Origin: Cellulomonas sp. 73-145
GTDB taxonomy: Bacteria > Actinomycetota > Actinomycetes > Actinomycetales > Cellulomonadaceae
Direction of reading: 5' to 3'
Assembly (NCBI GenBank): GCA_001898185.1
Contig: MKTI01000005.1
Span: 489,547 to 553,546, forward strand
Length of the DNA stretch: 64,000 bases
Shown here one piece after another: positions 1 to 64,000 of the stretch. The notes under the pieces were generated by a model. It ran no database searches. It was given only the letters and a program-made list of their open reading frames with translations, and was not told the origin of the DNA. Every line of letters starts with the position of its first letter. Position 1 is the first letter of the stretch. The translations under genes were made by a program, and so were the position numbers.

Positions 1-882
1 CTGGCAGGGATGTCGCTGACGGAGCGGCCAGAGCCGAGTGCGGCGATCAACGACGTGCTCGTCGAGGTTCACGCTTCCGGCTTCGTCCCGACCGAGCTGG
101 AATGGCCGTCCACATGGGTGGACCGACAGGGTCGTGACCGGACGCCCTCGGTCCCGGGACACGAGCTGTCCGGCGTGGTCGTCGCTCTCGGCTACGGCAC
201 CACCGGCCTCTCGGTCGGACAACGGGTGTACGGCCTCACCGACTGGTATCGCGACGGGACGCTGGCGGAGCTCACGGCCGTCGAAGCACGCGACTTGGCG
301 CCCCTGCCCGAGGACGTCGACTTCGAGGTCGCCGCCAGCTTGCCGATCTCCGGGCTCACCGCCTGGCAGGGTCTCTTCGAGCATGGCCGCCTCCGTGCGG
401 GACAGTCCGTCCTCGCCCACGGTGCGGCGGGGGCCGTCGGTTCGGTGGTGACCCAGCTCGCCCGCGAGGCCGGCGCGCACGTCATCGGCAGCGGGCGCAC
501 CAGCGACCGCGACAAGGTGCTGGGCTTCGGCGCGCACGAGTTCCTCGACCTCGAGAACGACGAGCTCGAGGAGCTCGGTGGCGTCGACCTCGTGTTCGAC
601 GTGATCGGTGGCGACGTCCAGAGGCGGTCGACGGCGCTCATCCGTCCAGGAGGGACCCTCGTGACCGTCGTCGGCCCCGCCGAGGCTCGGCCGGACGGCG
701 GCCGGGCTGTGGACTTCGTCGTCGAGCCCGATCGTGCGCAGCTCGAGGAGATCGTCCAGCGGGTGCGCGACGGACGGCTGCGGTCGAACATCGGCACCGT
801 GGCCGCCCTCGACAGTGCAGCCAGCGCCCTCAACCCCACCACGCGGCGCCAGGGCAAGACGATCATCCGCGTCCGAGCCTGA
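1..882 (+). CDS. Quinone oxidoreductase-like MDR enzyme, 5' truncated by window edge
   Basis: This is a zinc-independent medium-chain dehydrogenase/reductase of the NADP-dependent quinone reductase type. The reading frame is open to base 1 (codons for Leu-Ala-Gly precede the Met codon at 10), and family members normally carry about 20 more N-terminal residues, so the true start probably lies outside the window. Seen: the GroES-like domain with PGHE near residue 50 of the part counted from the Met at 10, and a Rossmann signature HGAAGAVGS near residue 138. No catalytic zinc cysteines are visible. The substrate cannot be told from sequence. A small hairpin follows the stop codon directly. Confidence 0.85.
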   Translation: MAGMSLTERPEPSAAINDVLVEVHASGFVPTELEWPSTWVDRQGRDRTPSVPGHELSGVVVALGYGTTGLSVGQRVYGLTDWYRDGTLAELTAVEARDLAPLPEDVDFEVAASLPISGLTAWQGLFEHGRLRAGQSVLAHGAAGAVGSVVTQLAREAGAHVIGSGRTSDRDKVLGFGAHEFLDLENDELEELGGVDLVFDVIGGDVQRRSTALIRPGGTLVTVVGPAEARPDGGRAVDFVVEPDRAQLEEIVQRVRDGRLRSNIGTVAALDSAASALNPTTRRQGKTIIRVRA

Positions 883-1009
883 CCGCTGCGCGGTGACGTC
901 TGCAGGTGCGACGGGGGCGCTTCGCGACGGTCCCAGCACCGGCCGGTGCCCCGACCGACCGGATCGTCGGCCTGGGCATCGCCTCCCCCGGTGACACCGC
1001 GCAGCGGTC
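881..1009. repeat. 15-bp perfect inverted repeat with 99-bp spacer; each arm is itself a hairpin
   Basis: GACCGCTGCGCGGTG at 881-895 is the exact reverse complement of 995-1009. Each arm also folds alone (ACCGC, 3-nt loop, GCGGT). The left arm starts in the stop codon of the upstream gene and may act as its terminator; the right arm precedes the VOC gene promoter. Confidence 0.5.
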
Positions 1010-1046
1010 CTGCGCGTGAGCCTCGTGCCGTGTCGGTGGGCGTCTC

Positions 1047-1052
1047 TAGCAT
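1047..1052 (+). promoter_or_regulatory. -10 box (TAGCAT) of a probable leaderless promoter
   Basis: TAGCAT ends six bases before the ATG at 1059, which would place the transcript start on or next to the start codon. No Shine-Dalgarno sequence is visible. This arrangement is common in actinobacteria. Confidence 0.45.
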
Positions 1053-1058
1053 CTCGAC

Positions 1059-1430
1059 ATGGACTACAAGATCGAGCTCATCATCCTGCCCGTCTCCGAC
1101 GTGGACCGTGCCAAGGAGTTCTACGCGGACAAGGTCGGCTTCGTGGTCGACCACGACCAGCGCGTGAGCGACCAGCTGCGGTTCGTCCAGCTCACTCCAC
1201 CCGGTTCCGCCTGCTCGATCGCCTTCGGTGAAGGCCTCGTCGACACGCCGCCGGGGTCGGTGCACGGGCTCCAGATCGTCGTGGCCGACGCCGATGCGGC
1301 GCACGAGGAGCTGTCGGCGCGCGGCGTTGCCGTCAGCGCCGTCGAGGACCTCGCCTGGGGACGCTTCGTCTACTTCAGCGACCCCGACGGCAACGCCTGG
1401 GCCCTCCAGGAGCTGCCGCACCGCGAGTGA
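1059..1430 (+). CDS. VOC (glyoxalase/bleomycin-resistance fold) protein
   Basis: A 123-residue protein of the vicinal oxygen chelate superfamily. The N-terminal half has the typical beta-alpha start with a FYADKVGF-type helix end, and the C-terminal half ends in YFSDPDGNAWALQEL, where the Glu is the usual metal ligand position. Members include glyoxalases, dioxygenases and antibiotic-binding proteins, and sequence alone does not separate them. It stands alone between two unrelated genes and probably has its own leaderless promoter. Length fits a single-domain VOC protein acting as a dimer. Confidence 0.85.
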   Translation: MDYKIELIILPVSDVDRAKEFYADKVGFVVDHDQRVSDQLRFVQLTPPGSACSIAFGEGLVDTPPGSVHGLQIVVADADAAHEELSARGVAVSAVEDLAWGRFVYFSDPDGNAWALQELPHRE

Positions 1431-1441
1431 TCGCGGTCGCC

Positions 1442-1473
1442 GCCGAGCCGTCCGGCGGCCGAGCCGTCCAGCG
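1442..1473. repeat. 16-bp tandem direct repeat, two copies
   Basis: GCCGAGCCGTCCGGCG at 1442-1457 is followed directly by a copy with one mismatch at 1458-1473. It lies in the 259-bp spacer before the ferric-reductase-like gene, which otherwise holds only a possible -10 box (AATACT at 1645-1650). Confidence 0.5.
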
Positions 1474-1689
1474 GAGGGCGCCGCGCGCTCGCTCGGGCTC
1501 CTGACGCCGCTCGCCGCGGTGTGGTGCGTCGCGGCTGGCGCGATCGTGTCCCGCCGCGGCATGCTCCCCTACGAGACCTCGGTGATCGCGGGCCCGCTCC
1601 CCGCACCGGGCTCGCCACCGGTCGCAGTCGCGCCGCGGCCAGCGAATACTGCCCGTGTCGGGTCGGCTCTCGCGGCGGGAGGCAGGCGG

Positions 1690-3060
1690 ATGGCCTTCGC
1701 CGGGGTGTGGCCGTTCGACCGGAAGACCATGATCCGGTACCGGACCCGTGCGGCCGGACCGTTCGTCCTCGGCGCCCTCGTGGTCGGCTACGCGGCCCTC
1801 TGGGGTGTCCGGCACCCGGCCGGACCGTGGGGGACGTACCTCGGCCAGGCGATCGGCTCCGAGGCCGTGCTGCTGTTCACCCTGGCGCTGGTGCTCATGA
1901 GCTCGACCAGCTGGGTCGAGTCGCTGTTCGCCGGCCTGGACCGGGCGGCCATCTGGCACCGCACGTGCGCCATCGCCGGCACCGTGCTGATGCTCGTGCA
2001 CACCGCGACCACGTCGACCGGCCAGGAGGCACCGAAGGGCAAGAGCCTCGGCGTGGTCGGCGCCGTCGGGATCGTCGGGCTGGTCCTGTGGGCGATGCTG
2101 CCTCGCTGGCGGCAGCTCGTGCCGCCGTTCCTTCGTGCGCCGGTCGAGCGGGTGGCGCAGAGCCCGGGCGGTCGATGGGCCCATCGGTTCCTCAACGGCT
2201 ACGACCTGTGGCGCAACGTGCACCGCGTGCTCGGGCTGTTCGTCGCGGCGGGCATCGTGCACGCCGTGCTCGATGCGACGGTGTTCGGCGGCGACCCGGT
2301 GCTGCGGTGGAGCCTGATCGTCGTCGGCGCGACAGGTCTGGCCTTCTACGTGTACCGCGAGCTGTTCGCCCGGTTCTTCGTGCGGGTGCACCGGTACAAG
2401 GTCAAGGCCGTCGAGCCGATCCCCGGCCGGGACGCGCAGGTGATCACCCTCGCGCCCCAGGCCAAGCCGTTGCGCTTCGTCGCCGGCCAGTGGGCGATCG
2501 TCTCCATCGAGACCAAGCAGGGCTGGTCACGCAACCCGTTCTCCATCTCCAGCTCCGACCGGGCGGGCGACCTCTCGATCACCGTCAAGGGCCTCGGCGA
2601 CTTCTCCAGCAGCGTCGACGACCTCGTTCGCCCCGGCATGCCGGCCGTCGTCGACGGGCCGCACGGCCGCTTCGACCGGGCGCACGGCACCGCGGAACAG
2701 GTGTGGATCGGTGCCGGGGTGGGCATCACCCCGTTCCTGAGCTGGGCCCGTTCGCTGGACGAGCAGCTGGACGCGGACCGTGTCGACTTCTACGTCAGCT
2801 CGCGCGGCCGGTCACCGTTCGCCGACGAGCTGCACGGCATCGCGGACGCGCACCCGAACCTGCACCTGCACGTGGTCGACACCGCGGTGGACGGTCACCT
2901 GACCGCCGAGCGGGTGCTCGCCGAGCTCCCCGTGCCGCCGCAGCGGCTCAGCGTGTTCCTGTGCGGGCCGCAGCGGATGGTCAAGCAGCTCACCCGTGCC
3001 TTCCGGCGTGCAGGAGTGGCCAAGGTGAACATCCACCAGGAGTACTTCAGCTGGCGCTGA
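1690..3060 (+). CDS. Ferric-reductase-like transmembrane flavoprotein (FNR domain)
   Basis: A 456-residue membrane oxidoreductase expected to pass electrons from NAD(P)H through FAD and haem b across the membrane. The N-terminal half has about six hydrophobic helices with paired histidines (HRTCAIAGTVLMLVH, NVHRVLGLFVAAGIVH) that fit haem ligands in the ferric-reductase domain. The C-terminal half is a ferredoxin-reductase domain with FAD motif RNPFSISSS, NAD motif GAGVGITPF and a C-terminal CGPQ motif. I chose the ATG at 1690 because GGGAGG lies just upstream; an in-frame ATG at 1561 would add 43 Pro/Ala-rich residues that look non-coding. The acceptor (ferric chelate, oxygen or other) is unknown. 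Confidence 0.8.
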   Translation: MAFAGVWPFDRKTMIRYRTRAAGPFVLGALVVGYAALWGVRHPAGPWGTYLGQAIGSEAVLLFTLALVLMSSTSWVESLFAGLDRAAIWHRTCAIAGTVLMLVHTATTSTGQEAPKGKSLGVVGAVGIVGLVLWAMLPRWRQLVPPFLRAPVERVAQSPGGRWAHRFLNGYDLWRNVHRVLGLFVAAGIVHAVLDATVFGGDPVLRWSLIVVGATGLAFYVYRELFARFFVRVHRYKVKAVEPIPGRDAQVITLAPQAKPLRFVAGQWAIVSIETKQGWSRNPFSISSSDRAGDLSITVKGLGDFSSSVDDLVRPGMPAVVDGPHGRFDRAHGTAEQVWIGAGVGITPFLSWARSLDEQLDADRVDFYVSSRGRSPFADELHGIADAHPNLHLHVVDTAVDGHLTAERVLAELPVPPQRLSVFLCGPQRMVKQLTRAFRRAGVAKVNIHQEYFSWR

Positions 3061-3069
3061 CCGTCGTCG

Positions 3070-3104
3070 GACGCCCGCGCTGCCCGCCCAGGAGCGCAGG
3101 CGTC
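3070..3104. terminator. Bidirectional hairpin terminator
   Basis: Arms at 3070-3084 and 3090-3104 pair at 12 of 15 positions around a 5-base loop. It sits exactly between two convergent genes and overlaps the stop codon of the minus-strand regulator. No T-tract is present. Confidence 0.5.
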
Positions 3105-3813
3105 AGCGCGCCCGGCGGGGACCCTCCGCGGCCGCGGGTTGCTGCCCGAGCCATCGGTACAGGTGCTCCGGGCGCCCGGCGGCGCCGTAGCGCAGCGTGT
3201 AGTCGATCGTCCCGATGTCCAGCAGGTAGCGCAGGTACCGGCGTGCCACGCCCGGGCTGATCTCGGCACTCGTCGCGACCTCCGCGGCCGAGATGTTCGA
3301 CCGCTCACGCAGCACCTCGACCACGACCGCGAGGGTCGGGGCCGAGATGTTCTTCGGCAGGGAGTCCACGCCGGCCGAGCGCAGCGTGCCGTACACGCGG
3401 TCCACGTTCCGCTGGTCGGCCTCCGCCATCTGCTGCAGACGCTGACGTGCGGCCGCGTAGGTCTCGAGCCGCTCCCGGAAGGTGGCGAAGGTGAAGGGCT
3501 TGACCAGGTAGTGGGCGACGCCGAGGTGCATGGCGCGACGCAGGATGTCGACGTCCTTCGCCGCGGTGATCGCGATGACGTCGACCTCGACGCCGGTGGT
3601 CGCGCGCAGCCGTCGGAGGGTCTCCACGCCGTCCACGTCCGGCAGGTACACGTCGAGCAGCACCAGGTCAGGCCGACACTCGGCGACGGCAGCGAGCGCG
3701 GCCGCCCCCGTGCTCGCCGTGCCGACCACCTCGAAGCCGGGCACCCGCTCGGTGAACTGGCGGTGCACGGAGACGGCCATGAAGTCGTCGTCGACGATCA
3801 GGGTCCGGATCAC
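3103..3813 (-). CDS. CitB/DcuR-type response regulator
   Basis: A 236-residue regulator with an N-terminal receiver domain (DDD acidic pocket near residues 8-10, phospho-acceptor Asp in LLDVYLPDVDG, Lys in LVKPF) and a C-terminal helix-turn-helix region of the CitB/DpiA/DcuR family. The family controls uptake and use of citrate or C4-dicarboxylates. Its ATG overlaps the stop codon of the upstream kinase gene by four bases, so the two are translated together. The pair is divergent from the ABC importer at 5603-8768, the most likely target (inference from position). Confidence 0.88.
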   Translation of the reverse strand: MIRTLIVDDDFMAVSVHRQFTERVPGFEVVGTASTGAAALAAVAECRPDLVLLDVYLPDVDGVETLRRLRATTGVEVDVIAITAAKDVDILRRAMHLGVAHYLVKPFTFATFRERLETYAAARQRLQQMAEADQRNVDRVYGTLRSAGVDSLPKNISAPTLAVVVEVLRERSNISAAEVATSAEISPGVARRYLRYLLDIGTIDYTLRYGAAGRPEHLYRWLGQQPAAAEGPRRAR

Positions 3814-5432
3814 CCGGCCACCGCCGCCCGGTCCCGGGGACGGATCGGCAGCGTCACGGTGAACACGGCGCCGTCGGCGTTGTCCACCACGATCCGACCA
3901 CCGAGCCGGTGGACGGCCTGGCTGACCAGCGCGAGGCCGAGCCCCCGTCGGCGGCCGTTGCCGCGCGCCACCTTGGTGGTGAACCCGTCGCGGAAGATCT
4001 CGGCGGACACCGCGGGGTCGATCCCCGGGCCGGAGTCGTGGACGCGGAGCTCCAGCTCGGGCCCGTCGAGCCCGATCGACACCTCGACACGGCCACCCGG
4101 ACCGCCCTGCGCCGCCGAGTCGAGGGCGTTGTCCACCAGGTTGCCCAGGATGGTCACCAGGCTCTGCGGGTCGACGAGCCCGGCCGGCACCTCCTCGACC
4201 ATCTCGACGCGCAGGGTGACGCCGCGTTCGCTGGCCACCGAGGCCTTGCCGAGCAGGAGCGCAGACACGATCGGCTCCCCGATCCGGCCGACGAGCGCGC
4301 CCGCGAGCTCCTGGTGCAGCGAGGAGCTCGCGTTCACGAACCGCACCGCCTCGGCATAGCGCTCGAGCTCGAGCAGGCCCCCGATCACGTGGAGGCGGTT
4401 GGCGAACTCGTGCTCCTGCGCCCGGAGGGCGTCGGCCATGGTGCGGACGTCGGCGAGCTCGTCCAGCAGCCCGTCGAGCTCCGTGCGGTCACGGAGCGTG
4501 ACGACGGCGCCGACCGACTTCCCGTGCACCTCGACGGGCATCCGGTTCACCACGACCACCCGGTCGCCGACCAGCACCACCTCGTCGAGACCCTGGACCT
4601 TGCCCGTCAGCACGTCCCGCAGCCGTCCCGCGGGCGCGAGCTCGTCGAGGCGTCGTCCCAGCGCCGACGTGTCGATGTCGATCAGCCGCGTCGCCTCGTC
4701 GTTGACCAGCGTCACGCGGCCGGCAGGGTCGATGGTCAGGGCGCCCTCCCGGATGCTGTGCAGCATCGCCTCGCGCTGCTCGAGCAGCGCCGCGATCTCC
4801 CGCGGCTCGAGGCCGAACGTCTGCCGCTTCACGCGGCGTGCCAGCAGGAGCGCACCGAGCGCTCCCAGCCCGAGGCCGAGCAGCGGCGGCACCGACGACT
4901 CGGGCAGGCGTGCCGCCAGCTCCGAGCTGACGTGCGCCTCGAGCACCCCGACCGAGACCAGCCCGACGACGGCCCCGTCCGGCGCGACGATCGGCACCTT
5001 GGCGCGCATCGACCGACCGAGCGAGCCGGTCTCGACGCCGGTGAAGGTGTTGCCGGCCAGGACCGACTGCGGGTCCTCGGCCGGGTCTCCCAGCAGGGAC
5101 GTCCCGATCAGCTGGGGGTTCGGGTGCGAGTAGCGGATGCCCTGGCGGTCCGCGACGACGATGAACGCGGCCCCCGTCGCACGCCGGACCCGCTCGGCGA
5201 CCGGGGCGATCACGCGGGCCGGCGAGGGGTCGGCGAGCGCCGTGACGATCTCCGGCATCGAGGCCACCGTGCGCGCGATGGCCAGGGACGACTCGGCCGT
5301 CCGGGCGTCCAGCACCCGCCTGGCCTGCACGAACGACACGGCGAAGCCCGCGACGACCGTCAGCAGCAGGATCACGATCTGCAGCGTGAAGATCTGCGTC
5401 GACAGCCGATGGCGTTCACCGATGAGTGCCAT
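3810..5432 (-). CDS. CitA/DcuS-type sensor histidine kinase
   Basis: A 540-residue membrane kinase. Transmembrane helix 1 is near residues 16-36 and helix 2 near 180-200, with a sensory domain of about 140 residues between them, as in CitA/DcuS, where it binds carboxylates outside the cell. A cytoplasmic PAS domain follows, then the phospho-acceptor region HEFANRLHVIGGLL typical of this family and a C-terminal ATPase domain with a GNGRRRGLGLALV glycine box. The ligand is probably a small carboxylate by family, but this is not proven. It forms an operon with the response regulator at 3103. Confidence 0.88.
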   Translation of the reverse strand: MALIGERHRLSTQIFTLQIVILLLTVVAGFAVSFVQARRVLDARTAESSLAIARTVASMPEIVTALADPSPARVIAPVAERVRRATGAAFIVVADRQGIRYSHPNPQLIGTSLLGDPAEDPQSVLAGNTFTGVETGSLGRSMRAKVPIVAPDGAVVGLVSVGVLEAHVSSELAARLPESSVPPLLGLGLGALGALLLARRVKRQTFGLEPREIAALLEQREAMLHSIREGALTIDPAGRVTLVNDEATRLIDIDTSALGRRLDELAPAGRLRDVLTGKVQGLDEVVLVGDRVVVVNRMPVEVHGKSVGAVVTLRDRTELDGLLDELADVRTMADALRAQEHEFANRLHVIGGLLELERYAEAVRFVNASSSLHQELAGALVGRIGEPIVSALLLGKASVASERGVTLRVEMVEEVPAGLVDPQSLVTILGNLVDNALDSAAQGGPGGRVEVSIGLDGPELELRVHDSGPGIDPAVSAEIFRDGFTTKVARGNGRRRGLGLALVSQAVHRLGGRIVVDNADGAVFTVTLPIRPRDRAAVAG

Positions 5433-5602
5433 TGGCGGATGTTAGTCCGGTTCCGCGACTTTGCCGCCGCGACCGAAATGTTCATCAAAGCCCTCATCGA
5501 TCAGTTGGTGCGATCTACCGACGCAACCTGGACCGGACGTGTGGCGCCGCTCACAGTCGTCGGACCCGGTGATCTCCCGACGAAGCGAGAGGACCGCCCG
5601 AC

Positions 5603-6538
5603 ATGTCCTTCAGACAGCCCCTTCCCCGAACCGCCGACGAGAGCGCCGCCCCGCGCTCCGCCGCCGCCGGCGGGGCCGCCCCGGCCTCGGCACCGCAGGA
5701 CCGTTCCCGTATCGAGCTCGTCGGCGTCACGAAGCGGTTCGTGTCGCCGACGGGGGCCGCCATGACCGCGCTGCGCGACGTCGACTTCGTCGTCGAGCCC
5801 GGTCAGTTCTGCGCCGTCGTCGGCCCGACCGGCTGCGGGAAGTCCACGACGCTCACCATGGTGGCCGGCCTCGACCGGCCCACCGCGGGTGTGGTCCGCG
5901 TCGGCGGCGCGGTGGTCGACGGCATTCCCGACAGCACCAGCTTCATGTTCCAGCACGATGCGCTGCTGCCCTGGAAGAGCGTGCTGCAGAACGTCGCGCT
6001 AGGGCCCCGGTTCCGCGGCGAGTCGAAGGCGTCCGCCCTCGGTCGCGCACGGGAGTGGCTCCACGTGGTCGGCCTGTCCGGCTTCGAGGACCACCACCCC
6101 CACCAGCTGTCGGGCGGCATGCGCAAGCGGGCCACGCTCGCGGCGTCGCTGATCAGCGAGCCGTCGATCCTGCTGATGGACGAGCCGTTCGGAGCCCTCG
6201 ACGTGCAGACCAAGGCGATCATGTCGAACGAGCTGCTCACGTTGTGGGAGCGGACCAGGCCCTCGGTCATCTTCATCACGCACGACCTCGAGGAGGCCGT
6301 GGCGCTCGCCGACCGGGTGGTGGTGATGACCGCCGGTCCGGGCACCGTGAAGGCGGTCTACGACATCGACCTGCCCCGCCCGCGCGGGGCCGTGCAGGAG
6401 ATCCGGTTCGACAGCCGGTTCCTCGAGCTGCACCAGCGCATCTGGGAGTCGCTGCGCGAGGAGGTCGAGCGCGCGTACGCGAGAACCGGCCGCACCGCCG
6501 GCACCGCCACCACCGGCACCGAGGGAGGACGGCCGTGA
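5603..6538 (+). CDS. ABC transporter ATP-binding protein, NitT/TauT (SsuB/TauB) family
   Basis: A 311-residue nucleotide-binding subunit. Walker A is GPTGCGKST, the signature is LSGGMRKR, Walker B is LLMDEPFGALD and the switch His is in ITHDLEEA. An Ala/Pro-rich stretch of about 35 residues precedes the domain. A purine-rich ribosome site (GAGAGGA) precedes the ATG. It powers the importer formed with the next two genes. Family members take up taurine, alkanesulfonates, nitrate, pyrimidines or aromatic acids; the divergent CitA/CitB-like pair suggests a carboxylate (inference). The 170-bp divergent spacer upstream should carry both promoters. Confidence 0.9.
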   Translation: MSFRQPLPRTADESAAPRSAAAGGAAPASAPQDRSRIELVGVTKRFVSPTGAAMTALRDVDFVVEPGQFCAVVGPTGCGKSTTLTMVAGLDRPTAGVVRVGGAVVDGIPDSTSFMFQHDALLPWKSVLQNVALGPRFRGESKASALGRAREWLHVVGLSGFEDHHPHQLSGGMRKRATLAASLISEPSILLMDEPFGALDVQTKAIMSNELLTLWERTRPSVIFITHDLEEAVALADRVVVMTAGPGTVKAVYDIDLPRPRGAVQEIRFDSRFLELHQRIWESLREEVERAYARTGRTAGTATTGTEGGRP

Positions 6539-7446
6539 ACGAGGCCTCGACCATGGGCGACGCCCGGACGCTCGCCGCCATCCGCGCACAGTCCGTCCAG
6601 CCCGCCTCGACTGACGAGGCGTCGATCGCCGAGGCTGCGCGCCGCCGCGTGCGCCGGCGGAAGGTGCTGGTCCAGTCGACGCGGCTCGCCGTGCTCGTCG
6701 TGGTCGTCGGCGGCTGGCAGCTGTTCACCGACCGCAAGATCGTCGACCCGTTCTTCTTCGGCCAGCCGTCGGGGATCGTGCTCAAGCTGGTGGACTGGGT
6801 GGAGCACGGCACGGCCTACGGCTCCCTGTGGCTGCAGATCGGCGTGACCATGAAGGAAGCCCTGCTGGGCTTCGCCTACGGCACGGGCGCGGGGATCGTC
6901 CTCGGCGTCCTGCTCGGCCAGATCCCGTTCCTGGCGGACGTGATCGGGCCCTTCATCAAGGTGCTCAACGCGATCCCCCGCATCGTGCTCGGGTCGATCT
7001 TCGTCGTGTGGCTGGGGTTCGGCACCACCTCGAAGGTGCTCCTCGCGGCGGTCCTCGTCTTCTTCGTGGTGTTCTTCAACGCCTTCCAGGGCGTGCGTGA
7101 GGTGGACCGCAACCTCGTCGCCAACGTGCGGGTGCTCGGCGCCTCCCGGGCGCAGACCGTCCGGCACGTCGTGCTGCCGTCGGCCGTCGTCTGGATCATC
7201 GCGAGCCTGCACGTCGCCTTCGGGTTCGCGATCATCGGGGCGATCGTCGGCGAGTTCCTCGGGGCCCAGCAGGGCCTCGGGCTGGTGATCTCGACGGCGC
7301 AGAACAACTTCGACCCCAACGGGATCTTCGCCGCGATGCTGCTGATCGCCGTCGTGGCGCTCAGCGCCGAGGGGCTGATCAGCCAGCTCGAGAAGCGCCT
7401 GCTCAGCTGGCGGCCCGGCACCCAGACCGAGGTCGCGGGCCTCTAG
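6535..7446 (+). CDS. ABC transporter permease, NitT/TauT family
   Basis: A 303-residue inner-membrane permease with about six hydrophobic helices. The cytoplasmic EAA-type loop is visible around NVRVLGASRAQTVRHVVLP, followed by the usual conserved C-terminal helices. The GTG start at 6535 overlaps the stop codon of the ATPase gene by four bases, so translation is coupled. A charged Arg-rich segment of about 50 residues precedes the first helix. The partner binding protein follows after a 224-bp spacer containing a degenerate repeat. Confidence 0.9.
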   Translation: MNEASTMGDARTLAAIRAQSVQPASTDEASIAEAARRRVRRRKVLVQSTRLAVLVVVVGGWQLFTDRKIVDPFFFGQPSGIVLKLVDWVEHGTAYGSLWLQIGVTMKEALLGFAYGTGAGIVLGVLLGQIPFLADVIGPFIKVLNAIPRIVLGSIFVVWLGFGTTSKVLLAAVLVFFVVFFNAFQGVREVDRNLVANVRVLGASRAQTVRHVVLPSAVVWIIASLHVAFGFAIIGAIVGEFLGAQQGLGLVISTAQNNFDPNGIFAAMLLIAVVALSAEGLISQLEKRLLSWRPGTQTEVAGL

Positions 7447-7499
7447 CCCGCTCCCTCACCGGCACATCGCTGGGCGAGCCATGCCCTCCACGGCTGTGC

Positions 7500-7572
7500 C
7501 CTGCCACTGCACTGCGCAGCCACTGCCCTGCCCTGCCCTGCTGTGCCTGCCACTGCTGTGGCCTGCCACTGC
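7500..7572. repeat. Degenerate CCTGC-rich repeat with three identical 11-mers
   Basis: CCTGCCACTGC occurs at 7500-7510, 7546-7556 and 7562-7572, with a run of CCCTG units around 7525-7541. It lies between the permease and substrate-binding genes of one importer. There is no dyad symmetry and it has no CRISPR-like spacing. Confidence 0.6.
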
Positions 7573-7670
7573 GATGCCCGTCCGCCTGCCCGGAACCACC
7601 GAGGAGGTGCCCACCAAGACGTGACCGACCGGACCACCCGCACATCAGCTCTCAACGAGGAGAACGAGAC

Positions 7671-8768
7671 ATGGCCACACGAGTGCACGCCCGAACGATG
7701 ACGGGGTTCGTCGCTGTCGCGACGACCATGACGCTCGCCGCCTGCGGCGGAGCCGCGAGCGGGAGCGGGAGCGCGAGCAGTGCCGCCGCCGGCAGCGCCA
7801 GCAGCGCCAGCGCTGCACCGGTCACCGTGACGATGATGGTCGGCGGGATCGACAAGCAGATCTACCTGCCGTACCAGCTGGCCGAGGGCCTGGGCTACTA
7901 CAAGAAGTACGGCATCGACATGAAGCTGAGCACCGAGGTGTCCGGCGGCGTCGGGGCCGAGGACGCGGTGGCGTCGGGCCAGGTGAACCTGGCCGGTGCG
8001 TGGTACGTCCACACGATCGACTTCCAGCAGAAGGGCAAGGACGTCATCAGCGTCGCCCAGCTGAGCGGGGCGCCCGGCGAGCGGGAGATGTGCGCGACGG
8101 GTACGACCATCTCCTCGCCGGCCGACTGGTCGGGCAAGACCGTGGGCGTCACCGACCTCGGCTCCGGCACCGACGACCTCACGCTGTACCTCGCCGCGAA
8201 GAGCAGCCTCACCCAGGCGCAGTTCCACCGGCAGGGCGTCGGCGCGGGCAGCACCCTGGTCGCGGCACTCCAGCACGGCACCGTCGTCTGCGGGATGACG
8301 ACCCAGCCCACCGTCAGCGCGCTGGAGACGCAGAAGATCGCGTACTCCGCGATCGACCTGGCCACGACGGACGGGGCCGACAAGTGGCTCGGCGGCGCGT
8401 TCCCGTCCGCCGCCGTCCTGGCGAACGCCGACTGGGTGAACGCGAACAAGGACACGGTGCAGAAGGTGGTCGACGCCCTGGTGGCGACGATGCACTACAT
8501 CGCGACGCACAGCGCGGCGGACATCGCCGACCACCTGCCCCCGAACTTCGTGTCCAACGGGCTGGTGACCAAGGACCTCTACGTCAAGGCCCTCGACCAG
8601 GACAAGGGACAGTTCCTGCCCGACGGCATGATGCCGGCCAACGGCCCTGACACGGTCCTGGCGGTGGAGAAGCTGGCCGGCAAGGTCACCGCACCGGTCG
8701 ACCTGACGAAGACCTACACCAACGACTTCGTCGTCGCCGCCAACAAGCTGGAGGGCTTCGCGCAGTAG
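7671..8768 (+). CDS. ABC transporter substrate-binding lipoprotein, NitT/TauT (SsuA-like) family
   Basis: A 365-residue exported lipoprotein. The signal peptide ends in the lipobox LAAC with Cys25, followed by a Ser/Gly/Ala linker. The mature part begins with the strand and the LAEGLGYYKKYGIDM motif typical of SsuA/THI5-like binding proteins. It captures the substrate for the permease and ATPase encoded just upstream. The 224-bp gap suggests separate messenger levels for the binding protein, which is usually needed in excess. GAGGAGAACGAG precedes the ATG. The substrate is unknown. Confidence 0.9.
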   Translation: MATRVHARTMTGFVAVATTMTLAACGGAASGSGSASSAAAGSASSASAAPVTVTMMVGGIDKQIYLPYQLAEGLGYYKKYGIDMKLSTEVSGGVGAEDAVASGQVNLAGAWYVHTIDFQQKGKDVISVAQLSGAPGEREMCATGTTISSPADWSGKTVGVTDLGSGTDDLTLYLAAKSSLTQAQFHRQGVGAGSTLVAALQHGTVVCGMTTQPTVSALETQKIAYSAIDLATTDGADKWLGGAFPSAAVLANADWVNANKDTVQKVVDALVATMHYIATHSAADIADHLPPNFVSNGLVTKDLYVKALDQDKGQFLPDGMMPANGPDTVLAVEKLAGKVTAPVDLTKTYTNDFVVAANKLEGFAQ

Positions 8769-8780
8769 CGGGCGTCCGCA

Positions 8781-8825
8781 CACGGGTGCGTGCCCCACCG
8801 AGCAGAGGTGGGGCACGCACCCGTG
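8781..8825. terminator. Strong bidirectional terminator, 19-bp perfect stem
   Basis: The arm at 8781-8799 is perfectly complementary to 8807-8825 with a 7-base loop (GAGCAGA). It separates the importer operon from the convergent RamB-like gene. There is no T-tract, as is usual in high-GC actinobacteria. Confidence 0.85.
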
Positions 8826-8862
8826 CCTATGCGGGCGGCCGTCGCTCGCCCGGGCCGGGACG

Positions 8863-10383
8863 TCAGCTCCCGGAGTGGCGGTCCAGGAAGGCGTACACGT
8901 CGTTCTCGTCGACCCCGGGGAACGTCCCCGTCGGGAGCGGGGCCAGGATCTGCGTGTGCACCACCGCGCTGGGCCAGGAGCGGTCGGCCCACCGCTCGGC
9001 GGGCTCGCGGGCCGGCAGGCGGCAGCAGCGCGGGTCGGGGCAGGTCGAGCGGGTGCGTGCGGTCGTCTCGCGTCCCCGGAACCACTTGGCCTGGTCGAAC
9101 GGGACGCCGAAGGTGATGGAGAACTCGCCGAGCGAGGTGGTGCCCGTCTGGGTGGACGCCCAGTAGGTGCCGACCGGGGTGTCCACGTACTGGTGGTTCT
9201 CCGCGCTGCGGTCGCGCCGGCCGAAGGCGGCGCGCGCCGGCCAGTGCCGGCACACGATCTGCCCGGCTGACGCGCCGGTGCTGTCCGTCGGGAGCGGGAA
9301 GCCGTCGTTCTCGTAGCCCTTGTACAGGGCGCCGTCCTCCCCCACCCGCATGAAGTGCACCCGCAGGTCGAGGTGGGAGGTGAGCAGGTTGGTCATGCGT
9401 TGCGCCGCCGTCTCGTGCGTCACCCCGAACGCGTCGCGCAGGTCCTCAACCGCCAGATTCTTGGCCTTCTTGGCCCGCTCCAGGAACGGGACCGCGGCGA
9501 ACTGCGGCATCAGGCACGCGGCCGCGAAGTAGTTGATCTCGATGCGTTGCCGCAGGAAGTCGGCGTAGCTGGCGGGTCGCTCGTGGCCGAGGACCCGGTG
9601 GGCGATCGCCTGCAGCGCCAGGGAGCGCAGCCCGTGGCCCCCGGGGATCGAGGCGGGCGGCAGGTAGATCCGTCCGTTGGCCAGGTCGGTGACGGTGCGC
9701 GTCGACGGCGGGAGGTCCGGCGTGTGGACCAACGTGAAGCCCAGGCTCTCGGCCATCTGCGCGACGCTGCGGTGGCTGAGTGCCCCGGTCGTGTAGCCGC
9801 TGCGGCGGACCAGGTCCGCGGCGACCTCCTCGATCGGCGGCAGCCAGTTGTCCCGCTGGCGCATCCAGCGGTGCAGCACCGTCGTGGCCCGGCGTGCCTC
9901 CTCGGGCGTCGCGACCGCGGCGTCCGTCCGGCGGGCCAGCTCCTCGTGCAGGCCGACCAGCGCCTCCAGCACGTCGGTGGGCAGCGTGCGACCGGGACGG
10001 ATCTCCGGCAGGCCGAGAGCGGCGTAGGACGCCCGCCGCTGCCCCCGGTCGAGCGCGATCTCCAGCGCCGCTCGGCGAGACGGTGGTTCGACGGACAGGA
10101 ACGAGGCCGTCGGCACCGCGAGCGCGGTCGCGATGGCCTGCAGCAGCGTGACTCGGGGCTCACGCCGGCCGTTCTCGACGAGGGAGAGCTGGCTGGGGCT
10201 CACCCCGACCGCCGCACCGAGCTGGTCCAAGGTCATGCCCCGTTCGGTCCGGACGTGCCGGATGCGGCGACCCAGCGTCAGGAGGTCGTCGGCCTCCGCC
10301 GCCGCACCCGTCGTCTCCGGTACGGCGATCACCGGGCCGGTCAGGGCGGCCTGGCTGGTCCGGCGGGTGGCTTCGATCGACAT
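8863..10383 (-). CDS. RamB-like regulator: XRE helix-turn-helix, IrrE-like and ScfR C-terminal domains
   Basis: A 506-residue regulator. Residues about 35-90 form an XRE-type helix-turn-helix ([17 protein letters not shown]...[16 protein letters not shown]). A central region resembles the IrrE/ImmA-like domain ([22 protein letters not shown]), and a Cys-containing C-terminal domain ([21 protein letters not shown]) fits the short-chain-fatty-acid regulator family. RamB of corynebacteria and mycobacteria controls acetate and glyoxylate metabolism. Its divergence from pckG supports a role at the gluconeogenesis branch point. I placed the start at the ATG at 10383, six bases after a -10 box, rather than the longer frame from 10455. 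Confidence 0.82.
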
Positions 10384-10389
10384 GGCATG

Positions 10390-10395
10390 ACGATA
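10390..10395 (-). promoter_or_regulatory. -10 box (TATCGT) of leaderless promoter for the RamB-like gene
   Basis: Read on the minus strand, TATCGT is followed by six bases and then the ATG at 10383, the typical spacing of a leaderless actinobacterial promoter. Confidence 0.4.
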
Positions 10396-10443
10396 ACGAA
10401 AGATCCGCGTTTCTTGCGGCCGCCGCCACGGTTCCTCGTGGCC

Positions 10444-10471
10444 CGGACGGTGCAATCGTCAAGACCGTCCG
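10444..10471. promoter_or_regulatory. 8-bp inverted repeat in the pckG leader region
   Basis: CGGACGGT and ACCGTCCG are separated by 12 bases and lie 26 bp upstream of the pckG start. They could be an operator, possibly for the divergent RamB-like regulator, or an RNA hairpin in the leader. Confidence 0.35.
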
Positions 10472-10497
10472 CGATGTTGCGAGAGAAGGAGTACCCG

Positions 10498-12345
10498 ATG
10501 ACGTCCCTGGCCGAACCGAGCGTGACCGTGAGCGGTCAGCACCTGGCGCAGCGGAACGAGCGCCTCGGCACCTGGGTCGAGGACGTCGCCCGCCTGACCC
10601 TCCCCGACCGGGTGGTGTGGTGCGACGGGTCGGCACGGGAGTACCAGGAGCTGTGCGACCTGCTGGTCGACGCCGGGACGTTCGTGCGGCTGAACCCCGA
10701 GCGGCGCCCGCGGTCCTTCCTCGCACGGTCGGCCCCGGGGGACGTGGCCCGGGTGGAGAGCCGGACGTTCATCTGCTCGGAGCGCCAGCAGGATGCGGGT
10801 CCGACGAACAACTGGCGGGAGCCCGCGCAGATGCGCGCCGAGCTCGACGGCGTGTTCGCCGGGTCCATGCGGGGCCGGACGATGTACGTGGTGCCGTTCT
10901 CCATGGGTCCGGTCGGCTCGCCGCTCGCCGAGATCGGCGTGGAGCTGACCGACTCCCCCTACGTCGTGGTGAGCATGCACCTGATGACGCGCGTCGGGGC
11001 GGCGGTGCTGGACCAGCTCGGCTCGGACGGGGACTTCGTGCCGGCGGTGCACAGCGTCGGGATGCCGCTGGTCGACCCCGACGGCACGGCCCGCGCGGAC
11101 GTGCCGTGGCCGTGCAACGAGACCAAGTACATCGTGCACTTCCCCGAGAGCCGCGAGATCTGGTCGTTCGGCTCGGGGTACGGCGGCAACGCCCTGCTCG
11201 GTAAGAAGTGCTTCGCCCTGCGGATCGCCTCCGTCATGGGGCGCGACGGCGGCTGGCTGGCCGAGCACATGCTCCTGCTGCGGCTGACCAGCCCCGAGGG
11301 ACGCGACTACCACCTCGCCGCCGCGTTCCCCTCCGCGTGCGGCAAGACGAACCTGGCGATGGTGCGTCCCACCCTGCCGGGCTGGTCCGCCCAGACGCTG
11401 GGCGACGACATCGTCTGGATGCGCCCCGGCCCGGACGGCGGCCTGCGCGCGATCAACCCCGAGGCCGGGTTCTTCGGCGTCGCCCCCGGCACGGGCGAGA
11501 CCACCAACCCCACGGCGATCGCCATGGTCGCCAGCGACACGATCTTCACCAACGTCGCCCTCACCGACGACGGCGACGTGTGGTGGGAGGGGCTGACCGA
11601 GCGGGTCCCCGACCACCTGGTCGACTGGACGGGGCAGGACTGGACCCCGGCTTCCGGCCGGCCCGCAGCCCACCCGAACTCCCGGTTCACCGTCAGCGCG
11701 GACCGCTGCCCCGCGATCGCCCCGGACTGGGAGGACCCGGCCGGGGTGCGGGTCGACGCCATCCTGGTCGGCGGCCGGCGGGCGACCAACGTGCCGCTGG
11801 TGACGCAGGCCCGGGACTGGGCCCACGGCGTGTTCCTCGGGGCGACGATCTCCTCCGAGCAGACGGCCGCCGCCGAGGGGACGGTCGGCACCCTGCGCCG
11901 CGACCCGTTCGCCATGCTGCCGTTCTGCGGCTACCACATGGGCGACCACTGGGCGCACTGGCTCGAGGTCGGCGCCCGGCTCGGAGCCGGCGCCCCGGCG
12001 ATCTTCGCCGTGAACTGGTTCCGCAAGGGTGCCGACGGCCGGTACCTGTGGCCCGGGTACGGCGAGAACTCGCGGGTGCTCGCGTGGGTCGTGGGGCGGC
12101 TGGAGGGGTCGGCGGCTGCCGTGGACTCCCCCGTCGGCCTGCTGCCCGCCCCCGGCGCGCTGGACGTCACCGGGATCGACGTCGACCCCGAGCAGGTGTC
12201 CGAGCTGCTCGACGTCGACCCGGCCGCCTGGCTGGCCGAGGCGGACGCCACCGCCGAGTGGTTCGAGACCTTCGGCGACCGGCTGCCGCCGCAGGTCGCG
12301 GCCGAGCTCACCGGACTTCGGCAACGCCTGGCGGAGCGCCTGTGA
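10498..12345 (+). CDS. pckG: Phosphoenolpyruvate carboxykinase (GTP)
   Basis: A 615-residue cytoplasmic enzyme that converts oxaloacetate and GTP to phosphoenolpyruvate, CO2 and GDP, the first committed step of gluconeogenesis. The phosphate-binding loop is in [12 protein letters not shown], which includes the reactive Cys of the GTP-type family. Other family blocks seen are [15 protein letters not shown], the LGDDIVWM metal-binding segment, [14 protein letters not shown] and NWFRKG near the C-terminus. Length matches the family (about 610). The ATG at 10498 follows the ribosome site GAGAGAAGGAG; the frame is open further upstream but that part is antisense to the divergent regulator. Confidence 0.97.
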
Positions 12346-12391
12346 CAGCGGCGACCCGGTCGGCGGACGGAGCGTGCGTCTGACCCGGTGC

Positions 12392-13027
12392 TCAGTCCTG
12401 GGGCGACAGCTCCGCGGTGGCGAGGTGCTCGCGCAGCGCGCCGTCGAGGGTCTCGATGTCGCCGTGCTCGACCAGCTCCGCCAGCCTGCGATGGTCCTGC
12501 AGGATCCGCTCGGCGTTCGGCCCGCTGGCCGCACGCCGAGCGGTGAGCAGCACCTGCCGCGCGCGCAGCTTGTCGTAGAAGTCGAGCAGCACGGGATTGC
12601 CGCCGGCGACGACGAAGGACCGGTGGAACTCGACGTCCACCTCGACGAACCGCGGGAGGTCGGCCCGGGCGAGCTGTTCCGCCTGGTCGTCGACCAGTGC
12701 GGCGAGGGTCCGCGCCAGCGCCCGGCGGTCCGCCTCGGGCAGCGACCGTGCCGATGCGTACTCGACCGCGTGCCGGGCCTGCATCACGTGGCGGGACTCC
12801 TCCGGGCCGATCTGCCGGACCAGGGCGCCGCGCTGCGGGTAGATGGTGACCCAGCCCTCGTCCTGCAGCCGGACGAGCGCCGTGCGGACCGGTGTGCGGC
12901 TGACCCCCACCCGGGCGGCGAGGTCGTGCTCGCTGACCATCGAACCCGGGGCGATCTCCCCGCTGGCGATCGCCTGGCGGATCTCCTGGAGCGCCCGCTG
13001 TGCGGCGCTCGGCGTCTGCGACACCAC
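12392..13027 (-). CDS. GntR-family transcriptional regulator (FadR/FCD subgroup)
   Basis: About 211 residues: an N-terminal winged helix-turn-helix (LAARVGVSRTPVRTALVRLQDEGWV, then YPQRGALV) and an all-helical FCD effector domain with D-x-x-F-H (DVEFHRSFV) and C-terminal His (DHRRLAE, REHLATAE) positions that usually bind a metal and a carboxylic acid ligand. The start lies in a run of three GTG codons at 13030, 13027 and 13024; spacing to the GAGGGGG ribosome site favours 13027. It is divergent from the MFS gene, and an inverted repeat between the two is its likely operator. Confidence 0.83.
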   Translation of the reverse strand: MVSQTPSAAQRALQEIRQAIASGEIAPGSMVSEHDLAARVGVSRTPVRTALVRLQDEGWVTIYPQRGALVRQIGPEESRHVMQARHAVEYASARSLPEADRRALARTLAALVDDQAEQLARADLPRFVEVDVEFHRSFVVAGGNPVLLDFYDKLRARQVLLTARRAASGPNAERILQDHRRLAELVEHGDIETLDGALREHLATAELSPQD

Positions 13028-13095
13028 CACGTGCCCCCTCGTTCCCGCTGCTGGACCCCCAGTCTGTCCCACTCGGGTCGCGGGGGTAACCTGAT

Positions 13096-13116
13096 TGGTA
13101 TCCCAGTTGGATTCCA
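13096..13116. promoter_or_regulatory. Candidate GntR operator, TGGTATCC-N5-GGATTCCA
   Basis: Two 8-base arms with one mismatch flank five bases in the divergent spacer between the GntR gene and the MFS exporter. The site is 17 bp upstream of the MFS start codon. Short palindromes with T-G-G-T half-sites are typical of FadR-type GntR regulators. Confidence 0.5.
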
Positions 13117-13132
13117 GTAGGACGGCGGTTGG

Positions 13133-14410
13133 ATGTCGGAGGCGACGGTGGGCGTGGGCCCGTGGACGGGACGGGCGCGGGCCTGGACGACGGTCGCCCC
13201 GGCGGTGTTCGCGGCGGCCTGGGGCGGCAACCACTTCACGCCGCTGATGCTGATGTACCGGCAGCACGACGGGTACACGACGATGGCGGTGGATGTCGTG
13301 TTCGCGGCCTACGTGGCGGGCCTGGTGCCGGGCTTCCTGCTCTCCGGCGCGCTGTCGGACCGGTACGGCCGCAAGCGCGTGATGGTGCCGGCCGTGGTGC
13401 TGGGCATCGCCGCGAGCGCGGCCCTGGCCACGGGTGTGCACACCCTGCCGCTGATGTGCCTGGGGCGGCTGCTGTCCGGGCTGAGCGTCGCCGCGGCGAT
13501 GGTGGTGGGCACCAGCTGGTTGCGCGAGCTGTCGCAGGCTCCGTTCGAGCCGGGGGCGGACGACGGCACGGGAGCCGCACGCGCCTCGGTGACGCTGACG
13601 CTCGGGTTCGGTGTGGGCGCCGGGGTGTCGGGTGCGCTCGCGCAGTGGGCGCCCGAGCCGTCCGTCCTCCCCTACGTCGTGCACGTGCTGCTGTCGCTCT
13701 GGGCGCTCGCCGCCCTGGTCGCAGCCCCTGAGACCCGGCGGTTCGACGCCGACATCCGCTCGCTGCTGGCGGACCTGCGCGTGCCGGCGGCGTCGCGCCG
13801 CCGGTTCCTGCTGGTGCTGACCCCGCTGGCGCCGTGGGTGTTCGCCGGTGCCGCGCTGGCGTACGCGGTGCTGCCCGCGCTGCTGCACCGGGCCAGCCAC
13901 GGTGCGGACGTCGCCGTCGCGGCGGTGCTCGCGCTGGTGACCCTCGGCACCGGCGCGCTGGTGCAGGTGGGCCTGCGGCGGCTGCCGCCGGGACGCCGTC
14001 GGCACGCGCCGCACGTGGGGATGGGCGCGATGGCGGTCGGTGCCGCGCTGTGCGCCCGGGCGGCAGTCGCACCGACGTTGTGGCTGGCGGCGGTCGCGGC
14101 GGTGGTGCTGGGGCTGGGCTACGGCATCTGCATGGTGACCGGCCTGGTGGAGGTGCAGCGGCTGACCGACGAGGAGCACCTCGCGGGGCTGACGGGCGTG
14201 TACTACAGCCTCACGTACCTGGGGTTCACGCTGCCCGTCGTGCTCGCCTGGCTGCAGCCGGTCGGCGGCTACCCCGTTCTGCTGACCGCCGTCGCGGTGC
14301 TGGCCGTCGTGTGCGGCACCGTCGTCGCCGTCGCGCGGCGGACGATCCCGGTGCCGGTCTGGCCGGACGAGTCTGCGGCGCCGTGGCTCGAGCGGGTGAG
14401 CGCCCGATGA
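13133..14410 (+). CDS. Major facilitator superfamily transporter
   Basis: A 425-residue integral membrane protein with about twelve hydrophobic helices. The loop between helices 2 and 3 contains the MFS signature LSGALSDRYGRKRVM, near residues 70-84. It is a proton-driven exporter or importer; drug export is plausible because GntR and TetR regulators flank it, but the substrate is not readable. An Ala-rich segment (ELSQAPFEPGADDGTGAARAS) lies before helix 5. Its stop overlaps the start of the next TetR gene. Confidence 0.9.
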   Translation: MSEATVGVGPWTGRARAWTTVAPAVFAAAWGGNHFTPLMLMYRQHDGYTTMAVDVVFAAYVAGLVPGFLLSGALSDRYGRKRVMVPAVVLGIAASAALATGVHTLPLMCLGRLLSGLSVAAAMVVGTSWLRELSQAPFEPGADDGTGAARASVTLTLGFGVGAGVSGALAQWAPEPSVLPYVVHVLLSLWALAALVAAPETRRFDADIRSLLADLRVPAASRRRFLLVLTPLAPWVFAGAALAYAVLPALLHRASHGADVAVAAVLALVTLGTGALVQVGLRRLPPGRRRHAPHVGMGAMAVGAALCARAAVAPTLWLAAVAAVVLGLGYGICMVTGLVEVQRLTDEEHLAGLTGVYYSLTYLGFTLPVVLAWLQPVGGYPVLLTAVAVLAVVCGTVVAVARRTIPVPVWPDESAAPWLERVSAR

Positions 14411-15000
14411 CCACGTGGCTGACCGAGGGCGGGTGGCGGCACCGCCCGACCGAGGCCGACGAGGCGCAGCTCCTCGCGGCGGCCCGGGACGAGCTCCGCG
14501 ACCGCGGGTACGACGGCATCACGCTGACCGCCGTGGCCGAGCGCGCGGGTACCCGCGGGAGCAGGGTGCACCGGCGGTGGTGGACCCGGGCGGAGCTGGT
14601 GGTCGACGCACTGGCGGATCCGCGACCGGATCCGAGCACCGCGCCGGACACGGGCTCGGTGGTCGACGACCTGCGCGCGCTGCGCGCGGGCGCGCACGAG
14701 GAGGCGTTCTGGCGTGCTCTGCCCGGGCTGGTGGCCGAGGCCGCCGACTCGCCGGAGCTGACGTCGGCGATCCGCGACCGGCTGGTCCAGCCGCGCGTCG
14801 AGCAGCTGCGCGCGGTGCTGCGCCGAGCGGCGGCACGCGGCGAGCTCGGCGCGGCCGACCCCGACCTGCTGGCCGAGGTGCCCGCCGCGATGGTGACGTA
14901 CCGGCTGCTCGTCGGCCGGGAGCCGCTCGACCCTGCCTTCCTCGAGGCCGTCCACGAGGGGCTGCTCGTGCCGGCCGCCACGGGCTGCGCCGCGCACTGA
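14407..15000 (+). CDS. TetR-family transcriptional regulator
   Basis: A 197-residue regulator. The N-terminal helix-turn-helix is at residues 18-62 (AARDELRDRGYDGITLTAVAERAGTRGSRVHRRW), with the usual ligand-binding helices after it. The recognition helix is slightly unusual: family consensus has a Tyr/Phe-rich turn (S-x-x-L-Y-x-H-F) where this one has RGSRVHRRWW. The ATG overlaps the MFS stop codon (ATGA), so both proteins are made from one message, and the exporter appears to be under two regulators, this one and the divergent GntR protein. Confidence 0.85.
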   Translation: MTTWLTEGGWRHRPTEADEAQLLAAARDELRDRGYDGITLTAVAERAGTRGSRVHRRWWTRAELVVDALADPRPDPSTAPDTGSVVDDLRALRAGAHEEAFWRALPGLVAEAADSPELTSAIRDRLVQPRVEQLRAVLRRAAARGELGAADPDLLAEVPAAMVTYRLLVGREPLDPAFLEAVHEGLLVPAATGCAAH

Positions 15001-15145
15001 CGGCGCGGGACCGGCGGGCACGCCGGACCACGTCTGCCTGGGCCCGGGTTGCGTCCGGGGCCGCGGCTCCGGCGTCCGGGAACCGTCAGGATCGTCGCCC
15101 GGCGCCGACCCCGGTGGATCAATGGTCGTGACGGCCACGGTGGAC

Positions 15146-15167
15146 GTCCGGCCTGCGGGCCGTGGAC
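15146..15167 (+). promoter_or_regulatory. Hairpin just upstream of the kdp operon
   Basis: GTCCGGCC and GGCC-GT-GGAC can pair around a TGCG loop, ending 20 bp before the first small gene; CCACGG/CCGTGG arms outside it allow an alternative fold. The rest of the 186-bp spacer (15001-15186) shows no clear promoter. A leader RNA role is speculative. Confidence 0.25.
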
Positions 15168-15186
15168 GGCGAGGGGTGCGCACACG

Positions 15187-15270
15187 ATGGCGGACCTGGC
15201 GTTCGTGGTGCTGACCGCCCTGTGCTTCGTGGTGCTGGGGCTGCTGGTGCGCGGGTTGGAGCGGCGGTGA
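15187..15270 (+). CDS. 27-residue single-helix membrane peptide preceding kdpF
   Basis: A short open frame encoding [20 protein letters not shown] followed by a basic tail ending LERR, that is one hydrophobic helix with a positive C-terminus. Its stop codon overlaps the GTG of kdpF by three bases. Similar tiny frames lie before kdpF in other actinobacteria as I recall, which argues that it is translated. It may be an extra accessory helix of the KdpFABC complex or a translation-coupling leader peptide. It is too short to be called on composition alone. Confidence 0.6.
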
Positions 15271-15356
15271 ACGCCGAGACGTGGGTCGCGCTGGCGATCG
15301 CCGCCGCGCTGGCCGGCTACCTGCTGTACGCGCTGCTGCACCCGGAGCGGTTCTGA
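15267..15356 (+). CDS. kdpF: Potassium-transporting ATPase small subunit KdpF
   Basis: A 29-residue single-span peptide ending in the KdpF hallmark LLHPERF. It binds between KdpA and KdpB and stabilises the complex. The GTG at 15267 overlaps the preceding stop and its own TGA shares one base with the kdpA ATG. Confidence 0.88.
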
Positions 15357-17020
15357 TGTCCGCCACGGCGGCGGCGGTCGCCCAGATCGCCATCGTGGTG
15401 GCGGTGCTGGCGGCGGTGCACGTGCCGCTCGGCGACTACATGGCGCGGGCGTTGGAGAGCACCCGGCACCTGCGCGTCGAACGGTGGGTGTACCGGCTGT
15501 GCGGCGTCGACCCGGACGCCGACCAGCGCTGGGGCGTGTACGCCCGGTCGCTGCTGGCGTTCTCCGGCGTCGGCGTGCTGGTGCTGTACGGGCTGCAGCG
15601 GGTGCAGGCGCACCTGCCGCTGTCCCTCGGCATGAGCGCCGTGAACCCCGCGACCGCGTGGAACACCGCCGCCTCGTTCGTCACCAACACCAACTGGCAG
15701 TCGTACTCGGGCGAGCAGACCATGGGCCAGCTGGTGCAGATGGCCGGGCTGGCGGTGCAGAACTTCCTGTCCGCGGCGGTGGGCCTGGCGGTGGCGGTCG
15801 CGCTGGTGCGCGGGTTCACGCGCAGCCGCACGGACCGGATCGGCAGCTTCTGGGTGGACGTCGTCCGCTCGGTGGTCCGCATCCTGCTGCCCCTGGCCGT
15901 GCTCGCCGCGGTGGTGCTGCTGGCCGGCGGCGTGGTGCAGAACCTGACCGGCGTGCACGACGTCACGACGTTGGCCGGGGGCACGCAGCACCTGGTCGGT
16001 GGCCCGGTGGCCTCCCAGGAGGCGATCAAGCAGCTGGGCACCAACGGCGGCGGCTACTTCAACGCCAACAGCGCCCATCCGTTCGAGAACCCGTCGGCGT
16101 GGACCGACCTGGTGCAGATCGTGCTGCTGCTGATGATCCCGTTCTCCCTGCCGCGGACGTTCGGCACCCTGGTGCACGACCGGCGCCAAGGCGCGGCGAT
16201 CCTCGCCGTGATGGGCACGCTGTGGGGCGCCGCGGTGGCCGTGACCACCTGGGTGGAGCTGCGCGGTCCCGGAGCGGTGCCGGCGCTGGCGGGCGCCGCG
16301 ATGGAGGGCAAGGAGGTCCGGTTCGGGCCGGCCGCGTCCGCCCTGTTCGCGGCCTCCACCACCAGCACGTCAACCGGCGCGGTGAACGCCGCGCACGACT
16401 CGCTGACCGCCCTCGGCGGCGGCGTCGCGATGATGAACATGATGCTGGGCGAGGTCTCCCCCGGCGGCGTCGGCACCGGGCTGTACGGGATGCTCGTCGT
16501 CGCGGTGCTCGCCGTGTTCCTCGCCGGGCTCATGGTGGGGCGCACGCCGGAGTACCTGGGCAAGAAGGTGGGCCGCCGCGAGGTGACCCTCGTCGCGCTG
16601 TCGATCCTCACCATGCCGGCCATCGTGCTGGTGGGCGGCACGCTGACCGCCGGGATCCCCGCGCTGCGGGCCGCGGCCATCAGCACCGGCGGCCCGCACG
16701 GGCTGAGCGAGATCCTCTACGCCTACGCCTCCGCCGGGAACAACAACGGCTCCGCGTTCGGCGCGTTCACCGCCACCTCGACCTACCAGGAGGTCGCCCT
16801 CGGCATCGCCATGCTGCTGGGCCGGTTCGTCCCCATCGTGCTGACGCTGGCGCTGGCCGGCTCCCTCGCCGCACAGCGGACCGTGCCGCCCGGCGCGGGC
16901 ACGCTGCCCACCCACACGCCGGTGTTCGTCGGGCTGCTGGTGGGTGTCGTCGTCATCGTCGCCGGCCTGACCTTCTTCCCCGCACTCGCGCTCGCACCCC
17001 TCGCCGAGGCCCTGTCATGA
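15356..17020 (+). CDS. kdpA: Potassium-transporting ATPase subunit KdpA
   Basis: The 554-residue potassium-channel-like subunit of the high-affinity KdpFABC pump. It has about ten hydrophobic helices and the four selectivity-filter regions of the family, for example around [50 protein letters not shown] and [17 protein letters not shown]. Length matches the family (about 555). It is coupled to kdpF on one side and kdpB on the other by short overlaps. The pump serves potassium scavenging under limitation or osmotic stress. Confidence 0.97.
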
Positions 17021-19107
17021 CCGTCACCGCGCTGCCAGTCCCCGCTCCCGACCTGCCGAGCACCCGACCCCCGGCCGGGGCGTTCGAGCCGCGGCAGCTG
17101 CTCGCGTCGCTGCCGCAGGCCTTGCGCAAGCTCGACCCGCGCCACCAGGTGCGCTCCCCCGTGATGTTCGTCGTCTGGGTGGGCGCGGCGCTCACCACCG
17201 TGCTGGCGGTGCTGCACCCGAGCGGGTTCGCGTGGGCCATCACCGTGTGGCTGTGGCTCACGGTGGTGTTCGCCAACCTCGCCGAGGCGGTGGCCGAGGG
17301 GCGGGGCCGCGCCCAGGCGGCGTCCCTGCGCCGCACCCGCACGTCCACCACGGCGCACCGGCTGCGTGCGGACGGCACCCTCGAGGACGTCCCCGGGGTG
17401 GCGCTCACCGTCGGCGACCGCGTGGTGGTGACCGCCGGCGAGGTGATCCCTGGCGACGGCGACGTGGTCGAGGGCGTGGCGGCGGTCGACGAGTCCGCGG
17501 TCACGGGCGAGTCCGCGCCGGTGATCCGCGAGTCCGGCGGCGACCGGTCGGCCGTGACCGGCGGCACCCGGGTGCTGTCCGACCGGATCGTCGTGCAGGT
17601 CACCGCCAAGCCGGGCGAGACGTTCCTGGACCGGATGATCGCCCTGGTCGAGGGCTCGGCCCGGCAGCGCACCCCCAACGAGATCGCCCTGACGCTGCTG
17701 CTGGCGTCGCTGACGCTGATATTCCTGCTGGCCGTCGTGACGCTGCAGCCGTTCGCCACCTACTCGGGCCGGGCGCAGTCGATCACCGTTCTGGTGGCCC
17801 TGCTGGTGTGCCTGATCCCCACCACCATCGGCGCGCTGCTGTCCGCGATCGGCATCGCCGGCATGGACCGGCTGGTGCAGCGCAACGTGATGGCGTTGTC
17901 GGGTCGGGCGGTCGAGGCGGCCGGGGACGTCGACGTGCTGCTGCTGGACAAGACCGGCACCATCACGCTGGGCAACCGGCAGGCGGTCGAGCTGGTGCCG
18001 GCGGACGGCGTGGAGGCGGACCGGCTGGCGGACGCCGCGCAGCTGTCGTCCCTGGCGGACGAGACGCCGGAGGGCCGCTCGATCGTCGTGCTGGCCAAGG
18101 AGGAGTTCGGCCTGCGCGAGCGGCCGGCCGGCCAGCTGGGCCAGACCACGTTCATCCCGTTCTCGGCGCAGACCCGCATGAGCGGGGTGGACCAGTCCGG
18201 CCCGGACGGCACCCGGTCGATCCGCAAGGGGGCGGCCAGTGCGGTGATGGCCTGGGTGCGCGAGCACGGCGGCCACCCGACGGCCGACGTGGGCGAGGCG
18301 GTCGACGCGATCGCCGGCTCCGGCGGCACCCCGCTGGTGGTCGCGGAGCTGGTGGGCGACGGGCCGGCGCGGGCGCTCGGCGTGGTGCACCTGAAGGACG
18401 TGGTGAAGTCCGGCATGCGCGAGCGGTTCGCGCAGCTGCGGGCGATGGGCATCCGGACGGTGATGATCACCGGCGACAACCGCCTGACCGCCGCCGCGAT
18501 CGCCGACGAGGCGGGGGTCGACGACTTCCTGGCCGAGGCGACCCCGGAGGACAAGCTCGCGCTGATCCGCACCCAGCAGGCCGAGGGACGCCTCGTCGCG
18601 ATGACGGGCGACGGCACCAACGACGCCCCGGCGCTGGCTCAGGCCGACGTGGGGGTGGCGATGAACACCGGCACCTCGGCCGCCAAGGAGGCCGGGAACA
18701 TGGTCGACCTCGACTCCAACCCGACCAAGCTGATCGAGATCGTCGCGATCGGCAAGCAGCTGCTGATCACCCGCGGGGCGCTGACCACGTTCTCCATCGC
18801 CAACGACGTGGCCAAGTACTTCGCGATCATCCCGGCGATGTTCGCCGGCCTCTACCCACAGCTGCAGGCGCTGAACGTGATGCACCTGCACTCGCCCCAG
18901 ACGGCGGTGCTGTCGGCCGTCGTGTTCAACGCCCTGATCATCGTGGCGCTGGTGCCGGTGGCGCTTCGCGGGGTGCGGTACACCCCGTCCAGCGCCGCGG
19001 CCCTGCTGCGCCGCAACCTGCTGGTGTACGGCCTCGGCGGGATCGTCGTGCCGTTCCTCGGCATCAAGGCGATCGACCTGCTCGTCACGCTGCTGCCCGG
19101 TCTGTGA
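17017..19107 (+). CDS. kdpB: Potassium-transporting ATPase ATP-binding subunit KdpB
   Basis: A 696-residue P-type ATPase. Phosphorylation motif DKTGT has its Asp at residue 311, the actuator loop has TGES, and the hinge has [21 protein letters not shown]. Several hydrophobic helices surround these domains. It hydrolyses ATP to drive potassium uptake through KdpA. Its ATG overlaps the kdpA stop. A Pro/Ala-rich N-terminus of about 35 residues precedes the first conserved block. Confidence 0.97.
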
Positions 19108-19130
19108 ACCGGGACGGAACGGGAACCTCC

Positions 19131-19721
19131 ATGACCTCCTGGCTGCGTCAGCTGGTAGCGGCGCTCAAGGTGCTGCTCGTCGCGACGCTCGTGCTCGGCC
19201 TCGCCTACCCCCTGGTGGTGCTGGGCATCGGCCGGCTGATGCCCGCCCGCGCCGACGGGTCGCTGGTGCGCGTCGGCGGCACGGTGGTCGGCTCCGCCCT
19301 GATCGGTCAGCCATCCGGCGGCGACCAGTGGTTCCAGCCGCGGCCGTCGGCGGCCGGCGACGGCTACGACCCCCTGGCATCGGGCGGCTCGAACCTCGGC
19401 CCGAACGATCCGGGTCTGCTGGCCACCGTGGAGCAGCGCCGTCAGCAGGTCGCCGCTCGCGAGGGCGTCGACCCGGCCGCGGTGCCGGCGGACGCCGTCA
19501 CGGCGTCGGCCTCCGGGCTCGACCCGGACATCTCCCCCGCCTACGCGCGGCTGCAGGTGGCCCGCGTCGCGCGGGTGCGCGGCCTGGACCCGGCCGTGGT
19601 CCGCGCGCTGGTGGACGAGCACGTCGAGGGGCGCACCCTCGGCGTGCTCGGCGACCCGCACGTCAACGTGCTGCAGCTGAACGTGGCGCTCGCCGCGCTG
19701 CCCGCCGCTGCGGCAGGGTGA
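19131..19721 (+). CDS. kdpC: Potassium-transporting ATPase subunit KdpC
   Basis: A 196-residue protein with one N-terminal transmembrane helix (residues about 10-32) and an extracytoplasmic domain. Conserved blocks are LIGQPSGGDQWFQPRPSA, ASGGSNLGPNDP and ASASGLDPDISPAYA, the last typical of all KdpC proteins. It stabilises the KdpFABC complex. A 23-bp gap with GGAACCTCC before the ATG separates it from kdpB. Confidence 0.95.
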   Translation: MTSWLRQLVAALKVLLVATLVLGLAYPLVVLGIGRLMPARADGSLVRVGGTVVGSALIGQPSGGDQWFQPRPSAAGDGYDPLASGGSNLGPNDPGLLATVEQRRQQVAAREGVDPAAVPADAVTASASGLDPDISPAYARLQVARVARVRGLDPAVVRALVDEHVEGRTLGVLGDPHVNVLQLNVALAALPAAAAG

Positions 19722-19725
19722 GCAC

Positions 19726-22233
19726 GTGGGCAACGCAGATCGGCGGCGCGGGACGCTGCGGGTCTTCCTCGGCGCAGCCCCGGGCGTCGGCAAGACCTAC
19801 GCGATGCTCGACGAGGCCCAGCGCCGGCACGAGCGGGGCGTCGACGTCGTCGCCGGCCTCGTCGAGACGCACGGCCGCGAGCAGACCGCCGCCCAGCTCG
19901 CCGGCCTGGAGGTGCTCCCCCGGCGAATGATCGCGTACCGCGGCACCAGCTTCGGAGAGCTCGACGTCGATGCGGTGCTGGCCCGCCGCCCGGAGGTCGC
20001 CCTGATCGACGAGCTGGCGCACACCAACGTGCCCGGCAGCCGCAACGCCAAGCGCTGGCAGGACGTCGAGGAGGTGCTCGAAGCCGGCATCGACGTGGTC
20101 ACCACGGTGAACATCCAGCACCTCGAGTCGCTCAACGACGTGGTCGAGTCGATCACCGGCGTGCACCAGCAGGAGACCGTGCCCGACGAGGTGGTGCGCC
20201 GCGCCGACCAGATCGAGCTGGTCGACATGAGCCCGGAGGCGCTGCGCCGCCGGCTGGCGCACGGCAACGTCTACCGGCTCGACAAGGTGGACGCCGCCCT
20301 CACCCACTACTTCCGGCCCGGGAACCTCACCGCGCTGCGCGAGCTGGCGCTGCTGTGGACCGCCGACCGGGTCGACGACGCCCTCGCCCGCTACCGCGAG
20401 GAGCACGAGATCGCGGAGCTGTGGCCAGCCCGCGAGCGGCTGGTGGTCGCCGTCAGCGGCGGGCCGGAGACGGAGACCCTGGTGCGCCGGGGGGTGCGGA
20501 TCGCGTCCCGCCCGGCCGGTGGCGAGCTGCTGGTGCTGCACGTGTCGCGCGGCGACGGCCTGGCCGGTGCCGGTCCCGAGGCGCTGGCGCGGCACCGGAC
20601 GTTCACCGAGAGCCTCGGAGGCACCTGGCACAACGTCGTCGGGGACGACGTCGCGGCGGCGATCCTCGACTTCGCCCGGGCGATGAACGCCACCCAGGTG
20701 CTGCTCGGCGCCACCCGCCGCCGCGGCCCCCTCGGCCGGCTGGCGCCCGGTGCGGTGCCGCGGGTCATCCGCGGCGCCGGCGACATCGACGTGCTCGTCG
20801 TCACCCACGAGCGCGCCGGCGGCGGACGTCCGGTCCGGGCTCGCCGACCGGGTCTGTCGGTGCGCCGGGTGGCCACCGCCTGGGCGCTCGCCGTCGCGGG
20901 GCCGGTCCTGCTCGGGCTCGTGCTGCGGCAGGCGCAGGCCGCGGCGACCTCCCTGCCGACCGTCCTCATGCTGTTCCTCGCCCTGACGGTCGGCGTCGCG
21001 ATCGTCGGCGGCGTGGGGCCGGCGCTGTGCGCCGCCGTGCTCAGCGGCCTGCTCAGCAACTACCTGTTCGTCCCGCCCGTCGGCACCCTGACCATCACGC
21101 AGCCGCAGAACGCCGTGGCCATCACCGTCCTGATCGCCGTCGCCGTCGCCGTCTCGGCGGTGGTGGACCTCGCCGCCCGGCGCAGCGTGCAGGCCGTCCG
21201 CGCCCGCGGCGAGGCGGACACTCTCGCCTCCGCCTCCGCGGCCGTGCTCCGCGGCACCGACGCGGTGCCGGCCATGCTCACGTCGCTGCGCGAGGCCTTC
21301 TCCGTCGACGGCGTCACCCTGCTGACACGTGCGGACGAGACCTCCGCCTGGGCGCCCGCGCACAGCGCAGGGCTGGCGGCCCCCGACCCGTCCGAGGCCG
21401 ACGTCACCTTCGTCCCCGTGCACCCCACGCTCGCCGTCACGCTGCGGGGACGTCCGCTGTCGGCCGAGGACCTCCGGGTCGTCGCCGCGGTCGGCGTGCA
21501 CGCCGCAGCCGCGCTCGAGCGCGACGCCCTGCAGGCCCAGGCCAAGGCCGCCCGGCTGGAACGCGAACGGACCGCGACCCGGACCGCGCTGCTCGCCGCC
21601 GTCTCCCACGACCTGCGCACCCCCCTGGCGGCGATCAAGGCCGGGGTCACCGCGCTGACCAGCAGCGGGGACATGCTCCCGCCGGCCGACCGGGACGCCC
21701 TGCTGGACGACCTGACCACCAGCACCGACCGGCTGCAGGCGCTGATCGACAACCTGCTGGACATGAGCCGCCTCGACGCCGGCGCCGTCACCGTGGCCCG
21801 CACCCCCGTCGCCCTCGACGAGGTGGTGCTCACCGCGCTGGCCCCGCTCGACGACGAGCGGCTGACCATCGACGTCCCCGAGGACCTGCCCCTGGTCCGT
21901 GCCGACGCGGGGCTGCTCGAACGCGCCGTCGCCAACCTGGTGGAGAACGCGCTGCGCTACACCTCGGCCCCCGTGCGCGTCGTCGCCGGTGCGCTTCCGG
22001 GCTCGGTGGTGCTGCGGGTGGTGGACCAGGGGCCCGGCGTCCCGGACGAGGACAAGCCGGCGATGTTCACCGCGTTCCAGCGCCTGGGCGACAACCCGCG
22101 CGGTCACGGCCTGGGCCTGGGGCTCGCCGTGGCGCGAGGCTTCGTCGAGGCGAACGGCGGCACGCTCGACGCCGAGGACACGCCTGGCGGAGGCCTCACG
22201 ATGGTGGTCACGCTGCCCCTGGAGGCCGGATGA
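19726..22233 (+). CDS. kdpD: Osmosensitive potassium-channel histidine kinase KdpD
   Basis: A full-length 835-residue KdpD. The N-terminal KdpD domain has Walker A GAAPGVGKT at residues 16-24 and the RGTSFGELDVDAVL and DELAHTNVPGSRNAKRWQDVEE blocks. A universal-stress-like domain follows, then four closely spaced transmembrane helices (about residues 385-480), a GAF-like region and the kinase core with phospho-acceptor His628 in AAVSHDLRTPLAA. It senses low potassium or turgor and phosphorylates KdpE. GTG start at 19726, four bases after kdpC. Confidence 0.96.
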   Translation: MGNADRRRGTLRVFLGAAPGVGKTYAMLDEAQRRHERGVDVVAGLVETHGREQTAAQLAGLEVLPRRMIAYRGTSFGELDVDAVLARRPEVALIDELAHTNVPGSRNAKRWQDVEEVLEAGIDVVTTVNIQHLESLNDVVESITGVHQQETVPDEVVRRADQIELVDMSPEALRRRLAHGNVYRLDKVDAALTHYFRPGNLTALRELALLWTADRVDDALARYREEHEIAELWPARERLVVAVSGGPETETLVRRGVRIASRPAGGELLVLHVSRGDGLAGAGPEALARHRTFTESLGGTWHNVVGDDVAAAILDFARAMNATQVLLGATRRRGPLGRLAPGAVPRVIRGAGDIDVLVVTHERAGGGRPVRARRPGLSVRRVATAWALAVAGPVLLGLVLRQAQAAATSLPTVLMLFLALTVGVAIVGGVGPALCAAVLSGLLSNYLFVPPVGTLTITQPQNAVAITVLIAVAVAVSAVVDLAARRSVQAVRARGEADTLASASAAVLRGTDAVPAMLTSLREAFSVDGVTLLTRADETSAWAPAHSAGLAAPDPSEADVTFVPVHPTLAVTLRGRPLSAEDLRVVAAVGVHAAAALERDALQAQAKAARLERERTATRTALLAAVSHDLRTPLAAIKAGVTALTSSGDMLPPADRDALLDDLTTSTDRLQALIDNLLDMSRLDAGAVTVARTPVALDEVVLTALAPLDDERLTIDVPEDLPLVRADAGLLERAVANLVENALRYTSAPVRVVAGALPGSVVLRVVDQGPGVPDEDKPAMFTAFQRLGDNPRGHGLGLGLAVARGFVEANGGTLDAEDTPGGGLTMVVTLPLEAG

Positions 22234-22901
22234 CCCGCGTTCTTGTGGTCGAGGACGACCCAGCGCTCGCCCGCGCGCTGGCGATCACCCTGCGCGCCCA
22301 CCGGTACGACGTCATCGTCGCCCACACCGGCGCCGCCGCGCTGGACGCCGCCGGCGGCGGCCACGTCGAGCTCGTCGTGCTGGACCTGGGGCTGCCCGAC
22401 CTCGACGGCATGGACGTGCTGCACGCGCTGCGCGGCTGGACGAGCGTGCCGGTGGTGGTGCTGTCCGCCCGGCAGACGGCCGACGACAAGGTCGCCGCGC
22501 TGGATGCCGGCGCCGACGACTACCTGACCAAACCGTTCACCATGGACGAGCTGCTCGCCCGCTTGCGGGTGGCGGTCCGGCACGCCGTCCCCGAGACCGC
22601 TCCCGTGGTCGAGACGGCGACCTTCACCGTCGACATCCCGCACCACCGCGTCACGCGCGACGGCGAGGACGTGCGGGTCACGCCCACCGAGTGGCACCTG
22701 CTCGAACAGCTCGCCCGCAACGTGGGCAAGGTGGTGGGCCGCCGCGAGCTGCTCACGGAGCTGCGCGGGCCCCATCTCGACCGGCAGACCCACTACCTGC
22801 GGGTGTACGTCGCCCAGCTGCGGCGCAAGCTCGAGCCCGACCCGGCTCATCCTCGCCACCTACTCACCGAACCGGGCATCGGCTACCGACTGGTGCCCTG
22901 A
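22230..22901 (+). CDS. kdpE: KDP operon response regulator KdpE
   Basis: A 223-residue OmpR-type regulator: receiver domain with acidic pair Asp9/Asp10, phospho-acceptor Asp52 (VVLDLGLPDLDG) and Lys in YLTKPF, followed by a winged-helix domain ending in LLTEPGIGYRLVP. Its ATG overlaps the kdpD stop. It activates kdpFABC when phosphorylated by KdpD. All subunits and regulators lie in one direction from 15187, so the system is autoregulated as one transcription unit or a close pair. Confidence 0.95.
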   Translation: MTRVLVVEDDPALARALAITLRAHRYDVIVAHTGAAALDAAGGGHVELVVLDLGLPDLDGMDVLHALRGWTSVPVVVLSARQTADDKVAALDAGADDYLTKPFTMDELLARLRVAVRHAVPETAPVVETATFTVDIPHHRVTRDGEDVRVTPTEWHLLEQLARNVGKVVGRRELLTELRGPHLDRQTHYLRVYVAQLRRKLEPDPAHPRHLLTEPGIGYRLVP

Positions 22902-22928
22902 CCCTCCTCACCCCGAAGGAGCCCGCCC

Positions 22929-23663
22929 GTGGCCGTCGCGCTCGAGATCGCCGTGCAGGACCCCGAGGGCGTCGCCGCGGCGGTCGCCGGTGGCGCCGAC
23001 CGGATCGAGCTGTGCACCGCTCTCGCACTCGGTGGCCTGACCCCGTCGGCCGCGCTGGTCCGGGCGGCGGTGGCCGCCGGGCTGCCCGTGCACGTGCTGG
23101 TGCGGCCGCGTGCCGGGGGTTTCGAGTACAGCGCGGTCGAGCTCGCGGTGATCCTCGACGACGTGCGCAGGGCCCTCGACCTCGGCGCGCACGGCGTGGT
23201 GGTCGGCGGGGTGCGCGGCGAACGGATCGACACGTCGTTGGTCGAGCAGGTCCGGGCGCTCGCCGGGTCGGCGGAGGTGACGTTCCACCGGGCGTTCGAC
23301 ACGCTGACGGACCTGGAGCCGGCCCTCGAGGTGCTCGCCGGCCTCGGCGTGGACCGCGTGCTGACCTCGGGCGGCGCCAGCCGGGTCGCGGACGGGCTGG
23401 CTCAGCTCGAACGCCTGGTGGAGCGGGCCGACGGTCGGCTCCAGGTGATGGCGGGGTCCGGCATCGACGCGTCCACGGTGCGGGCCGTGGTGGCGACGGG
23501 CGTCGCCGCGGTCCACGCGTCGGCGAAGCGGACGGTGGTCGAGGCGTCCCGGGTGGACCTCGGGTCGCTGGCGCAGGCCGGCTCGTCGGCGCGCCAGGCG
23601 ACGGACGAGGCGGCGGTCCGCGCGCTGCGCACGGCGCTCGACGAGGTCGGTCGGACCAGCTGA
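22929..23663 (+). CDS. cutC: CutC-family protein (copper homeostasis protein CutC)
   Basis: A 244-residue TIM-barrel protein of the CutC family. Characteristic blocks are LEIAVQDPEGVAAAVAGGADRIELC at the start (family consensus ends in RIELC), VLVRPRAGGFEYS, VTFHRAFD and LTSGGAS. The family was linked to copper tolerance, but its biochemical activity is not settled. GTG start with GAAGGAG upstream, 27 bp after kdpE, so it may be read through from the kdp operon. Confidence 0.88.
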   Translation: MAVALEIAVQDPEGVAAAVAGGADRIELCTALALGGLTPSAALVRAAVAAGLPVHVLVRPRAGGFEYSAVELAVILDDVRRALDLGAHGVVVGGVRGERIDTSLVEQVRALAGSAEVTFHRAFDTLTDLEPALEVLAGLGVDRVLTSGGASRVADGLAQLERLVERADGRLQVMAGSGIDASTVRAVVATGVAAVHASAKRTVVEASRVDLGSLAQAGSSARQATDEAAVRALRTALDEVGRTS

Positions 23664-23705
23664 CGGGCGGGATCACGGTCCCATCCGCGGGCCGAAACCC
23701 GCCCC

Positions 23706-23711
23706 TACCCT
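23706..23711 (+). promoter_or_regulatory. -10 box (TACCCT) of leaderless promoter
   Basis: TACCCT is followed by six bases and the ATG at 23718, so the kinase message probably begins at its start codon. A short hairpin (GCGGG, 6-base loop, CCCGC; 23687-23702) just upstream may terminate cutC transcription. Confidence 0.5.
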
Positions 23712-23717
23712 GACCTC

Positions 23718-24905
23718 ATGGGTCACGGGCGCTCGTACCTGGCCGAGCTCGTCCGGATCAACGACACGTTGATCTGGTCGCAGGACCGCACCGACTCCTT
23801 CGTCGCCGCGGTCGAGATCATCCGCGAGATCATGGGCGCCCGCCTGGCGCCGACCTACCTGCAGGACGAGGCCGGCAACCTGCTGGTGCTGGTGACGGAC
23901 GACCAGACGCGGGACGCCCTCGGCCCCCACTTCGCGACGATGCCGGCGCACGAGCACGTCCGACCCCCGTGGATCAACCCGCAGGAGTGGCCGGTCTCGG
24001 CCGCGGACCACCTCGGGGACCCGGCGTGGAGGCTGCTGCCCGACGACTTCAAGGCGTGGTTCGGCGAGTCGGGCGTGGTGGTGTCGATCCACGCCGACGG
24101 CCGGCACCTGGGCGCCGTCCTGCTGTGCTTCGACGGGCCGTGGGCGCTGACCACGACCCGCAAGGAGTTCCTCGCGGCGGCCGGACGGATCCTCGGCAAC
24201 GCGGTGTACCGGTGGCAGGTCGCCGGGCGGGAGCGCGAGCTCGGTGCGCTGGAGGAGCGGCGCCGGCTCAGTGACGAGCTGCACGTGGACCTGTCCCAGC
24301 AGCTCGCTGCGCTGGGGCTGCACGCCGGGGTGATGCAGCTGGACGCCGCCGCGCGGGACGTGGACCGTCTGGTGGCGGACGTGGACCACCTCGAGCAGCT
24401 CGTCTCCACCGCCAACCGGAGCCTGCGGCACCAGATGCTGGGCCTGCGCACCGACGCGGAGATGGTCAAGGGCACCTTCGCCGCGCAGGTGCGCTGCCAC
24501 CTGGACAACTTCGAGCGGCAGTTCGGCATCCCGGTCACGCTGGAGTGCACCGGTGACGCCGACCAGGTGCCGCTGGCGGTGGCGGCCCAGCTGATCCGCG
24601 TCCTGCAGGAGGCGCTGGCGAACGTGCACCTGCACGCGCACGCCGCCGCCGTCACCGTCCGGCTGCTGCCCACCTCCACGCGCATCCGCCTCGAGGTGGA
24701 GGACGACGGCAACGGGTTCGACCCCACCTCCGTGCCGGACTCCCGCCTCGGCGTCCGCATCATGTCCGAGCGGATGCAGCAGGTGGACGGTGTGGTGCGG
24801 TTCGGCCGCGGCGCCGCCGGCGGGACGCTCGTCACCGCGGAGGCGCCGCTGCGGCGCGCCGGCTCGTCGTCGGCGATGCCGTCGCGCGTCGGGGTGGCGT
24901 CATGA
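23718..24905 (+). CDS. Cytoplasmic sensor histidine kinase, GAF-like input, NarL/DesK-type core
   Basis: A 395-residue soluble kinase with no transmembrane helix. The first 175 residues look like a GAF-type input domain. The dimerisation region has RRRLSDELHVDLSQQLAALG with phospho-acceptor His followed by Val-Asp, where most HisKA_3 proteins have His-Asp. The ATPase domain has RVLQEALANVHLHA and DDGNGFD. The first domain may bind a flavin, haem or small molecule. It is translated with the next response regulator (ATGA overlap) and lies directly upstream of the ETF operon, which is its most likely target. Confidence 0.82.
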   Translation: MGHGRSYLAELVRINDTLIWSQDRTDSFVAAVEIIREIMGARLAPTYLQDEAGNLLVLVTDDQTRDALGPHFATMPAHEHVRPPWINPQEWPVSAADHLGDPAWRLLPDDFKAWFGESGVVVSIHADGRHLGAVLLCFDGPWALTTTRKEFLAAAGRILGNAVYRWQVAGRERELGALEERRRLSDELHVDLSQQLAALGLHAGVMQLDAAARDVDRLVADVDHLEQLVSTANRSLRHQMLGLRTDAEMVKGTFAAQVRCHLDNFERQFGIPVTLECTGDADQVPLAVAAQLIRVLQEALANVHLHAHAAAVTVRLLPTSTRIRLEVEDDGNGFDPTSVPDSRLGVRIMSERMQQVDGVVRFGRGAAGGTLVTAEAPLRRAGSSSAMPSRVGVAS

Positions 24906-25555
24906 CGCCGACCACCGTGCTCGTGGTGGACGACCACGCGCTGTTCCGCGACGGCCTGACGGCGCTGATCAGCCGGTGGGACGACTTCGTGGTGGTCGGC
25001 ACCGCGGCGGACGGCGCCGAGGCGATCCGGCTGGCCCGGTCCCTGCGGCCCGGCCTGATCCTCATGGACGTGCGGATGGAGCCGGTCGGCGGCGTCGAGG
25101 CGACCGCGGCCATCACCGCCGCCGACCCGGACGTCCGCGTGGTGATGCTGACCATGTCGAGCCTCGGCGAGGACGTGTACCAGGCGCTGCGCAACGGTGC
25201 GCATGGGTACCTGAGCAAGGACGAGCGCGCCGACCGGCTGCACGAGTACCTCGCCGGCCTGATGCGCGGCGAGGCCGCGATGTCCTCCACCATCGCGGCG
25301 CGGGTGCTCGCCGAGTTCGGCCTGCCGGGCGGCTCCGGCACCCCGGTCCCGCCGGCCCACGAGCGGCTGACGCACCGCGAGCGCGACGTGCTGCGGTTCC
25401 TGGTGGACGGGCTGTCCAACGAGGAGATCGCCCAGCAGCTGTTCCTGTCCGAGGCGACGGTGAAGAAGCACCTCGGCAGCATCATGACCAAGCTCCACGT
25501 GCGGAACCGGGTGCAGGTGGCGGTGTTCGGCGTGCGGCAGGGGATCGTCCGCTAG
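24902..25555 (+). CDS. LuxR/NarL-type response regulator
   Basis: A 217-residue regulator. Receiver domain: acidic pair in VVDDHALF, phospho-acceptor Asp in ILMDVRMEPVGG, Lys in YLSKDERAD. C-terminal LuxR-type helix-turn-helix: LTHRERDVLRFLVDGLSNEEIAQQ and ATVKKHLGSIMTKL. It is the partner of the kinase upstream, and a long palindrome 98 bp after its stop is a candidate binding site ahead of fixA. Confidence 0.9.
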   Translation: MTPTTVLVVDDHALFRDGLTALISRWDDFVVVGTAADGAEAIRLARSLRPGLILMDVRMEPVGGVEATAAITAADPDVRVVMLTMSSLGEDVYQALRNGAHGYLSKDERADRLHEYLAGLMRGEAAMSSTIAARVLAEFGLPGGSGTPVPPAHERLTHRERDVLRFLVDGLSNEEIAQQLFLSEATVKKHLGSIMTKLHVRNRVQVAVFGVRQGIVR

Positions 25556-25652
25556 CCCTCGCGGACCGTCTGCCCACGCGCCGCGGACTGTCCGCTCGCG
25601 CGCCGCGGCTCGTCCGCCTATGCCGCCGCGGCCGTGGGCCGGCCCCGGCAGA

Positions 25653-25670
25653 GGTAGCCGATCGGCTACC
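25653..25670. promoter_or_regulatory. 18-bp perfect palindrome upstream of the fixA-like gene
   Basis: GGTAGCCGATCGGCTACC is its own reverse complement. It lies 108 bp upstream of fixA and is the most striking dyad in the 222-bp spacer 25556-25777, which also contains loosely repeated CGCGCCGCGG-type units (25576-25620) with an interrupted palindrome GCGGACTGTCCGC at 25583-25595. Binding by the preceding LuxR-type regulator is an inference. Confidence 0.5.
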
Positions 25671-25777
25671 CCGGCGTACCCGGTCGGTGCTGGTCCGCCC
25701 CTGCGCCCCGCCGGTTGACTCGAGGCAGTCACGGTGCGCGCAGACGCGCGCCGTCCGGCTCGAGCGAAGAGGCGTCG

Positions 25778-26512
25778 ATGAGGGCAGTGGTGGTGTACGC
25801 GTGGGCCCGGTCGGCCGCAGGGGCGATCGTGCACGCGGACGGTGGGGTCGAGTGGCGCCACGCCCGGCCGGTGGCCGGTGAGGACGACCCGGCGGCCGTG
25901 GCCGCGGCCCTCGCGGTGGCAGGGCCGGACGGCGACGTCGTCGGGCTGACGCTCGGCGACGCGGACGCCAGCTGGGCGCTCGCCCGCGGCGCCGCACGTG
26001 CGGTGCGGGTGACCGATGCGCCGGCGTCCGACGACGAGGGCGTCACGGCCGCGGTGATCGCGGCGGGCGTCCGGTCGGTGGCCGACGTCGACGTGGTGGT
26101 GGTCGGCGACAGCGAGGAGCACCCCGGTGTCGCGGCCGCCGTCGGCGCGCGGCTCGGCTGGCCGGTGGTGGCCGGCGTGGTGTCCGCCGCACCGTCGGGT
26201 GCCGGGATCGAGGCGGTCCGGCGGGCCGGTGACGTGCAGGAGACCGTCGTGGTGACCTGCCCGGCCGTGCTCGGCGTGGCGGCGGAGGGTGCGGAGAGCC
26301 GCACCCCCGGCATGAAGGAGCAGCTCGCGGCCCGCAAGCGTCCGGTGGTGACGACGACGCTCGCCGAGCTGGGCGTGGACACGCTGCCCGCCGCGGTGGT
26401 CGCGGGGGGCACCCGGCTGCCGGAACAGGCCCGGACCAGGGTGTTCGAGGGAGAACCGGAACAGACCGCGCGGCAGCTGGTCGCCGCGCTGCGGGCCGAG
26501 GGGGTCCTGTGA
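25778..26512 (+). CDS. fixA: Electron transfer flavoprotein beta subunit, FixA-like
   Basis: A 244-residue ETF beta-type protein with the conserved AMP/FAD-binding fold. Typical blocks are DVVVVGDSEEHPGVAAAVGARLGWP and the GMKEQLAARKRPV segment that corresponds to the ETF-beta signature (P-x-I-M-x-A-x-K-K-P). With FixB it forms the dimer that carries electrons between dehydrogenases and FixC/FixX. GAAGAGG precedes the ATG. It is the first gene of a five-gene operon including a reductase-like flavoprotein. Whether it carries a bifurcating FAD cannot be judged by eye. Confidence 0.88.
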   Translation: MRAVVVYAWARSAAGAIVHADGGVEWRHARPVAGEDDPAAVAAALAVAGPDGDVVGLTLGDADASWALARGAARAVRVTDAPASDDEGVTAAVIAAGVRSVADVDVVVVGDSEEHPGVAAAVGARLGWPVVAGVVSAAPSGAGIEAVRRAGDVQETVVVTCPAVLGVAAEGAESRTPGMKEQLAARKRPVVTTTLAELGVDTLPAAVVAGGTRLPEQARTRVFEGEPEQTARQLVAALRAEGVL

Positions 26513-27429
26513 TGAGCGACGACACCTGGCTGCTGGCCGCCGCCGGCACCCACCTGAAGGGCGCCGTCGCCGCGGCACGTGCAGCGGGCGGACGGGTCAC
26601 CGTGCTGGCCGTCGGCCCGCGCGAGCTCGCCGACGCCGCCGCGGCCGCCGCACCCGACGAGGTCCGCTGGCTGGAGACGGCCGACGACCAGCCTGCCGAG
26701 GCGTGGGCCGCGGCCCTCGCCGCCGAGGTGGCCGCCGCGGCGCCGCACGTGGTGCTCGCGCCGTCCGACCCCGCCTCGCGCACCCTGCTGGCGGCCGCGG
26801 CGGTACCGCTCGGCGCGGCGCTGCTGACCCGGGTGCTGACCGTCCGGTCGCAGGACGACGCGCTCGTCGTCGACCGCTCCTCCCTCGGGGGCGCCGTGGT
26901 GGAGACCCTCACTGTGCAAGGTCCGCTGGCGGCCGTCCTGGAGGACGCGGACGACGCACCGCCGGCCGCGGCGCCGGCCACCGTCGCTCCCCTGGCGCCC
27001 GCCGGGGCGCCCGTGCCGATGCAGGTGAAGCGGGAGCCGCTGCCCGGTGCCGCCGCCGGCATCCGGGACGCAGCCCGCGTCGTCTCCGTCGGCCGCGGCC
27101 TGCGGTCCAAGGACGACCTGGCGCTGCTCGACGGCCTGCTCGCGGCGCTCGGCGCGGAGCTGGCGTGCTCGATGCCGGTCGCCGACGACCTGGGCTGGGT
27201 GCCCAAGGAGCGGTACGTCGGCCGGTCCGGCCAGCACATCGCCCCTCGCCTGTACCTGGCGCTCGGCATCTCCGGGATGCCGCAGCACCTGGAGGGCGTG
27301 CGCGACGCGAAGGTCGTCGCCGCGGTGAACAACGACCCGGCGGCCCCGATCTTCCGCACGGCCGACTACGGCGTGGTGGGCGACCTCTACGAGGTGGTCC
27401 CCGCGCTGGTGGCCGCCCTCGCCGAGTAG
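26512..27429 (+). CDS. fixB: Electron transfer flavoprotein alpha subunit, FixB-like
   Basis: A 305-residue ETF alpha-type protein. The C-terminal FAD-binding domain is clear: VSVGRGLRSKDDL, GRSGQHIAP, LYLALGISGMPQHLEG (the ETF-alpha signature), NNDPAAPIF and ADYGVVGDL. The N-terminal domain is Ala-rich and less conserved. There is no N-terminal ferredoxin domain, unlike some bifurcating homologues. Start at the ATG sharing a base with the fixA stop; a GTG three bases earlier is equally possible. Confidence 0.9.
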   Translation: MSDDTWLLAAAGTHLKGAVAAARAAGGRVTVLAVGPRELADAAAAAAPDEVRWLETADDQPAEAWAAALAAEVAAAAPHVVLAPSDPASRTLLAAAAVPLGAALLTRVLTVRSQDDALVVDRSSLGGAVVETLTVQGPLAAVLEDADDAPPAAAPATVAPLAPAGAPVPMQVKREPLPGAAAGIRDAARVVSVGRGLRSKDDLALLDGLLAALGAELACSMPVADDLGWVPKERYVGRSGQHIAPRLYLALGISGMPQHLEGVRDAKVVAAVNNDPAAPIFRTADYGVVGDLYEVVPALVAALAE

Positions 27430-27486
27430 CACGCGCTCGTCGCACCACAGGTACCTCACAGTCACACCACGAGAGAAGAGAACGAG

Positions 27487-28944
27487 ATGTCAGAGCAGTT
27501 CGACGTCGAGTACGACGTCGTCGTCGTCGGTGGCGGCGGCTCCGGGCTGTCGGCGGCCGTGCAGGCCGCGCAGAACGGGCTGACGGTCGCGGTGCTGGAG
27601 AAGATGCCGCAGCTGGGCGGCTCCTCGGCGTTCGCGGAGGGCCACGCGGCGTTCGAGTCCGACGAGCAGATCAAGCGCGGCATCCACGTCTCCAAGGACG
27701 AGGGCTTCCGTGCCTACCTGGACTACAGCCACTGGCGTGCCGACGCGGCGATCGTGTCCCGGTTCGTGGAGAACGCCGCGACCACCATCGTGAAGATGCG
27801 CGAGCTCGGGGCGGTGTACGAGGAGGTCATCGTCACGGCCGAGGACCAGCCCGGTGAGCTGGTGACGTGGCACATCCCGCGCGGCGAGGTGGCCCACGTG
27901 CTCGAGCTGATGGAGGCCCGGGCGCGGGAGCTCGGCGTGGAGATCTACCTGCAGACCGCCGCGCAGAAGATCGTGATGGCGGACGGCCGCGTCGCCGGCA
28001 TCGTCGTCACGGACGCCGACGGCGAGGAGGTGCGGATCGGTGCGAAGGCCGTGATCGTCGGCACCGGCGGCTACGCCAAGAACCCCGAGATGATCAACCG
28101 CTTCTCCACCTGGGACTGCGGCGACCAGATGATCAACGTCGGCGGCGAGGGCAACACCGGCGACGGCCTGTCGATGATGTTCGAGGTCGGCGCCGTGCCG
28201 TGGTCGTCGATCGGCACCATGCTGCTGTTCCCGTTCATGCGCGGGAAGACCGTCACGTCGCACACCAACACCGCCGGCTTCCAGCCCTACCTGTGGGTCA
28301 ACCGCGAGGGCCGCCGCTGCACCAACGAGATCTGCGGCCTGAACTTCGGCAACGCCGGCGACGTGGTGGCGGGCCTGCCGGGCAGCATGTTCTGGACGAT
28401 CCTCGACACCGCGCAGGTGAACCACCTGGTCACCGACGGCTGCGAGGTGGGCCTGGGCGTGTACGTGCGCACCGGCGAGAAGCTGGTCAACCTGCCCGCC
28501 GAGCTCGAGGCGGACGTGGCCGCCGGCACGGTCTTCAAGGCCGACACGCTCGAGGAGCTCGCGCCGCAGCTGGGCGTCGACCCCGAGGTGCTCACCAACG
28601 AGGTCGCGGCGTACAACCGGGCCTGCGCCGAGGGCAAGGACACCAAGTTCCACAAGGAGAAGTACCTGGTCCCGGTGCAGGAGGGCCCGTTCTACGCCAT
28701 CAAGATGGAGCCCGGGATCATGGTCACGATGGGCGGCATCAAGATCAACGAGAACATGCAGGTCATCAACGGCGAGGGTGAGCCCATCCCCGGCCTGTAC
28801 TCCGTCGGCTGCGACGCGGGCGGCCTGTTCGGCGACTCGTACATCCTCACCGTCCCCGGTTCGGCGAACGGCTTCGCGCTGACCTCCGGCTGGCTCGCCG
28901 CCGACCACGCCGCGGAGACGATCAAGAAGCTCGTCACCGTCTGA
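27487..28944 (+). CDS. FAD-dependent fumarate-reductase/flavocytochrome c-family oxidoreductase
   Basis: A 485-residue soluble flavoprotein with an N-terminal dinucleotide fold (VVVVGGGGSGLSAAVQA, then LEKMPQLGGSS) and the FAD_binding_2 C-terminal block (TMGGIKINENMQVI, PIPGLYSVGCDAGGLFGDSY). Relatives reduce fumarate, urocanate, cinnamates or steroids. Where fumarate reductases have a substrate-clamping Arg in NRLGGNAL-type sequence, this one has PGSANGFAL, so a dicarboxylate substrate is doubtful. No haem or covalent-FMN domain is fused, so electrons must come from a partner, most simply the ETF encoded on both sides. No signal peptide is seen. Substrate unknown. Confidence 0.85.
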   Translation: MSEQFDVEYDVVVVGGGGSGLSAAVQAAQNGLTVAVLEKMPQLGGSSAFAEGHAAFESDEQIKRGIHVSKDEGFRAYLDYSHWRADAAIVSRFVENAATTIVKMRELGAVYEEVIVTAEDQPGELVTWHIPRGEVAHVLELMEARARELGVEIYLQTAAQKIVMADGRVAGIVVTDADGEEVRIGAKAVIVGTGGYAKNPEMINRFSTWDCGDQMINVGGEGNTGDGLSMMFEVGAVPWSSIGTMLLFPFMRGKTVTSHTNTAGFQPYLWVNREGRRCTNEICGLNFGNAGDVVAGLPGSMFWTILDTAQVNHLVTDGCEVGLGVYVRTGEKLVNLPAELEADVAAGTVFKADTLEELAPQLGVDPEVLTNEVAAYNRACAEGKDTKFHKEKYLVPVQEGPFYAIKMEPGIMVTMGGIKINENMQVINGEGEPIPGLYSVGCDAGGLFGDSYILTVPGSANGFALTSGWLAADHAAETIKKLVTV

Positions 28945-28948
28945 GACG

Positions 28949-28998
28949 GCGGGGTGGGGCCGGTCTCGTCTTCCCCGAGCGGGCCGGCCCCGCCCCGC
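28949..28998 (+). terminator. Intercistronic 15-bp hairpin inside the ETF operon
   Basis: Arms 28949-28963 and 28984-28998 pair at 14 of 15 positions around a 20-base loop. It lies in the 89-bp gap between the reductase-like gene and fixC and could attenuate transcription or protect the upstream message, giving more FixAB and reductase than FixCX. Confidence 0.65.
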
Positions 28999-29033
28999 GC
29001 TTCCCGCGTGCCCGACGAGCAAGGAGATCGACG

Positions 29034-30329
29034 ATGGACGAGGACGTGTTCGACGTCCTGGTGGTGGGTGCCGGGATCGCCGGCAGCGTGGCGGCCTACC
29101 GCCTCGCGCAGGCCGGCCGCTCGGTGGTGCTGCTGGAGCGCGGTGCCGAGCCCGGCTCCAAGAACCTGTCCGGCGGGGTGCTGTACTGCCGGGTGATGGA
29201 GCAGGTGTTCCCCGGCTTCGTCGACCAGGCGCCCGTGGAGCGCCGGATCACCCGCAACACCCTGATGTTCCTCAACCCGACGTCGTCGGTCAGCGTCGAC
29301 TACCGCGACCAGCGGCTGGCGGAGCCGGTCAACGCGGTCACCGTGCTGCGGGCGCGGCTCGACGCGTGGCTGGCACGGCAGTGCGAGGACGCCGGCGTGA
29401 TGGTGATGCCGGGGATCCGGGTGGACGGGCTGCTGCGGGACGGCGAGCAGGTGGTCGGCGTGCGGGCCGGTGACGACGAGCTGCGAGCACGCATCGTGAT
29501 CGCGGCGGACGGGGTGAACTCGTTCGTCGCCCGGTCGGCCGGCATCCGTGGCCCGGAACCGGCGAAGCACCTTGCGGTCGGCGTGAAGTCGGTGGTGGGG
29601 CTGCCGCGCGCGGTGATCGACGAGCGGTTCGGGGTCAGCGGTGACCAGGGCGCCGCGTACGCCGTGGTCGGCGACTGCACCCAGGGGATCGCCGGCGGCG
29701 GCTTCCTGTACACCAACGCCGAGTCTCTGTCCGTCGGCGTGGTGCTGCGGCTGGACGACCTGGTGGCCTCCGGCCTGCAGACGTCCGACGTGCACGACGC
29801 GTTCCTCGCGCACCCGTCGATCGCGCCGCTGCTGGCCGGCGGCGAGCTGCTCGAGTACGGCTGCCACCTCACCATCGAGGACGGCCCCGCGATGGCGGGC
29901 CACGACCTCACCCGGCCCGGCCTGATGCTGGTCGGCGACGCCGCGGGGTTCACGCTGAACACCGGGATGACCGTGCGCGGGATGGACCTCGCCGCCGGCT
30001 CGGCGATCGCGGCCGCCACGGCGGCGGACCGGGCGCTGGCGGCCGACGACGTGTCGCAGGCCGCGATGGACGGCTACCTGACCGAGCTGGCGAGCTCGTT
30101 CGTCGGAGCCGACCTGGCGACCTACGCCAAGGCGCCGGCGTTCCTCGACAGCACGTTGCTCTACGACAAGGTCGGCCCGATGCTCGCCGACGTGATGCAC
30201 GGCGTGTTCGACCTGGACACCAGCCCGCGCACGCACCTGCGGACCACGGCACGGCGTGCGGTGAAGGCGTCCGGCGTGCCGCTGCGGCAGCTGGCGGGCC
30301 TCGGCGTCGCCGCGATGAGGGGGTTGTGA
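29034..30329 (+). CDS. fixC: FixC-like flavoprotein (ETF-quinone oxidoreductase family)
   Basis: A 431-residue FAD protein of the FixC/ETF-QO family. The N-terminal Rossmann motif is VVGAGIAGSVAAYRLA, followed by ERGAEPGSKNLSGG, which is typical of FixC. The second FAD block is LMLVGDAAGFTLNTGMTVRGMDLA. The protein accepts electrons from the ETF dimer and, with the ferredoxin-like FixX, passes them to quinone or a low-potential carrier. A good ribosome site (AAGGAG) precedes the ATG. Its stop overlaps the fixX start. Confidence 0.92.
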   Translation: MDEDVFDVLVVGAGIAGSVAAYRLAQAGRSVVLLERGAEPGSKNLSGGVLYCRVMEQVFPGFVDQAPVERRITRNTLMFLNPTSSVSVDYRDQRLAEPVNAVTVLRARLDAWLARQCEDAGVMVMPGIRVDGLLRDGEQVVGVRAGDDELRARIVIAADGVNSFVARSAGIRGPEPAKHLAVGVKSVVGLPRAVIDERFGVSGDQGAAYAVVGDCTQGIAGGGFLYTNAESLSVGVVLRLDDLVASGLQTSDVHDAFLAHPSIAPLLAGGELLEYGCHLTIEDGPAMAGHDLTRPGLMLVGDAAGFTLNTGMTVRGMDLAAGSAIAAATAADRALAADDVSQAAMDGYLTELASSFVGADLATYAKAPAFLDSTLLYDKVGPMLADVMHGVFDLDTSPRTHLRTTARRAVKASGVPLRQLAGLGVAAMRGL

Positions 30330-30613
30330 TGCAGCTCGGTACGGTCCCGGAGCGGCTCGCCCGCAACCAGTACGACGTCGACGAGGGCACGCCGCACATC
30401 GAGGTGCACCAGGACGTGGTGCGCCGCACGGGCGCCGCGCCGCTGCTGGTGCGGATCTGCCCGGCGCACGTGTACACCGCGGAGCCGGACGCCAGCGTCG
30501 GGTTCACCGCGGCGGCGTGCCTGGAGTGCGGCACGTGCCTGGCGGTCGCGCCGGAGGCGGTCAGCTGGCACTACCCGCGGGGTGGGTTCGGGGTCGCGTA
30601 CCGCCAGGGCTGA
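30329..30613 (+). CDS. fixX: FixX-like ferredoxin
   Basis: A 94-residue ferredoxin-like protein. It has the four cysteines of a single cluster: one in RICPAHVY and three in CLECGTC, and it ends in the family hallmark WHYPRGGFGVAYRQG. It works with FixC. The ATG at 30329 shares one base with the fixC stop (an in-frame GTG is three bases earlier). It closes the operon; a weak imperfect hairpin follows at about 30632-30653. Confidence 0.93.
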   Translation: MQLGTVPERLARNQYDVDEGTPHIEVHQDVVRRTGAAPLLVRICPAHVYTAEPDASVGFTAAACLECGTCLAVAPEAVSWHYPRGGFGVAYRQG

Positions 30614-30666
30614 CGCGCCGCGGCACGACCCCCCGGACGTCCGACGGACCGGGCGCGTATCGCCGA

Positions 30667-30702
30667 CGTATCGGCATCCGCATACGGCCGGGCAACACGC
30701 CG
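30667..30702 (+). promoter_or_regulatory. vanH promoter element, candidate VanR binding site (copy 1)
   Basis: CGTATCGG-CAT-CCGCATACGG (30667-30687) is followed by GGCAACACGCC (30691-30701). CGTAT and ATACG are an imperfect dyad. The same block occurs upstream of the vanY-like gene at 35273-35307. A further CGTATCG half-site is at 30656-30662. A -10 box TACCTT (30704-30709) follows, leaving a leader of only about five bases before the vanH ATG. Confidence 0.75.
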
Positions 30703-30720
30703 CTACCTTGACTGCAGGTC

Positions 30721-31752
30721 ATGAGTCACCGGCACCCCGCGCTCGCCCTGGTCGACCACCCCGCACCGGCGGCGTCGCCGCCGACGCCTCCCGCCGTCAC
30801 CGGCGTCACCGTGTACGGCTGCACGCCGGACGAGGCCGCTCTGGTCCGGGAGCTGGCGCCGGCGCTCGGTGTCCGTCCGACCGTCACCGCGGAGCCTCTG
30901 TCCGAGGCGAACGTCGCGCTGGCGTACGGCAACCGGTGCGTCAGCATCGACCACCGGGCGCCGGTGGCGAGCCGGACCCTCGTGGCGCTGCGCCGAGCGG
31001 GGGTGGAGCACCTGTCCACGCGCAGCATCGGGCTCGACCACGTCGACGTGGCGGTCGCCCGCAGCATCGGCCTGAGCGTGCAGAACGTCACGTACGCCCC
31101 GGACGGCGTCGCCGACTACACGCTGATGCTGATCCTCATGCTGGTGCGGGACGCCCGGCGGATCGTCCGACGGGTCGACGCGCAGGACTACCGGATCGTC
31201 GGGGGCCGGCACCGCGAGCTGCGGGACCTGACCGTCGGCGTGGTGGGCACCGGCCGCATCGGCACCGCGGTGATCGACCGGCTGCGGGCCTTCGGGTGCC
31301 ACGTGCTCGCCTTCGACCGGCGTCCGACGCCCGGCGTCCAGAGCGTCCGGCTGGACCAGCTGCTGCGCGCCAGCGACGTCGTGACGCTGCACACCTCGCT
31401 CACCGCGGAGACCCACCACCTGGTCGACCGCGAGCGCCTCGCGCTGCTGAGGCCGGGTGCCCTGCTGGTCAACACCGCCCGCGGCGCCCTGGTCGACACC
31501 GCGGCGCTGGTCGACGCGCTCGAGTCCGGCCACCTCGGCGGCGCCGCCCTGGACGTGATCGAGGGTGAGGGGCGCCTGTTCTACGCCGACCACCGGGCGG
31601 CGCCGCCGGACGCCGACCCGCTGCAGCGGCTGACGTCCCTGCCGAACGTCCTGGTCAGCCCGCACACCGCGTACTACACGGACCGGGCGCTGCGCGAGAC
31701 GGTCGAGCAGAGCCTGCTCGGCTGCGTGCACCGGGGGATGCGGCGTGGCTAG
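30721..31752 (+). CDS. vanH: VanH D-lactate dehydrogenase
   Basis: A 343-residue NAD-dependent 2-hydroxyacid dehydrogenase that reduces pyruvate to D-lactate for glycopeptide resistance. Seen: the Rossmann motif GTGRIG at 176-181, catalytic Arg in NTARGA (residue 254), Glu in VIEGEG (283) and His in SPHTAYY (315), the last two blocks being distinctive of VanH. The N-terminus is about 20 residues longer than the enterococcal enzyme and Pro/Ala-rich. The message is nearly leaderless. Its stop overlaps the vanA start by eight bases, giving a tightly coupled vanHAX unit. Confidence 0.95.
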   Translation: MSHRHPALALVDHPAPAASPPTPPAVTGVTVYGCTPDEAALVRELAPALGVRPTVTAEPLSEANVALAYGNRCVSIDHRAPVASRTLVALRRAGVEHLSTRSIGLDHVDVAVARSIGLSVQNVTYAPDGVADYTLMLILMLVRDARRIVRRVDAQDYRIVGGRHRELRDLTVGVVGTGRIGTAVIDRLRAFGCHVLAFDRRPTPGVQSVRLDQLLRASDVVTLHTSLTAETHHLVDRERLALLRPGALLVNTARGALVDTAALVDALESGHLGGAALDVIEGEGRLFYADHRAAPPDADPLQRLTSLPNVLVSPHTAYYTDRALRETVEQSLLGCVHRGMRRG

Positions 31753-32788
31753 GCCGCAGCTGGGCATCCTGTTCGGCGGGATGTCGGACGAGCACGACAT
31801 CTCCGTCCGGTCGGCCCGTGAGGTGGCGGCCGCCCTGGACACCGACCGGTACGAGCCGGTGTGGATCGGCATCACCCGGTCCGGCACGTGGCGGCTGTGC
31901 GACGGGCCGGACGGCGACTGGGACGAGCGCCCGGGAAGTCCGGCGGTGCTGGTGCCGGACCGCGGCGTGCGCGGCCTGCTGGTGCTGGAGGGCGGCCGGT
32001 ACCGGACGGTGCACCTGGACGTGGTGCTGCCCGTGCTGCACGGCAGGTTCGGTGAGGACGGGTCCGTGCAGGGGCTGCTCGAGCTGTCCGGGGTGCCCTA
32101 CGTCGGCTGCGGCGTGGCGAGCTCGGCGGCGTGCATGGACAAGTCGCTGACCTACGTCGTCGCGCGCGGCGCCGGGGTCGCGACGCCGGACTTCCGGACG
32201 GTCGGGCCCGACGACGACGTCGACGCGGAGGCTCTGCCGTACCCCGTCTTCGTCAAGCCCGCCCGCTCCGGCTCGTCCTTCGGCGTCAGCAAGGTCTCCC
32301 GCCCCGAGGAGCTGCCGGCCGCCATCCGGACCGCCCGGCGGTACGACGCGAAGGTGCTGGTCGAGGCGGCGGTCGTCGGCCAGGAGGTCGGGTGCGCCGT
32401 GCTGGGAGGAGACGGCGCCGACCTGGTGGTGGGCGAGGTGGACCGGATCGCTCTGTCGCACGGCTTCTTCCGCATCCACCAGGAGGACCGGCCGGAGACG
32501 GGCTCGGAGAACTCGACGCCGATCGTCCCGGCCGACATCCCGGACGAGTCGCGGGACCTGGTCCGACGGACCGCAACGACCGTGTACCGCGCCCTCGGCT
32601 GCACGGGACTGGCCCGCGTCGACCTGTTCCTCACCCAGGCCGGCACCGTGGTGCTCAACGAGGTGAACACCCTGCCCGGCCTGACGTCCTACAGCCGCTA
32701 CCCGCGGATGATGGCCGCCGCCGGCCTGTCGCTCACCGACGTCATCGACCGGCTCGTGGACCTCGCCCTGGAGGCGGGTGCCCGATGA
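31745..32788 (+). CDS. vanA: VanA-type D-alanine-(R)-lactate ligase
   Basis: A 347-residue ATP-grasp ligase that joins D-Ala to D-Lac, producing peptidoglycan precursors that vancomycin binds poorly. The omega-loop sequence FFRIHQEDRPETGSEN has His245 at the place of VanA His244, the residue that favours D-Lac; ordinary D-Ala-D-Ala ligases have a Tyr-Lys pair there. Other blocks: GGMSDEHDISV with Glu16, FVKPARSGSSFGV, and ARVDLFL...VLNEVNTLPG for metal binding. GTG start; the stop overlaps the vanX ATG (ATGA). Confidence 0.95.
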   Translation: MARPQLGILFGGMSDEHDISVRSAREVAAALDTDRYEPVWIGITRSGTWRLCDGPDGDWDERPGSPAVLVPDRGVRGLLVLEGGRYRTVHLDVVLPVLHGRFGEDGSVQGLLELSGVPYVGCGVASSAACMDKSLTYVVARGAGVATPDFRTVGPDDDVDAEALPYPVFVKPARSGSSFGVSKVSRPEELPAAIRTARRYDAKVLVEAAVVGQEVGCAVLGGDGADLVVGEVDRIALSHGFFRIHQEDRPETGSENSTPIVPADIPDESRDLVRRTATTVYRALGCTGLARVDLFLTQAGTVVLNEVNTLPGLTSYSRYPRMMAAAGLSLTDVIDRLVDLALEAGAR

Positions 32789-33393
32789 GGGACGACTTCG
32801 TCTTCGTCGACGAGGCGGTGCCGGGCATCCGCTGGGACGCCAAGTACGCCACGTGGGACAACTTCACCGGCAGACCGGTCGACGGGTACCTGGCCAACCG
32901 CGTGGTCGGCACCCGCGCCCTGTGCGCGGCGCTCGCGGACGCGAAGGCCGGTGCCGCGGCGCTCGGGTTCGGCCTGCTGCTGTGGGACGGCTACCGCCCC
33001 CGCCGGGCTGTCGACTGCTTCGTGCGGTGGTCGCGCAGCCCGGAGGACGGCCGCACCAAACGGCGGCACTACCCCAACCTCGAGCGGCACCAGATCCTCG
33101 AGCAGGGGTACGTCGCCGCCCGCTCGGGCCACAGCCGCGGCGCGACCGTCGACCTGACCCTGTACCACCTGGCCACCGGCGAGCGCGCCGCGATGGGTGG
33201 CGACCACGACCTGATGGACCCGGTGTCCCACCACGGTGCGCCGGGCGTCACGCCGGCCGAGGCGGAAAACCGGGAGTGCCTGTGCGCCGTGATGGAGGCC
33301 TGCGGGTTCGAGCGGTACCCCTGCGAGTGGTGGCACTACACCCTGCGGGACGAGCCCTACCCGGACACGTACTTCGACTTCCCGGTGGCCTGA
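32785..33393 (+). CDS. vanX: VanX D-Ala-D-Ala dipeptidase
   Basis: A 202-residue zinc dipeptidase that destroys D-Ala-D-Ala so that only D-Ala-D-Lac enters the cell wall. Zinc ligands His116 and Asp123 (GHSRGATVDLTL) and His184, the catalytic Glu181 (CEWWHYTL) and Arg71 (DGYRPRRAV) fall at the same residue numbers as in enterococcal VanX. Length is identical to the family standard. The sequence ends DTYFDFPVA, as in other VanX proteins. A short hairpin follows its stop. Confidence 0.97.
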   Translation: MRDDFVFVDEAVPGIRWDAKYATWDNFTGRPVDGYLANRVVGTRALCAALADAKAGAAALGFGLLLWDGYRPRRAVDCFVRWSRSPEDGRTKRRHYPNLERHQILEQGYVAARSGHSRGATVDLTLYHLATGERAAMGGDHDLMDPVSHHGAPGVTPAEAENRECLCAVMEACGFERYPCEWWHYTLRDEPYPDTYFDFPVA

Positions 33394-33409
33394 CGGCGCG
33401 CGAGCGCCG
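33394..33409. terminator. Hairpin terminator between vanX and vanS
   Basis: CGGCGC and GCGCCG pair around a GCGA tetraloop (GNRA type) directly after the vanX stop, between the convergent vanHAX and vanRS units. Confidence 0.55.
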
Positions 33410-33437
33410 GGTGCGGCGGGCGACGACCGACAAGGCG

Positions 33438-34568
33438 TCAGCCGACCGGCGGTGGTGCGGCCGGCAGCCGCACCCGCACGCGCAGGCCGCCCTCGGCCCG
33501 CGGCGTGAGGGTCACCGTGCCGTCGTGCGCCCGCGTGATGCTGTCGACGATCGCCAGGCCCAGGCCGACCCCCGCCTGGTCGTCGTGCACCCGCTCGGTG
33601 CCGCGCTGGAACGGTTCGGTCAGGGTGGAGACGAGCTCGGGCGCGAGCCGCGGGCCGGTGTTCTCGACGGTGAGCACCACCCAGCCGGTGCGTGCCGCCG
33701 TGCCGACCTGCACGGTGCCCTGACCAGGCACGTTGTGCACGATCGCGTTGTGCAGCAGGTTGGTGACCAGCTGCAGCAGCAGGGCGTGCGAGCCGACCGT
33801 CACGGCCGCGTCGCCCGTCGTGGTGACGGTGACGCCCTGCTTCTCCGCCAGCGGCAGCAGCGTCTCGGCGGCCTCCTCGGCCAGCACCGACAGGTCGACG
33901 CGCTCGCGGGTGAACGACCGCTGGTTGGCCCGGCTGAGCACCAGCAGCGCCTCCGTCAGGTCGATCGCGCGCGCATTGACCGTCTGCAGCCGCTCCAGCA
34001 GCCGGTCGGTGTCGCGGTCGGGGTCCTTGCGGGCGACGTCGAGCATCGTGCGGGTGATCGCCAGCGGCGTGCGCAGCTCGTGGGAGGCGTTGGCGGCGAA
34101 CCGGCGCTGCTCGGCGTCGTGCGCCTCGAGCCGCGCCAGCATCGTGTCGAACGCGTCGGCCAGCTCGTGGAGCTCGTCGTCCGGGCCGGGCAGCTGGATC
34201 CGGTGCGACAGGGACCCGGCCGCCGCGAGCCGGGTCGCCTCGGTGATGCGCGTCAGTGGCGCGAGCATGCGGCCGGCCAGCAGCCAGCCGCCGACCAGGC
34301 CGAACACCAGCAGGACGACGGCGGCCTCGGCGGCCCTCGGCGCGAACGCCCGCCACAGGTCGGACCGGCCGGGGATGAACAGGTTCGGACCACCGATCCG
34401 GCCTGGCACCAGCTCCCGGGGGATGCTGACCGCGTCGGCCGGCACGTACCGGAGCAGGAACAGCAGGACCACGGCCAGCAGCAGCGCGCCGGCGATCATC
34501 AGGAAGCCGGCGTAGCTGAGGGTGAGCTTGAGTCGCACGCTCAGCCCCGGCCGCCTATCCACGCGCAT
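33438..34568 (-). CDS. vanS: VanS sensor histidine kinase
   Basis: A 376-residue membrane kinase. Helix 1 is about residues 19-40, helix 2 about 82-101, and the extracytoplasmic loop is only about 40 residues, as in the short-loop VanS proteins of Streptomyces rather than enterococcal VanS. A HAMP domain follows (GGWLLAGRMLAPLTRITEATRLAA), then the phospho-acceptor His163 in ANASHELRTPLA and the ATPase domain (NLLHNAIVHN, GVGLGLAIV). It detects glycopeptide or the resulting wall damage and controls VanR. It overlaps vanR by 14 bp. Confidence 0.94.
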   Translation of the reverse strand: MRVDRRPGLSVRLKLTLSYAGFLMIAGALLLAVVLLFLLRYVPADAVSIPRELVPGRIGGPNLFIPGRSDLWRAFAPRAAEAAVVLLVFGLVGGWLLAGRMLAPLTRITEATRLAAAGSLSHRIQLPGPDDELHELADAFDTMLARLEAHDAEQRRFAANASHELRTPLAITRTMLDVARKDPDRDTDRLLERLQTVNARAIDLTEALLVLSRANQRSFTRERVDLSVLAEEAAETLLPLAEKQGVTVTTTGDAAVTVGSHALLLQLVTNLLHNAIVHNVPGQGTVQVGTAARTGWVVLTVENTGPRLAPELVSTLTEPFQRGTERVHDDQAGVGLGLAIVDSITRAHDGTVTLTPRAEGGLRVRVRLPAAPPPVG

Positions 34569-35238
34569 CGCCCGCCGATGGTGCGTCGATGCGGTAGCCC
34601 ACGCCCGGCACCGTCGCGATCACCCACGGCTCCCCCAGCCGCTTGCGCAGGGCCGAGACCGTGATCCGCACGGCGTTGGTGAACGGGTCCGCGTTCTCGT
34701 CCCAGGCCCGCTCCAGCAGCTCCTCCGCACTGACCACGCCGCCGTCCGCCGCCAGCAGCACCTCGAGCACGGCGAACTGCTTGCGGGTCAGCGCCACGTA
34801 GCGGCCGTCCCGGTAGACCTCGCGCCGGAACGGGTCCAGACGCAGGCCGGCGAGCTCGCGCACCGGAGGCCTCAGGTGGGCGCGGCGGCGGTCGAGGGCC
34901 CGCAGCCGCAGCACCAGCTCCTGCAGCTCGAACGGTTTGGTCAGGTAGTCGTCGGCGCCGAGCTCGAAGCCGGTCACCTTGTCGTCCAGCCGGTCCGCCG
35001 CGGTCAGCATGAGGATCGGGGTTCCGCTGCCGGACGCGACGATGCTCGCGGCGACCTGGTCGCCGGACGGTCCCGGGATGTCCCGGTCGAGGACGGCGAT
35101 GTCGTAGGAGTTGACGCTCAGCAGCTCCAGGGCGGTGTCGCCGTCGCCGGCGAGGTCCGCGGCGATCGCCTCGAGGCGCAGGCCGTCGCGGATCGCCTCG
35201 GCCATGTAGGGCTCGTCCTCGACGACCAGCACACGCAC
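34555..35238 (-). CDS. vanR: VanR response regulator
   Basis: A 227-residue OmpR-type activator: acidic pair Glu8/Asp9, phospho-acceptor Asp51 (VLDRDIPGPSG), Lys101 (YLTKPF), and a winged-helix domain (LTRKQFAVLEVLL, ITVSALRKRLG, GVGYRID). GTG start at 35238; the frame stays open upstream but has no start with a better context. The gene is divergent from the vanY-like gene, so the CGTAT dyad at 35273-35307 can serve both autoregulation and vanY control, and the matching copy upstream of vanH would place the whole cluster under VanR. Confidence 0.94.
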   Translation of the reverse strand: MRVLVVEDEPYMAEAIRDGLRLEAIAADLAGDGDTALELLSVNSYDIAVLDRDIPGPSGDQVAASIVASGSGTPILMLTAADRLDDKVTGFELGADDYLTKPFELQELVLRLRALDRRRAHLRPPVRELAGLRLDPFRREVYRDGRYVALTRKQFAVLEVLLAADGGVVSAEELLERAWDENADPFTNAVRITVSALRKRLGEPWVIATVPGVGYRIDAPSAGDARG

Positions 35239-35272
35239 CCACCGGATGCTACGAGCCCGCACATATGGTCCG

Positions 35273-35307
35273 CGTATCGGCAACCGCATACGGGGTGGCA
35301 ACGCGCC
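35273..35307. promoter_or_regulatory. vanR-vanY divergent promoter element, candidate VanR site (copy 2)
   Basis: CGTATCGG-CAA-CCGCATACGG (35273-35293) followed by GGCAACGCGCC (35297-35307) matches the vanH upstream block with few differences, and similarity continues to the start codon (CTGGACTGG against CTTGACTGC). It lies between the divergent vanR and vanY-like genes. Confidence 0.75.
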
Positions 35308-35325
35308 GGCGCCTGGACTGGCGGC

Positions 35326-36051
35326 ATGCAACGAGTCCCAGCCGTGCGCGGCGCGCGACCGGCGGTGCGGGGCGTCCGACCGGCGGTACGACGACCGCGG
35401 CGCCGATGGGTGAGGCGGACGGTCGTCGGCGTCACGGCGCTGGTGGTCGCCGGCGCTGCCGTGGTCGGCACGCTCGTCCACGACTCGGCCTCGGCGTCGA
35501 CCGTCCACGACTCCCCCTCCGCGGCAGCGGTCCACGACTCCCCCTCCGCGGCAGCGTCGTCGACCCCCACCGGCGAGGCCGCTGCGCCGCCGGACGTGAC
35601 GCAGGCCGACGGCCTGCTGCCGGCCGGCGTGACCCCGTCGGACACCCGCTACCCCGGTATCGCGAACCTGCGCCCGGACCTGCTCGCCGCCCTGCGCCGG
35701 GCGGCCGCGGACGCCGCGGCGGCCGGTGTGCGGCTCGACGTCACCAGCGGCTGGCGCTCCGCCGCCTACCAGAGCCGCCTGATGAGCCATGCGGTCGCCA
35801 CCTACGGCTCGGCGGCGGAGGCCGCCCGGTGGGTCGCCGGTCCGACGACGTCGTCGCACGTCTCCGGCGGCGCCGTCGACGTCGGGCCCACCGCCGCCGC
35901 GTCGTGGCTGGCCCGGCACGGCGCCGCCCACGGGCTGTGCCAGACCTACCGCAACGAGCCCTGGCACTACGAGCTGCGCCCGGCGGCGGTCCGCAGCGGC
36001 TGTCCCGCGATGTACGCCGACCCGACGCAGGACCCGCGCCTGCAGCAGTGA
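35326..36051 (+). CDS. vanY: VanY-like membrane-anchored D,D-carboxypeptidase (peptidase M15)
   Basis: A 241-residue protein: Arg-rich cytoplasmic N-terminus, one transmembrane helix (about 32-50), a Ser/Ala linker with repeated HDSPSAAAV units, then an M15 zinc peptidase domain. Zinc site: His178 and Asp185 (SSHVSGGAVDVG) and His214 with Glu211 (EPWHYE). Family members trim the terminal D-Ala from D-Ala-D-Ala precursors and raise the resistance level. Control by the van-type promoter element ties it to the cluster. It is a VanY analogue; close orthology to enterococcal VanY is not implied. Confidence 0.88.
   Translation: MQRVPAVRGARPAVRGVRPAVRRPRRRWVRRTVVGVTALVVAGAAVVGTLVHDSASASTVHDSPSAAAVHDSPSAAASSTPTGEAAAPPDVTQADGLLPAGVTPSDTRYPGIANLRPDLLAALRRAAADAAAAGVRLDVTSGWRSAAYQSRLMSHAVATYGSAAEAARWVAGPTTSSHVSGGAVDVGPTAAASWLARHGAAHGLCQTYRNEPWHYELRPAAVRSGCPAMYADPTQDPRLQQ
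35503..35556 (+). repeat. 27-bp perfect tandem duplication in the vanY linker
   Basis: Two identical 27-bp units (35503-35529 and 35530-35556) encode the repeated VHDSPSAAA linker segment; a diverged third unit precedes them. The frame is preserved, so the linker can change length by unit gain or loss. Confidence 0.85.
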
Positions 36052-36077
36052 GCAGGGCCGGGGCGACGCCGCCCGTG

Positions 36078-36114
36078 CCGTCCGGCCCGCGGGGTGTCAC
36101 GCTGACCCGGACGG
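36078..36114. terminator. Hairpin terminator between vanY-like and TetR genes
   Basis: CCGTCCGG (36078-36085) pairs with CCGGACGG (36107-36114), and an inner GTCA/TGAC stem is possible. It lies between convergent genes. Confidence 0.5.
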
Positions 36115-36125
36115 TGCGGCGTGCC

Positions 36126-36701
36126 TCAGCCGAGCGTGCGGGACGCGGTGGCGAGCATCTCCCCGGCCGCCGCCGGGTTGACCCGGACGATCATCATCGA
36201 GGCGAGCACCATCGCGGTGCAGGCGGTCGCCAGGTCCCTCGTGGCCTCGGCATCGAGGTCGGGACGATGGGCAGCCACCCCGGCGCCGATCGCGGCCCGC
36301 AGGTCGGCGTGGTACCGGGCGACGACGTGCTGGAGGGCGGCGTCGTGGCCCAAGGACGAGGCGGTCGCGTTCATCAGCAGGCAGCCGTTGGCGGCCAGCT
36401 CCGGCAGGCCGCCGAGCATCGCCTCGCGCAGCTCCCGCAGGTAGTCCCCCAACGCCCCGGCCGCGACGCGGTCGGCCAGCAGCGGGGCCAACCGGGGACG
36501 GACCACCTCGTCCAGATAGCGCTCCACCGCCGCGTCGAACAGTCCCCGCTTGCTGCCGAACGCGTGGTACAGGCTCGAGCGGTTGAGGCCGGTGGCGTCC
36601 TCGAGCTCCGGGACGGCGGTCTCGGCGTACCCGCGCTCCCAGAACGCGCCGAGGGCGGACCGCGTCACCGCACCCTCGTCGAACGTGCGCACGCGTCCCA
36701 T
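36126..36701 (-). CDS. TetR-family regulator
   Basis: A 191-residue repressor. Helix-turn-helix at about residues 8-55: ALGAFWERGYAETAVPELEDATGLNRSSLYHAFGSKRGLF in parts, the classic TetR recognition turn ending in SLYHAFGSK. The C-terminal ligand domain has ANGCLLMNA, as in many AcrR/NemR-like sensors of electrophiles, with a single Cys in that block. It is divergent from the oxidoreductase gene at 36820 and should repress it through the dyad at 36735-36754. Confidence 0.9.
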   Translation of the reverse strand: MGRVRTFDEGAVTRSALGAFWERGYAETAVPELEDATGLNRSSLYHAFGSKRGLFDAAVERYLDEVVRPRLAPLLADRVAAGALGDYLRELREAMLGGLPELAANGCLLMNATASSLGHDAALQHVVARYHADLRAAIGAGVAAHRPDLDAEATRDLATACTAMVLASMMIVRVNPAAAGEMLATASRTLG

Positions 36702-36734
36702 GGCGTCCTCCCCGGCCCACTTTCTGAACTGTCT

Positions 36735-36754
36735 GTTGCAGTATATAGTGCAAC
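36735..36754. promoter_or_regulatory. Candidate TetR operator overlapping a -10 box
   Basis: GTTGCA-GTATATAG-TGCAAC is a 20-bp near-palindrome with perfect 6-bp arms and TATATA in the centre. TATAGT at 36743-36748 is a good -10 box for the oxidoreductase gene, so repressor binding would block RNA polymerase directly. Base composition here is clearly AT-richer than the surroundings. Confidence 0.6.
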
Positions 36755-36819
36755 GACCGGTTTACAACGAGGTCAGGACACGACCCGCCGACCGACACCG
36801 GACAAGGGAGAGCGCCACC

Positions 36820-37797
36820 ATGCACGCCGTCATGCACCACAGCTTCGGAGACCCCGCAGCCGTCCTCGCCGTCGAGACCGTCCCCACCCCGGAGCCGGGT
36901 CCCGGCGACGTGCGCGTGCGCCTCCTCGCCTCCCCGATCCACAACCACGACCTGTGGACGGTGCGCGGCACCTACGGCTACAAGCCCGAGCTGCCCGCCC
37001 GTGCCGGCACCGAGGCCGTCGGCGTCGTCGACGCGCTCGGCGAGGGCGTCACCCACCTGCAGGTCGGTCAGCGCGTGGCCACCGGCGGCACGTTCGGCGT
37101 CTGGGCCGAGCACTTCACCGCCCCGGCGGCTGGGCTGCTTCCCGTGCCGGACGGCCTGTCCGACGAGGTCGCCGCCCAGCTCGTGGCCATGCCGTTCAGC
37201 GCCGTCAGCCTGATCGACTCCCTCGACCTGCACGAGGGCGACTGGATGGTGCAGAACGCCGCCAACGGCGCCGTCGGACGGCTCGTGGCTCAGCTCGGCC
37301 CCGCACGCGGCGTGCACGTGCTCGGGCTGGTGCGCCGGTCCGCCGCGGTCGACGAGCTGGCCTCCCAGGGGATCACCGACGTGGTGGCCACGGACGCACC
37401 CGACTGGCGCGAGCGCGCCGCGGCGATCATCGCCGGGGGACGCGTCGTGGCCGGTGTCGACTCCGTGGGCGGCACGGCGGCGGGCGACGTCGCGTCGCTG
37501 CTGTCGGAGAACGCGACCCTGGCCGTGTTCGGCGCGATGTCCGACCCCACGCTGCAGATCCCGTCGGGCGACGTGATCTTCAAGCAGCTCGTCGTCAAGG
37601 GGTTCTGGGGCAGCAAGGTCAGCCGCGAGATGGCGGCTGAGAAGCGCGCCGCCCTCATGGGCGAGGTCATCCGCCACGTGCTGAGCGGGGCGCTCACGCT
37701 CCCGGTCGCGGCCAGCTACCCGCTCGCCGACATCGCCCAGGCGGCGACCGCGAGCCTGCAGGCAGGACGGGTCGGCAAGGTGCTGCTGCGCCCGTGA
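36820..37797 (+). CDS. NADP-dependent quinone oxidoreductase-like MDR protein
   Basis: A 325-residue zinc-free medium-chain dehydrogenase/reductase: GroES-like domain (PEPGPGDVRVRLLASPIHNHDL, RAGTEAVGVV), Rossmann motif NAANGAVGRLVAQ, and a C-terminal KQLVVKGFWGSK block seen in trans-2-enoyl-reductase/quinone-reductase types. It probably reduces electrophilic enones or quinones with NADPH. Start at the ATG at 36820 after GGGAGAG. It is controlled by the divergent TetR gene. The substrate is not identified. Confidence 0.85.
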   Translation: MHAVMHHSFGDPAAVLAVETVPTPEPGPGDVRVRLLASPIHNHDLWTVRGTYGYKPELPARAGTEAVGVVDALGEGVTHLQVGQRVATGGTFGVWAEHFTAPAAGLLPVPDGLSDEVAAQLVAMPFSAVSLIDSLDLHEGDWMVQNAANGAVGRLVAQLGPARGVHVLGLVRRSAAVDELASQGITDVVATDAPDWRERAAAIIAGGRVVAGVDSVGGTAAGDVASLLSENATLAVFGAMSDPTLQIPSGDVIFKQLVVKGFWGSKVSREMAAEKRAALMGEVIRHVLSGALTLPVAASYPLADIAQAATASLQAGRVGKVLLRP

Positions 37798-37805
37798 CGT
37801 CCGCA

Positions 37806-37823
37806 CCGGCGGCGATGCGCCGG
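37806..37823. terminator. Hairpin terminator after the oxidoreductase gene
   Basis: CCGGCG and CGCCGG pair perfectly around a 6-base loop nine bases after the stop codon. Confidence 0.5.
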
Positions 37824-37927
37824 GGACGCTGCCATGCTCGTCGCGTGATCCGGTCGTCGGTGCGCTGCGAGCCAGCCGCCGCGCCCGCTGCACGCACCGG
37901 TCGGGCGCACGGCCCGGTCGTGGCCGC

Positions 37928-38746
37928 ATGACGGTGGACCTGCTGCGGGCGTCCCACCCGGGACCGACCGCCGCGGTGTCCGCCCTGGCCGGCGTGCTGG
38001 TGGTCACCGCCGGCGCCGGGGTGCGCAGCGTGCTCATCGTCGCGGCCGTGCTCGCCGGGCAGCTGTCCGTCGGGTGGTCCAACGACTGGCTGGACGCGGT
38101 GCGCGACACCACGGTGGGACGGGCCGACAAGCCCGTCGCCGCCGGGCGGGTCACGGCCGGGACCGTCCGGAACGCCGCGCTGAGCGCCGCCGCGGCGTGC
38201 GTGGTGCTGTCGCTGCTGCTCGGCTGGGCGGCGGGCATCGTCCACCTGGCGGCGGTCGCGTCCGCCTGGTCGTACAACCTGCGGCTCAAGCGGACCGCCT
38301 GGTCGTGGGCGCCCTACGCCCTCTCGTTCGGCCTGCTGCCGCTCGCGCTCGCGCTGGCCCTTCCGGGGCGGCCGACGGCGGCGTGGTGGGCGATCGGCGC
38401 GGGCGCGCTGCTCGGCACCGGAGCCCACGGGCTCAACGTGCTGCCGGACCTGCTCGACGACGCTGCGACCGGGGTGCGAGGCCTGCCGCACCGGCTCGGG
38501 GTCGTCCCCACGGCGGTGGGCTCCGCGGCCGTCCTGCTGGTCGCGACCGTGCTGCTGGTCACCGGCCCACCCGGAGGCGTGTCCGTCGCGGACTCGGTGA
38601 CGCTGGTGCTCGCCGCGGCCGTGGCGGCGGCCGGTGCCGCCGTGTCGCTGCGGTACCCGCGCAGCCGCCTGCCGTTCGTCGCCGCCATCGCCGTCGCCGC
38701 GGTCGACGTGGTGCTGCTCGCCGGCTCGCCGTGGACGGTGCTCTGA
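37928..38746 (+). CDS. UbiA-family prenyltransferase
   Basis: A 272-residue integral membrane protein with about eight hydrophobic helices and both Asp-rich motifs of the UbiA superfamily: NDWLDAVRD (residues 52-60) and a second DLLDDAATGVRGLP region near 177-190. These bind magnesium and the prenyl diphosphate. The family attaches prenyl chains to aromatic or other acceptors in quinone, haem or lipid synthesis. No pathway partner is adjacent, so the acceptor is unknown; menA-like proteins are longer. It is a lone gene with a 130-bp upstream spacer. Confidence 0.85.
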   Translation: MTVDLLRASHPGPTAAVSALAGVLVVTAGAGVRSVLIVAAVLAGQLSVGWSNDWLDAVRDTTVGRADKPVAAGRVTAGTVRNAALSAAAACVVLSLLLGWAAGIVHLAAVASAWSYNLRLKRTAWSWAPYALSFGLLPLALALALPGRPTAAWWAIGAGALLGTGAHGLNVLPDLLDDAATGVRGLPHRLGVVPTAVGSAAVLLVATVLLVTGPPGGVSVADSVTLVLAAAVAAAGAAVSLRYPRSRLPFVAAIAVAAVDVVLLAGSPWTVL

Positions 38747-38797
38747 CCCGTCGAACGGCCCGCGGCTGCGCGGGCGGGTGTGCAGGCGAGGGCGCGG

Positions 38798-38813
38798 GCG
38801 GGGGCTGTCCCCC
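38798..38813 (+). repeat. G/C-box, one of a pair of inverted 16-mers flanking the kinase-regulator operon
   Basis: GCGGGGGCTGTCCCCC lies 60 bp before the kinase start; its exact reverse complement is at 40956-40971 after the operon. The core GGGG-NCTGN-CCCC type sequence is itself near-palindromic, so it could be an operator for the encoded regulator. Confidence 0.45.
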
Positions 38814-38872
38814 GTAGCGGCTCGGCGGTCGGCACCCTGCCCTGCGCCACCCGGGACCGGGACGCTGGGACC

Positions 38873-40246
38873 ATGACGAGCATGAGCGTGCCGGCGTCCG
38901 CCACCCCTGACGCCGCCCTGCAGCGCGAGCAGCGCCCGGGACCGAACTTCCTCACCGCGCCGTTCCACGCCCGGACCTGGCGCGAGCACGGCTACCTGTG
39001 GCTGGTGCTGCTGCTGGCGCCGTTCGCGTTCGCCTACGTGGTGCTGGTGCCGTCGCTGGCCGCCGGGCTGGTGGTGACCGTCGTCGGGCTCGGCCTGGTG
39101 GGCGCGCTGGTGCTGGCCGCGCGCGGCTGGGGCGGGATGTACCGGGGGCTCGCGCGGACGCTGCTCGACCAGGAGGTCGCCGAGCCGCACCGGTTCGTCC
39201 GGCCGCGCGGCTTCTGGCGCACCATCTGGGCGATGCTCGGCGACCTGGACGGGTGGCGCGCGCTGCTGTTCATGCTGGTCGCGTTCCCCGTGGCGATCGC
39301 CGGGTGGGTGTCCAGCATCACGTTCCTCGCGTGGGCGGTCGCCGGGCTGACCTACTGGGAGTGGTACCAGTTCCTGCCGGCGCAGCAGGCGGCCGACGGC
39401 ACCTGGCACCGCGGCGCCCAGTTCGGCACCGACTGGTACGCCGACACCCCCGGCCGGCTGGTGGTCGTCGCGGCCGGCGGGCTCGTGCTGCTGCTGGTGT
39501 GGCCGTGGGTGCAGCACCTGTTCGCCCTGCTGTTCCGGCTGCTGACGCAGGCCCTGCTCGGTCCGTCCCGCACCAGCGAGCGCGTGGCAGAGCTGCGGGC
39601 GTCACGGGCGGCGTCGGTCGAGGATGCGGACGCCCGGCTGCGGCGCATCGAGCGGGACCTGCACGACGGCACGCAGGCCCGGCTGGTCGCCGTCGCGATG
39701 CAGCTCGGTGAGGCACGCGACCAGCTGAGCTCGGGCGACGCGACGCTGGCCGCTGAGCTGCTCTCGACCGCCCACACCTCCACCAAGGAGGCGCTGACCG
39801 AGCTGCGCGAGATCGCCCGCGGCATCCACCCGCCGGCCCTGGACAGCGGCCTGTCCGTGGCGCTGGAGACGCTCGCCGCACGGTCGGCGATGCCGGTGCA
39901 GCTGCGCGTCGACCCGGCGGTGGCCGGTGGTGCACCGCTGACGCCGGCGATGGAGTCCATCGCGTACTACACGCTCGCCGAGCTGCTGACCAACGCCGCC
40001 AAGCACTCCGCGGCGCACGTGGTGCGGGTGGACGTGGACCGGGACGCCGACCTCCTGCGGCTGCGCGTGCACGACGACGGGGACGGCGGTGCCGTGGTGG
40101 TGCCGGCGGACGGCACCGGCCTGCGCACCGGCCTCGCCGGGCTGGTCGAACGGGTGCACGCCGTCGACGGCACGTTCGACCTCTCCAGCCCGGTGGGCGG
40201 ACCTACGGTGGTCACCGTGACCTTGCCGGCCGGCCCCCAGCGGTGA
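38873..40246 (+). CDS. Sensor histidine kinase with N-terminal multi-helix Sensor domain
   Basis: A 457-residue membrane kinase. The first 220 residues contain two pairs of hydrophobic helices separated by an amphipathic stretch, matching the actinobacterial Sensor domain. The kinase core has RRIERDLHDGTQARLVAVAMQLG (HisKA_3, phospho-acceptor His) and the ATPase block YTLAELLTNAAKHS, with LRTGLAGLVERV as the glycine box. Such kinases typically sense envelope state; the signal here is unknown. Its stop overlaps the regulator start by four bases. Confidence 0.87.
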   Translation: MTSMSVPASATPDAALQREQRPGPNFLTAPFHARTWREHGYLWLVLLLAPFAFAYVVLVPSLAAGLVVTVVGLGLVGALVLAARGWGGMYRGLARTLLDQEVAEPHRFVRPRGFWRTIWAMLGDLDGWRALLFMLVAFPVAIAGWVSSITFLAWAVAGLTYWEWYQFLPAQQAADGTWHRGAQFGTDWYADTPGRLVVVAAGGLVLLLVWPWVQHLFALLFRLLTQALLGPSRTSERVAELRASRAASVEDADARLRRIERDLHDGTQARLVAVAMQLGEARDQLSSGDATLAAELLSTAHTSTKEALTELREIARGIHPPALDSGLSVALETLAARSAMPVQLRVDPAVAGGAPLTPAMESIAYYTLAELLTNAAKHSAAHVVRVDVDRDADLLRLRVHDDGDGGAVVVPADGTGLRTGLAGLVERVHAVDGTFDLSSPVGGPTVVTVTLPAGPQR

Positions 40247-40941
40247 CGCCCACCGACGGTGCGGTGGCCACCCGGCCGTTGCGCGTGGTGCTCGCGGAGG
40301 ACTCCGTGATCCTGCGCGACGGCCTCGTGGCGCTGCTCGCACGGCGGGGGCACGAGGTGCTCGCCGCGCTCGGCGACGGCGAGACGCTGGTACGCGAGGT
40401 CGACACCCTGGCGGCCGCCGGGACACCGCCGGACGTCGTCGTCGCCGACATCCGCATGCCCCCGAACCACACCGACGAGGGCCTGCGCGCGGCTCTGGCG
40501 CTGCGCGCCGCCCATCCGGAGCTCGGCGTTCTCCTGTTCTCGCAGTACGTGGAGACGCGGTACGCCTCGCGGCTGCTCGCCGGCGACGCCCGCGGTGTCG
40601 GCTACCTGCTGAAGGACCGCGTGGCCGACGTCGGCGACTTCGTCGACGCGCTGCGCCGCGTCGCGGACGGTCAGACCGTGCTCGACCCCGAGGTGGTCAG
40701 CCAGCTGCTCAGCTCCTCGACGGCGCGGGACGACGGCGTCGGGCGGCTGACGGCTCGCGAGCGCGAGGTGCTCGAGCTGATGGCGCAGGGCCGCTCCAAC
40801 GGCGCGATCGCCGAGCAGCTGTACCTGTCCTACGGCGCCGTGGAGAAGAACGTCGCGGCGATCTTCACCAAGCTGGGCCTCGAGCCCGACGCCGCGGACC
40901 ACCGGCGCGTGCTGGCCGTGCTGCGGTACCTCGGCGCCTGA
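40243..40941 (+). CDS. LuxR-type response regulator
   Basis: A 232-residue partner of the preceding kinase. Receiver domain with VLAEDSVILRDG, phospho-acceptor Asp in VVVADIRMPP and Lys in YLLKDRVAD; LuxR helix-turn-helix LTAREREVLELMAQGRSNGAIAEQL and VEKNVAAIFTKLGL. GTG start at 40243. Autoregulation through the GGGGGCTGTCCCCC box upstream of the kinase is possible. Confidence 0.9.
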   Translation: MTPTDGAVATRPLRVVLAEDSVILRDGLVALLARRGHEVLAALGDGETLVREVDTLAAAGTPPDVVVADIRMPPNHTDEGLRAALALRAAHPELGVLLFSQYVETRYASRLLAGDARGVGYLLKDRVADVGDFVDALRRVADGQTVLDPEVVSQLLSSSTARDDGVGRLTAREREVLELMAQGRSNGAIAEQLYLSYGAVEKNVAAIFTKLGLEPDAADHRRVLAVLRYLGA

Positions 40942-40961
40942 TCGCGACGGCGAGGGGGGGA

Positions 40962-40979
40962 CAGCCCCCGCCGGGGCTG
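40962..40979 (+). terminator. Hairpin terminator, overlapping the second inverted 16-mer
   Basis: CAGCCCC and GGGGCTG pair around CGCC 20 bp after the regulator stop. The region 40956-40971 is also the inverted copy of the box at 38798-38813, so the similarity may partly reflect this hairpin. Confidence 0.5.
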
Positions 40980-41100
40980 AGGCGACCCCCCGAGCACGAC
41001 GGCGGGGGCCACCCGGACGCTGGGAGGACGGCCACGTTCCGGGCGTCGTGCCTGGTCACAAGGCTGGAACGGCATCGTCAGCCGATCCTGGGAGCCTGCC

Positions 41101-42369
41101 GTGGCCACCGTCCTGATCCGTCCCGCACCGAGCCCGCCGGCACAGGCCTCCGGCGCACCGGGCCCCGCCGGACGCGACACCTTCGTCGACGCGGTACGGG
41201 CCCTCGGCACCGTCGCGGTGGTCACGCTGCACTGGTTGATGGCCGACGCGACCTGGGACGGCACGTCGCTGCACGTGGGCAACGCCCTGGCGCACGGCGC
41301 GGCGTGGACCCTCACCTGGGTGCTGCAGGTGCTGCCGCTGCTGTTCTTCGCCGCGGGCGCAGCGGCCGGGTACCACCAGTCGCGCGCAGCCGCCGCGGCC
41401 CGGGTGGCGGGCATGCCGGGCACCGGCTGGGCCCGCACGCTCGGTCGGCGGGTCCGAGGTCTGGCGCGCCCCGTGGCCGCGCTGGCCGTGGTGTGGGTCG
41501 TCGCGGTCGCCGCACTGCAGGGCGCCGGGGTGCCGGCCGGCGCGCTCCGGCGGATGGCGACCATGGCCCCGCAGCCGCTGTGGTTCCTGCTCGTCTGGCT
41601 CGCCCTCGTCGGCGTCGCACCGCTGCTGCTGCGCGCCTGGCGGCGGTGGCGCGGCCGGGCGCTGGCCATGGCGGTCGCCCTGCCGCTGGCCGTGGACGTG
41701 CTGCGGTTCGGCGCCGGCCTGCAGCCCCTCGGCTGGGCCAACGTGCTGCTCGTCTGGGCCGTGCCGTTCCTGGCCGGGCTCGCGTACGCCGACGAGCGTG
41801 CCTCGGGCCGCTCCCCCAGCCCGCGGCCCGCCGCGCTGTGGACCGGGCTGGTGCTGGCCCTCGCCTCGATGGTCGTGCTGGTCACCGTGAGTCCGTACCC
41901 GCTCAGCATGGTCGGCATGCCGGGCCAGGCGATGTCGAACCTGTGCCCGCCGACGGCTCCCGTCGTGGCGCAGGCCGTCGCGCAGGTGTGCGCGATCCTC
42001 CTGGCGCGCACCGCGATCGAGCGGTGGGCCCGCGGTGCCGGACGACGGCCTGTCGCCTGGCTGGCCGGCCGGTCGGTGACCGTGTACCTGTGGCACCTGA
42101 CCGCGATGTTCACGGTGGTCGGTCTGGATCTGCTGGTGCTCCACGAGCGCCTGCCGGAGCCCTGGGGCGTCGACTGGTGGGCGAGCCGGCCGGTCTGGTT
42201 CGGCGCCTTCGCCCTGGTGCTGGCGGTGCTGGTCCGGGTGTTCGGCCGGTTCGAGCGGTCACGGTCCGCCGTCACCGGCGGTGCGGATCACCGGCTGCCG
42301 CCAGGCGCGGTGCTCAGCGACGACGGCCGCTGTGGTCCGGCAGCCGGCGGCGCTGCCATGCCTCGATGA
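41101..42369 (+). CDS. Acyltransferase-3 family membrane protein
   Basis: A 422-residue protein with about ten hydrophobic helices. It begins with the family start DAVRALGTVAVVTLHWLM, where Arg and His are the conserved acyltransferase-3 positions, and ends with a helix pair and a charged tail. Such proteins O-acylate surface polysaccharides, lipids or antibiotics, often with acetyl-CoA. GTG start after GGGAG. No glycosylation genes are adjacent, so the acceptor is unknown. Its last 56 bp overlap the convergent GntR gene. Confidence 0.8.
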   Translation: MATVLIRPAPSPPAQASGAPGPAGRDTFVDAVRALGTVAVVTLHWLMADATWDGTSLHVGNALAHGAAWTLTWVLQVLPLLFFAAGAAAGYHQSRAAAAARVAGMPGTGWARTLGRRVRGLARPVAALAVVWVVAVAALQGAGVPAGALRRMATMAPQPLWFLLVWLALVGVAPLLLRAWRRWRGRALAMAVALPLAVDVLRFGAGLQPLGWANVLLVWAVPFLAGLAYADERASGRSPSPRPAALWTGLVLALASMVVLVTVSPYPLSMVGMPGQAMSNLCPPTAPVVAQAVAQVCAILLARTAIERWARGAGRRPVAWLAGRSVTVYLWHLTAMFTVVGLDLLVLHERLPEPWGVDWWASRPVWFGAFALVLAVLVRVFGRFERSRSAVTGGADHRLPPGAVLSDDGRCGPAAGGAAMPR

Positions 42370-43081
42370 TGTGGGAGTGCATCGCCTCGGCGGCCGCGTC
42401 CCGTGCACCCGCCTCGATGGTGGCGAAGACGGCCTCGTGCTCCCGCAGGGTCTGCTCGTGGAAGGAGTCGGGCGTGGTGCCGCGGTACCGCGCGCTCTCC
42501 CGGGCCCGCTCGAACAGGACGCGCGCGATGCTCTCGGCCAGGCGGTTGCCGGAGATGGCCATGACGGTCTCGTGGAACTCCACGTCCGCCGCGCCGAAGA
42601 CGGAGTAGTCGTCGAGCGACCCGCGCATCGTCTCCACCACCTGGCGCAGCCGCGCCAGGTCCTCCTCGGTGCGGACGCCGGCGGTCTCCCGCGCCATGAC
42701 GGCCTCGAGCTGTGCCCGCACCACGCTCAGCTCGTCCAGGACGCCGAGCGACTCGTCGTGCGCGATCAGGGCGTTCAGGACCATCCGGTCCATCATGTTC
42801 CAGCTCCGCGTGGGCTGGACCACGGTGCCGCGGCCCTGACCGACCTTGACCATGCCCTTCTCCTCGAGGCGCTTCACCGACTCCCGCAGCACCGTCCGGG
42901 ACACCCCGAACTGCTGGCTGAGCGGCAGCTCCGGCGGCAGCGACTCCCCCGGGGCGACCTCGCCCGAGACGATGACGTTGACCAGAGCCTCGACGACGGC
43001 GACGCCGAGCCGCTGGGCCGGCAGCCTGTCGGGCAGCGAGGAGATGCGTGGGGCCTTGCCGTCGGTGGCCCGCTCCGTCAT
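42314..43081 (-). CDS. GntR-family regulator (FadR/FCD) of the sugar-acid regulon
   Basis: A 255-residue regulator. Winged helix: LSQQFGVSRTVLRESVKRLEEKGMVKVGQGRGTVVQ. The FCD domain has the metal/ligand residues AADVEFHETVM and REHEAVFATIEAG with AMHSHI. Members bind sugar acids such as uronates or galactonate. Start at the ATG at 43081; the frame is open upstream but has no good site. It is divergent from the dehydratase gene, and a motif shared with the transporter promoter (43113-43124 and 49886-49897) is the likely operator. Confidence 0.9.
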   Translation of the reverse strand: MTERATDGKAPRISSLPDRLPAQRLGVAVVEALVNVIVSGEVAPGESLPPELPLSQQFGVSRTVLRESVKRLEEKGMVKVGQGRGTVVQPTRSWNMMDRMVLNALIAHDESLGVLDELSVVRAQLEAVMARETAGVRTEEDLARLRQVVETMRGSLDDYSVFGAADVEFHETVMAISGNRLAESIARVLFERARESARYRGTTPDSFHEQTLREHEAVFATIEAGARDAAAEAMHSHIIEAWQRRRLPDHSGRRR

Positions 43082-43112
43082 GCGGCCACTATAGGGCCGC
43101 CCAGCCGTGAGT

Positions 43113-43124
43113 TGAGACGTGTGA
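43113..43124. promoter_or_regulatory. Candidate GntR operator upstream of the dehydratase gene
   Basis: TGAGACGTGTGA is followed by TGTATG. ACGTGTGATGTATG here matches ACGTGTGACGTTTG at 49890-49903 at 12 of 14 bases. A -10-like TATGCT lies at 43127-43132, so the site would overlap the promoter. Confidence 0.5.
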
Positions 43125-43197
43125 TGTATGCTCTTTCCGATGTCGTCCGACGACGTCGCCACCTCGACCGGCCACGCGAAGGACTCGTGACACGCCC

Positions 43198-44406
43198 ATG
43201 AAGATCACCGGCCTGCGGACACTGACGACGCTGCAGGACTGGGGCCGTCCGGTCGGCGACGTCAACGGCTTCATCAGCGGCGGCGTGACCGACGTCCCCC
43301 TCGTCGTCCTCGAGACCGACGAGGGCCTGGAGGGCATCGGCATCGGGTCGCACGCGGACGTCGCCCGCGTGTTCCCCGCCATCGAGGGTCAGGACCCCCG
43401 TGCGACGTTCGCGCTCTACGACCGCATGCTCGCGTGGGTGTTCAAGAGCGGTCACGGCGGGGCCACCTTCGGCGGCATCGGCGCCCTCGACATGGCGCTC
43501 TGGGACCTGAAGGCCAAGATCGCCGGCGAGCCGCTGTGGCGCACGCTCGGCGCCCTGGACCGGTTCGTGCCGGGGTACGCCTCCGCGCTGGAGATCGCGA
43601 TCCCGGACGACGAGCTCGAGGGGCTGTACGCCGGCTGGATCGACCGGGGCTTCACCAGCGTCAAGGTCAAGGGCGGCCTCGACCTCAGCAGCGACCTCCG
43701 GCGGCTGGCTCGGATCCGCGAGATCTTCCGGGCGAACACCCCGCACCCGGGCGTGATGCTGGACGCCAACGAGTCGTGGAACCGCAAGCAGGCGATCCGC
43801 TACATCAGCGCGCTCGAGGAGCACATCGACCTCGCCTGGGTCGAGGAGCCGCTGCGGCGCTGGGACGCCGAGGGCCTCGCCATGATCAGCCGGTCGGTAC
43901 GGGCCGGCGTGGCGACGGGCGAGAACCTGACCGGGCTCGAGCAGTACAAGCCGCTGCTCGACGCGGGCGCGGTGGACATCGTGCAGGCCGGCAGCATGTG
44001 GGGCATCACGCACTTCCTGCGCGTCGCCACCGTCGCGCACAGCCGCGACCTGCCGGTCAGCCCCGTCGGGTCCGCCGCCAGCCCCGTGTGGCACGCCGCG
44101 GCGGCGGTGCCCAACCACCTCGCCCTCGAGCTGCAGGACCTGGGCGCACCGCTGGGCGTGCGGCTCGACCACGAGCTCGTCGACGGCGGCGTGCTGCTCG
44201 GTCTGGAGCCCGGCAACGGCGTGCAGCTCGACGAGGCGTCGATCGCCGACGGGCTGCTGGAGCAGGGCTGGGCGCAGCCGGCGGGGCCGCACGTCCGGCC
44301 GGCACGTGCGGGGCTCCGGCTGGTGCCGGACGGCCCGCCGGGCGAAGGGAGCACCCGGCCAGGGCTGAGACCCGGCCGCCCACCTGTGGCGCCCGACCAC
44401 GGGTGA
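43198..44406 (+). CDS. Enolase-superfamily sugar-acid dehydratase (mandelate racemase group)
   Basis: A 402-residue enzyme of the mandelate racemase/muconate lactonizing group. The KxK base motif is Lys156-Val-Lys158; metal ligands are Asp189 (LDANESW), Glu216 or 217 (VEEPL) and Glu242 (GEN). Asp260 matches the Asp of the usual Asp-His dyad, but the His position reads LPVSPVGS, with Val instead of His. In context (mutarotase, aldose dehydrogenase, lactonase) it should dehydrate an aldonate such as L-fuconate or L-rhamnonate, but the lost His leaves the reaction uncertain. A Pro/Gly-rich tail of about 30 residues follows the barrel. Confidence 0.82.
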   Translation: MKITGLRTLTTLQDWGRPVGDVNGFISGGVTDVPLVVLETDEGLEGIGIGSHADVARVFPAIEGQDPRATFALYDRMLAWVFKSGHGGATFGGIGALDMALWDLKAKIAGEPLWRTLGALDRFVPGYASALEIAIPDDELEGLYAGWIDRGFTSVKVKGGLDLSSDLRRLARIREIFRANTPHPGVMLDANESWNRKQAIRYISALEEHIDLAWVEEPLRRWDAEGLAMISRSVRAGVATGENLTGLEQYKPLLDAGAVDIVQAGSMWGITHFLRVATVAHSRDLPVSPVGSAASPVWHAAAAVPNHLALELQDLGAPLGVRLDHELVDGGVLLGLEPGNGVQLDEASIADGLLEQGWAQPAGPHVRPARAGLRLVPDGPPGEGSTRPGLRPGRPPVAPDHG

Positions 44407-44410
44407 CCCA

Positions 44411-44428
44411 CGGGCGGGGACACGCCCG
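44411..44428. terminator. Hairpin terminator between convergent dehydratase and aldo-keto reductase genes
   Basis: CGGGCG and CGCCCG pair around a 6-base loop in the 24-bp gap between the two stop codons. Confidence 0.55.
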
Positions 44429-44430
44429 GC

Positions 44431-45429
44431 TCAGCGTCCCGCTGCGACCGCCGCGGGGTCCACGAGCCCCTGGTCGCACAGGTCGTCCCAGAGCTCGTCG
44501 GGAACGCCGGCGCGGTAGCGGTCCAGGTTGGCGTCGACCTGGTCGACGGTGCGCATCCCCAGCACGACGCCGGCCACCGCCGGGTGCAGCAGGGGGAACG
44601 CGATCGCCGCGGCGGGCAGCGTGGTGCCGTGCCGACGGCACGCGTCTGCCAGCAGCCGGGCGCGGCGGATGGTGGCGGGCGGGGCCGCCGCGTACTCGTA
44701 GCGCGCGTCGTCGCCGGGCCACGGGCTGCTCAGCAGCCCGGAGTTGAACACCCCGGCCACCACCACGGCGACCCCGTTGGCCCGTGCGGGCTCCAGCGCC
44801 GTGGCCAGCGCCGCGTGCTCCAGCAGGGTGTACCGGCCGGCCACCATCGCGACGTCGGCGAGGCCGCTGGTGAACAGGCCCGGCACCCGGTCCGGCGCGT
44901 TGGTCCCCACCCCGATCGCCCGGACCACGCCCTGCTCGCGCAGGCCGGCGAGCGCCTCCAGCGCCTCGAGGCCGGCCCGGTCGCTCAGCTGGTCCGGGTC
45001 GTGGGCGTACGCGATGTCGACGTGGTCCACCCCGAGCCGGGTCAGCGACTCGTCCAGGGACCGGCGCACGCCGTCGGCCGAGAAGTCCCACACCCGGTGC
45101 AGGTCTCCCGGGACGACGAACCCGTCGTCGTCCAGCTCCGTCGGGGTGGGGTTGGGCTCGAGGAGGCGGCCGACCTTGGTGGACAGCACGTACTGCTCAC
45201 GGGGGTGCGCCGCGAGCGCCCGGCCCAGGCGCCGCTCCGACAGCCCGAGACCGTAGTGCGGGGCGGTGTCGAAGTACCGCACGCCCCGGCCCCAGGCCTG
45301 CTCCACGGCCGCGGTCGCGTCCTCGTCCGACATGGCGCGGTGCAGGTTGCCGAGCGTGGACGCGCCGAAGCCGACCTCGGTCAGCCGCAGCCCGGTGCCG
45401 CCGAGCGCGCGGCTGGGCAGCGGCGTCAT
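44431..45429 (-). CDS. Aldo/keto reductase, aldose (L-fucose-type) 1-dehydrogenase family
   Basis: A 332-residue NAD(P)-dependent barrel enzyme. Catalytic tetrad positions are visible: Asp and Tyr in RYFDTAPHYGLGLSE, Lys in LSTKVGR and His in IAYAHDPDQ. The sequence resembles D-threo-aldose/L-fucose 1-dehydrogenases, which oxidise the sugar to its lactone. It is the last gene of a six-gene minus-strand operon, its ATG overlapping the lactonase stop by four bases, which supports the order mutarotase, dehydrogenase, lactonase, dehydratase. Confidence 0.85.
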   Translation of the reverse strand: MTPLPSRALGGTGLRLTEVGFGASTLGNLHRAMSDEDATAAVEQAWGRGVRYFDTAPHYGLGLSERRLGRALAAHPREQYVLSTKVGRLLEPNPTPTELDDDGFVVPGDLHRVWDFSADGVRRSLDESLTRLGVDHVDIAYAHDPDQLSDRAGLEALEALAGLREQGVVRAIGVGTNAPDRVPGLFTSGLADVAMVAGRYTLLEHAALATALEPARANGVAVVVAGVFNSGLLSSPWPGDDARYEYAAAPPATIRRARLLADACRRHGTTLPAAAIAFPLLHPAVAGVVLGMRTVDQVDANLDRYRAGVPDELWDDLCDQGLVDPAAVAAGR

Positions 45430-46268
45430 GCGAGACCGTAGACGCGCACGGCGTTCCCACCGTCGACGGCATCGCGCTCGGCGGGCGTCAGGTGGTCGGT
45501 GAGCTCGCGGTAGGCCTCGAGCCAGCGGCGGTAGCCGCCGGCGAGCTCCACGACGGGCCAGTCGGAGCCGAACATCAGCCGGTCGGCACCGAACAGCGCG
45601 AGCGCGTGGTCGACGACGGGACGCAGGCGCTCCACCGACCAGGCGTCCCAGCGGTCCTCGGTGACGACGCCGGACACCTTCAACGTCACGTTGGGGCACT
45701 CGGCGACCGCCGTCAGCCCGCGCGCCCAGGTGACGAGCTCCGTGCTGGTCATCGGGACCTTGCCGAGGTGGTCGAGGACGAACGACGTGCCGGGATGACG
45801 ACGGACCACGTCGGCGGCCGCGGCCAGCTGGTGGTGCGCCACGAGGACGTCGAACGTCAGCCCCGCCTCGCCGAGCGCCGTCAGCCCGCGCCCGACGTCG
45901 GGACGCTGCAGCCATGCGGGGTCCGGGTCGGCGAACGTCACGTGCCGGACGCCGACCAGCCGAGCGCCACCCGGGCCGGCCCGGAGCGCGGAGACCTGCG
46001 CGGGGAGGTCACCTGCCAGGTCGACCCAGCCCACCACCCCGCGCACCGCAGCCAGGTGCTCCGTGTCGGCGAGCAGGTCCACCGTCTCGGCGAGCTCGTT
46101 CACGCACTGGACGACCACGCAGCCGTCGACGCCGGCGTCGGCCAGCTGCCGCACGGCGGTCGCCGGGGGGAAGTCGCGGTCGATCGCGGACATCGCCGGG
46201 CTGATCCACGGCTGCGGATGACGTTCGCGTTCCCACACGTGCAGGTGGGAGTCGATGAGCGGGCTCAC
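45426..46268 (-). CDS. Amidohydrolase-2 family lactonase (L-fuconolactonase-like)
   Basis: A 280-residue metal hydrolase. The N-terminal HxH is in PLIDSHLHVW, a further His is in VLDHLGKVP and the catalytic Asp is in MFGSDWPV. Proteins of this type open sugar lactones to the acid. The GTG start at 46268 overlaps the mutarotase stop by four bases; the frame is open for 32 more codons upstream, but those codons belong to the mutarotase gene in another frame. In this pathway it would hydrolyse the lactone produced by the aldose dehydrogenase. Confidence 0.85.
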   Translation of the reverse strand: MSPLIDSHLHVWERERHPQPWISPAMSAIDRDFPPATAVRQLADAGVDGCVVVQCVNELAETVDLLADTEHLAAVRGVVGWVDLAGDLPAQVSALRAGPGGARLVGVRHVTFADPDPAWLQRPDVGRGLTALGEAGLTFDVLVAHHQLAAAADVVRRHPGTSFVLDHLGKVPMTSTELVTWARGLTAVAECPNVTLKVSGVVTEDRWDAWSVERLRPVVDHALALFGADRLMFGSDWPVVELAGGYRRWLEAYRELTDHLTPAERDAVDGGNAVRVYGLA

Positions 46269-46597
46269 GGCAGGTGCCACACCTCCTCCAGCGCACGCCA
46301 GCGGTCCCCGGGCCTCGCACCTTGGCCGAACGGCACCTGGCAGGGGTCGGTGCGGGACAGCCACTCCTGCGTGACCGGGTCCGCGTCGACCGCCGCCAGG
46401 TCGGCGGCGTGGTCGTCTCCCACGTACTCGTAGTACGCGAAGAGGGTGTCCTCGAGCACGAAGATCGAGTAGTTGGTGACGTGGTGGGCCGAGAGGGCCG
46501 CCTCGACCTCCGGCCAGACGGCGGCGTGCAGGCGCAGGTACTCCTCGCGCAGCTCCGGCACCACGTCGACGACGAAGGCGAACCGCTGCACGCTCAC
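46265..46597 (-). CDS. L-rhamnose mutarotase-family protein (L-fucose/L-rhamnose mutarotase)
   Basis: A 110-residue protein of the rhamnose mutarotase family, with RFAFVVDVVPELREEYLRLH at the N-terminus, the WPEVEAAL helix and HHVTNYSIFV. The His in AFVV-type positions is replaced, but the conserved Tyr of EEY and the C-terminal Trp block LEEVWHL are present. It interconverts sugar anomers, supplying the form used by the dehydrogenase. GTG start overlapping the permease stop. Confidence 0.85.
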   Translation of the reverse strand: MSVQRFAFVVDVVPELREEYLRLHAAVWPEVEAALSAHHVTNYSIFVLEDTLFAYYEYVGDDHAADLAAVDADPVTQEWLSRTDPCQVPFGQGARPGDRWRALEEVWHLP

Positions 46598-47496
46598 TCC
46601 TTGGTCCCGCCGGCCGTCAGTCCCGCCACCAGGAAGCGCTGCGAGAACAGGAAGATCAGCAGCACCGGGGTGACGGACAGCAGCGTGGCGACCGCCAGGG
46701 TGGGCAGCTCGACGGCGGCGTCCCCGGTGGCCGTGAAGTTGAACGCCGGGACGCTGGCGAGCAGGTTGGTCAGTCCGACCTGGATCGGCGAGCGCGCCCC
46801 CGGCACGGTGAGGAACGGCAGGAAGAAGTTGTTCCAGTTCGCCACGAAGCTGAAGAAGCCGACCAGCGCCACCACCGGCCGCGCCAGCGGCATCGCCACC
46901 CGGCCGAACACCGCCAGCTCCCCGCAGCCGTCGATCCGCGCCGCGTCCAGCAGGTCGCGCGGCACGCTCGTCGAGAAGTAGATGTACGTGAGGTACACGC
47001 CGAACGGGAAGAACGAGAACGGCAGGATCGCCGCGGCCGGCTTGCCGACGAGGCTGACGGCCGACAGCTCCAGGAACACCGGGAGCACCAGCGCGGTGCT
47101 CGGGATCAGCATCACGACGAGCGTGGTGGTGAGCAGCGCCTTGCGCCCACGGAAGTCGCCCAGCGCGAGCGCGTAGCCGGCGGGGATGGTGGTGAGCAGG
47201 GTGATGGCGAGCGCCGCGACCGCGTAGAACGCCGAGTTGCCGAGCCACTGGAACACGATGCCGTTCTGGAAGTGGACCAGCGCGCCCCAGTTGGCGGACA
47301 GCGCACCGAGCGATCCGGGCGTGAAGGCGCCGGTGCTGACCAGCTGGTGCGGCGTCTTGCCGGAGGCGATGAGCAGCCACACGATCGGCAGCGCGAAGAA
47401 GACGACGAAGAACACCAGCACCAGGACCGTCGCGGCGCGACCGAGCCACGCGCCGGGTGTCAGCTGGTACGAGCGTCGCGGGCTAGTCGCGCTCAA
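46594..47496 (-). CDS. Sugar ABC transporter permease, MalG type
   Basis: A 300-residue permease with six hydrophobic helices. The EAA loop is DAARIDGCGELAVFGRVAMP, and the last residues are a charged GGTKE tail, as in MalG-type (carbohydrate uptake family 1) permeases. It pairs with the permease encoded just upstream, which it overlaps by 14 bp. No ATPase gene is in the cluster; these importers often share a common MsiK-type ATPase in actinobacteria. Confidence 0.92.
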   Translation of the reverse strand: MSATSPRRSYQLTPGAWLGRAATVLVLVFFVVFFALPIVWLLIASGKTPHQLVSTGAFTPGSLGALSANWGALVHFQNGIVFQWLGNSAFYAVAALAITLLTTIPAGYALALGDFRGRKALLTTTLVVMLIPSTALVLPVFLELSAVSLVGKPAAAILPFSFFPFGVYLTYIYFSTSVPRDLLDAARIDGCGELAVFGRVAMPLARPVVALVGFFSFVANWNNFFLPFLTVPGARSPIQVGLTNLLASVPAFNFTATGDAAVELPTLAVATLLSVTPVLLIFLFSQRFLVAGLTAGGTKE

Positions 47497-48436
47497 AGAG
47501 ACCTCCGCGGATCACGAAGAAGACGCTCAGCACGAGCGTGACCAGCAGCAGGAGGACCGCGATCGCGGCCGACCCGTTCAGGTCTCCCTGCTTGAACGCG
47601 AACAGGTAGGCGAGCTGGTTCAGGGAGTAGTCGTTGGGCACCACGGCGTGGCTCGCCTGGGACAGCACGCGGGGCTCGACGAACAGCTGGGTACCGGCGG
47701 CCAGCGACATGATCGCCATGTAGGAGATCCACTTCCGCAGCATGGGCAGCTGCACGTGCAGCGCGGTGCGCACCGCACCCGCACCGTCCAGCCGGGCCGC
47801 CTCCAGGACCTCGACGGGGATGCTGTTCAGGGCGCCGTACATCACGACGATCCAGCCGCCGGCGCCGCTCCAGAAGGCGATCACCGCGAAGATCACGGGC
47901 AGGTTCCCCGGCGCGATCGTCTCGACGAAGGTGCTGAAGCCGAAGGCGCGCAGCACGGCCGAGACGGGGCTGACGGTCGGGTTCAGCAGGAAGAGCCACA
48001 GCACCACGGAGGCGGCACCGGCCAGCGCGCCGGGGATGTAGTAGACGAAGCGCACGCTCGAGCTGAGCCAGGCCCTGCCGATCGCGTGCACCATCAGTGC
48101 GAGCACCGTGACGAGCACGAGCAGCGAGACGAGCCACACCCCGACGAACGCGGCGACGTGGCCGACGGCGGGCAGGAAGCGGAAGTCCTGGACCGCGTCG
48201 ACGAAGTTGCTCAGACCGGCGAAGGTGCCGTCGTCGTGCGTGAACGACATGCGGACCGCGTAGAGCGTCGGCAGGATCCCGAACGCCAGCGCGAACAGGA
48301 CGTACCCCGACACGAACAGGTAGGAGATGCGTGACCACCGACCCGTGACGGAGCGGGACGCGCGGCGGGGCCGCTGCCGGGCCCCCGTGGGGGCGCCGGC
48401 AGCGGCTGCGCGCGACGGTGCGAGCGTCACGGTCAC
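47483..48436 (-). CDS. Sugar ABC transporter permease, MalF type
   Basis: A 317-residue permease with six hydrophobic helices after a charged N-terminal region of about 35 residues. EAA loop: EAARLDGAGAVRTALHVQLPML. The GTG at 48436 overlaps the binding-protein stop by four bases. With the next gene it forms the membrane channel for the sugar captured by the lipoprotein. Confidence 0.92.
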   Translation of the reverse strand: MTVTLAPSRAAAAGAPTGARQRPRRASRSVTGRWSRISYLFVSGYVLFALAFGILPTLYAVRMSFTHDDGTFAGLSNFVDAVQDFRFLPAVGHVAAFVGVWLVSLLVLVTVLALMVHAIGRAWLSSSVRFVYYIPGALAGAASVVLWLFLLNPTVSPVSAVLRAFGFSTFVETIAPGNLPVIFAVIAFWSGAGGWIVVMYGALNSIPVEVLEAARLDGAGAVRTALHVQLPMLRKWISYMAIMSLAAGTQLFVEPRVLSQASHAVVPNDYSLNQLAYLFAFKQGDLNGSAAIAVLLLLVTLVLSVFFVIRGGLFERD

Positions 48437-49815
48437 TTGACCTTGTAGCCGTTCGCCTGGGCCTGGTTCTTGATCGCCTTGTCCCACTCGGGGAGCGTGT
48501 CGACGAGGCTCTTGCCCGCCGAGAGGGCGGGGGTGACGGTCTTCGCCCAGACCGCCTCCTGGCTGAACCGCGGGTAGCCCCAGCCGTCCCAGACCTCGGA
48601 CGCGGCCGCCGAGACGTTCTTGGCGAAGTCGCCGGCGAAGAACCCGCTGGCCGCCTGCTTGGCCAGCCACTTGTCGCCCGCGTCCTTGTAGGCCGGCAGG
48701 CCCTGGGCCAGGTCCACCTGGTAGCTCGGGTCCGAGGTGACGAACTCCATGAACTTCTTGGCGGCCTCGAGGTTGGCCGAGTGCCGCGAGACGTACCAGG
48801 TGCCGCCGCCGACGTTGCCGGCCACGGCCTGCTGGCCGTCCCAGCCGAGGGGCAGGCCCGCGGCGATGGTGCCGGGCGCGGACTTGAGCGAGCTCGGGTT
48901 GTTGAAGAGCGCGCCGGAGTACCAGACCGGGCCGGGCATCATCAGCACCTTGCCGGTGTACTTCTGCACGAACTCGGGGCTGAACACGCTCTCCTTGGCC
49001 ATCGACCCGGACTTCAGCAGGTCGTCGACCAGGGTGGCCATCTTGACCGACGAGGCGTCGGACGTGTTCGCGCTGAACTGGTCGGTGCCCTTGACCACGT
49101 TCACCGGGGCCTTGGCACCCCAGAAGTAGATCTCCGGCGCGAACGAGTCGCCCACGGTCCCGACGATGTACCCGGGGTGCTCCTTGCCGACCTTCTCGCC
49201 GAGGGCCTGGTACGCCTCCCACGTGGTCGGCACGGTGTAGCCGAACTGCTTCATGAGCGCGGTGTCGTACCAGGTGACGGTCGGGGCCAGGTCGTTGCGG
49301 AGCCCGTAGACGGTCCCGTCGACCGTGACCGGCGCGAGCGCGCCCGGGGTGAACCCGTCGAGGAACGACTTGTCGAGGTAGCCCTTGTCCAGCGGAGCCG
49401 CGAAGGCGTCCTTCCCCTGGCTGGCCCACGCGGCCTCGTTGTTCTGCGTGGAGAACACCACGTCCGGCCAGCCGCTGCCGGCCTGGTTGAACGCCTCGAC
49501 CTTGGTCTGGAAGGAGCCGGACCCGTCGGCCCCGCCGTCGTAGGTCTCGACCTTGATCGGCACCTCGGGGTGCGCCGTCTGGAACTGCTTCGCCGCCGCC
49601 TCCCGGGTGGCGTCCACCCACACCGTGATCGCCGCGCTTGAGTCCTGCTTGACCGGGGCGAACCCGAAGGCGGACGTGGAGCCGTCCGACTTGCTCGCAC
49701 TGGGCGAGGTGGAGGAGCCGCAGGCCGCCAGGGCGAGCAACGTCACGGCTGCGGTCGCCGCCACGACCAGGTGCCGCAACGGGGTCGCCGCGCCTCGGGG
49801 GTGCTCTGTGGTCAT
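48433..49815 (-). CDS. Sugar ABC transporter substrate-binding lipoprotein
   Basis: A 460-residue family-1 extracellular binding protein. Signal peptide with lipobox LALAAC, lipid-modified Cys32, then a Ser-rich linker. The mature part has AITVWVDATREAAAKQFQTAHPEVPIKV in two short conserved stretches and the aromatic residues usual for sugar binding. AAGGAA and GAAGGAACGAG lie before the ATG. It is the first gene of the operon; its promoter has a strong -10 (TATGAT on the minus strand) inside the candidate GntR operator. Substrate probably an L-fucose or L-rhamnose-containing sugar (inference). Confidence 0.92.
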   Translation of the reverse strand: MTTEHPRGAATPLRHLVVAATAAVTLLALAACGSSTSPSASKSDGSTSAFGFAPVKQDSSAAITVWVDATREAAAKQFQTAHPEVPIKVETYDGGADGSGSFQTKVEAFNQAGSGWPDVVFSTQNNEAAWASQGKDAFAAPLDKGYLDKSFLDGFTPGALAPVTVDGTVYGLRNDLAPTVTWYDTALMKQFGYTVPTTWEAYQALGEKVGKEHPGYIVGTVGDSFAPEIYFWGAKAPVNVVKGTDQFSANTSDASSVKMATLVDDLLKSGSMAKESVFSPEFVQKYTGKVLMMPGPVWYSGALFNNPSSLKSAPGTIAAGLPLGWDGQQAVAGNVGGGTWYVSRHSANLEAAKKFMEFVTSDPSYQVDLAQGLPAYKDAGDKWLAKQAASGFFAGDFAKNVSAAASEVWDGWGYPRFSQEAVWAKTVTPALSAGKSLVDTLPEWDKAIKNQAQANGYKVK

Positions 49816-49885
49816 GTGTCTCGTTCCTTCTTCCTTGGAGAAACTCGAGGCCCACCGCTCGATCGAGGTAGCAGACGGCAGTAGA

Positions 49886-49897
49886 TCATACGTGTGA
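49886..49897. promoter_or_regulatory. Candidate GntR operator in the transporter/dehydrogenase divergent promoter
   Basis: TCATACGTGTGA is a 12-bp palindrome with one wobble pair. On the minus strand it contains TATGAT, a good -10 box for the transporter operon. It shares ACGTGTGA-Y-GT with the site upstream of the dehydratase gene 6.8 kb away. Confidence 0.55.
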
Positions 49898-49974
49898 CGT
49901 TTGGGCAATGCTCGGCTAGAGTCGGCGCGGGTCGTGACCGGACGGGCCACGCCGAAACCTCACGGAGGCGAGTC

Positions 49975-51009
49975 GTGCTCACTGCTGCGTACCTCGGCAA
50001 CCGGACGGTCGCGGTACGCGACGCGTCCCCGACCGCCCCCGGGCCGGGCGAGGTCCGCGTCCGCGTCGCGTACGTCGGCCTGTGCGGCACGGACCTGCAC
50101 GTCGCGCACGGCGACATGGAGCGCCGGGTGCGCACGCCGCTGGTCTTCGGCCACGAGATGAGCGGGGTGGTCGACGCCGTCGGCGACGGCGTCGAGGGCT
50201 GGCGAGCGGGCGACCTCGTCACCGTGATGCCGTTGCTCTGGGACGGCACCTGCCCGGCCTGCAGGGCAGGCAACAGCCACGTCTGCCAGAACCTGACCTT
50301 CATCGGCATCGACTCCCCCGGTGCTCTCCAGGCGCTGTGGAACGTCCCCGGGTCGACGCTGGTGCGGATGCCGGCCGACGTGGAGCCGCGCCATGCGGCC
50401 CTGGTCGAGCCGGTCGCGGTGGCCGTCCACGACGTGCGGCGTGGCGGGGTGTCCGCCGGCGACGCCGTGGTGGTGCTGGGCGGCGGGCCGATCGGCACGC
50501 TGATCGCCTGCGTCGCGGCGCACGCCGGTGCACGCGTCGTCGTCGTCGAGCCCGACCCCTCACGTCGCGAGCTGGTGCAGGACCTCGGGTTCCGCGCGGT
50601 CGGCCCGGAGGAGATCGGCCCCGAGGTCGAGCGGTGGACCGCCGGAGCGGGCGCCGACGTGGTCTTCGAGGTGTCCGGCTCCGCCGCCGCCGTCGCTGCC
50701 GCCACCGGCCTGGCCAAGGTGCGCGGCACGCTGGTGGTGGTGGCCATCCATCCCGAGCCGCGGCCCGTCGACCTGCAACGGGTGTTCTGGCGCGAGCTGA
50801 CGCTCGTCGGGGCGCGGGTCTACGAGCGCGTCGACTTCGAGCGGGCCGTGGAGCTCGTCGCCGCGGGGGTGGTCCCGGCCGAGAGGCTGATCACGCGGGT
50901 GGTGCCGCTCACGGAGGTGAACGGCGCGCTCGACGACCTCGGCGCGGGCCGCGCGATGAAGATCCTGGTCGACGTGCAGGCGGGTCAGCCCGAGGAGGTC
51001 CGGGCATGA
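49975..51009 (+). CDS. Zinc-dependent alcohol dehydrogenase (MDR family)
   Basis: A 344-residue zinc MDR enzyme. Catalytic zinc motifs: GLCGTDLH and GHEMSG, with Glu in ALVEPVAVA. Rossmann motif: VLGGGPIGTLIA. The structural-zinc lobe reads DGTCPACRAGNSHVC, so three of the usual four cysteines are present and the first is Asp. It resembles threonine or polyol dehydrogenases. GTG start after GGAGGCG. In this regulon it probably oxidises a sugar or deoxy-keto acid hydroxyl. Its stop overlaps the next gene. Confidence 0.87.
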   Translation: MLTAAYLGNRTVAVRDASPTAPGPGEVRVRVAYVGLCGTDLHVAHGDMERRVRTPLVFGHEMSGVVDAVGDGVEGWRAGDLVTVMPLLWDGTCPACRAGNSHVCQNLTFIGIDSPGALQALWNVPGSTLVRMPADVEPRHAALVEPVAVAVHDVRRGGVSAGDAVVVLGGGPIGTLIACVAAHAGARVVVVEPDPSRRELVQDLGFRAVGPEEIGPEVERWTAGAGADVVFEVSGSAAAVAAATGLAKVRGTLVVVAIHPEPRPVDLQRVFWRELTLVGARVYERVDFERAVELVAAGVVPAERLITRVVPLTEVNGALDDLGAGRAMKILVDVQAGQPEEVRA

Positions 51010-51773
51010 GCGGCATGAGCGGCATGTTCGACCTGTCCGGGCGACTGGCGGTGGTGACCGGCGCGAGCCGCGGCATCGGGATGGCCATGGCCGGGGCGCT
51101 GGCGCAGGCGGGTGCCGACGTGATCGGGGTCAGCGCGACGATGCCCGGCAGCGGCAGCGCCGTCGCCGCGGCGGTCGAGGCGCACGGACGGTCATTCGAG
51201 GCCCGCGCCGTCGACTTCGCGGACCGCGCCGCCGTGGTGGCGCTGGGCACCGAGCTCGCCGAGAGGGCCCCGGACGTTCTGGTCAACAACGCCGGCACCA
51301 TCGAGCGGGCGCCGGCGGCGGAGCACCCGCTGGAGAGCTGGGACCGCGTGCTCCAGGTCGACCTGTCCAGCCAGTTCGTGCTGACGCAGCTGGTCGCCCG
51401 CCCGATGCTCGAGCGCGGCCGCGGCAAGGTGATCTTCACCGCCAGCCTGCTCAGCTTCCAGGGCGGCATCAACGTGCCCGGCTACACGGCGGCGAAGTCC
51501 GGCATCGCCGGCCTGACCAAGGCGCTGTCCAACGAGTGGGCCACCCACGGCGTGAACGTCAACGCGATCGCACCGGGCTACATCGCCACGGACAACACGG
51601 CGGCGCTCCGCGCCGACCCGGACCGGTCCCGGTCGATCCTCGAACGGATCCCGGCCGGCCGGTGGGGCCGACCGGCGGACCTCGCCGGCGCCACGGTGTT
51701 CCTCGCCTCGTCCGCGTCTGACTACGTCGACGGCATCGTCCTGCCGGTGGACGGCGGCTGGCTGGGACGCTGA
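51006..51773 (+). CDS. Short-chain dehydrogenase (2-keto-3-deoxy-aldonate dehydrogenase-like)
   Basis: A 255-residue SDR. Cofactor motif TGASRGIG, active site Ser in TASLLSFQGG and Tyr-x-x-x-Lys in YTAAKSG, then NAIAPGYIATD. It resembles 2-deoxygluconate/2-keto-3-deoxy-L-fuconate dehydrogenases. That step would follow the dehydratase in the non-phosphorylative L-fucose route. The start is ambiguous because MSG is repeated (ATG at 51006, 51015 and 51024); the first overlaps the upstream stop. Its last 52 bp overlap the convergent MarR gene. Confidence 0.88.
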   Translation: MSGMSGMFDLSGRLAVVTGASRGIGMAMAGALAQAGADVIGVSATMPGSGSAVAAAVEAHGRSFEARAVDFADRAAVVALGTELAERAPDVLVNNAGTIERAPAAEHPLESWDRVLQVDLSSQFVLTQLVARPMLERGRGKVIFTASLLSFQGGINVPGYTAAKSGIAGLTKALSNEWATHGVNVNAIAPGYIATDNTAALRADPDRSRSILERIPAGRWGRPADLAGATVFLASSASDYVDGIVLPVDGGWLGR

Positions 51774-52270
51774 CGGGCCCGCTGGCCTCGCGGCGCCGCC
51801 GAGCGGGGCGGCGCCGCGCGCATGTGGTCGCGCACGCGGCCCAGCACGTCCGCCAGCATCTCGACGTCGGCGCGGGACAGGGGTGCGAACAGCAGCTCGT
51901 CGAGCACGGCGACGTGGCCCGGGAACACCGTCCGCAGCACGCCGCGACCGGCGTCGGTGATCGTCACGGTCACCCCGCGCTCGTCGTCCGGCGACGGCGC
52001 ACGTGTCACCAGCCCGCGCTGCTCCAGCAGCTGGGCCTGGTAGGTCAGGCCGCTGCGGCTGTAGACGACGCCGTCCGCGAGATCGGTCATCCGGTGGCTG
52101 CCGGTCGGCGAGTCGCCCAGCGTGGCGAGCAGCTGGAACTGCACGTAGCTGAGGTCACCGGCCTCCCGCAGCTGCTGCTCGACGGTGTGCCGCAGCAGGC
52201 TGCTCGTCTCGATCAGCGCGAAGTACGCGCCCAGCTGTGTCGGGTCCAGGGGCGGGGTCGGTGAGGCCAC
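51722..52270 (-). CDS. MarR-family transcriptional regulator
   Basis: A 182-residue winged-helix repressor. Recognition region: MTDLADGVVYSRSGLTYQAQLLEQRGLVTR, wing: APSPDDERGVTVTITDAG. The C-terminal 30 residues are Arg/Pro-rich and extend beyond the usual length because the gene runs into the convergent SDR gene. It is divergent from an MDR oxidoreductase, and three operator-like palindromes lie between them. MarR/MDR pairs often respond to electrophiles or phenolics. Confidence 0.9.
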   Translation of the reverse strand: MASPTPPLDPTQLGAYFALIETSSLLRHTVEQQLREAGDLSYVQFQLLATLGDSPTGSHRMTDLADGVVYSRSGLTYQAQLLEQRGLVTRAPSPDDERGVTVTITDAGRGVLRTVFPGHVAVLDELLFAPLSRADVEMLADVLGRVRDHMRAAPPRSAAPRGQRARQRPSQPPSTGRTMPST

Positions 52271-52287
52271 GACCGCAGCATATCGAC

Positions 52288-52360
52288 GCTCCGAACTCGA
52301 AACACTTGCTACGAAGTCGAAGCAGCGTTACGGTGACGGCATCCGCTTCGAACTCGAAGC
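52288..52360. promoter_or_regulatory. Three copies of a MarR-type operator, GCTTCGA-N2-TCGAAGC
   Basis: Site 3 (52345-52360) is perfect: GCTTCGA-AC-TCGAAGC. Site 1 (52288-52303) is GCTCCGA-AC-TCGAAAC and site 2 (52308-52323) is GCTACGA-AG-TCGAAGC. Sites 1 and 2 are 20 bp apart (two helical turns) and site 3 is 37 bp further, ending 20 bp before the oxidoreductase start. Confidence 0.75.
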
Positions 52361-52380
52361 AATGTCCTGAGGAGCTCGAC

Positions 52381-53319
52381 ATGAAGGCAGTACGGTTCCA
52401 CGAGATCGGCGGCCCCGAGGTGCTGCGGTACGAGGACGCGGAGCAGCCGACGCCGGTCCCGGGCCAGGTGCGCATCGCCATCGCGGGGTCGGCGTTCAAC
52501 CCCGCCGACGGCAACATCCGGGCCGGCCGCCTGCCGATCCCGGTGACGCTGCCGCACGTCCCCGGCTACGACGTGTCCGGCACGGTCGACGCGGTGGGCG
52601 ACGGCGTGGACGGTCTGACGGTGGGACAGGCCGTCGTCGGCTTCCTCCCGATGACGGCCGACGGTTCGGCAGCCCAGTACGTGGTCGCCCCGGCCGACGT
52701 GCTGGTCGGCGCCCCCACCACCATCCCGCTGGCCGACGCCGCGGCGTTCCCCTCGGTGGCACTGACGGCCTGGCAGGCGCTGTTCGACGACGGTGGCCTG
52801 GTCGCCGGTCAGCGGGTGCTGGTGGTCGGCGCCGGCGGCCCCGTCGGCGGGTACGCGGTGCAGCTGGCCAAGCGGGCCGGCGCGTACGTCATCGCCACGG
52901 CCAGCCCGCGCAGCCGCGCGAGCGTCAGCGCCGCGGGGGCCGACGAGGTGGTGGACCACACGGCGACCGACCTGCTCGACGCGGTGTCCGAGCCGGTCGA
53001 CGTGCTGCTGAACCTGGCGCCGATCGACCCGGCGGAGCTCCACGCCCTCGTGGCGCGGGTGCGCGACGGCGGTGCCGTCGTCTCCACCACCGCCTGGATG
53101 CCGACGCCCGGCGACGACGAGCGGCACGTGCGTGCCGTCACGGTCTTCGTCCGTCCCGACGCGGAGCAGCTCGCCGAGCTGGTGCGGCGGATCGACCGCG
53201 GCGAGCTGCGGGTGGAGGTGGCCGAGCGGGTGCCGCTCAGCGAGCTGCCGGCGATCCACCGGCGGGCCGCCGACGGTCAGGTGCACGGCAAGGTCGTCGT
53301 CGTCCCGCCTGCCGACTGA
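52381..53319 (+). CDS. NADP-dependent quinone oxidoreductase-like MDR protein
   Basis: A 312-residue zinc-free MDR enzyme: MKAVRFHEIGGPEVLRYED start, GroES-like domain ending PGYDVSGTVDAVGDGV, Rossmann motif VVGAGGPVGGYAVQLAKR. It probably reduces quinones or enones with NADPH. GAGGAG precedes the ATG. The gene is under the divergent MarR regulator. It is a paralogue in function of the enzymes at 1-882 and 36820-37797, each of the latter two having a different regulator or none visible. Confidence 0.87.
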   Translation: MKAVRFHEIGGPEVLRYEDAEQPTPVPGQVRIAIAGSAFNPADGNIRAGRLPIPVTLPHVPGYDVSGTVDAVGDGVDGLTVGQAVVGFLPMTADGSAAQYVVAPADVLVGAPTTIPLADAAAFPSVALTAWQALFDDGGLVAGQRVLVVGAGGPVGGYAVQLAKRAGAYVIATASPRSRASVSAAGADEVVDHTATDLLDAVSEPVDVLLNLAPIDPAELHALVARVRDGGAVVSTTAWMPTPGDDERHVRAVTVFVRPDAEQLAELVRRIDRGELRVEVAERVPLSELPAIHRRAADGQVHGKVVVVPPAD

Positions 53320-53365
53320 GCGTCGCCCACCGCGACGTCCGCTCCCCCACCGCGACGGCGCACAG

Positions 53366-53404
53366 CCGGGTGGGCGCGAGGCCTCAGGCCCCGCGCCCAC
53401 CCGG
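53366..53404. terminator. Strong bidirectional terminator, 13-bp perfect stem plus inner GGCC pairs
   Basis: Arms 53366-53378 and 53392-53404 are perfectly complementary, and an inner GGCC/GGCC stem closes a 3-base loop. It lies between the convergent oxidoreductase and xylanase genes. Confidence 0.85.
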
Positions 53405-53419
53405 TCGTGCTCACCTGCA

Positions 53420-53440
53420 CGGGACCGGGGGTCGGTCCCG
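53420..53440. terminator. Second hairpin next to the xylanase stop
   Basis: CGGGACC and GGTCCCG pair around a 7-base loop seven bases from the xylanase stop codon, so xylanase transcription meets two hairpins in series. Confidence 0.55.
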
Positions 53441-53446
53441 CCGTTC

Positions 53447-54622
53447 TCAGCCGCGGTGCGGTGCCCTCGTCGTCCAGAGCACTTGGCGCAGGTCCTGGTA
53501 CTGCGGCTTGGGCTGCAGGTTGTCGTCGAACAGCAGGGCCGCACCCTCACCGGCGAACACCCCGGGGATCCACGAGTTGGAGTCCGCGACGCCCCAGACG
53601 GTGTAGGAGATGCAGCTGCGCACCGCGAGGCAGGCCTGCAGCGTCTGCTTCCAGTAGGACTCCTGGGTCGCCTGCAGCGCGGGCGTCAGCGGGACGTCGG
53701 TGTACGACCCCGGTTTGGCCGGGTCCGGCTGGACGAAGGTGCGCACGTCCACCTCGGTCAGTGCGACCTTCAGACCCAGCGCGGCGAACCGCTGCAGGTT
53801 GTTCTGCAGGTCCGGGAACCCGTACTGCGTGTCGAGGTGACCCTGGAAGCCCACGCCCGCGATCGGCACGCCGGCGGCCTGCAGCTGCTGCACGAAGGCG
53901 TACACCGCGTTGCTCTTCGCCCCGGTGAACTCGAGGTTGTAGTCGTTGTAGAACAGCAGCGCGTGCGGGTCGGCCTGGTGGGCCCACCGGAAGGCGTCGG
54001 CGATGTAGTCGAGCCCGTTCATGCCGAGCGCCTGGTAGGCCTTGTAGAAGATGTCCTGGCGCGGGGTGCCGTCGTCGTTGAACGCCTCGTTCACCACGTC
54101 CCACTGCCAGATCTGGCCGCGGAAGTGGCTGACCTCGTCGACCACGTGCTTGTGCAGCAGGTCCCGCACCTGCTGCGGCGTGAACGTGGTGGTGGTGCCG
54201 TCCGTGGACAGCCACGACGGCAGCTGGCTGTGCCACACGAGCGTGTGGCCGCGCACCAGCTGCTGGTTGTCCCGTGCGGCGGCGACGAGGCGGTCGGCGG
54301 CCGCCCAGTCGTAGGTGCCCTGCGTCGGCTCGACCAGCTGCCACTTCATGACGTTCTCGGGGGTGACCGTGCTGAACTGCTGGTCGACGATGCGGGTGTA
54401 GGCCGCGTCGGACCCGTACAGGTCCATGTTGACGGCGGTGCCGACCTTGAGGCCGGAGCGCTGCGCGAGGATGCGGAGGCTCGGCTGGGTGCTCAGGACG
54501 CTGTGGGCGGAGCGGTCGGGGGCGTCGGTGCCACGGACGTCCGATGCGGTCGCTACGGCGGGCGTCGCGGCGAGGGCGGCCGCCGCGAGGGCGGCCACGA
54601 GCAGGGGTTGACGGATGCGCAC
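53447..54622 (-). CDS. Secreted GH10 endo-1,4-beta-xylanase
   Basis: A 391-residue enzyme. A signal peptide (residues about 1-27, VRIRQPLLVAALAAAALAAT then AVATA) is followed by a single GH10 catalytic barrel and no carbohydrate-binding module. The acid/base Glu179 is in WDVVNEAFND and the nucleophile Glu290 is in LTEVDVRT. Other blocks: GHTLVWHSQLPSW, GFQGHLD and YTVWGVADSNSWI. It hydrolyses xylan outside the cell. GTG start after GGAGCACGCA; the longer open frame upstream lacks a signal peptide at its start. Confidence 0.94.
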   Translation of the reverse strand: MRIRQPLLVAALAAAALAATPAVATASDVRGTDAPDRSAHSVLSTQPSLRILAQRSGLKVGTAVNMDLYGSDAAYTRIVDQQFSTVTPENVMKWQLVEPTQGTYDWAAADRLVAAARDNQQLVRGHTLVWHSQLPSWLSTDGTTTTFTPQQVRDLLHKHVVDEVSHFRGQIWQWDVVNEAFNDDGTPRQDIFYKAYQALGMNGLDYIADAFRWAHQADPHALLFYNDYNLEFTGAKSNAVYAFVQQLQAAGVPIAGVGFQGHLDTQYGFPDLQNNLQRFAALGLKVALTEVDVRTFVQPDPAKPGSYTDVPLTPALQATQESYWKQTLQACLAVRSCISYTVWGVADSNSWIPGVFAGEGAALLFDDNLQPKPQYQDLRQVLWTTRAPHRG

Positions 54623-54687
54623 TGCGTGCTCCTTTGCAGCAGAGGGCTGCGCCCCTGGACGTCTCGCAGGTGGCGCCGCCAGCGTTC

Positions 54688-54710
54688 GATAACGTTTTAC
54701 ATCCGGATGT
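54688..54710. promoter_or_regulatory. Xylanase upstream operators: LacI-like box and 12-bp palindrome
   Basis: GATAACGTTTTAC (54688-54700) has the AACGTT centre typical of LacI-family operators of polysaccharide genes. It overlaps ACATCCGGATGT (54699-54710), a perfect 12-bp palindrome. Both lie 66-88 bp upstream of the xylanase start in a locally AT-richer stretch. Confidence 0.45.
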
Positions 54711-54830
54711 GCCTCGACAGTAGGTGCGGTCCCGACGTCGGTCAACCGGAACGACGAGACGAGTCACGAGCGTCGTGACTGCGTTCTCCGGCGGGTCCGG
54801 GGGTGTCCGACGACCACCGGCGCTCTGACC

Positions 54831-56063
54831 TCAGGCGATGCCCGACGACCCCGCGCCGGCGAGCCACCGCAGCACTCCCCCGGCCGCCACCACCCCGGTG
54901 CTGAAGCAGCCCTGCAGCAGGTAGCCGCCCGTGGGCGCCTCCCAGTCGAGCATCTCCCCGGCGACGAAGGTGCCCGGCAGCCGGTGCAGCATCAGCTGCT
55001 CGTCCACCTCCGACCACGCCACGCCGCCCGCGGTCGAGATCGCCCGGTCGATCGGCATGGTCCCCGTCACCACCACCGGCACGGCCTTGACCAGGGCGGC
55101 CGTCACCGCGGGGTCCGTCGGGAGGCCGCCGCCGGCCTCCCACAGCAGCGCCGTGGACACGGCGTCGAGCCCAATGCTGCGGCGGAGCCAGGACGGTGCC
55201 GAGTCCTTGGCGCGGCGGCGGGACAGCCGCTGCTGCAGCTCCTCGACCGTCAGGTCGGGCCGCAGGTCGACGTGCAGCACGCACCGCCCGTCGGCGTCGA
55301 GCGCCTCGCGGATCGGCACCCCGACGGCGTACACCGGTCCACCCTCGAGCCCGGCGGCGGTCACCATCGCGTCGCCCGTCGACGTGCCCGTCCGCCCGGG
55401 CACCGTCAGCGCCACGTGCTTGAGCGGCACGCCCGCGAACCGCTCGGCGAACACGGGCGACCACGCCACCCGCACCCCGACGTTCGCCGGCCGGAGCGCC
55501 CGCACCTGCACACCTCGTTCGCCGAGGAGCGACACCCAGCCGCCGTCCGAGCCGAGCCGGGGCCACGACGCACCGCCGAGCGCGAGCACGGTGGCGTCCG
55601 GGCGCACGTGCGTGACGGCACCGCCGGCGTCGACGAAGCTCAGCTCGCCGTCCTGCGTCCACCCGGTCCACCGCTCGCGCGTCCGGACCTGCACCCCGAG
55701 CCCCGCGAGCCGCGCCAGCCAGGCGCGCACCAGCGGGACGGCACGGAACGACGCGGGGAACACCCGCCCGCTCGACCCGACGAACGTCGGCTCGCCCAGG
55801 TCCGCGCACCACCGGCGCAACGCGTCGGGGCCGAAGGTCGCCAGCATCGGGTCGAGGCGGTCCGCCGACGGGCCGTACCGGGTGCGGAAGCGGTCGAGGG
55901 GTTCGGAGTGGGTGATGTTGAGGCCACCGTGGCCGGCCATGAGCAGCTTGCGCGCCACCGACGGCATGCGGTCGTGCACCGTGACGGTCACCCCGGCCTG
56001 CGCCAGGCGCTCCGCGGCGATCAGCCCGGCCGGACCGCCGCCGACCACGTGGACGGTGCTCAC
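54831..56063 (-). CDS. HI0933/BaiN-family flavoprotein (NAD(P)/FAD-dependent oxidoreductase)
   Basis: A 410-residue flavoprotein. It begins VHVVGGGPAGLIAAERLAQAG, then KLLMAGHGGLNITHSE, and has LALGGASWPRLGSDG, GTMPIDRAISTAGGV and a C-terminal GEMLDWEAPTGGYLLQGCFSTG block, all diagnostic of the HI0933/YhiN family. Members are poorly characterised; BaiN relatives act in bile-acid reduction. It ends the redox operon, its GTG overlapping the stop of the upstream gene by four bases. Its role as a soluble partner in that operon is inferred from position. Confidence 0.87.
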   Translation of the reverse strand: MSTVHVVGGGPAGLIAAERLAQAGVTVTVHDRMPSVARKLLMAGHGGLNITHSEPLDRFRTRYGPSADRLDPMLATFGPDALRRWCADLGEPTFVGSSGRVFPASFRAVPLVRAWLARLAGLGVQVRTRERWTGWTQDGELSFVDAGGAVTHVRPDATVLALGGASWPRLGSDGGWVSLLGERGVQVRALRPANVGVRVAWSPVFAERFAGVPLKHVALTVPGRTGTSTGDAMVTAAGLEGGPVYAVGVPIREALDADGRCVLHVDLRPDLTVEELQQRLSRRRAKDSAPSWLRRSIGLDAVSTALLWEAGGGLPTDPAVTAALVKAVPVVVTGTMPIDRAISTAGGVAWSEVDEQLMLHRLPGTFVAGEMLDWEAPTGGYLLQGCFSTGVVAAGGVLRWLAGAGSSGIA

Positions 56064-56581
56064 GCGCGCGGTGCTCCCGGTCGGCGCGGCCCGCGCGGGA
56101 CGAAGCGCGGCGTGCGCGCCGCGTACTCCGGGTAGGCGGCGAACCGGCGCGCGAGCCGCGCCTCCTCCCACCGCGCCTTGGCGGTCAGCAGCACGACGAG
56201 GGCGCCGAACGCCAGGGCGCGCCAGCCGCTGCCGGTGGCGACGACGTACGAGCCGGAGGCGAGCAGCAGGCCGCTGTAGATCGGGTGCCGCACCAGCCCG
56301 TACAGGCCGCCGGTGCGCAGCTGCGCGTGCTCGTTGGGGATCGGCACGGCGGTCAGTCCGCGGCCCAGCGCCGTGCCGGCCAGCAGCATGACGACGGCGC
56401 CGACCACGACGCCCAGCACCCCGAGGGCGCGCAGCCACCCCGGCACGGGCCAGCCCCAGCCGCGGGGCAGGAGCGCGATCAGCGCCAGGAGCAGGAACTG
56501 CGCCGCCACCAGCAGCCGTGCGGTGCGCACCTCGCCGGCGGAGAAGGTGCCACCACCTTCGTCGTCGCCGCTGCTGGTCAC
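56060..56581 (-). CDS. Small membrane protein of the isoprenylcysteine methyltransferase-like (PEMT/NnrU) family
   Basis: A 173-residue protein with four hydrophobic helices and the family core GLYGLVRHPIYSGLLL followed by a basic EEARLARRFAAYPEYAARTPRFVP tail. Proteins of this fold methylate prenyl-cysteine or lipids in some cases; in bacteria the substrate is mostly unknown. GTG start. It is the penultimate gene of the redox operon, 27 bp after the ferredoxin gene. Confidence 0.8.
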   Translation of the reverse strand: MTSSGDDEGGGTFSAGEVRTARLLVAAQFLLLALIALLPRGWGWPVPGWLRALGVLGVVVGAVVMLLAGTALGRGLTAVPIPNEHAQLRTGGLYGLVRHPIYSGLLLASGSYVVATGSGWRALAFGALVVLLTAKARWEEARLARRFAAYPEYAARTPRFVPRGPRRPGAPRA

Positions 56582-56608
56582 CGGCCCATGATGCCGGAGC
56601 GCCGCACG

Positions 56609-56839
56609 TCAGCGGTCCGGGACCGCGCTCTCGAGCCACAGGGCCTTGCGAGGGCAGGCGCGCACGGCTCGGCGCGCCTGACGCGTCGCAGCGCCCGGCT
56701 CGAGCTCGGCGGCGAGCACCGGGTAGCCCCAGCGGTCCAGCGTGACGCTTCGGTCGGCGACCTGCGCGCACAGGCCGACGCCCTCGCACGCCACCGGGTC
56801 CACGCGCAGCCGCACGGCCGGGCCGGGATCGCGGCTCAC
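56609..56839 (-). CDS. Single-cluster ferredoxin, three-cysteine type
   Basis: A 76-residue ferredoxin with VACEGVGLCAQ and a distal ACPRKAL, giving three cysteines in a C-x5-C...C-P pattern that fits a [3Fe-4S] cluster, like the monocluster ferredoxins that serve cytochromes P450. No P450 gene is nearby. Its GTG overlaps the stop of the NuoF-like gene by four bases in the mirrored order of the operon, so it is made together with that protein, which is a plausible electron donor or acceptor. Confidence 0.88.
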   Translation of the reverse strand: MSRDPGPAVRLRVDPVACEGVGLCAQVADRSVTLDRWGYPVLAAELEPGAATRQARRAVRACPRKALWLESAVPDR

Positions 56840-58167
56840 CGACGCTCTCCGGGGGTCGGCCCGGTGGACGCGGGCACCGCGGACGACGGCAACGAGGACG
56901 ACCATCCGGCGGATGACGGCCCCGACCCGCCCGCGACGCACGGACGCCCGGCTCGGTGCGCCGCGACGTCCGCCTCGAAGGTCGCCACGGCGGACGCGAC
57001 CAGCCGGGTGGCCCCGTCCGGGTGGTGGCAGGCGCCGCGGCCCTCCACCGCTCCCGCGTCGTCGAGCACCTCCCCGAGTACGTCACGGCCCTCGGCGAGC
57101 GCCCGCCACGAGTCGGCCAGCGCCGGCAGCCCGAACCGGCAGGGACCGCACTGGCGCGCGCTCATCGAGGCGAGGTAGTCCACCAGGTCGGCCGTCGCAC
57201 GCAGCCCGCACTCGCCGGCCGCCAGCGGCAGCACCACCCCCGCGCCGAGGGTCAGCCCCTCGGCGCGCAGCGCACGCTCGTCCACCGGCAGGTGGGACAG
57301 CCGCTCCCACGGTGCCCACAGCCCGCCGTACCCGCCGAGCAGCACCGCCTGCGGTGCCGCGGGCCAGCCCAGGCCGGCGAGCAGCTGACCGAACGTGGTG
57401 GTCTGCTCGACCTCGACCACCACCCGGTCCGCACCGAGCACCGACAGCAGCCGGGTGCCGGCCGGGGCGTGCCCGCGGGCGAGCAGCGCGAGGCGGGCCA
57501 GGGTCTCGACGTTGTGCACCAGCGTCCTCGGCGCCCGGGGGTCGCCCCGCCGGCGGCGGACGGTGGGCAGGGCCGGGCCGCCCTGCACTGCCCGGGTGAT
57601 GGCGCTCGACTCCCCCGCGAGGTAGTGCACCGGTCCCATCAGCACCTCGACCGGCAGCCGCGAGTCGCTCCAGCGCCGCTCGGCCAGCGCGGCGAGCAGC
57701 GCGCGACGGCCACCGTCGTCGTCGCCGTGCAGCCAGACCACGGCACGATGGGCGCCCAGCGACTCGGCCGCCAGCATCAGGCCGTCCAGCACCAGGTGCG
57801 GGCGCTGGCGCAGCAGCGTGCCGTCCTTGCCAGCCACCGGCTCGCTCTCGGCGCCGTTGGCCACCACCGTCAACGGTCCGGCGCCCGCCGCGACCGCCCG
57901 CCAGCGCAGCGCGGCGGCGACGTGCGCGCCGCCGTGGCCGGTCAGCCGGGCGGCCTCGAGCAGGTCGACCAGCCGGGGGTCGCCGAGCGGCCGCGGACCG
58001 AGGCGGTCGAGGTGCACGTCCAGCGGCTCGGCGGCGACGGGCTCGACCGGGTCGGCGGGGCCGGAACGGTGCAGCCGCACGTCCCGCAGCAGCAGCCGGC
58101 GCGCGCCGTCCACCGGGGCACCGACCGTGCGCCCGGGCAGCGTCGGGAACGCTGAGAGCCCGGTCAT
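56836..58167 (-). CDS. NuoF-like NADH/FMN-binding flavoprotein (51-kDa subunit family)
   Basis: A 443-residue homologue of the complex I 51-kDa subunit outside any nuo operon. The FMN/NADH fold has VVANGAESEPVAGKDGTLL, then an SLBB-like region and a C-terminal iron-sulfur module. There the usual four-cysteine motif is reduced: MSARQCGPCRFG has two cysteines where NuoF has three, plus one in GACHHPDG. The missing first Cys may give a [3Fe-4S] cluster or none. It probably draws electrons from NADH for the ferredoxin and membrane protein of the same operon. ATG overlaps the upstream stop. Confidence 0.85.
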   Translation of the reverse strand: MTGLSAFPTLPGRTVGAPVDGARRLLLRDVRLHRSGPADPVEPVAAEPLDVHLDRLGPRPLGDPRLVDLLEAARLTGHGGAHVAAALRWRAVAAGAGPLTVVANGAESEPVAGKDGTLLRQRPHLVLDGLMLAAESLGAHRAVVWLHGDDDGGRRALLAALAERRWSDSRLPVEVLMGPVHYLAGESSAITRAVQGGPALPTVRRRRGDPRAPRTLVHNVETLARLALLARGHAPAGTRLLSVLGADRVVVEVEQTTTFGQLLAGLGWPAAPQAVLLGGYGGLWAPWERLSHLPVDERALRAEGLTLGAGVVLPLAAGECGLRATADLVDYLASMSARQCGPCRFGLPALADSWRALAEGRDVLGEVLDDAGAVEGRGACHHPDGATRLVASAVATFEADVAAHRAGRPCVAGGSGPSSAGWSSSLPSSAVPASTGPTPGERR

Positions 58168-58988
58168 CGCCACGGCCCGCGCCCCACCACGGGGATCGGT
58201 CGGGTGGGAGCCGTGTCCCGACCTGCGCGGCCGGACTGGCGCTCCGGCCGGAGACCGGTGAGCGCGTCGTCGCTCCACGCCGCGTCGTCCGCCACCGCCG
58301 GCGACGGCACCCGCTGCAGGTCACGGGCGAGCTCGCCGACCTCGTCGGCCGGCGTGCGCGCCGCGTACCGCGTCACTGCCAGGGCCACCACGGCGCAGCC
58401 CGTGCCCACGTAGAAGCCACGCAGCGCGGCCACGTCGGAGCCGGCCAGCACGCTGTGCGCCCACACGAGCACCAGCAGCCCGGCCGCCACCTTGTGCACG
58501 GGCCACCACAGCCGGCCGAGCAGCCGGCCCGCGAACCGTGCGGTCAGGCCGGTGACGAGCCCCGCCCACGCGGCGATCACGCCGAGGCTGACCGGCACCG
58601 GGCGGTAGACGGCCGCCATCGGCAGCAGTGCGCCCATCCAGCCGACCTTCGCCCACGGGTCCGTGGCCAGCACCACCACGTGCAGCACCGTGAACGCGAG
58701 GGTGAACGTGGCCAGGCCGGCGTGCAGGGCCAGCCTGGTGCGCGCCGACGGGTGGCGCAGGTGGCGTGCCCACGGGTGTGCCAGCACGATGCCGGTGCCG
58801 ACCAGCAGGAGCAGCAGCACGTACGACGTCAGGCCCGCGGCCCGCCCGAGCACCCAGTGCGCCATGCGCCCACCTGCCGCGTCGAGCACCAGCGAGCCGG
58901 CCGCCGCCAGGCTGGCCGCCGTGGCGAGCACCAGCACCGCGGTGGCTGCGCTCAGCAGCACGGGACGGGACTCCTGCGCGCGGCTCAT
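58164..58988 (-). CDS. Ferric-reductase/cytochrome b561-like integral membrane protein without flavin domain
   Basis: A 274-residue protein with about six hydrophobic helices followed by a 60-residue polar tail. Histidines lie in helices at places fitting two haem b groups (RMAHWVLGRAAGLTSY, RLALHAGLATFTLAFTVLHVVVL, WWPVHKVAAGLLVLVWAHSVL). It resembles the transmembrane part of ferric reductases but lacks the FAD/NAD domain, which the adjacent NuoF-like flavoprotein could supply. It would carry electrons across the membrane to an outside acceptor. ATGA overlap with apbE. Confidence 0.82.
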   Translation of the reverse strand: MSRAQESRPVLLSAATAVLVLATAASLAAAGSLVLDAAGGRMAHWVLGRAAGLTSYVLLLLLVGTGIVLAHPWARHLRHPSARTRLALHAGLATFTLAFTVLHVVVLATDPWAKVGWMGALLPMAAVYRPVPVSLGVIAAWAGLVTGLTARFAGRLLGRLWWPVHKVAAGLLVLVWAHSVLAGSDVAALRGFYVGTGCAVVALAVTRYAARTPADEVGELARDLQRVPSPAVADDAAWSDDALTGLRPERQSGRAGRDTAPTRPIPVVGRGPWR

Positions 58989-60037
58989 GCGGCCCGCCAG
59001 ACGACGTAGGGCTCCATCGCGGCCGACACGCGGACCGCACCGCTGTCCGTCACCCAGGCCGCGGCCAGCTCGCGGACGTGGGCCTGCGCCTCGACCTCGA
59101 CGACGCCGGCGAGGAACAGGGTCTTGCTCCACACCTCCGCCCACATCGGGTCCGGGTGCAGCACCGTCACCGCGGCCAGGCCGGGGCCGCCGGGACGGCC
59201 GGTGCGGGGGTCGACGAGGTGGTGCACGGACGTGCCGTCCGGCGCCGCCCAGTGCCGTCGCCGCACGGAGGAGGTGGCACAGCCGCGGTCGGTGACGGAG
59301 AGCACCAGCACGGGGTCCGCACCGCCGTGGGGATCCTCGACGCCCACCGTCCAGCCGTTGCCGTCCGGACCGGCGCCGCCGAGCCACTCGTCACCTCCGG
59401 CGTCCACCAGCACCGCGCTGCCGGCCCCGACGAGCGCCCGGGCGGCACGCCGCACCGCCAGGCCCTTGCCGATGCCGCCCAGGTCGATCGGCGCCCCGTC
59501 GAGCTGCACGAGCCGCCGGTCGGTGCCGGGCAGCACCGTCGGGCGCCAGGGCCGTCGAGTCCCGCGGGGCCCCGGCGTGCCGGCCGAGCCGGCCGAGCCC
59601 ACCGCGCCCGTCGGGCCAACCGCGCCGGTCGAGCCCACCGCGCGGGTCGAGGCCGTCGGGCCGGTCGAGGCCGTCGTGCCCCTCGTACTGCCGACCACCT
59701 CGTCGAACGTCCGGTCGTACCCCCAGGCCAGCAGCTGGTCGAGCACGCGCGGGTCGAACAGCCCGCCCGTCATCCGGTGGGCGCGCTCCGCCTCCTCGAC
59801 CGCCTCGGCGAGCTCCTCGGGCACGACGTGCCAGGACGACGGCCGGGCGTTGAGCCTGGACAGGGCTGAGGTCGCCTCGAACCGGGTCAGGTGCGTGGCG
59901 ACGGACCGGATGGCGACGCGCGCCGCCTCGACCGCCCGCGGCGCGTCCGGCCCAGGGTCGACGACCCGCAGCTCCACGTCGCTGGCCATGGACCGGAACG
60001 TGGTGCTCAGCTCGCGGGACCGGGTGCCGGCCGTCAT
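58985..60037 (-). CDS. apbE: ApbE-family FAD:protein FMN transferase with collagen-like insertion
   Basis: A 350-residue ApbE protein. Family blocks: TTFRSMASDVELRVVD, HLTRFEATSALSRLNA, GGLFDPRVLDQLLAWGYDRTF, LGGIGKGLAVRRAA, LVDAGGDEWLGG, and HHLVDPRTGRPGG with TDRGCATSS near the metal site. It attaches FMN covalently to Thr/Ser of acceptor proteins. Residues about 116-160 are a Gly-Ser-Thr-Ala-Pro-rich insertion with Gly-x-y periodicity (GSTGAVGPTGAVGSAGSAG). No obvious lipobox or signal peptide is visible, so it may act inside the cell or its acceptor lies elsewhere. It shares one base with the upstream stop. Confidence 0.9.
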   Translation of the reverse strand: MTAGTRSRELSTTFRSMASDVELRVVDPGPDAPRAVEAARVAIRSVATHLTRFEATSALSRLNARPSSWHVVPEELAEAVEEAERAHRMTGGLFDPRVLDQLLAWGYDRTFDEVVGSTRGTTASTGPTASTRAVGSTGAVGPTGAVGSAGSAGTPGPRGTRRPWRPTVLPGTDRRLVQLDGAPIDLGGIGKGLAVRRAARALVGAGSAVLVDAGGDEWLGGAGPDGNGWTVGVEDPHGGADPVLVLSVTDRGCATSSVRRRHWAAPDGTSVHHLVDPRTGRPGGPGLAAVTVLHPDPMWAEVWSKTLFLAGVVEVEAQAHVRELAAAWVTDSGAVRVSAAMEPYVVWRAA

Positions 60038-60435
60038 CAGGAGGCCTTGGTGGTCGTGTGCACCGGAGGGGCGGCCGGTGCTGGGGCGGCGGCGGGTGCC
60101 GGTGCCGCCGCGCGGGCCGGTGCCTTGGCGGGCGCCGCCGGTGCCGGTGCAGCAGGAGCGACGGGGGCGGCCGCCGCGGCGTGCGCAGCCGCAGCCTGCT
60201 GGTCCAGGGTCGCCTGGAGCGCCACGATGCGGGTCCGTGCGTCCTGGATCGCCGCGAGGGCGGCCGCCACCTGCGGGTCCGGGGTCGCGGACGCCACGGG
60301 CACCGGCGGTGCGGTCGGCACGGCGGCCGGCTCGTGGGACGCCGCCCAGGCGACGCCGCCGCCGAACCCGCCCACGCTCAACGGGACCAGCCCGAGGGCC
60401 GCGAGACGCCGGACCTGACGGCCGCGGTCAGTCAT
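60037..60435 (-). CDS. Exported or membrane-anchored Ala/Pro-rich protein of the redox operon
   Basis: A 132-residue protein with a basic start, one hydrophobic segment (about residues 13-31, LGLVPLSVGGFGGGVAWAA), a short helical region with QVAALAAIQDARTRIVALQATLDQQ that could form a coiled coil, and a long Ala/Pro-rich tail. No known domain. The ALAAIQDARTRI helix and the organisation match the next gene upstream, so the two look like diverged duplicates. Possibly a wall-spanning scaffold for the electron-transfer proteins encoded downstream. Confidence 0.7.
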   Translation of the reverse strand: MTDRGRQVRRLAALGLVPLSVGGFGGGVAWAASHEPAAVPTAPPVPVASATPDPQVAAALAAIQDARTRIVALQATLDQQAAAAHAAAAAPVAPAAPAPAAPAKAPARAAAPAPAAAPAPAAPPVHTTTKAS

Positions 60436-60817
60436 CGGACCCGGAGCCGTCGTGCTCGGCCGACTCGTGCTCGCCGGACTCGTGCTCGGGCTGCTCCGGC
60501 TCGTGCGCCACGACGGGTGCCTGCTGCACGGGCGCAACGTCCGGTGCGGGAGCCGGGCTGTCGTCGACCGGTCCGGGCGCCGCCGCTGTCGCGACCGGTG
60601 CCGGCACCTGCGCCGCCGCAGCCTCGAGCCGGGCGAGCTGCTCCTGCAGGTCGTGGGCCTCCTGGTTCAGCGCCGCCACCTGCGGGTCCTGGTCGGCGAC
60701 CGCCGAGGGTGCGGGCTGCGGCGTGCCGGTCGCGGCGTAGGCGGCGGTGAGCACACCGGCGCCGACGAGCGCGACGCCCGCCGTGCCGGCGAGTGCGGTG
60801 CGAACGGTCCAGCGCAT
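60428..60817 (-). CDS. Membrane-anchored coiled-coil protein with His/Glu-rich tail, first gene of the redox operon
   Basis: A 129-residue protein: hydrophobic segment at residues about 8-29, then DPQVAALNQEAHDLQEQLARLEAAA, a short coiled coil that shares the DPQVAAL motif with the following gene, a Pro/Ala linker, and a C-terminal tail rich in His, Glu and Asp (HEPEQPEHESGEHESAEHDG) that could bind metal ions. No known domain. AAGGAGGAC before the ATG is the best ribosome site in the operon. A candidate regulator box lies 85 bp upstream. Confidence 0.72.
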   Translation of the reverse strand: MRWTVRTALAGTAGVALVGAGVLTAAYAATGTPQPAPSAVADQDPQVAALNQEAHDLQEQLARLEAAAAQVPAPVATAAAPGPVDDSPAPAPDVAPVQQAPVVAHEPEQPEHESGEHESAEHDGSGSDD

Positions 60818-60901
60818 GAGGGTCCTCCTTCGTCCGACGGCCCGTGCGGCGTCGTCGAGGAGCAGCGTGCGGGCCGCGGCGTGAGGTCCGCGGCAACCGG
60901 T

Positions 60902-60919
60902 GGCTAAGAGTGGGTTAAC
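60902..60919 (-). promoter_or_regulatory. OmpR-type direct-repeat box upstream of the redox operon (copy 1)
   Basis: Read on the minus strand: GTTAACC-CACT-CTTAGCC, two 7-base half-sites with 11-bp period. It matches CTTAACG-TTCC-CTTGGCC at 62937-62954. The box overlaps the last codons of the kinase gene, including a rare TTA leucine codon. Confidence 0.55.
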
Positions 60920-62187
60920 GCCGACGGGAGGACCAGGGCGAACCGGGCACCTCGCCCCTCGAGCCCGGGTCCGACCTCGAGCCGCCCGCCCGCCCGCTCG
61001 GCAGTCCGCCGCGCCACGTCGACCCCGAGACCGGTGGAGCCGGTCCCCGACCGCCCGCGCTGGGTGAGAGCGCCGTCGGCCAGTCCCGGGCCTGCGTCCG
61101 CGACGGCCACCACGACGACCCCGGGGCCGCGGTGCACCGTGAGCGCGAGCGCTGTCCCGGTGGGCGTGTGCCGCAGCACGTTGTCCACCAGCACGTCCAG
61201 CGCGGCGCCGAGCTCGGCCGCCCCGACGTCGACCGGAGTGGGCCCGGGCGGCACGTCCACGGTCAGCGGACGGCCCTGGTGGACGGCGAGCACACCCCAG
61301 AACGTGGCGCGGGCCCGGACCACCTCCGCCGCGTCGCACGCCGCCGGCAGTCGTGGGTCGTGGGTGCGGGCGGCGTGGATGACGGTGTCGACCGCGGCGA
61401 CCAGTCCGTCGACGTGCGCGCCCACCTGCGCACGCTCGGCGGGGTCGGCCAGCAGGTCGACGTCGAGGCGGAGCGCCGTGATGGGGGTGCGCAGCCGGTG
61501 CGAGAGGTCGGCGACCAGCTCGCGCTCGTCGGCGAGCAGACCGGCGACCCGGTCGCCGAGCCCGTTCAGCACCGCGCCCACGGACACGATCTCGGCCGGA
61601 CCGCTCGGCGCCACCCGGGCGCCGAGGTCACCGGAGCCGAGACGTTCGGCGACGTCCGCCAGGTCGCGCACGGACCGGGACAGCCGGGCGGCGATCCGGT
61701 CCCCCGCGAAGGCCGTGACGACCAGCAGCACGACGCCCACCAGGGCGAGCACGCTCCAGGCGCGCATCACCCCGGCGGTGAGCAGCGCATCGGGCACGAA
61801 GGTGCGCACCACGGCGGTGCCGGCCGGGCCCCCGACCGGCAGCAGCACCTCGACACCGCCGTCGGCCCTCGCGGTCAGCGCACGCCCGAGGGTGGCGAGG
61901 TCGACGGCCGGGGTGCGCGACGCCGGCGAGCCGACGACGCTGCCGTCGGGCAGGAACACGCTGGTGCGCCGGGCCCCGCCGTTCACGGCGAGCAGGGTGG
62001 CCTGCAACCGCGACGGGTCCTGCGCGACCACTCCCGTGAACATCGCCACCTGCTGGGCGTCCTGACGCGCGCCGGTGAGCGCCCGCTCGGCGGCGAGCGA
62101 GCGGGCGAGCAGCCCGAGCGGCACGAGGAAGGCGACGAGCATGACGGAGGTCATCGCCAGGCCGTAGCGGACCAGGAGGCCTCTCAC
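60904..62187 (-). CDS. Sensor histidine kinase of the redox-operon two-component system
   Basis: A 427-residue membrane kinase. Helix 1 is about residues 9-30 and helix 2 about 143-162, enclosing an extracytoplasmic sensor domain of about 110 residues. HAMP domain, then the phospho-acceptor His230 in ADLSHRLRTPITAL and an ATPase domain (VLVDNVLRHTPTG, GSTGLGVDVARR). The signal is unknown. GTG start overlapping the regulator stop. The third-last sense codon but one is TTA, rare in this genome, within a putative regulator box. Confidence 0.9.
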   Translation of the reverse strand: MRGLLVRYGLAMTSVMLVAFLVPLGLLARSLAAERALTGARQDAQQVAMFTGVVAQDPSRLQATLLAVNGGARRTSVFLPDGSVVGSPASRTPAVDLATLGRALTARADGGVEVLLPVGGPAGTAVVRTFVPDALLTAGVMRAWSVLALVGVVLLVVTAFAGDRIAARLSRSVRDLADVAERLGSGDLGARVAPSGPAEIVSVGAVLNGLGDRVAGLLADERELVADLSHRLRTPITALRLDVDLLADPAERAQVGAHVDGLVAAVDTVIHAARTHDPRLPAACDAAEVVRARATFWGVLAVHQGRPLTVDVPPGPTPVDVGAAELGAALDVLVDNVLRHTPTGTALALTVHRGPGVVVVAVADAGPGLADGALTQRGRSGTGSTGLGVDVARRTAERAGGRLEVGPGLEGRGARFALVLPSALTHS

Positions 62188-62864
62188 GACGGCGGCACCA
62201 GCTTGACGCCCACCCCGCGCACCCGGTGCAGGTAGACCGGCTCCTCCGCCGTCTCGCCGAGCTTGCGCCGCAGCCAGTGCAGGTGCACGTCCACCGTCTT
62301 GTCCGCACCGCCGTACGGCTGGTTCCACACCTTGGCCAGCAGCTCCCGCTTCGCGACCACCTCGCCGCTGCGCTCGGCCAGGTAGGCCAGCAGGTCGAAC
62401 TCCTTGGGGCTCAGCTCCAGGGGGTTGCCGTCCAGGGTGACGGTCCGGGACCGCACGTCGATCACCAGCCCGCCGGCCACCAGGGGCCCGGGCGGCCGGG
62501 CGTGGTCGGAGCGGCGCAGCACGGCCCGGATCCGCGCCTCGAGCTGGTCGGCGGCGAAGGGCTTGACCAGGTAGTCGTCTGCACCCGCGTCGAGCACGGC
62601 GACGATTCCCGCACCCTCGTCGCGCGCGCTGATGACGATCACCGGTACCTGCGACACGGCGCGGATCATCGCCAGCAGCGCCGCACCGTCCAGGTCCGGC
62701 AGCCCGAGGTCCAGCAGCACCACGTCCGGCGGGTGGTCCACCAGGCTCTGCAGCCCCTCCAGGGCGTTGGGTGCGGTCATCGTGGAGTGCGCGCGCGCCG
62801 ACAGGGACCGCACCAGCGCGGTCCGGATCGTCACGTCGTCCTCGATGATGAGCACGTCCGCCAC
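62184..62864 (-). CDS. OmpR-type response regulator of the redox-operon two-component system
   Basis: A 226-residue regulator: acidic pair in IIEDD, phospho-acceptor Asp52 (VVLLDLGLPDLDG), Lys in YLVKPFAADQ, and a winged helix (LSPKEFDLLAYLAER, VDVHLHWLRRKLGE, RVRGVGVKLVPPS). GTG start at 62864; a second in-frame GTG is nine bases downstream. Matching direct-repeat boxes upstream of both this region and the redox operon suggest it controls that operon and possibly the divergent hypothetical gene. Confidence 0.92.
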   Translation of the reverse strand: MADVLIIEDDVTIRTALVRSLSARAHSTMTAPNALEGLQSLVDHPPDVVLLDLGLPDLDGAALLAMIRAVSQVPVIVISARDEGAGIVAVLDAGADDYLVKPFAADQLEARIRAVLRRSDHARPPGPLVAGGLVIDVRSRTVTLDGNPLELSPKEFDLLAYLAERSGEVVAKRELLAKVWNQPYGGADKTVDVHLHWLRRKLGETAEEPVYLHRVRGVGVKLVPPS

Positions 62865-62936
62865 ATCCCGGAACCTAGGCCATCGGCAGGCGGCGGCGAC
62901 CGTCCCGCGGCAGCGTCGAGCGGATCTTGCGCCCGC

Positions 62937-62954
62937 CTTAACGTTCCCTTGGCC
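62937..62954 (+). promoter_or_regulatory. OmpR-type direct-repeat box in the regulator/hypothetical-gene spacer (copy 2)
   Basis: CTTAACG-TTCC-CTTGGCC, two half-sites with 11-bp period, as in the box at 60902-60919. It lies 73 bp from the regulator start on one side and 22 bp from the GTG of the divergent gene on the other. Confidence 0.55.
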
Positions 62955-62976
62955 CTGACGTGGGCGACCATGGACC

Positions 62977-63642
62977 GTGCCGCGCAGCAGCCCGAGATCC
63001 GGCCGGCGGTGGACGCCGTCGCGGCGACCCCGCACGGGCGTCGCGGGCGGGGGCTCCGGGCCGCGGCGGGCCGGAGCGATCGCCGCCTCCGTGTGGCTGG
63101 TCGGGGTCGCCGTCACCGGGCTGATCGCCAGCCGCGCGGTCGCCGTGCTCGACACCGACACGTCCCGGTCAGGGGTGCTGTCCCGCGCCGAGGTCGACCG
63201 GGTGCTGGTGGCCGCCCGCGCGGCCGCCGTGGGCACCGCCACGTCGCCGGCAGCGACACCCACCACCGGTCCAGCCACCCCCACCTCCGGGCCCGTTCCG
63301 GAGCCGAGCGCCCCCGTGACCGCGGCCCCGCCGCCGCGCCCCGCGCCCAGCACGGCCGCGCCCGCACCCACGACGGTCCCGGTGGCACGCACCTGGACCG
63401 TCCCGGGCGGCACCGTCGCGGCCTCGTGCACCGGCTCGGCGATCTCGCTGCTGTACGCGACGCCGCTCGACGGCTGGACCGTCGAGGTGGGCGCCGCCGG
63501 TCCGGACCACCTCGAGGTGGAGCTGCGGCAGTCCGGCACGGAGACGAAGGTCACCGCGGTGTGCGTGGCCGGCGTGCCGCAGCAGACGGCCACCCAGGGC
63601 ACGCCCGACGGGGGCGCCGACCACTCCTCCTCCGACGGCTGA
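62977..63642 (+). CDS. Hypothetical membrane-anchored protein with Pro/Thr-rich linker
   Basis: A 221-residue protein with a basic N-terminus, one transmembrane helix (about residues 35-55), a Pro/Thr/Ala-rich linker of about 65 residues (Cys-free) and a C-terminal domain of about 80 residues with two cysteines (AASCTGSAI and AVCVAGVP) that could form a disulfide outside the cell. The C-terminal domain begins TWTVPGGTVAASC, a beta-rich pattern. I do not recognise the family. GTG start without a clear ribosome site; the start is uncertain. It is divergent from the two-component pair and may be part of its sensing or regulon. Confidence 0.65.
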   Translation: MPRSSPRSGRRWTPSRRPRTGVAGGGSGPRRAGAIAASVWLVGVAVTGLIASRAVAVLDTDTSRSGVLSRAEVDRVLVAARAAAVGTATSPAATPTTGPATPTSGPVPEPSAPVTAAPPPRPAPSTAAPAPTTVPVARTWTVPGGTVAASCTGSAISLLYATPLDGWTVEVGAAGPDHLEVELRQSGTETKVTAVCVAGVPQQTATQGTPDGGADHSSSDG

Positions 63643-63682
63643 GGCCACCCGCCGCCAGAGGAGGAGCGGTCCCGCTCACGCG

Positions 63683-64000
63683 TCAGACGGTGAACGCGGC
63701 GACGCGGGTGCGTAGGTCGGCGGACAGGCGGGCCAGCTCGGCGACGGAGTCGCCCATCTGCCCCAGCACCTGGGAGGACGTGGACGCTGCGGAGGCGACC
63801 GCGGTGATGTTCTGCGCGATCTCCCCCGACCCCGTCGCGGCCTCGGTCACCCCGCGGGACATCTCGTTGGTCGTGGCGGTCTGCTCCTCCACCGCCGAGG
63901 CGATCGTCATCTGGTGGTCGTTGATCGCCGCCACGATCGAGCCGATCTGCCCGATCGAGGTCACCGCCCCCGCCGTGTCCGCCTGGATCGCCTCCACCCG
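63683..64000 (-). CDS. Methyl-accepting chemotaxis protein, C-terminal part (cut by window edge)
   Basis: The last 105 residues of a chemoreceptor signalling domain; the frame runs off the right edge. Typical heptad-rich helix: TSIGQIGSIVAAINDHQ, then ASAVEEQTATTNEMSRGV (a methylation-helix type sequence) and a C-terminal stretch ending RVAAFTV. It signals to CheA and indicates a motile organism. The ligand-binding part is outside the window. Confidence 0.92.
   Translation of the reverse strand, partial: RVEAIQADTAGAVTSIGQIGSIVAAINDHQMTIASAVEEQTATTNEMSRGVTEAATGSGEIAQNITAVASAASTSSQVLGQMGDSVAELARLSADLRTRVAAFTV

Follow-up and report, generated by a model that had tools for sequence, protein, structure and literature searches.

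The window, a 64,000-nucleotide stretch of the Cellulomonas sp. 73-145 genome, contains a run of genes below a two-component system, all on the minus strand. The system consists of a response regulator with Response_reg and Trans_reg_C domains (62184..62861; the start is approximate, as the open frame extends to 63602) and a sensor histidine kinase with HAMP, HisKA and HATPase_c domains (60904..62187), which is separated from gene A, downstream of it, by 86 bp. An earlier note described the genes that follow as an eight-gene operon, here A to H, with overlaps at nearly every junction. All eight open reading frames are present and six of the seven junctions overlap (read off the sequence, A-B by 8 bp, B-C by 1 bp, and C-D, D-E, E-F and G-H by 4 bp each), but F and G are separated by a 27-bp gap.

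Genes A (60428..60817) and B (60037..60435) encode exported or single-TM proteins, A with an acidic tail ending in SDD and B with 132 amino acids. C (58985..60037) encodes an ApbE, D (58164..58988) a polytopic membrane protein that is ferric-reductase/STEAP-like, E (56836..58167) a NuoF-like flavoprotein and F (56609..56839) a ferredoxin with three cysteines. They are followed by G (56060..56581), a membrane methyltransferase, and H (54831..56063), an HI0933-like flavoprotein. Pfam matches confirm the identities proposed earlier for C (ApbE PF02424, 1.2e-45), E (Complex1_51K, 3.8e-24, together with NADH_4Fe-4S, PF10589, 2e-11), F (Fer4_15, 3e-8) and H (HI0933-like, 2.9e-66; also TIGR03862). 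G had been called ICMT-like; it is a membrane methyltransferase of the PEMT/ICMT type, but its PEMT match (3.3e-7) beats its ICMT match (6.8e-4, under the ICMT cut-off). A, B and D had no significant match in Pfam and TIGR-type family scans.

D has four conserved histidines (His89, His103, His165 and His178). It had no Pfam match at E 1, and hence none to PF01794; its closest solved folds are STEAP2, STEAP1, NOX5 and SpNOX, all weak matches with a best E of 0.09. Together, the histidines and the fold match suggest that D is a distant relative of the PF01794 membrane proteins. As the earlier note stated, no flavin or NAD domain was found in D, and no complex I partner genes for E were found among the scanned window neighbors. 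Across 23 aligned E proteins, Cys340, Cys343 and Cys380 are invariant, and the first Cys of the 4Fe-4S motif is Ala in all 23, a departure from the four-Cys motif of complex I NuoF.

The conserved module in relatives

We collected 92 distinct related clusters, defined by an apbE gene adjoining the membrane-protein gene or the NuoF gene. Gene calls in these loci come from a custom codon-usage script rather than an annotation pipeline, so that starts are approximate, and the caller missed ApbE in 5 of 50 loci at first counted as being without it. The membrane protein, NuoF-like protein and ferredoxin genes accompany apbE on the same strand in 73 of the 92 clusters, a candidate small exported protein lies directly upstream of apbE in 83 (it is absent in nine), and relatives of both the kinase and the regulator are nearby in 33. 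A PEMT-like gene is nearby in only three clusters and an HI0933-like gene in only two, which rules out an eight-gene unit; G and H probably lie outside the module. The conserved module is A, B, ApbE, the four-His membrane protein, the NuoF-like protein and the ferredoxin, below a two-component system. Conservation of the neighborhood, a check proposed earlier, thus extends far beyond close strains for A to F but not for G and H. The arrangement of tail and ApbE recurs across Actinomycetota and also on two Chloroflexota metagenome contigs.

A flavinylation-like site at the end of putatively exported tails

Protein B has a predicted helix (residues 54 to 89) followed by about 43 residues without secondary structure, and a Pfam scan found neither a recognizable folded domain nor an FMN_bind domain. 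It ends in HTTTKAS (codons at 60040..60060, minus strand), a proposed flavin tag in which the acceptor would be the terminal Ser132. The experimentally defined ApbE site is a stretch of seven residues, D-x-x-[ST]-G-A-[ST], as described in PMC12052999. Compared with this site, the window tail has Lys for the motif Gly and His for the Asp, and its TKAS falls outside a strict [ST]G[AG][ST] motif that 45 of 83 relatives fit; Lys or Arg at the Gly position is the rule in Cellulomonadaceae-like relatives. The same source reports that changing the site Asp to Ala has a minor effect, that changing G to A lowers flavinylation to about half, that Ser is a worse acceptor than Thr, and that tags perform best at a terminus.

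The motif is strongly enriched in the last 12 residues of the candidate tails. A relaxed form, [ST]x[AG][ST], occurs in 76 of the 83 (two of these, L106 and L183, are doubtful candidates) and is missing from seven; the strict form occurs in the 45 noted above and a 7-mer, [DHNQE]xx[ST]x[AG][ST], in 55. When the last 40 residues of each tail were shuffled, the corresponding expectations were 20.9, 3.6 and 1.8. Relaxed, strict and 7-mer counts were 86, 22 and 21 among 1847 other genes, 20, 1 and 4 among 360 genes that overlap the next gene, and 23, 9 and 6 among 144 small single-TM genes. In an alignment of 18 B proteins, whose TM segment ends at the invariant W30, only P123, T129 and S132 are invariant beyond that segment, and T129 and S132 are motif positions. 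The motif lies 1 to 5 residues short of the C terminus in many tails. Tails of relatives include TTGAS (L178) and ATSGGS (L163). A scan of 77 tail proteins, out of 80 with the motif or a near variant, gave no FMN_bind match at E 0.01, and no Pfam family was common to two of them at that threshold. Only 2 of the 80 have a Tat-like signal. The A protein of the window has no flavinylation-like site, but one is present in 5 of 20 acidic-tailed A partners in the clusters.

From these sequence patterns we propose that ApbE modifies the tail of B-type proteins, a reading that we consider rather likely to be right. The Lys and His of the window tail, the weaker acceptor Ser and the clusters without a candidate protein or a relaxed motif count against it. 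The earlier note had left the flavinylated target unknown, which now looks too pessimistic: B ends in an ApbE-type site, and some A relatives carry one at or near the C terminus. Its suggestion that the exported proteins serve as scaffold or terminal carriers becomes more specific, with the candidate site on B, and on A in some relatives. Its statement that the window holds no FMN_bind domain is correct for the eight proteins scanned.

ApbE type and the question of the substrate

The ApbEs associated with these tails are a distinct type, judged by one active-site residue in a column alignment. C has Glu at the position of Vibrio cholerae Asp285 and keeps Ser241 and His257; it also has a Gly/Ser/Thr-rich insert. 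Of the 92 cluster ApbEs, 91 have Asn or Glu in the Asp285 column (the remaining one is misaligned), as do all 28 further ApbEs taken from ApbE-searched regions (21 from genomes without an FMN_bind match and seven, L263 to L269, from genomes with one), or 119 of 120 altogether. The residue is Asp in all 26 ApbEs beside FMN_bind-like genes; L244, L245, L246, L261 and L262 joined this group after their Asp had been seen and before their neighbors were checked, and excluding them leaves 21 of 21. L247, in neither group, reads CDALAT, i.e., Asp, and also has an FMN_bind-like neighbor. Only two of the 92 cluster rows depart from Ser241 and His257 in those columns, and none of the rows in the other groups does. 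By a crude hydrophobicity test, C and 88 of the 92 cluster ApbEs lack an N-terminal hydrophobic stretch, which four relatives have. If the end of the tail lies outside, the flavin would then have to be added before export, which, with Tat-like signals so scarce, counts against tail flavinylation.

Of the Asn-type enzymes, 55 of 59 are paired with a tail whose last residue is the Ser, and the tails paired with Glu extend past the motif in 24 of 39 scorable cases. In these counts, the upstream gene of each further ApbE was taken as the tail regardless of identity, one "N/extended" entry, L037, is an artifact of the motif picker (its tail, SSQGS, ends at Ser) and L106 is doubtful. It is tempting to read this as coevolution (Fisher p 5e-9). 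However, a tree of 141 rows, from which rows with fewer than 181 aligned residues and L054 (misaligned ApbE end) were dropped, needs only three changes among Asp, Asn and Glu and yields one independent pair, and we do not claim coevolution.

The distribution of FMN_bind proteins bears on the substrate as well. Among 296 evenly sampled genomes of the class, 168 have ApbE and 111, all of them ApbE positive, have an FMN_bind match; this leaves 57 with ApbE and no match, of which at least 5 hold a divergent FMN_bind. An FMN_bind-like HMM grown from two domains of the genome studied here found such a domain in all 26 loci of the FMN_bind group. It also removed six supposed orphans (L244, L245, L246, L247, L261 and L262), each with an FMN_bind-like protein beside an Asp-type ApbE; all but L261 came from genomes counted as ApbE only. 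The NuoF family, at a cutoff of E 1e-25 that we set from the score table, is not significantly commoner in ApbE-only genomes (33 of 57) than in FMN_bind genomes (53 of 111; p 0.25). In the sample, 24 genomes have ApbE and neither an FMN_bind match nor the NuoF family. Among the 17 of these examined, a tail precedes ApbE with the relaxed motif in nine, a near variant in two and a poor match in one, while four have a divergent FMN_bind-like neighbor and one has nothing. In 12 genomes whose tail cluster lacks an adjacent apbE, an ApbE is encoded elsewhere in all 12, and 11 of the tail clusters have the relaxed motif; the other, L188, ends with ARGS. Eight NuoF loci from seven ApbE-negative genomes have no tail among their called genes.

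Could the tails be something else? The operon's ApbE might flavinylate an ordinary FMN_bind protein of the genome, with the tails as mere linkers or docking peptides. A genome search of the kind proposed in the earlier note found two FMN_bind proteins, at C5:477402 and C6:863175, and only one ApbE gene besides C. However, the protein at C5:477 kb has an Asp-type ApbE of its own next to it (L270), the tail motif matches the known ApbE site and does not look like an arbitrary peptide, and no FMN_bind match was found in 12 of 22 hand-picked genomes that have the module with this type of ApbE, although a divergent one could escape the search. We regard this explanation as unlikely. Far less credible is a nucleotide-level origin of the C-terminal GS/GAS pattern, imposed by the ribosome-binding site and start of apbE where they overlap the last codons of B. 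The overlaps of 1 to 8 bp invite this idea, and it does account for the acidic SDD end of A (ATGACTGA). Yet the Gly codons of the strict motif (17 GGC, 12 GGT, 8 GGG and 8 GGA) are not Shine-Dalgarno-like, the 7-mer is rare in the overlapping-gene control, the motif is internal in five A proteins and falls short of the end in many tails, and there are five clean cases in which every possible apbE start is at least 20 bases downstream. Taken together, these checks led us to reject it.

The altered residue raises a different doubt. This Asp is one of the residues of the catalytic triad proposed for ApbE (PMC12052999), so enzymes with Asn or Glu in its place might have lost or changed their activity. 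The clade may recognize the tail and no longer transfer FMN, acting as a binding protein or transferring another group, and the near-universal replacement is what speaks for this. Against it, Ser241 and His257 are retained, Mg2+ binding may still be possible with Glu, and a heme membrane protein and a NuoF partner suit a redox role for a flavin; overall, we think loss of FMN transfer rather improbable. We give a similarly low weight to the chain as the earlier note drew it, an iron-reducing extracellular electron transfer system. MsrQ-like and NuoF-like parts are present, and the 153 published MsrQ-like clusters (PMC8238504) include the iron transporter VIT1. However, no iron transporter or terminal reductase was found among the scanned window genes beside the module, and oxygen, a quinone or an envelope enzyme could equally be the acceptor. 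The route itself, from NuoF-like protein through ferredoxin and membrane heme protein to the outside, is plausible, with published MsrQ-like clusters also holding a NuoF-like gene, and is in part supported.

Proposed electron export and known flavinylation systems

Our preferred reading remains flavinylation of the tail, in which A to F would form a transmembrane electron export system with its outer flavin carried on a flavin tag that occurs naturally at a C terminus. ApbE would place FMN on the last residue of B, Ser132. B is either anchored in the membrane or exported; its tether is rich in Pro and Ala, and it lacks an FMN_bind domain. In some relatives, A would offer a second flavinylation site. 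NAD(P)H would be oxidized by E, and electrons would then pass to the three-Cys ferredoxin F, to D, a putative two-heme protein, to the tethered FMN on the tail of B and to an outside acceptor. That this whole path is correct seems to us somewhat less than an even bet. A broader proposal, which we find doubtful but worth stating, is that the Asn/Glu ApbE clade of Actinomycetota and the two Chloroflexota contigs represents a second kind of flavinylation, placing FMN on the C-terminal Ser of domain-less, disordered exported tethers, and that many orphan ApbEs have such tethers as their missing substrates. For Asn-type enzymes, the role of the lost Asp would fall to the terminal carboxylate of the substrate itself, beside the acceptor hydroxyl. 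This would account for the pairing of Asn with tails ending at Ser and of Glu with tails that are often extended.

If the tails are indeed flavinylated, C-terminal tags would provide a substrate in many ApbE genomes without an FMN_bind match, and nature would already have invented the Flavin-tag. Electron transfer outside the cytosol could then make use of a covalent flavin that has no folded flavin domain around it, and the ApbE active site would have been altered along with its substrate.

The closest known systems are the MsrQ-like flavinylation clusters of Actinobacteria described by Meheust et al. 2021 (PMC8238504), which likewise combine apbE with a heme membrane protein of the MsrQ/ferric-reductase class and, in 31 clusters, a NuoF-like (PF10589) gene. 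The window cluster shares their apbE and PF10589 genes but not a PF01794 membrane protein. An FMN-binding-domain gene is typical of those clusters, though not strict, and none was found here; as defined in that work, they carry a signal peptide or lipid site on ApbE, FMN-bind, DUF3570 or DUF2271, whereas the hydrophobicity test found no signal peptide on C. D shares four conserved histidines with STEAP, NOX and ferric reductase proteins, but differs in having no flavin or NAD domain and only a weak fold match. Experiments have also located flavinylation sites in an unstructured extension at the C terminus of FMN_red proteins, mostly from Firmicutes (Huang et al. 2024, PMC11334425), but there the flavin lies beside a folded FMN_red domain, and B has no recognizable folded flavin domain. 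Judging by titles and the opening lines of abstracts, we recognized no description of C-terminally flavin-tagged disordered proteins among the papers that literature searches listed. In other bacteria the flavin is known on a folded domain; here it would apparently hang at the very end of a disordered exported protein. The Flavin-tag (Tong et al. 2021, as described in PMC12052999 and PMC10722498) established that a seven-residue terminal peptide suffices for ApbE. That tag was engineered for V. cholerae ApbE, whereas the tails described here are apparently natural, belong with a different ApbE type and follow a looser motif.

Gene block, redox proteins and conservation

Eight open reading frames, A to H, lie on the minus strand at 54831-60817, where the earlier note had placed them. 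Its claim that nearly every junction overlaps holds for six of the seven, which overlap by 1-8 bp, and fails at the ferredoxin/methyltransferase junction, a 27-bp gap. Pfam identifies C as ApbE, E as Complex1_51K plus NADH_4Fe-4S, F as Fer4_15, G as PEMT and H as HI0933-like; A and B (small exported or single-TM proteins) and D (a four-histidine membrane protein) have no significant Pfam match. Upstream, this strand also encodes a two-component pair of histidine kinase and response regulator, and the contig ends where the window does. After A-H, on the same strand, comes a GH10 xylanase gene (53447-54745); in Cellulomonas sp. SG140 (L127) a gene of equal length occupies the equal position.

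Alignment of D with 35 relatives shows His89 and His103 to be invariant, and His165 and His178 to be conserved in 90% or more. The D model (pLDDT 79) is closest to STEAP2, STEAP1, NOX5 and SpNOX, with probabilities of 0.96-1.0 and matches that are weak by E-value (best 0.09). D is predicted to bind two b haems. E (56836-58167) matches the Nuo51 FMN-binding domain. Of the four cluster cysteines, its family has lost the first, which is Ala in 23/23 aligned sequences, and retains three, with an invariant His382 next to the last Cys. Lacking the first Cys of an N3-type cluster, E possibly holds a three-Cys or Cys3His cluster. F has three cysteines and in this may resemble 3Fe-4S ferredoxins; no solved relative was found at E 0.001.

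The neighbourhoods of E relatives, for which named contigs supplied the best 80 of 571, comprised 160 loci and yielded 92 distinct apbE genes adjoining a membrane-protein or NuoF gene. Membrane protein, NuoF and ferredoxin share a strand in 73 of these 92 clusters, and kinase and regulator relatives are both nearby in 33; a PEMT-like gene occurs in three and an HI0933-like gene in two. The nearest named relative, Cellulomonas sp. SG140 (86% in E), carries the full set, G and H included. The module is patchy, because of 17 genomes sampled from the genus only that of the window has E at E 1e-25 or better. Three mycobacterial genomes split the module, with tail protein (the B-type exported protein before apbE), membrane protein and NuoF at one locus (L045, L046, L205) and ApbE at a second (L248, L249, L250), near genes judged by eye to be two-component-like and, in two of three, adjoining a ferredoxin. 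A larger form is seen at L236 and L238, where proteins of ~240 aa ending in TYTRGS precede ApbE and a longer membrane protein (~430 aa), with no NuoF nearby. At L264, two tandem small single-TM proteins, ending in NTSGS and TTSGGS, lie next to ApbE on the opposite strand.

The tail protein and its terminal motif

The tail protein is small, is encoded directly 5' of ApbE and has a single N-terminal hydrophobic helix, oriented N-in by charge in 73 of 80 motif-bearing proteins. A median of 91 residues follows the helix, mainly Ala, Ser, Thr, Pro and Gly. The AlphaFold2 model of B (mean pLDDT 72, pTM 0.37) has a helix at 54-89, then coil to the end, and no strand. FMN_bind matches 0 of 77 tail proteins, and any one NCBIfam family covers at most three of the 77. 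Directly after the TM helix, B (gene 60037-60435) carries W-A-x-x-H-[DEQ]-P at residues 30-36, a motif present in 17 of 80 tail proteins; this segment possibly contacts the outer haem.

A review (PMC12052999) gives the ApbE site as D-x-x-[ST]-G-A-[ST], with seven residues being enough, replacement of Asp by Ala having little effect and the tag performing best at a protein terminus. Candidate tail proteins are present in 83 of the 92 clusters. Their last 12 residues contain a relaxed motif, [ST]x[AG][ST], in 76 of 83 (20.9 when the final 40 residues are shuffled), a strict motif, [ST]G[AG][ST], in 45 (3.6 in shuffles) and a 7-mer, [DHNQE]xx[ST]x[AG][ST], in 55 (1.8 in shuffles); L106 and L183 are doubtful candidates among the 76. 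The corresponding relaxed, strict and 7-mer counts are 86, 22 and 21 of 1847 remaining genes of the loci, 20, 1 and 4 of 360 genes overlapping their neighbour, and 23, 9 and 6 of 144 small single-TM genes, a control that includes A proteins and tail proteins from clusters without an adjacent apbE. Four of the seven motif-negative candidates end in near variants (TKPS twice, TKSS, TGSS), and the other three look wrongly picked. Among 20 acidic-tailed A partners, five contain an internal 7-mer, e.g., HTTTGAS. The strict-motif Gly has mixed codon use (GGC 17, GGT 12, GGG 8, GGA 8), which a ribosome-binding site does not account for.

ApbE type and the distribution of FMN_bind

With residue numbering from the same review and columns set by phmmer alignment to solved ApbEs, Ser241 and His257 are kept in 90 of 92 cluster ApbEs, 28 of 28 further ApbEs and 26 of 26 ApbEs next to FMN_bind-like genes. 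The Asp285 column is Asp in all 26 of the last group (21/21 without five that were grouped after the Asp was known and whose neighbour was confirmed later). In the 92 it is Asn in 59 and Glu in 32, with one row misaligned, and in the 28, of which 21 come from genomes without an FMN_bind match, it is Glu in 16 and Asn in 12. The window ApbE (58985-60037) has Glu. These states call for three changes on a quick tree, and the residue is therefore a clade marker. The tail ends exactly at the Ser in 55 of 59 Asn-type cases and runs past the motif in 24 of 39 scorable Glu-type cases (three unscored), a pairing that, because of the tree, is only a lead. Residues ~118-165 of the window ApbE form a Gly/Ser/Thr-rich, collagen-like insert (GSTGAVGPTGAVG...); this form is absent from nine relatives compared, whose stretches vary in length and composition.

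Among 296 genomes of the class, ApbE is found in 168, an FMN_bind match in 111, and ApbE only in 57. The NuoF family is missing from 24 of these 57, and we read the 17 whose ApbE place was listed and easily taken, beside three mycobacterial regions. Nine of the 17 have a relaxed-motif tail (those of L232 and L237 taken straight from open frames), two a near variant (TKSS, TWSS) and one a poor match (SSQS); four have a divergent FMN_bind-like neighbour with an Asp-type ApbE (L244-L247), and L243 has neither tail nor such a neighbour. Where a tail cluster has no adjoining apbE, ApbE is encoded elsewhere in the genome (12/12), and the tail is absent among called genes at eight NuoF loci of seven ApbE-negative genomes. 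Of 22 hand-picked genomes that carry the module, 12 lack an FMN_bind match. The window genome encodes two FMN_bind proteins outside the window, on contigs C5 (~477-478 kb, L270) and C6 (~863 kb, L002). The C5 protein adjoins an Asp-type ApbE whose N terminus is not hydrophobic and, judged by eye, a ferric-reductase-type oxidoreductase-like gene; L270 is thus an ordinary flavinylation system within the same genome as the module.

Comparison with known flavinylation clusters

Altogether, we read the module as a new form of flavin-based electron export, in which the flavin probably sits on a terminal tag of a disordered exported protein. The B motif in the window (HTTTKAS) is degenerate, with K for G and H for D of the ApbE site, which leaves the case for the family stronger than that for the window gene. 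The module falls outside the MsrQ-like flavinylation cluster as defined in PMC8238504, because a PF01794 gene, an FMN_bind gene and a signal-bearing target gene were all missing when looked for in the module. It may nonetheless function like an MsrQ-like cluster, and the published filter would miss clusters of this kind.
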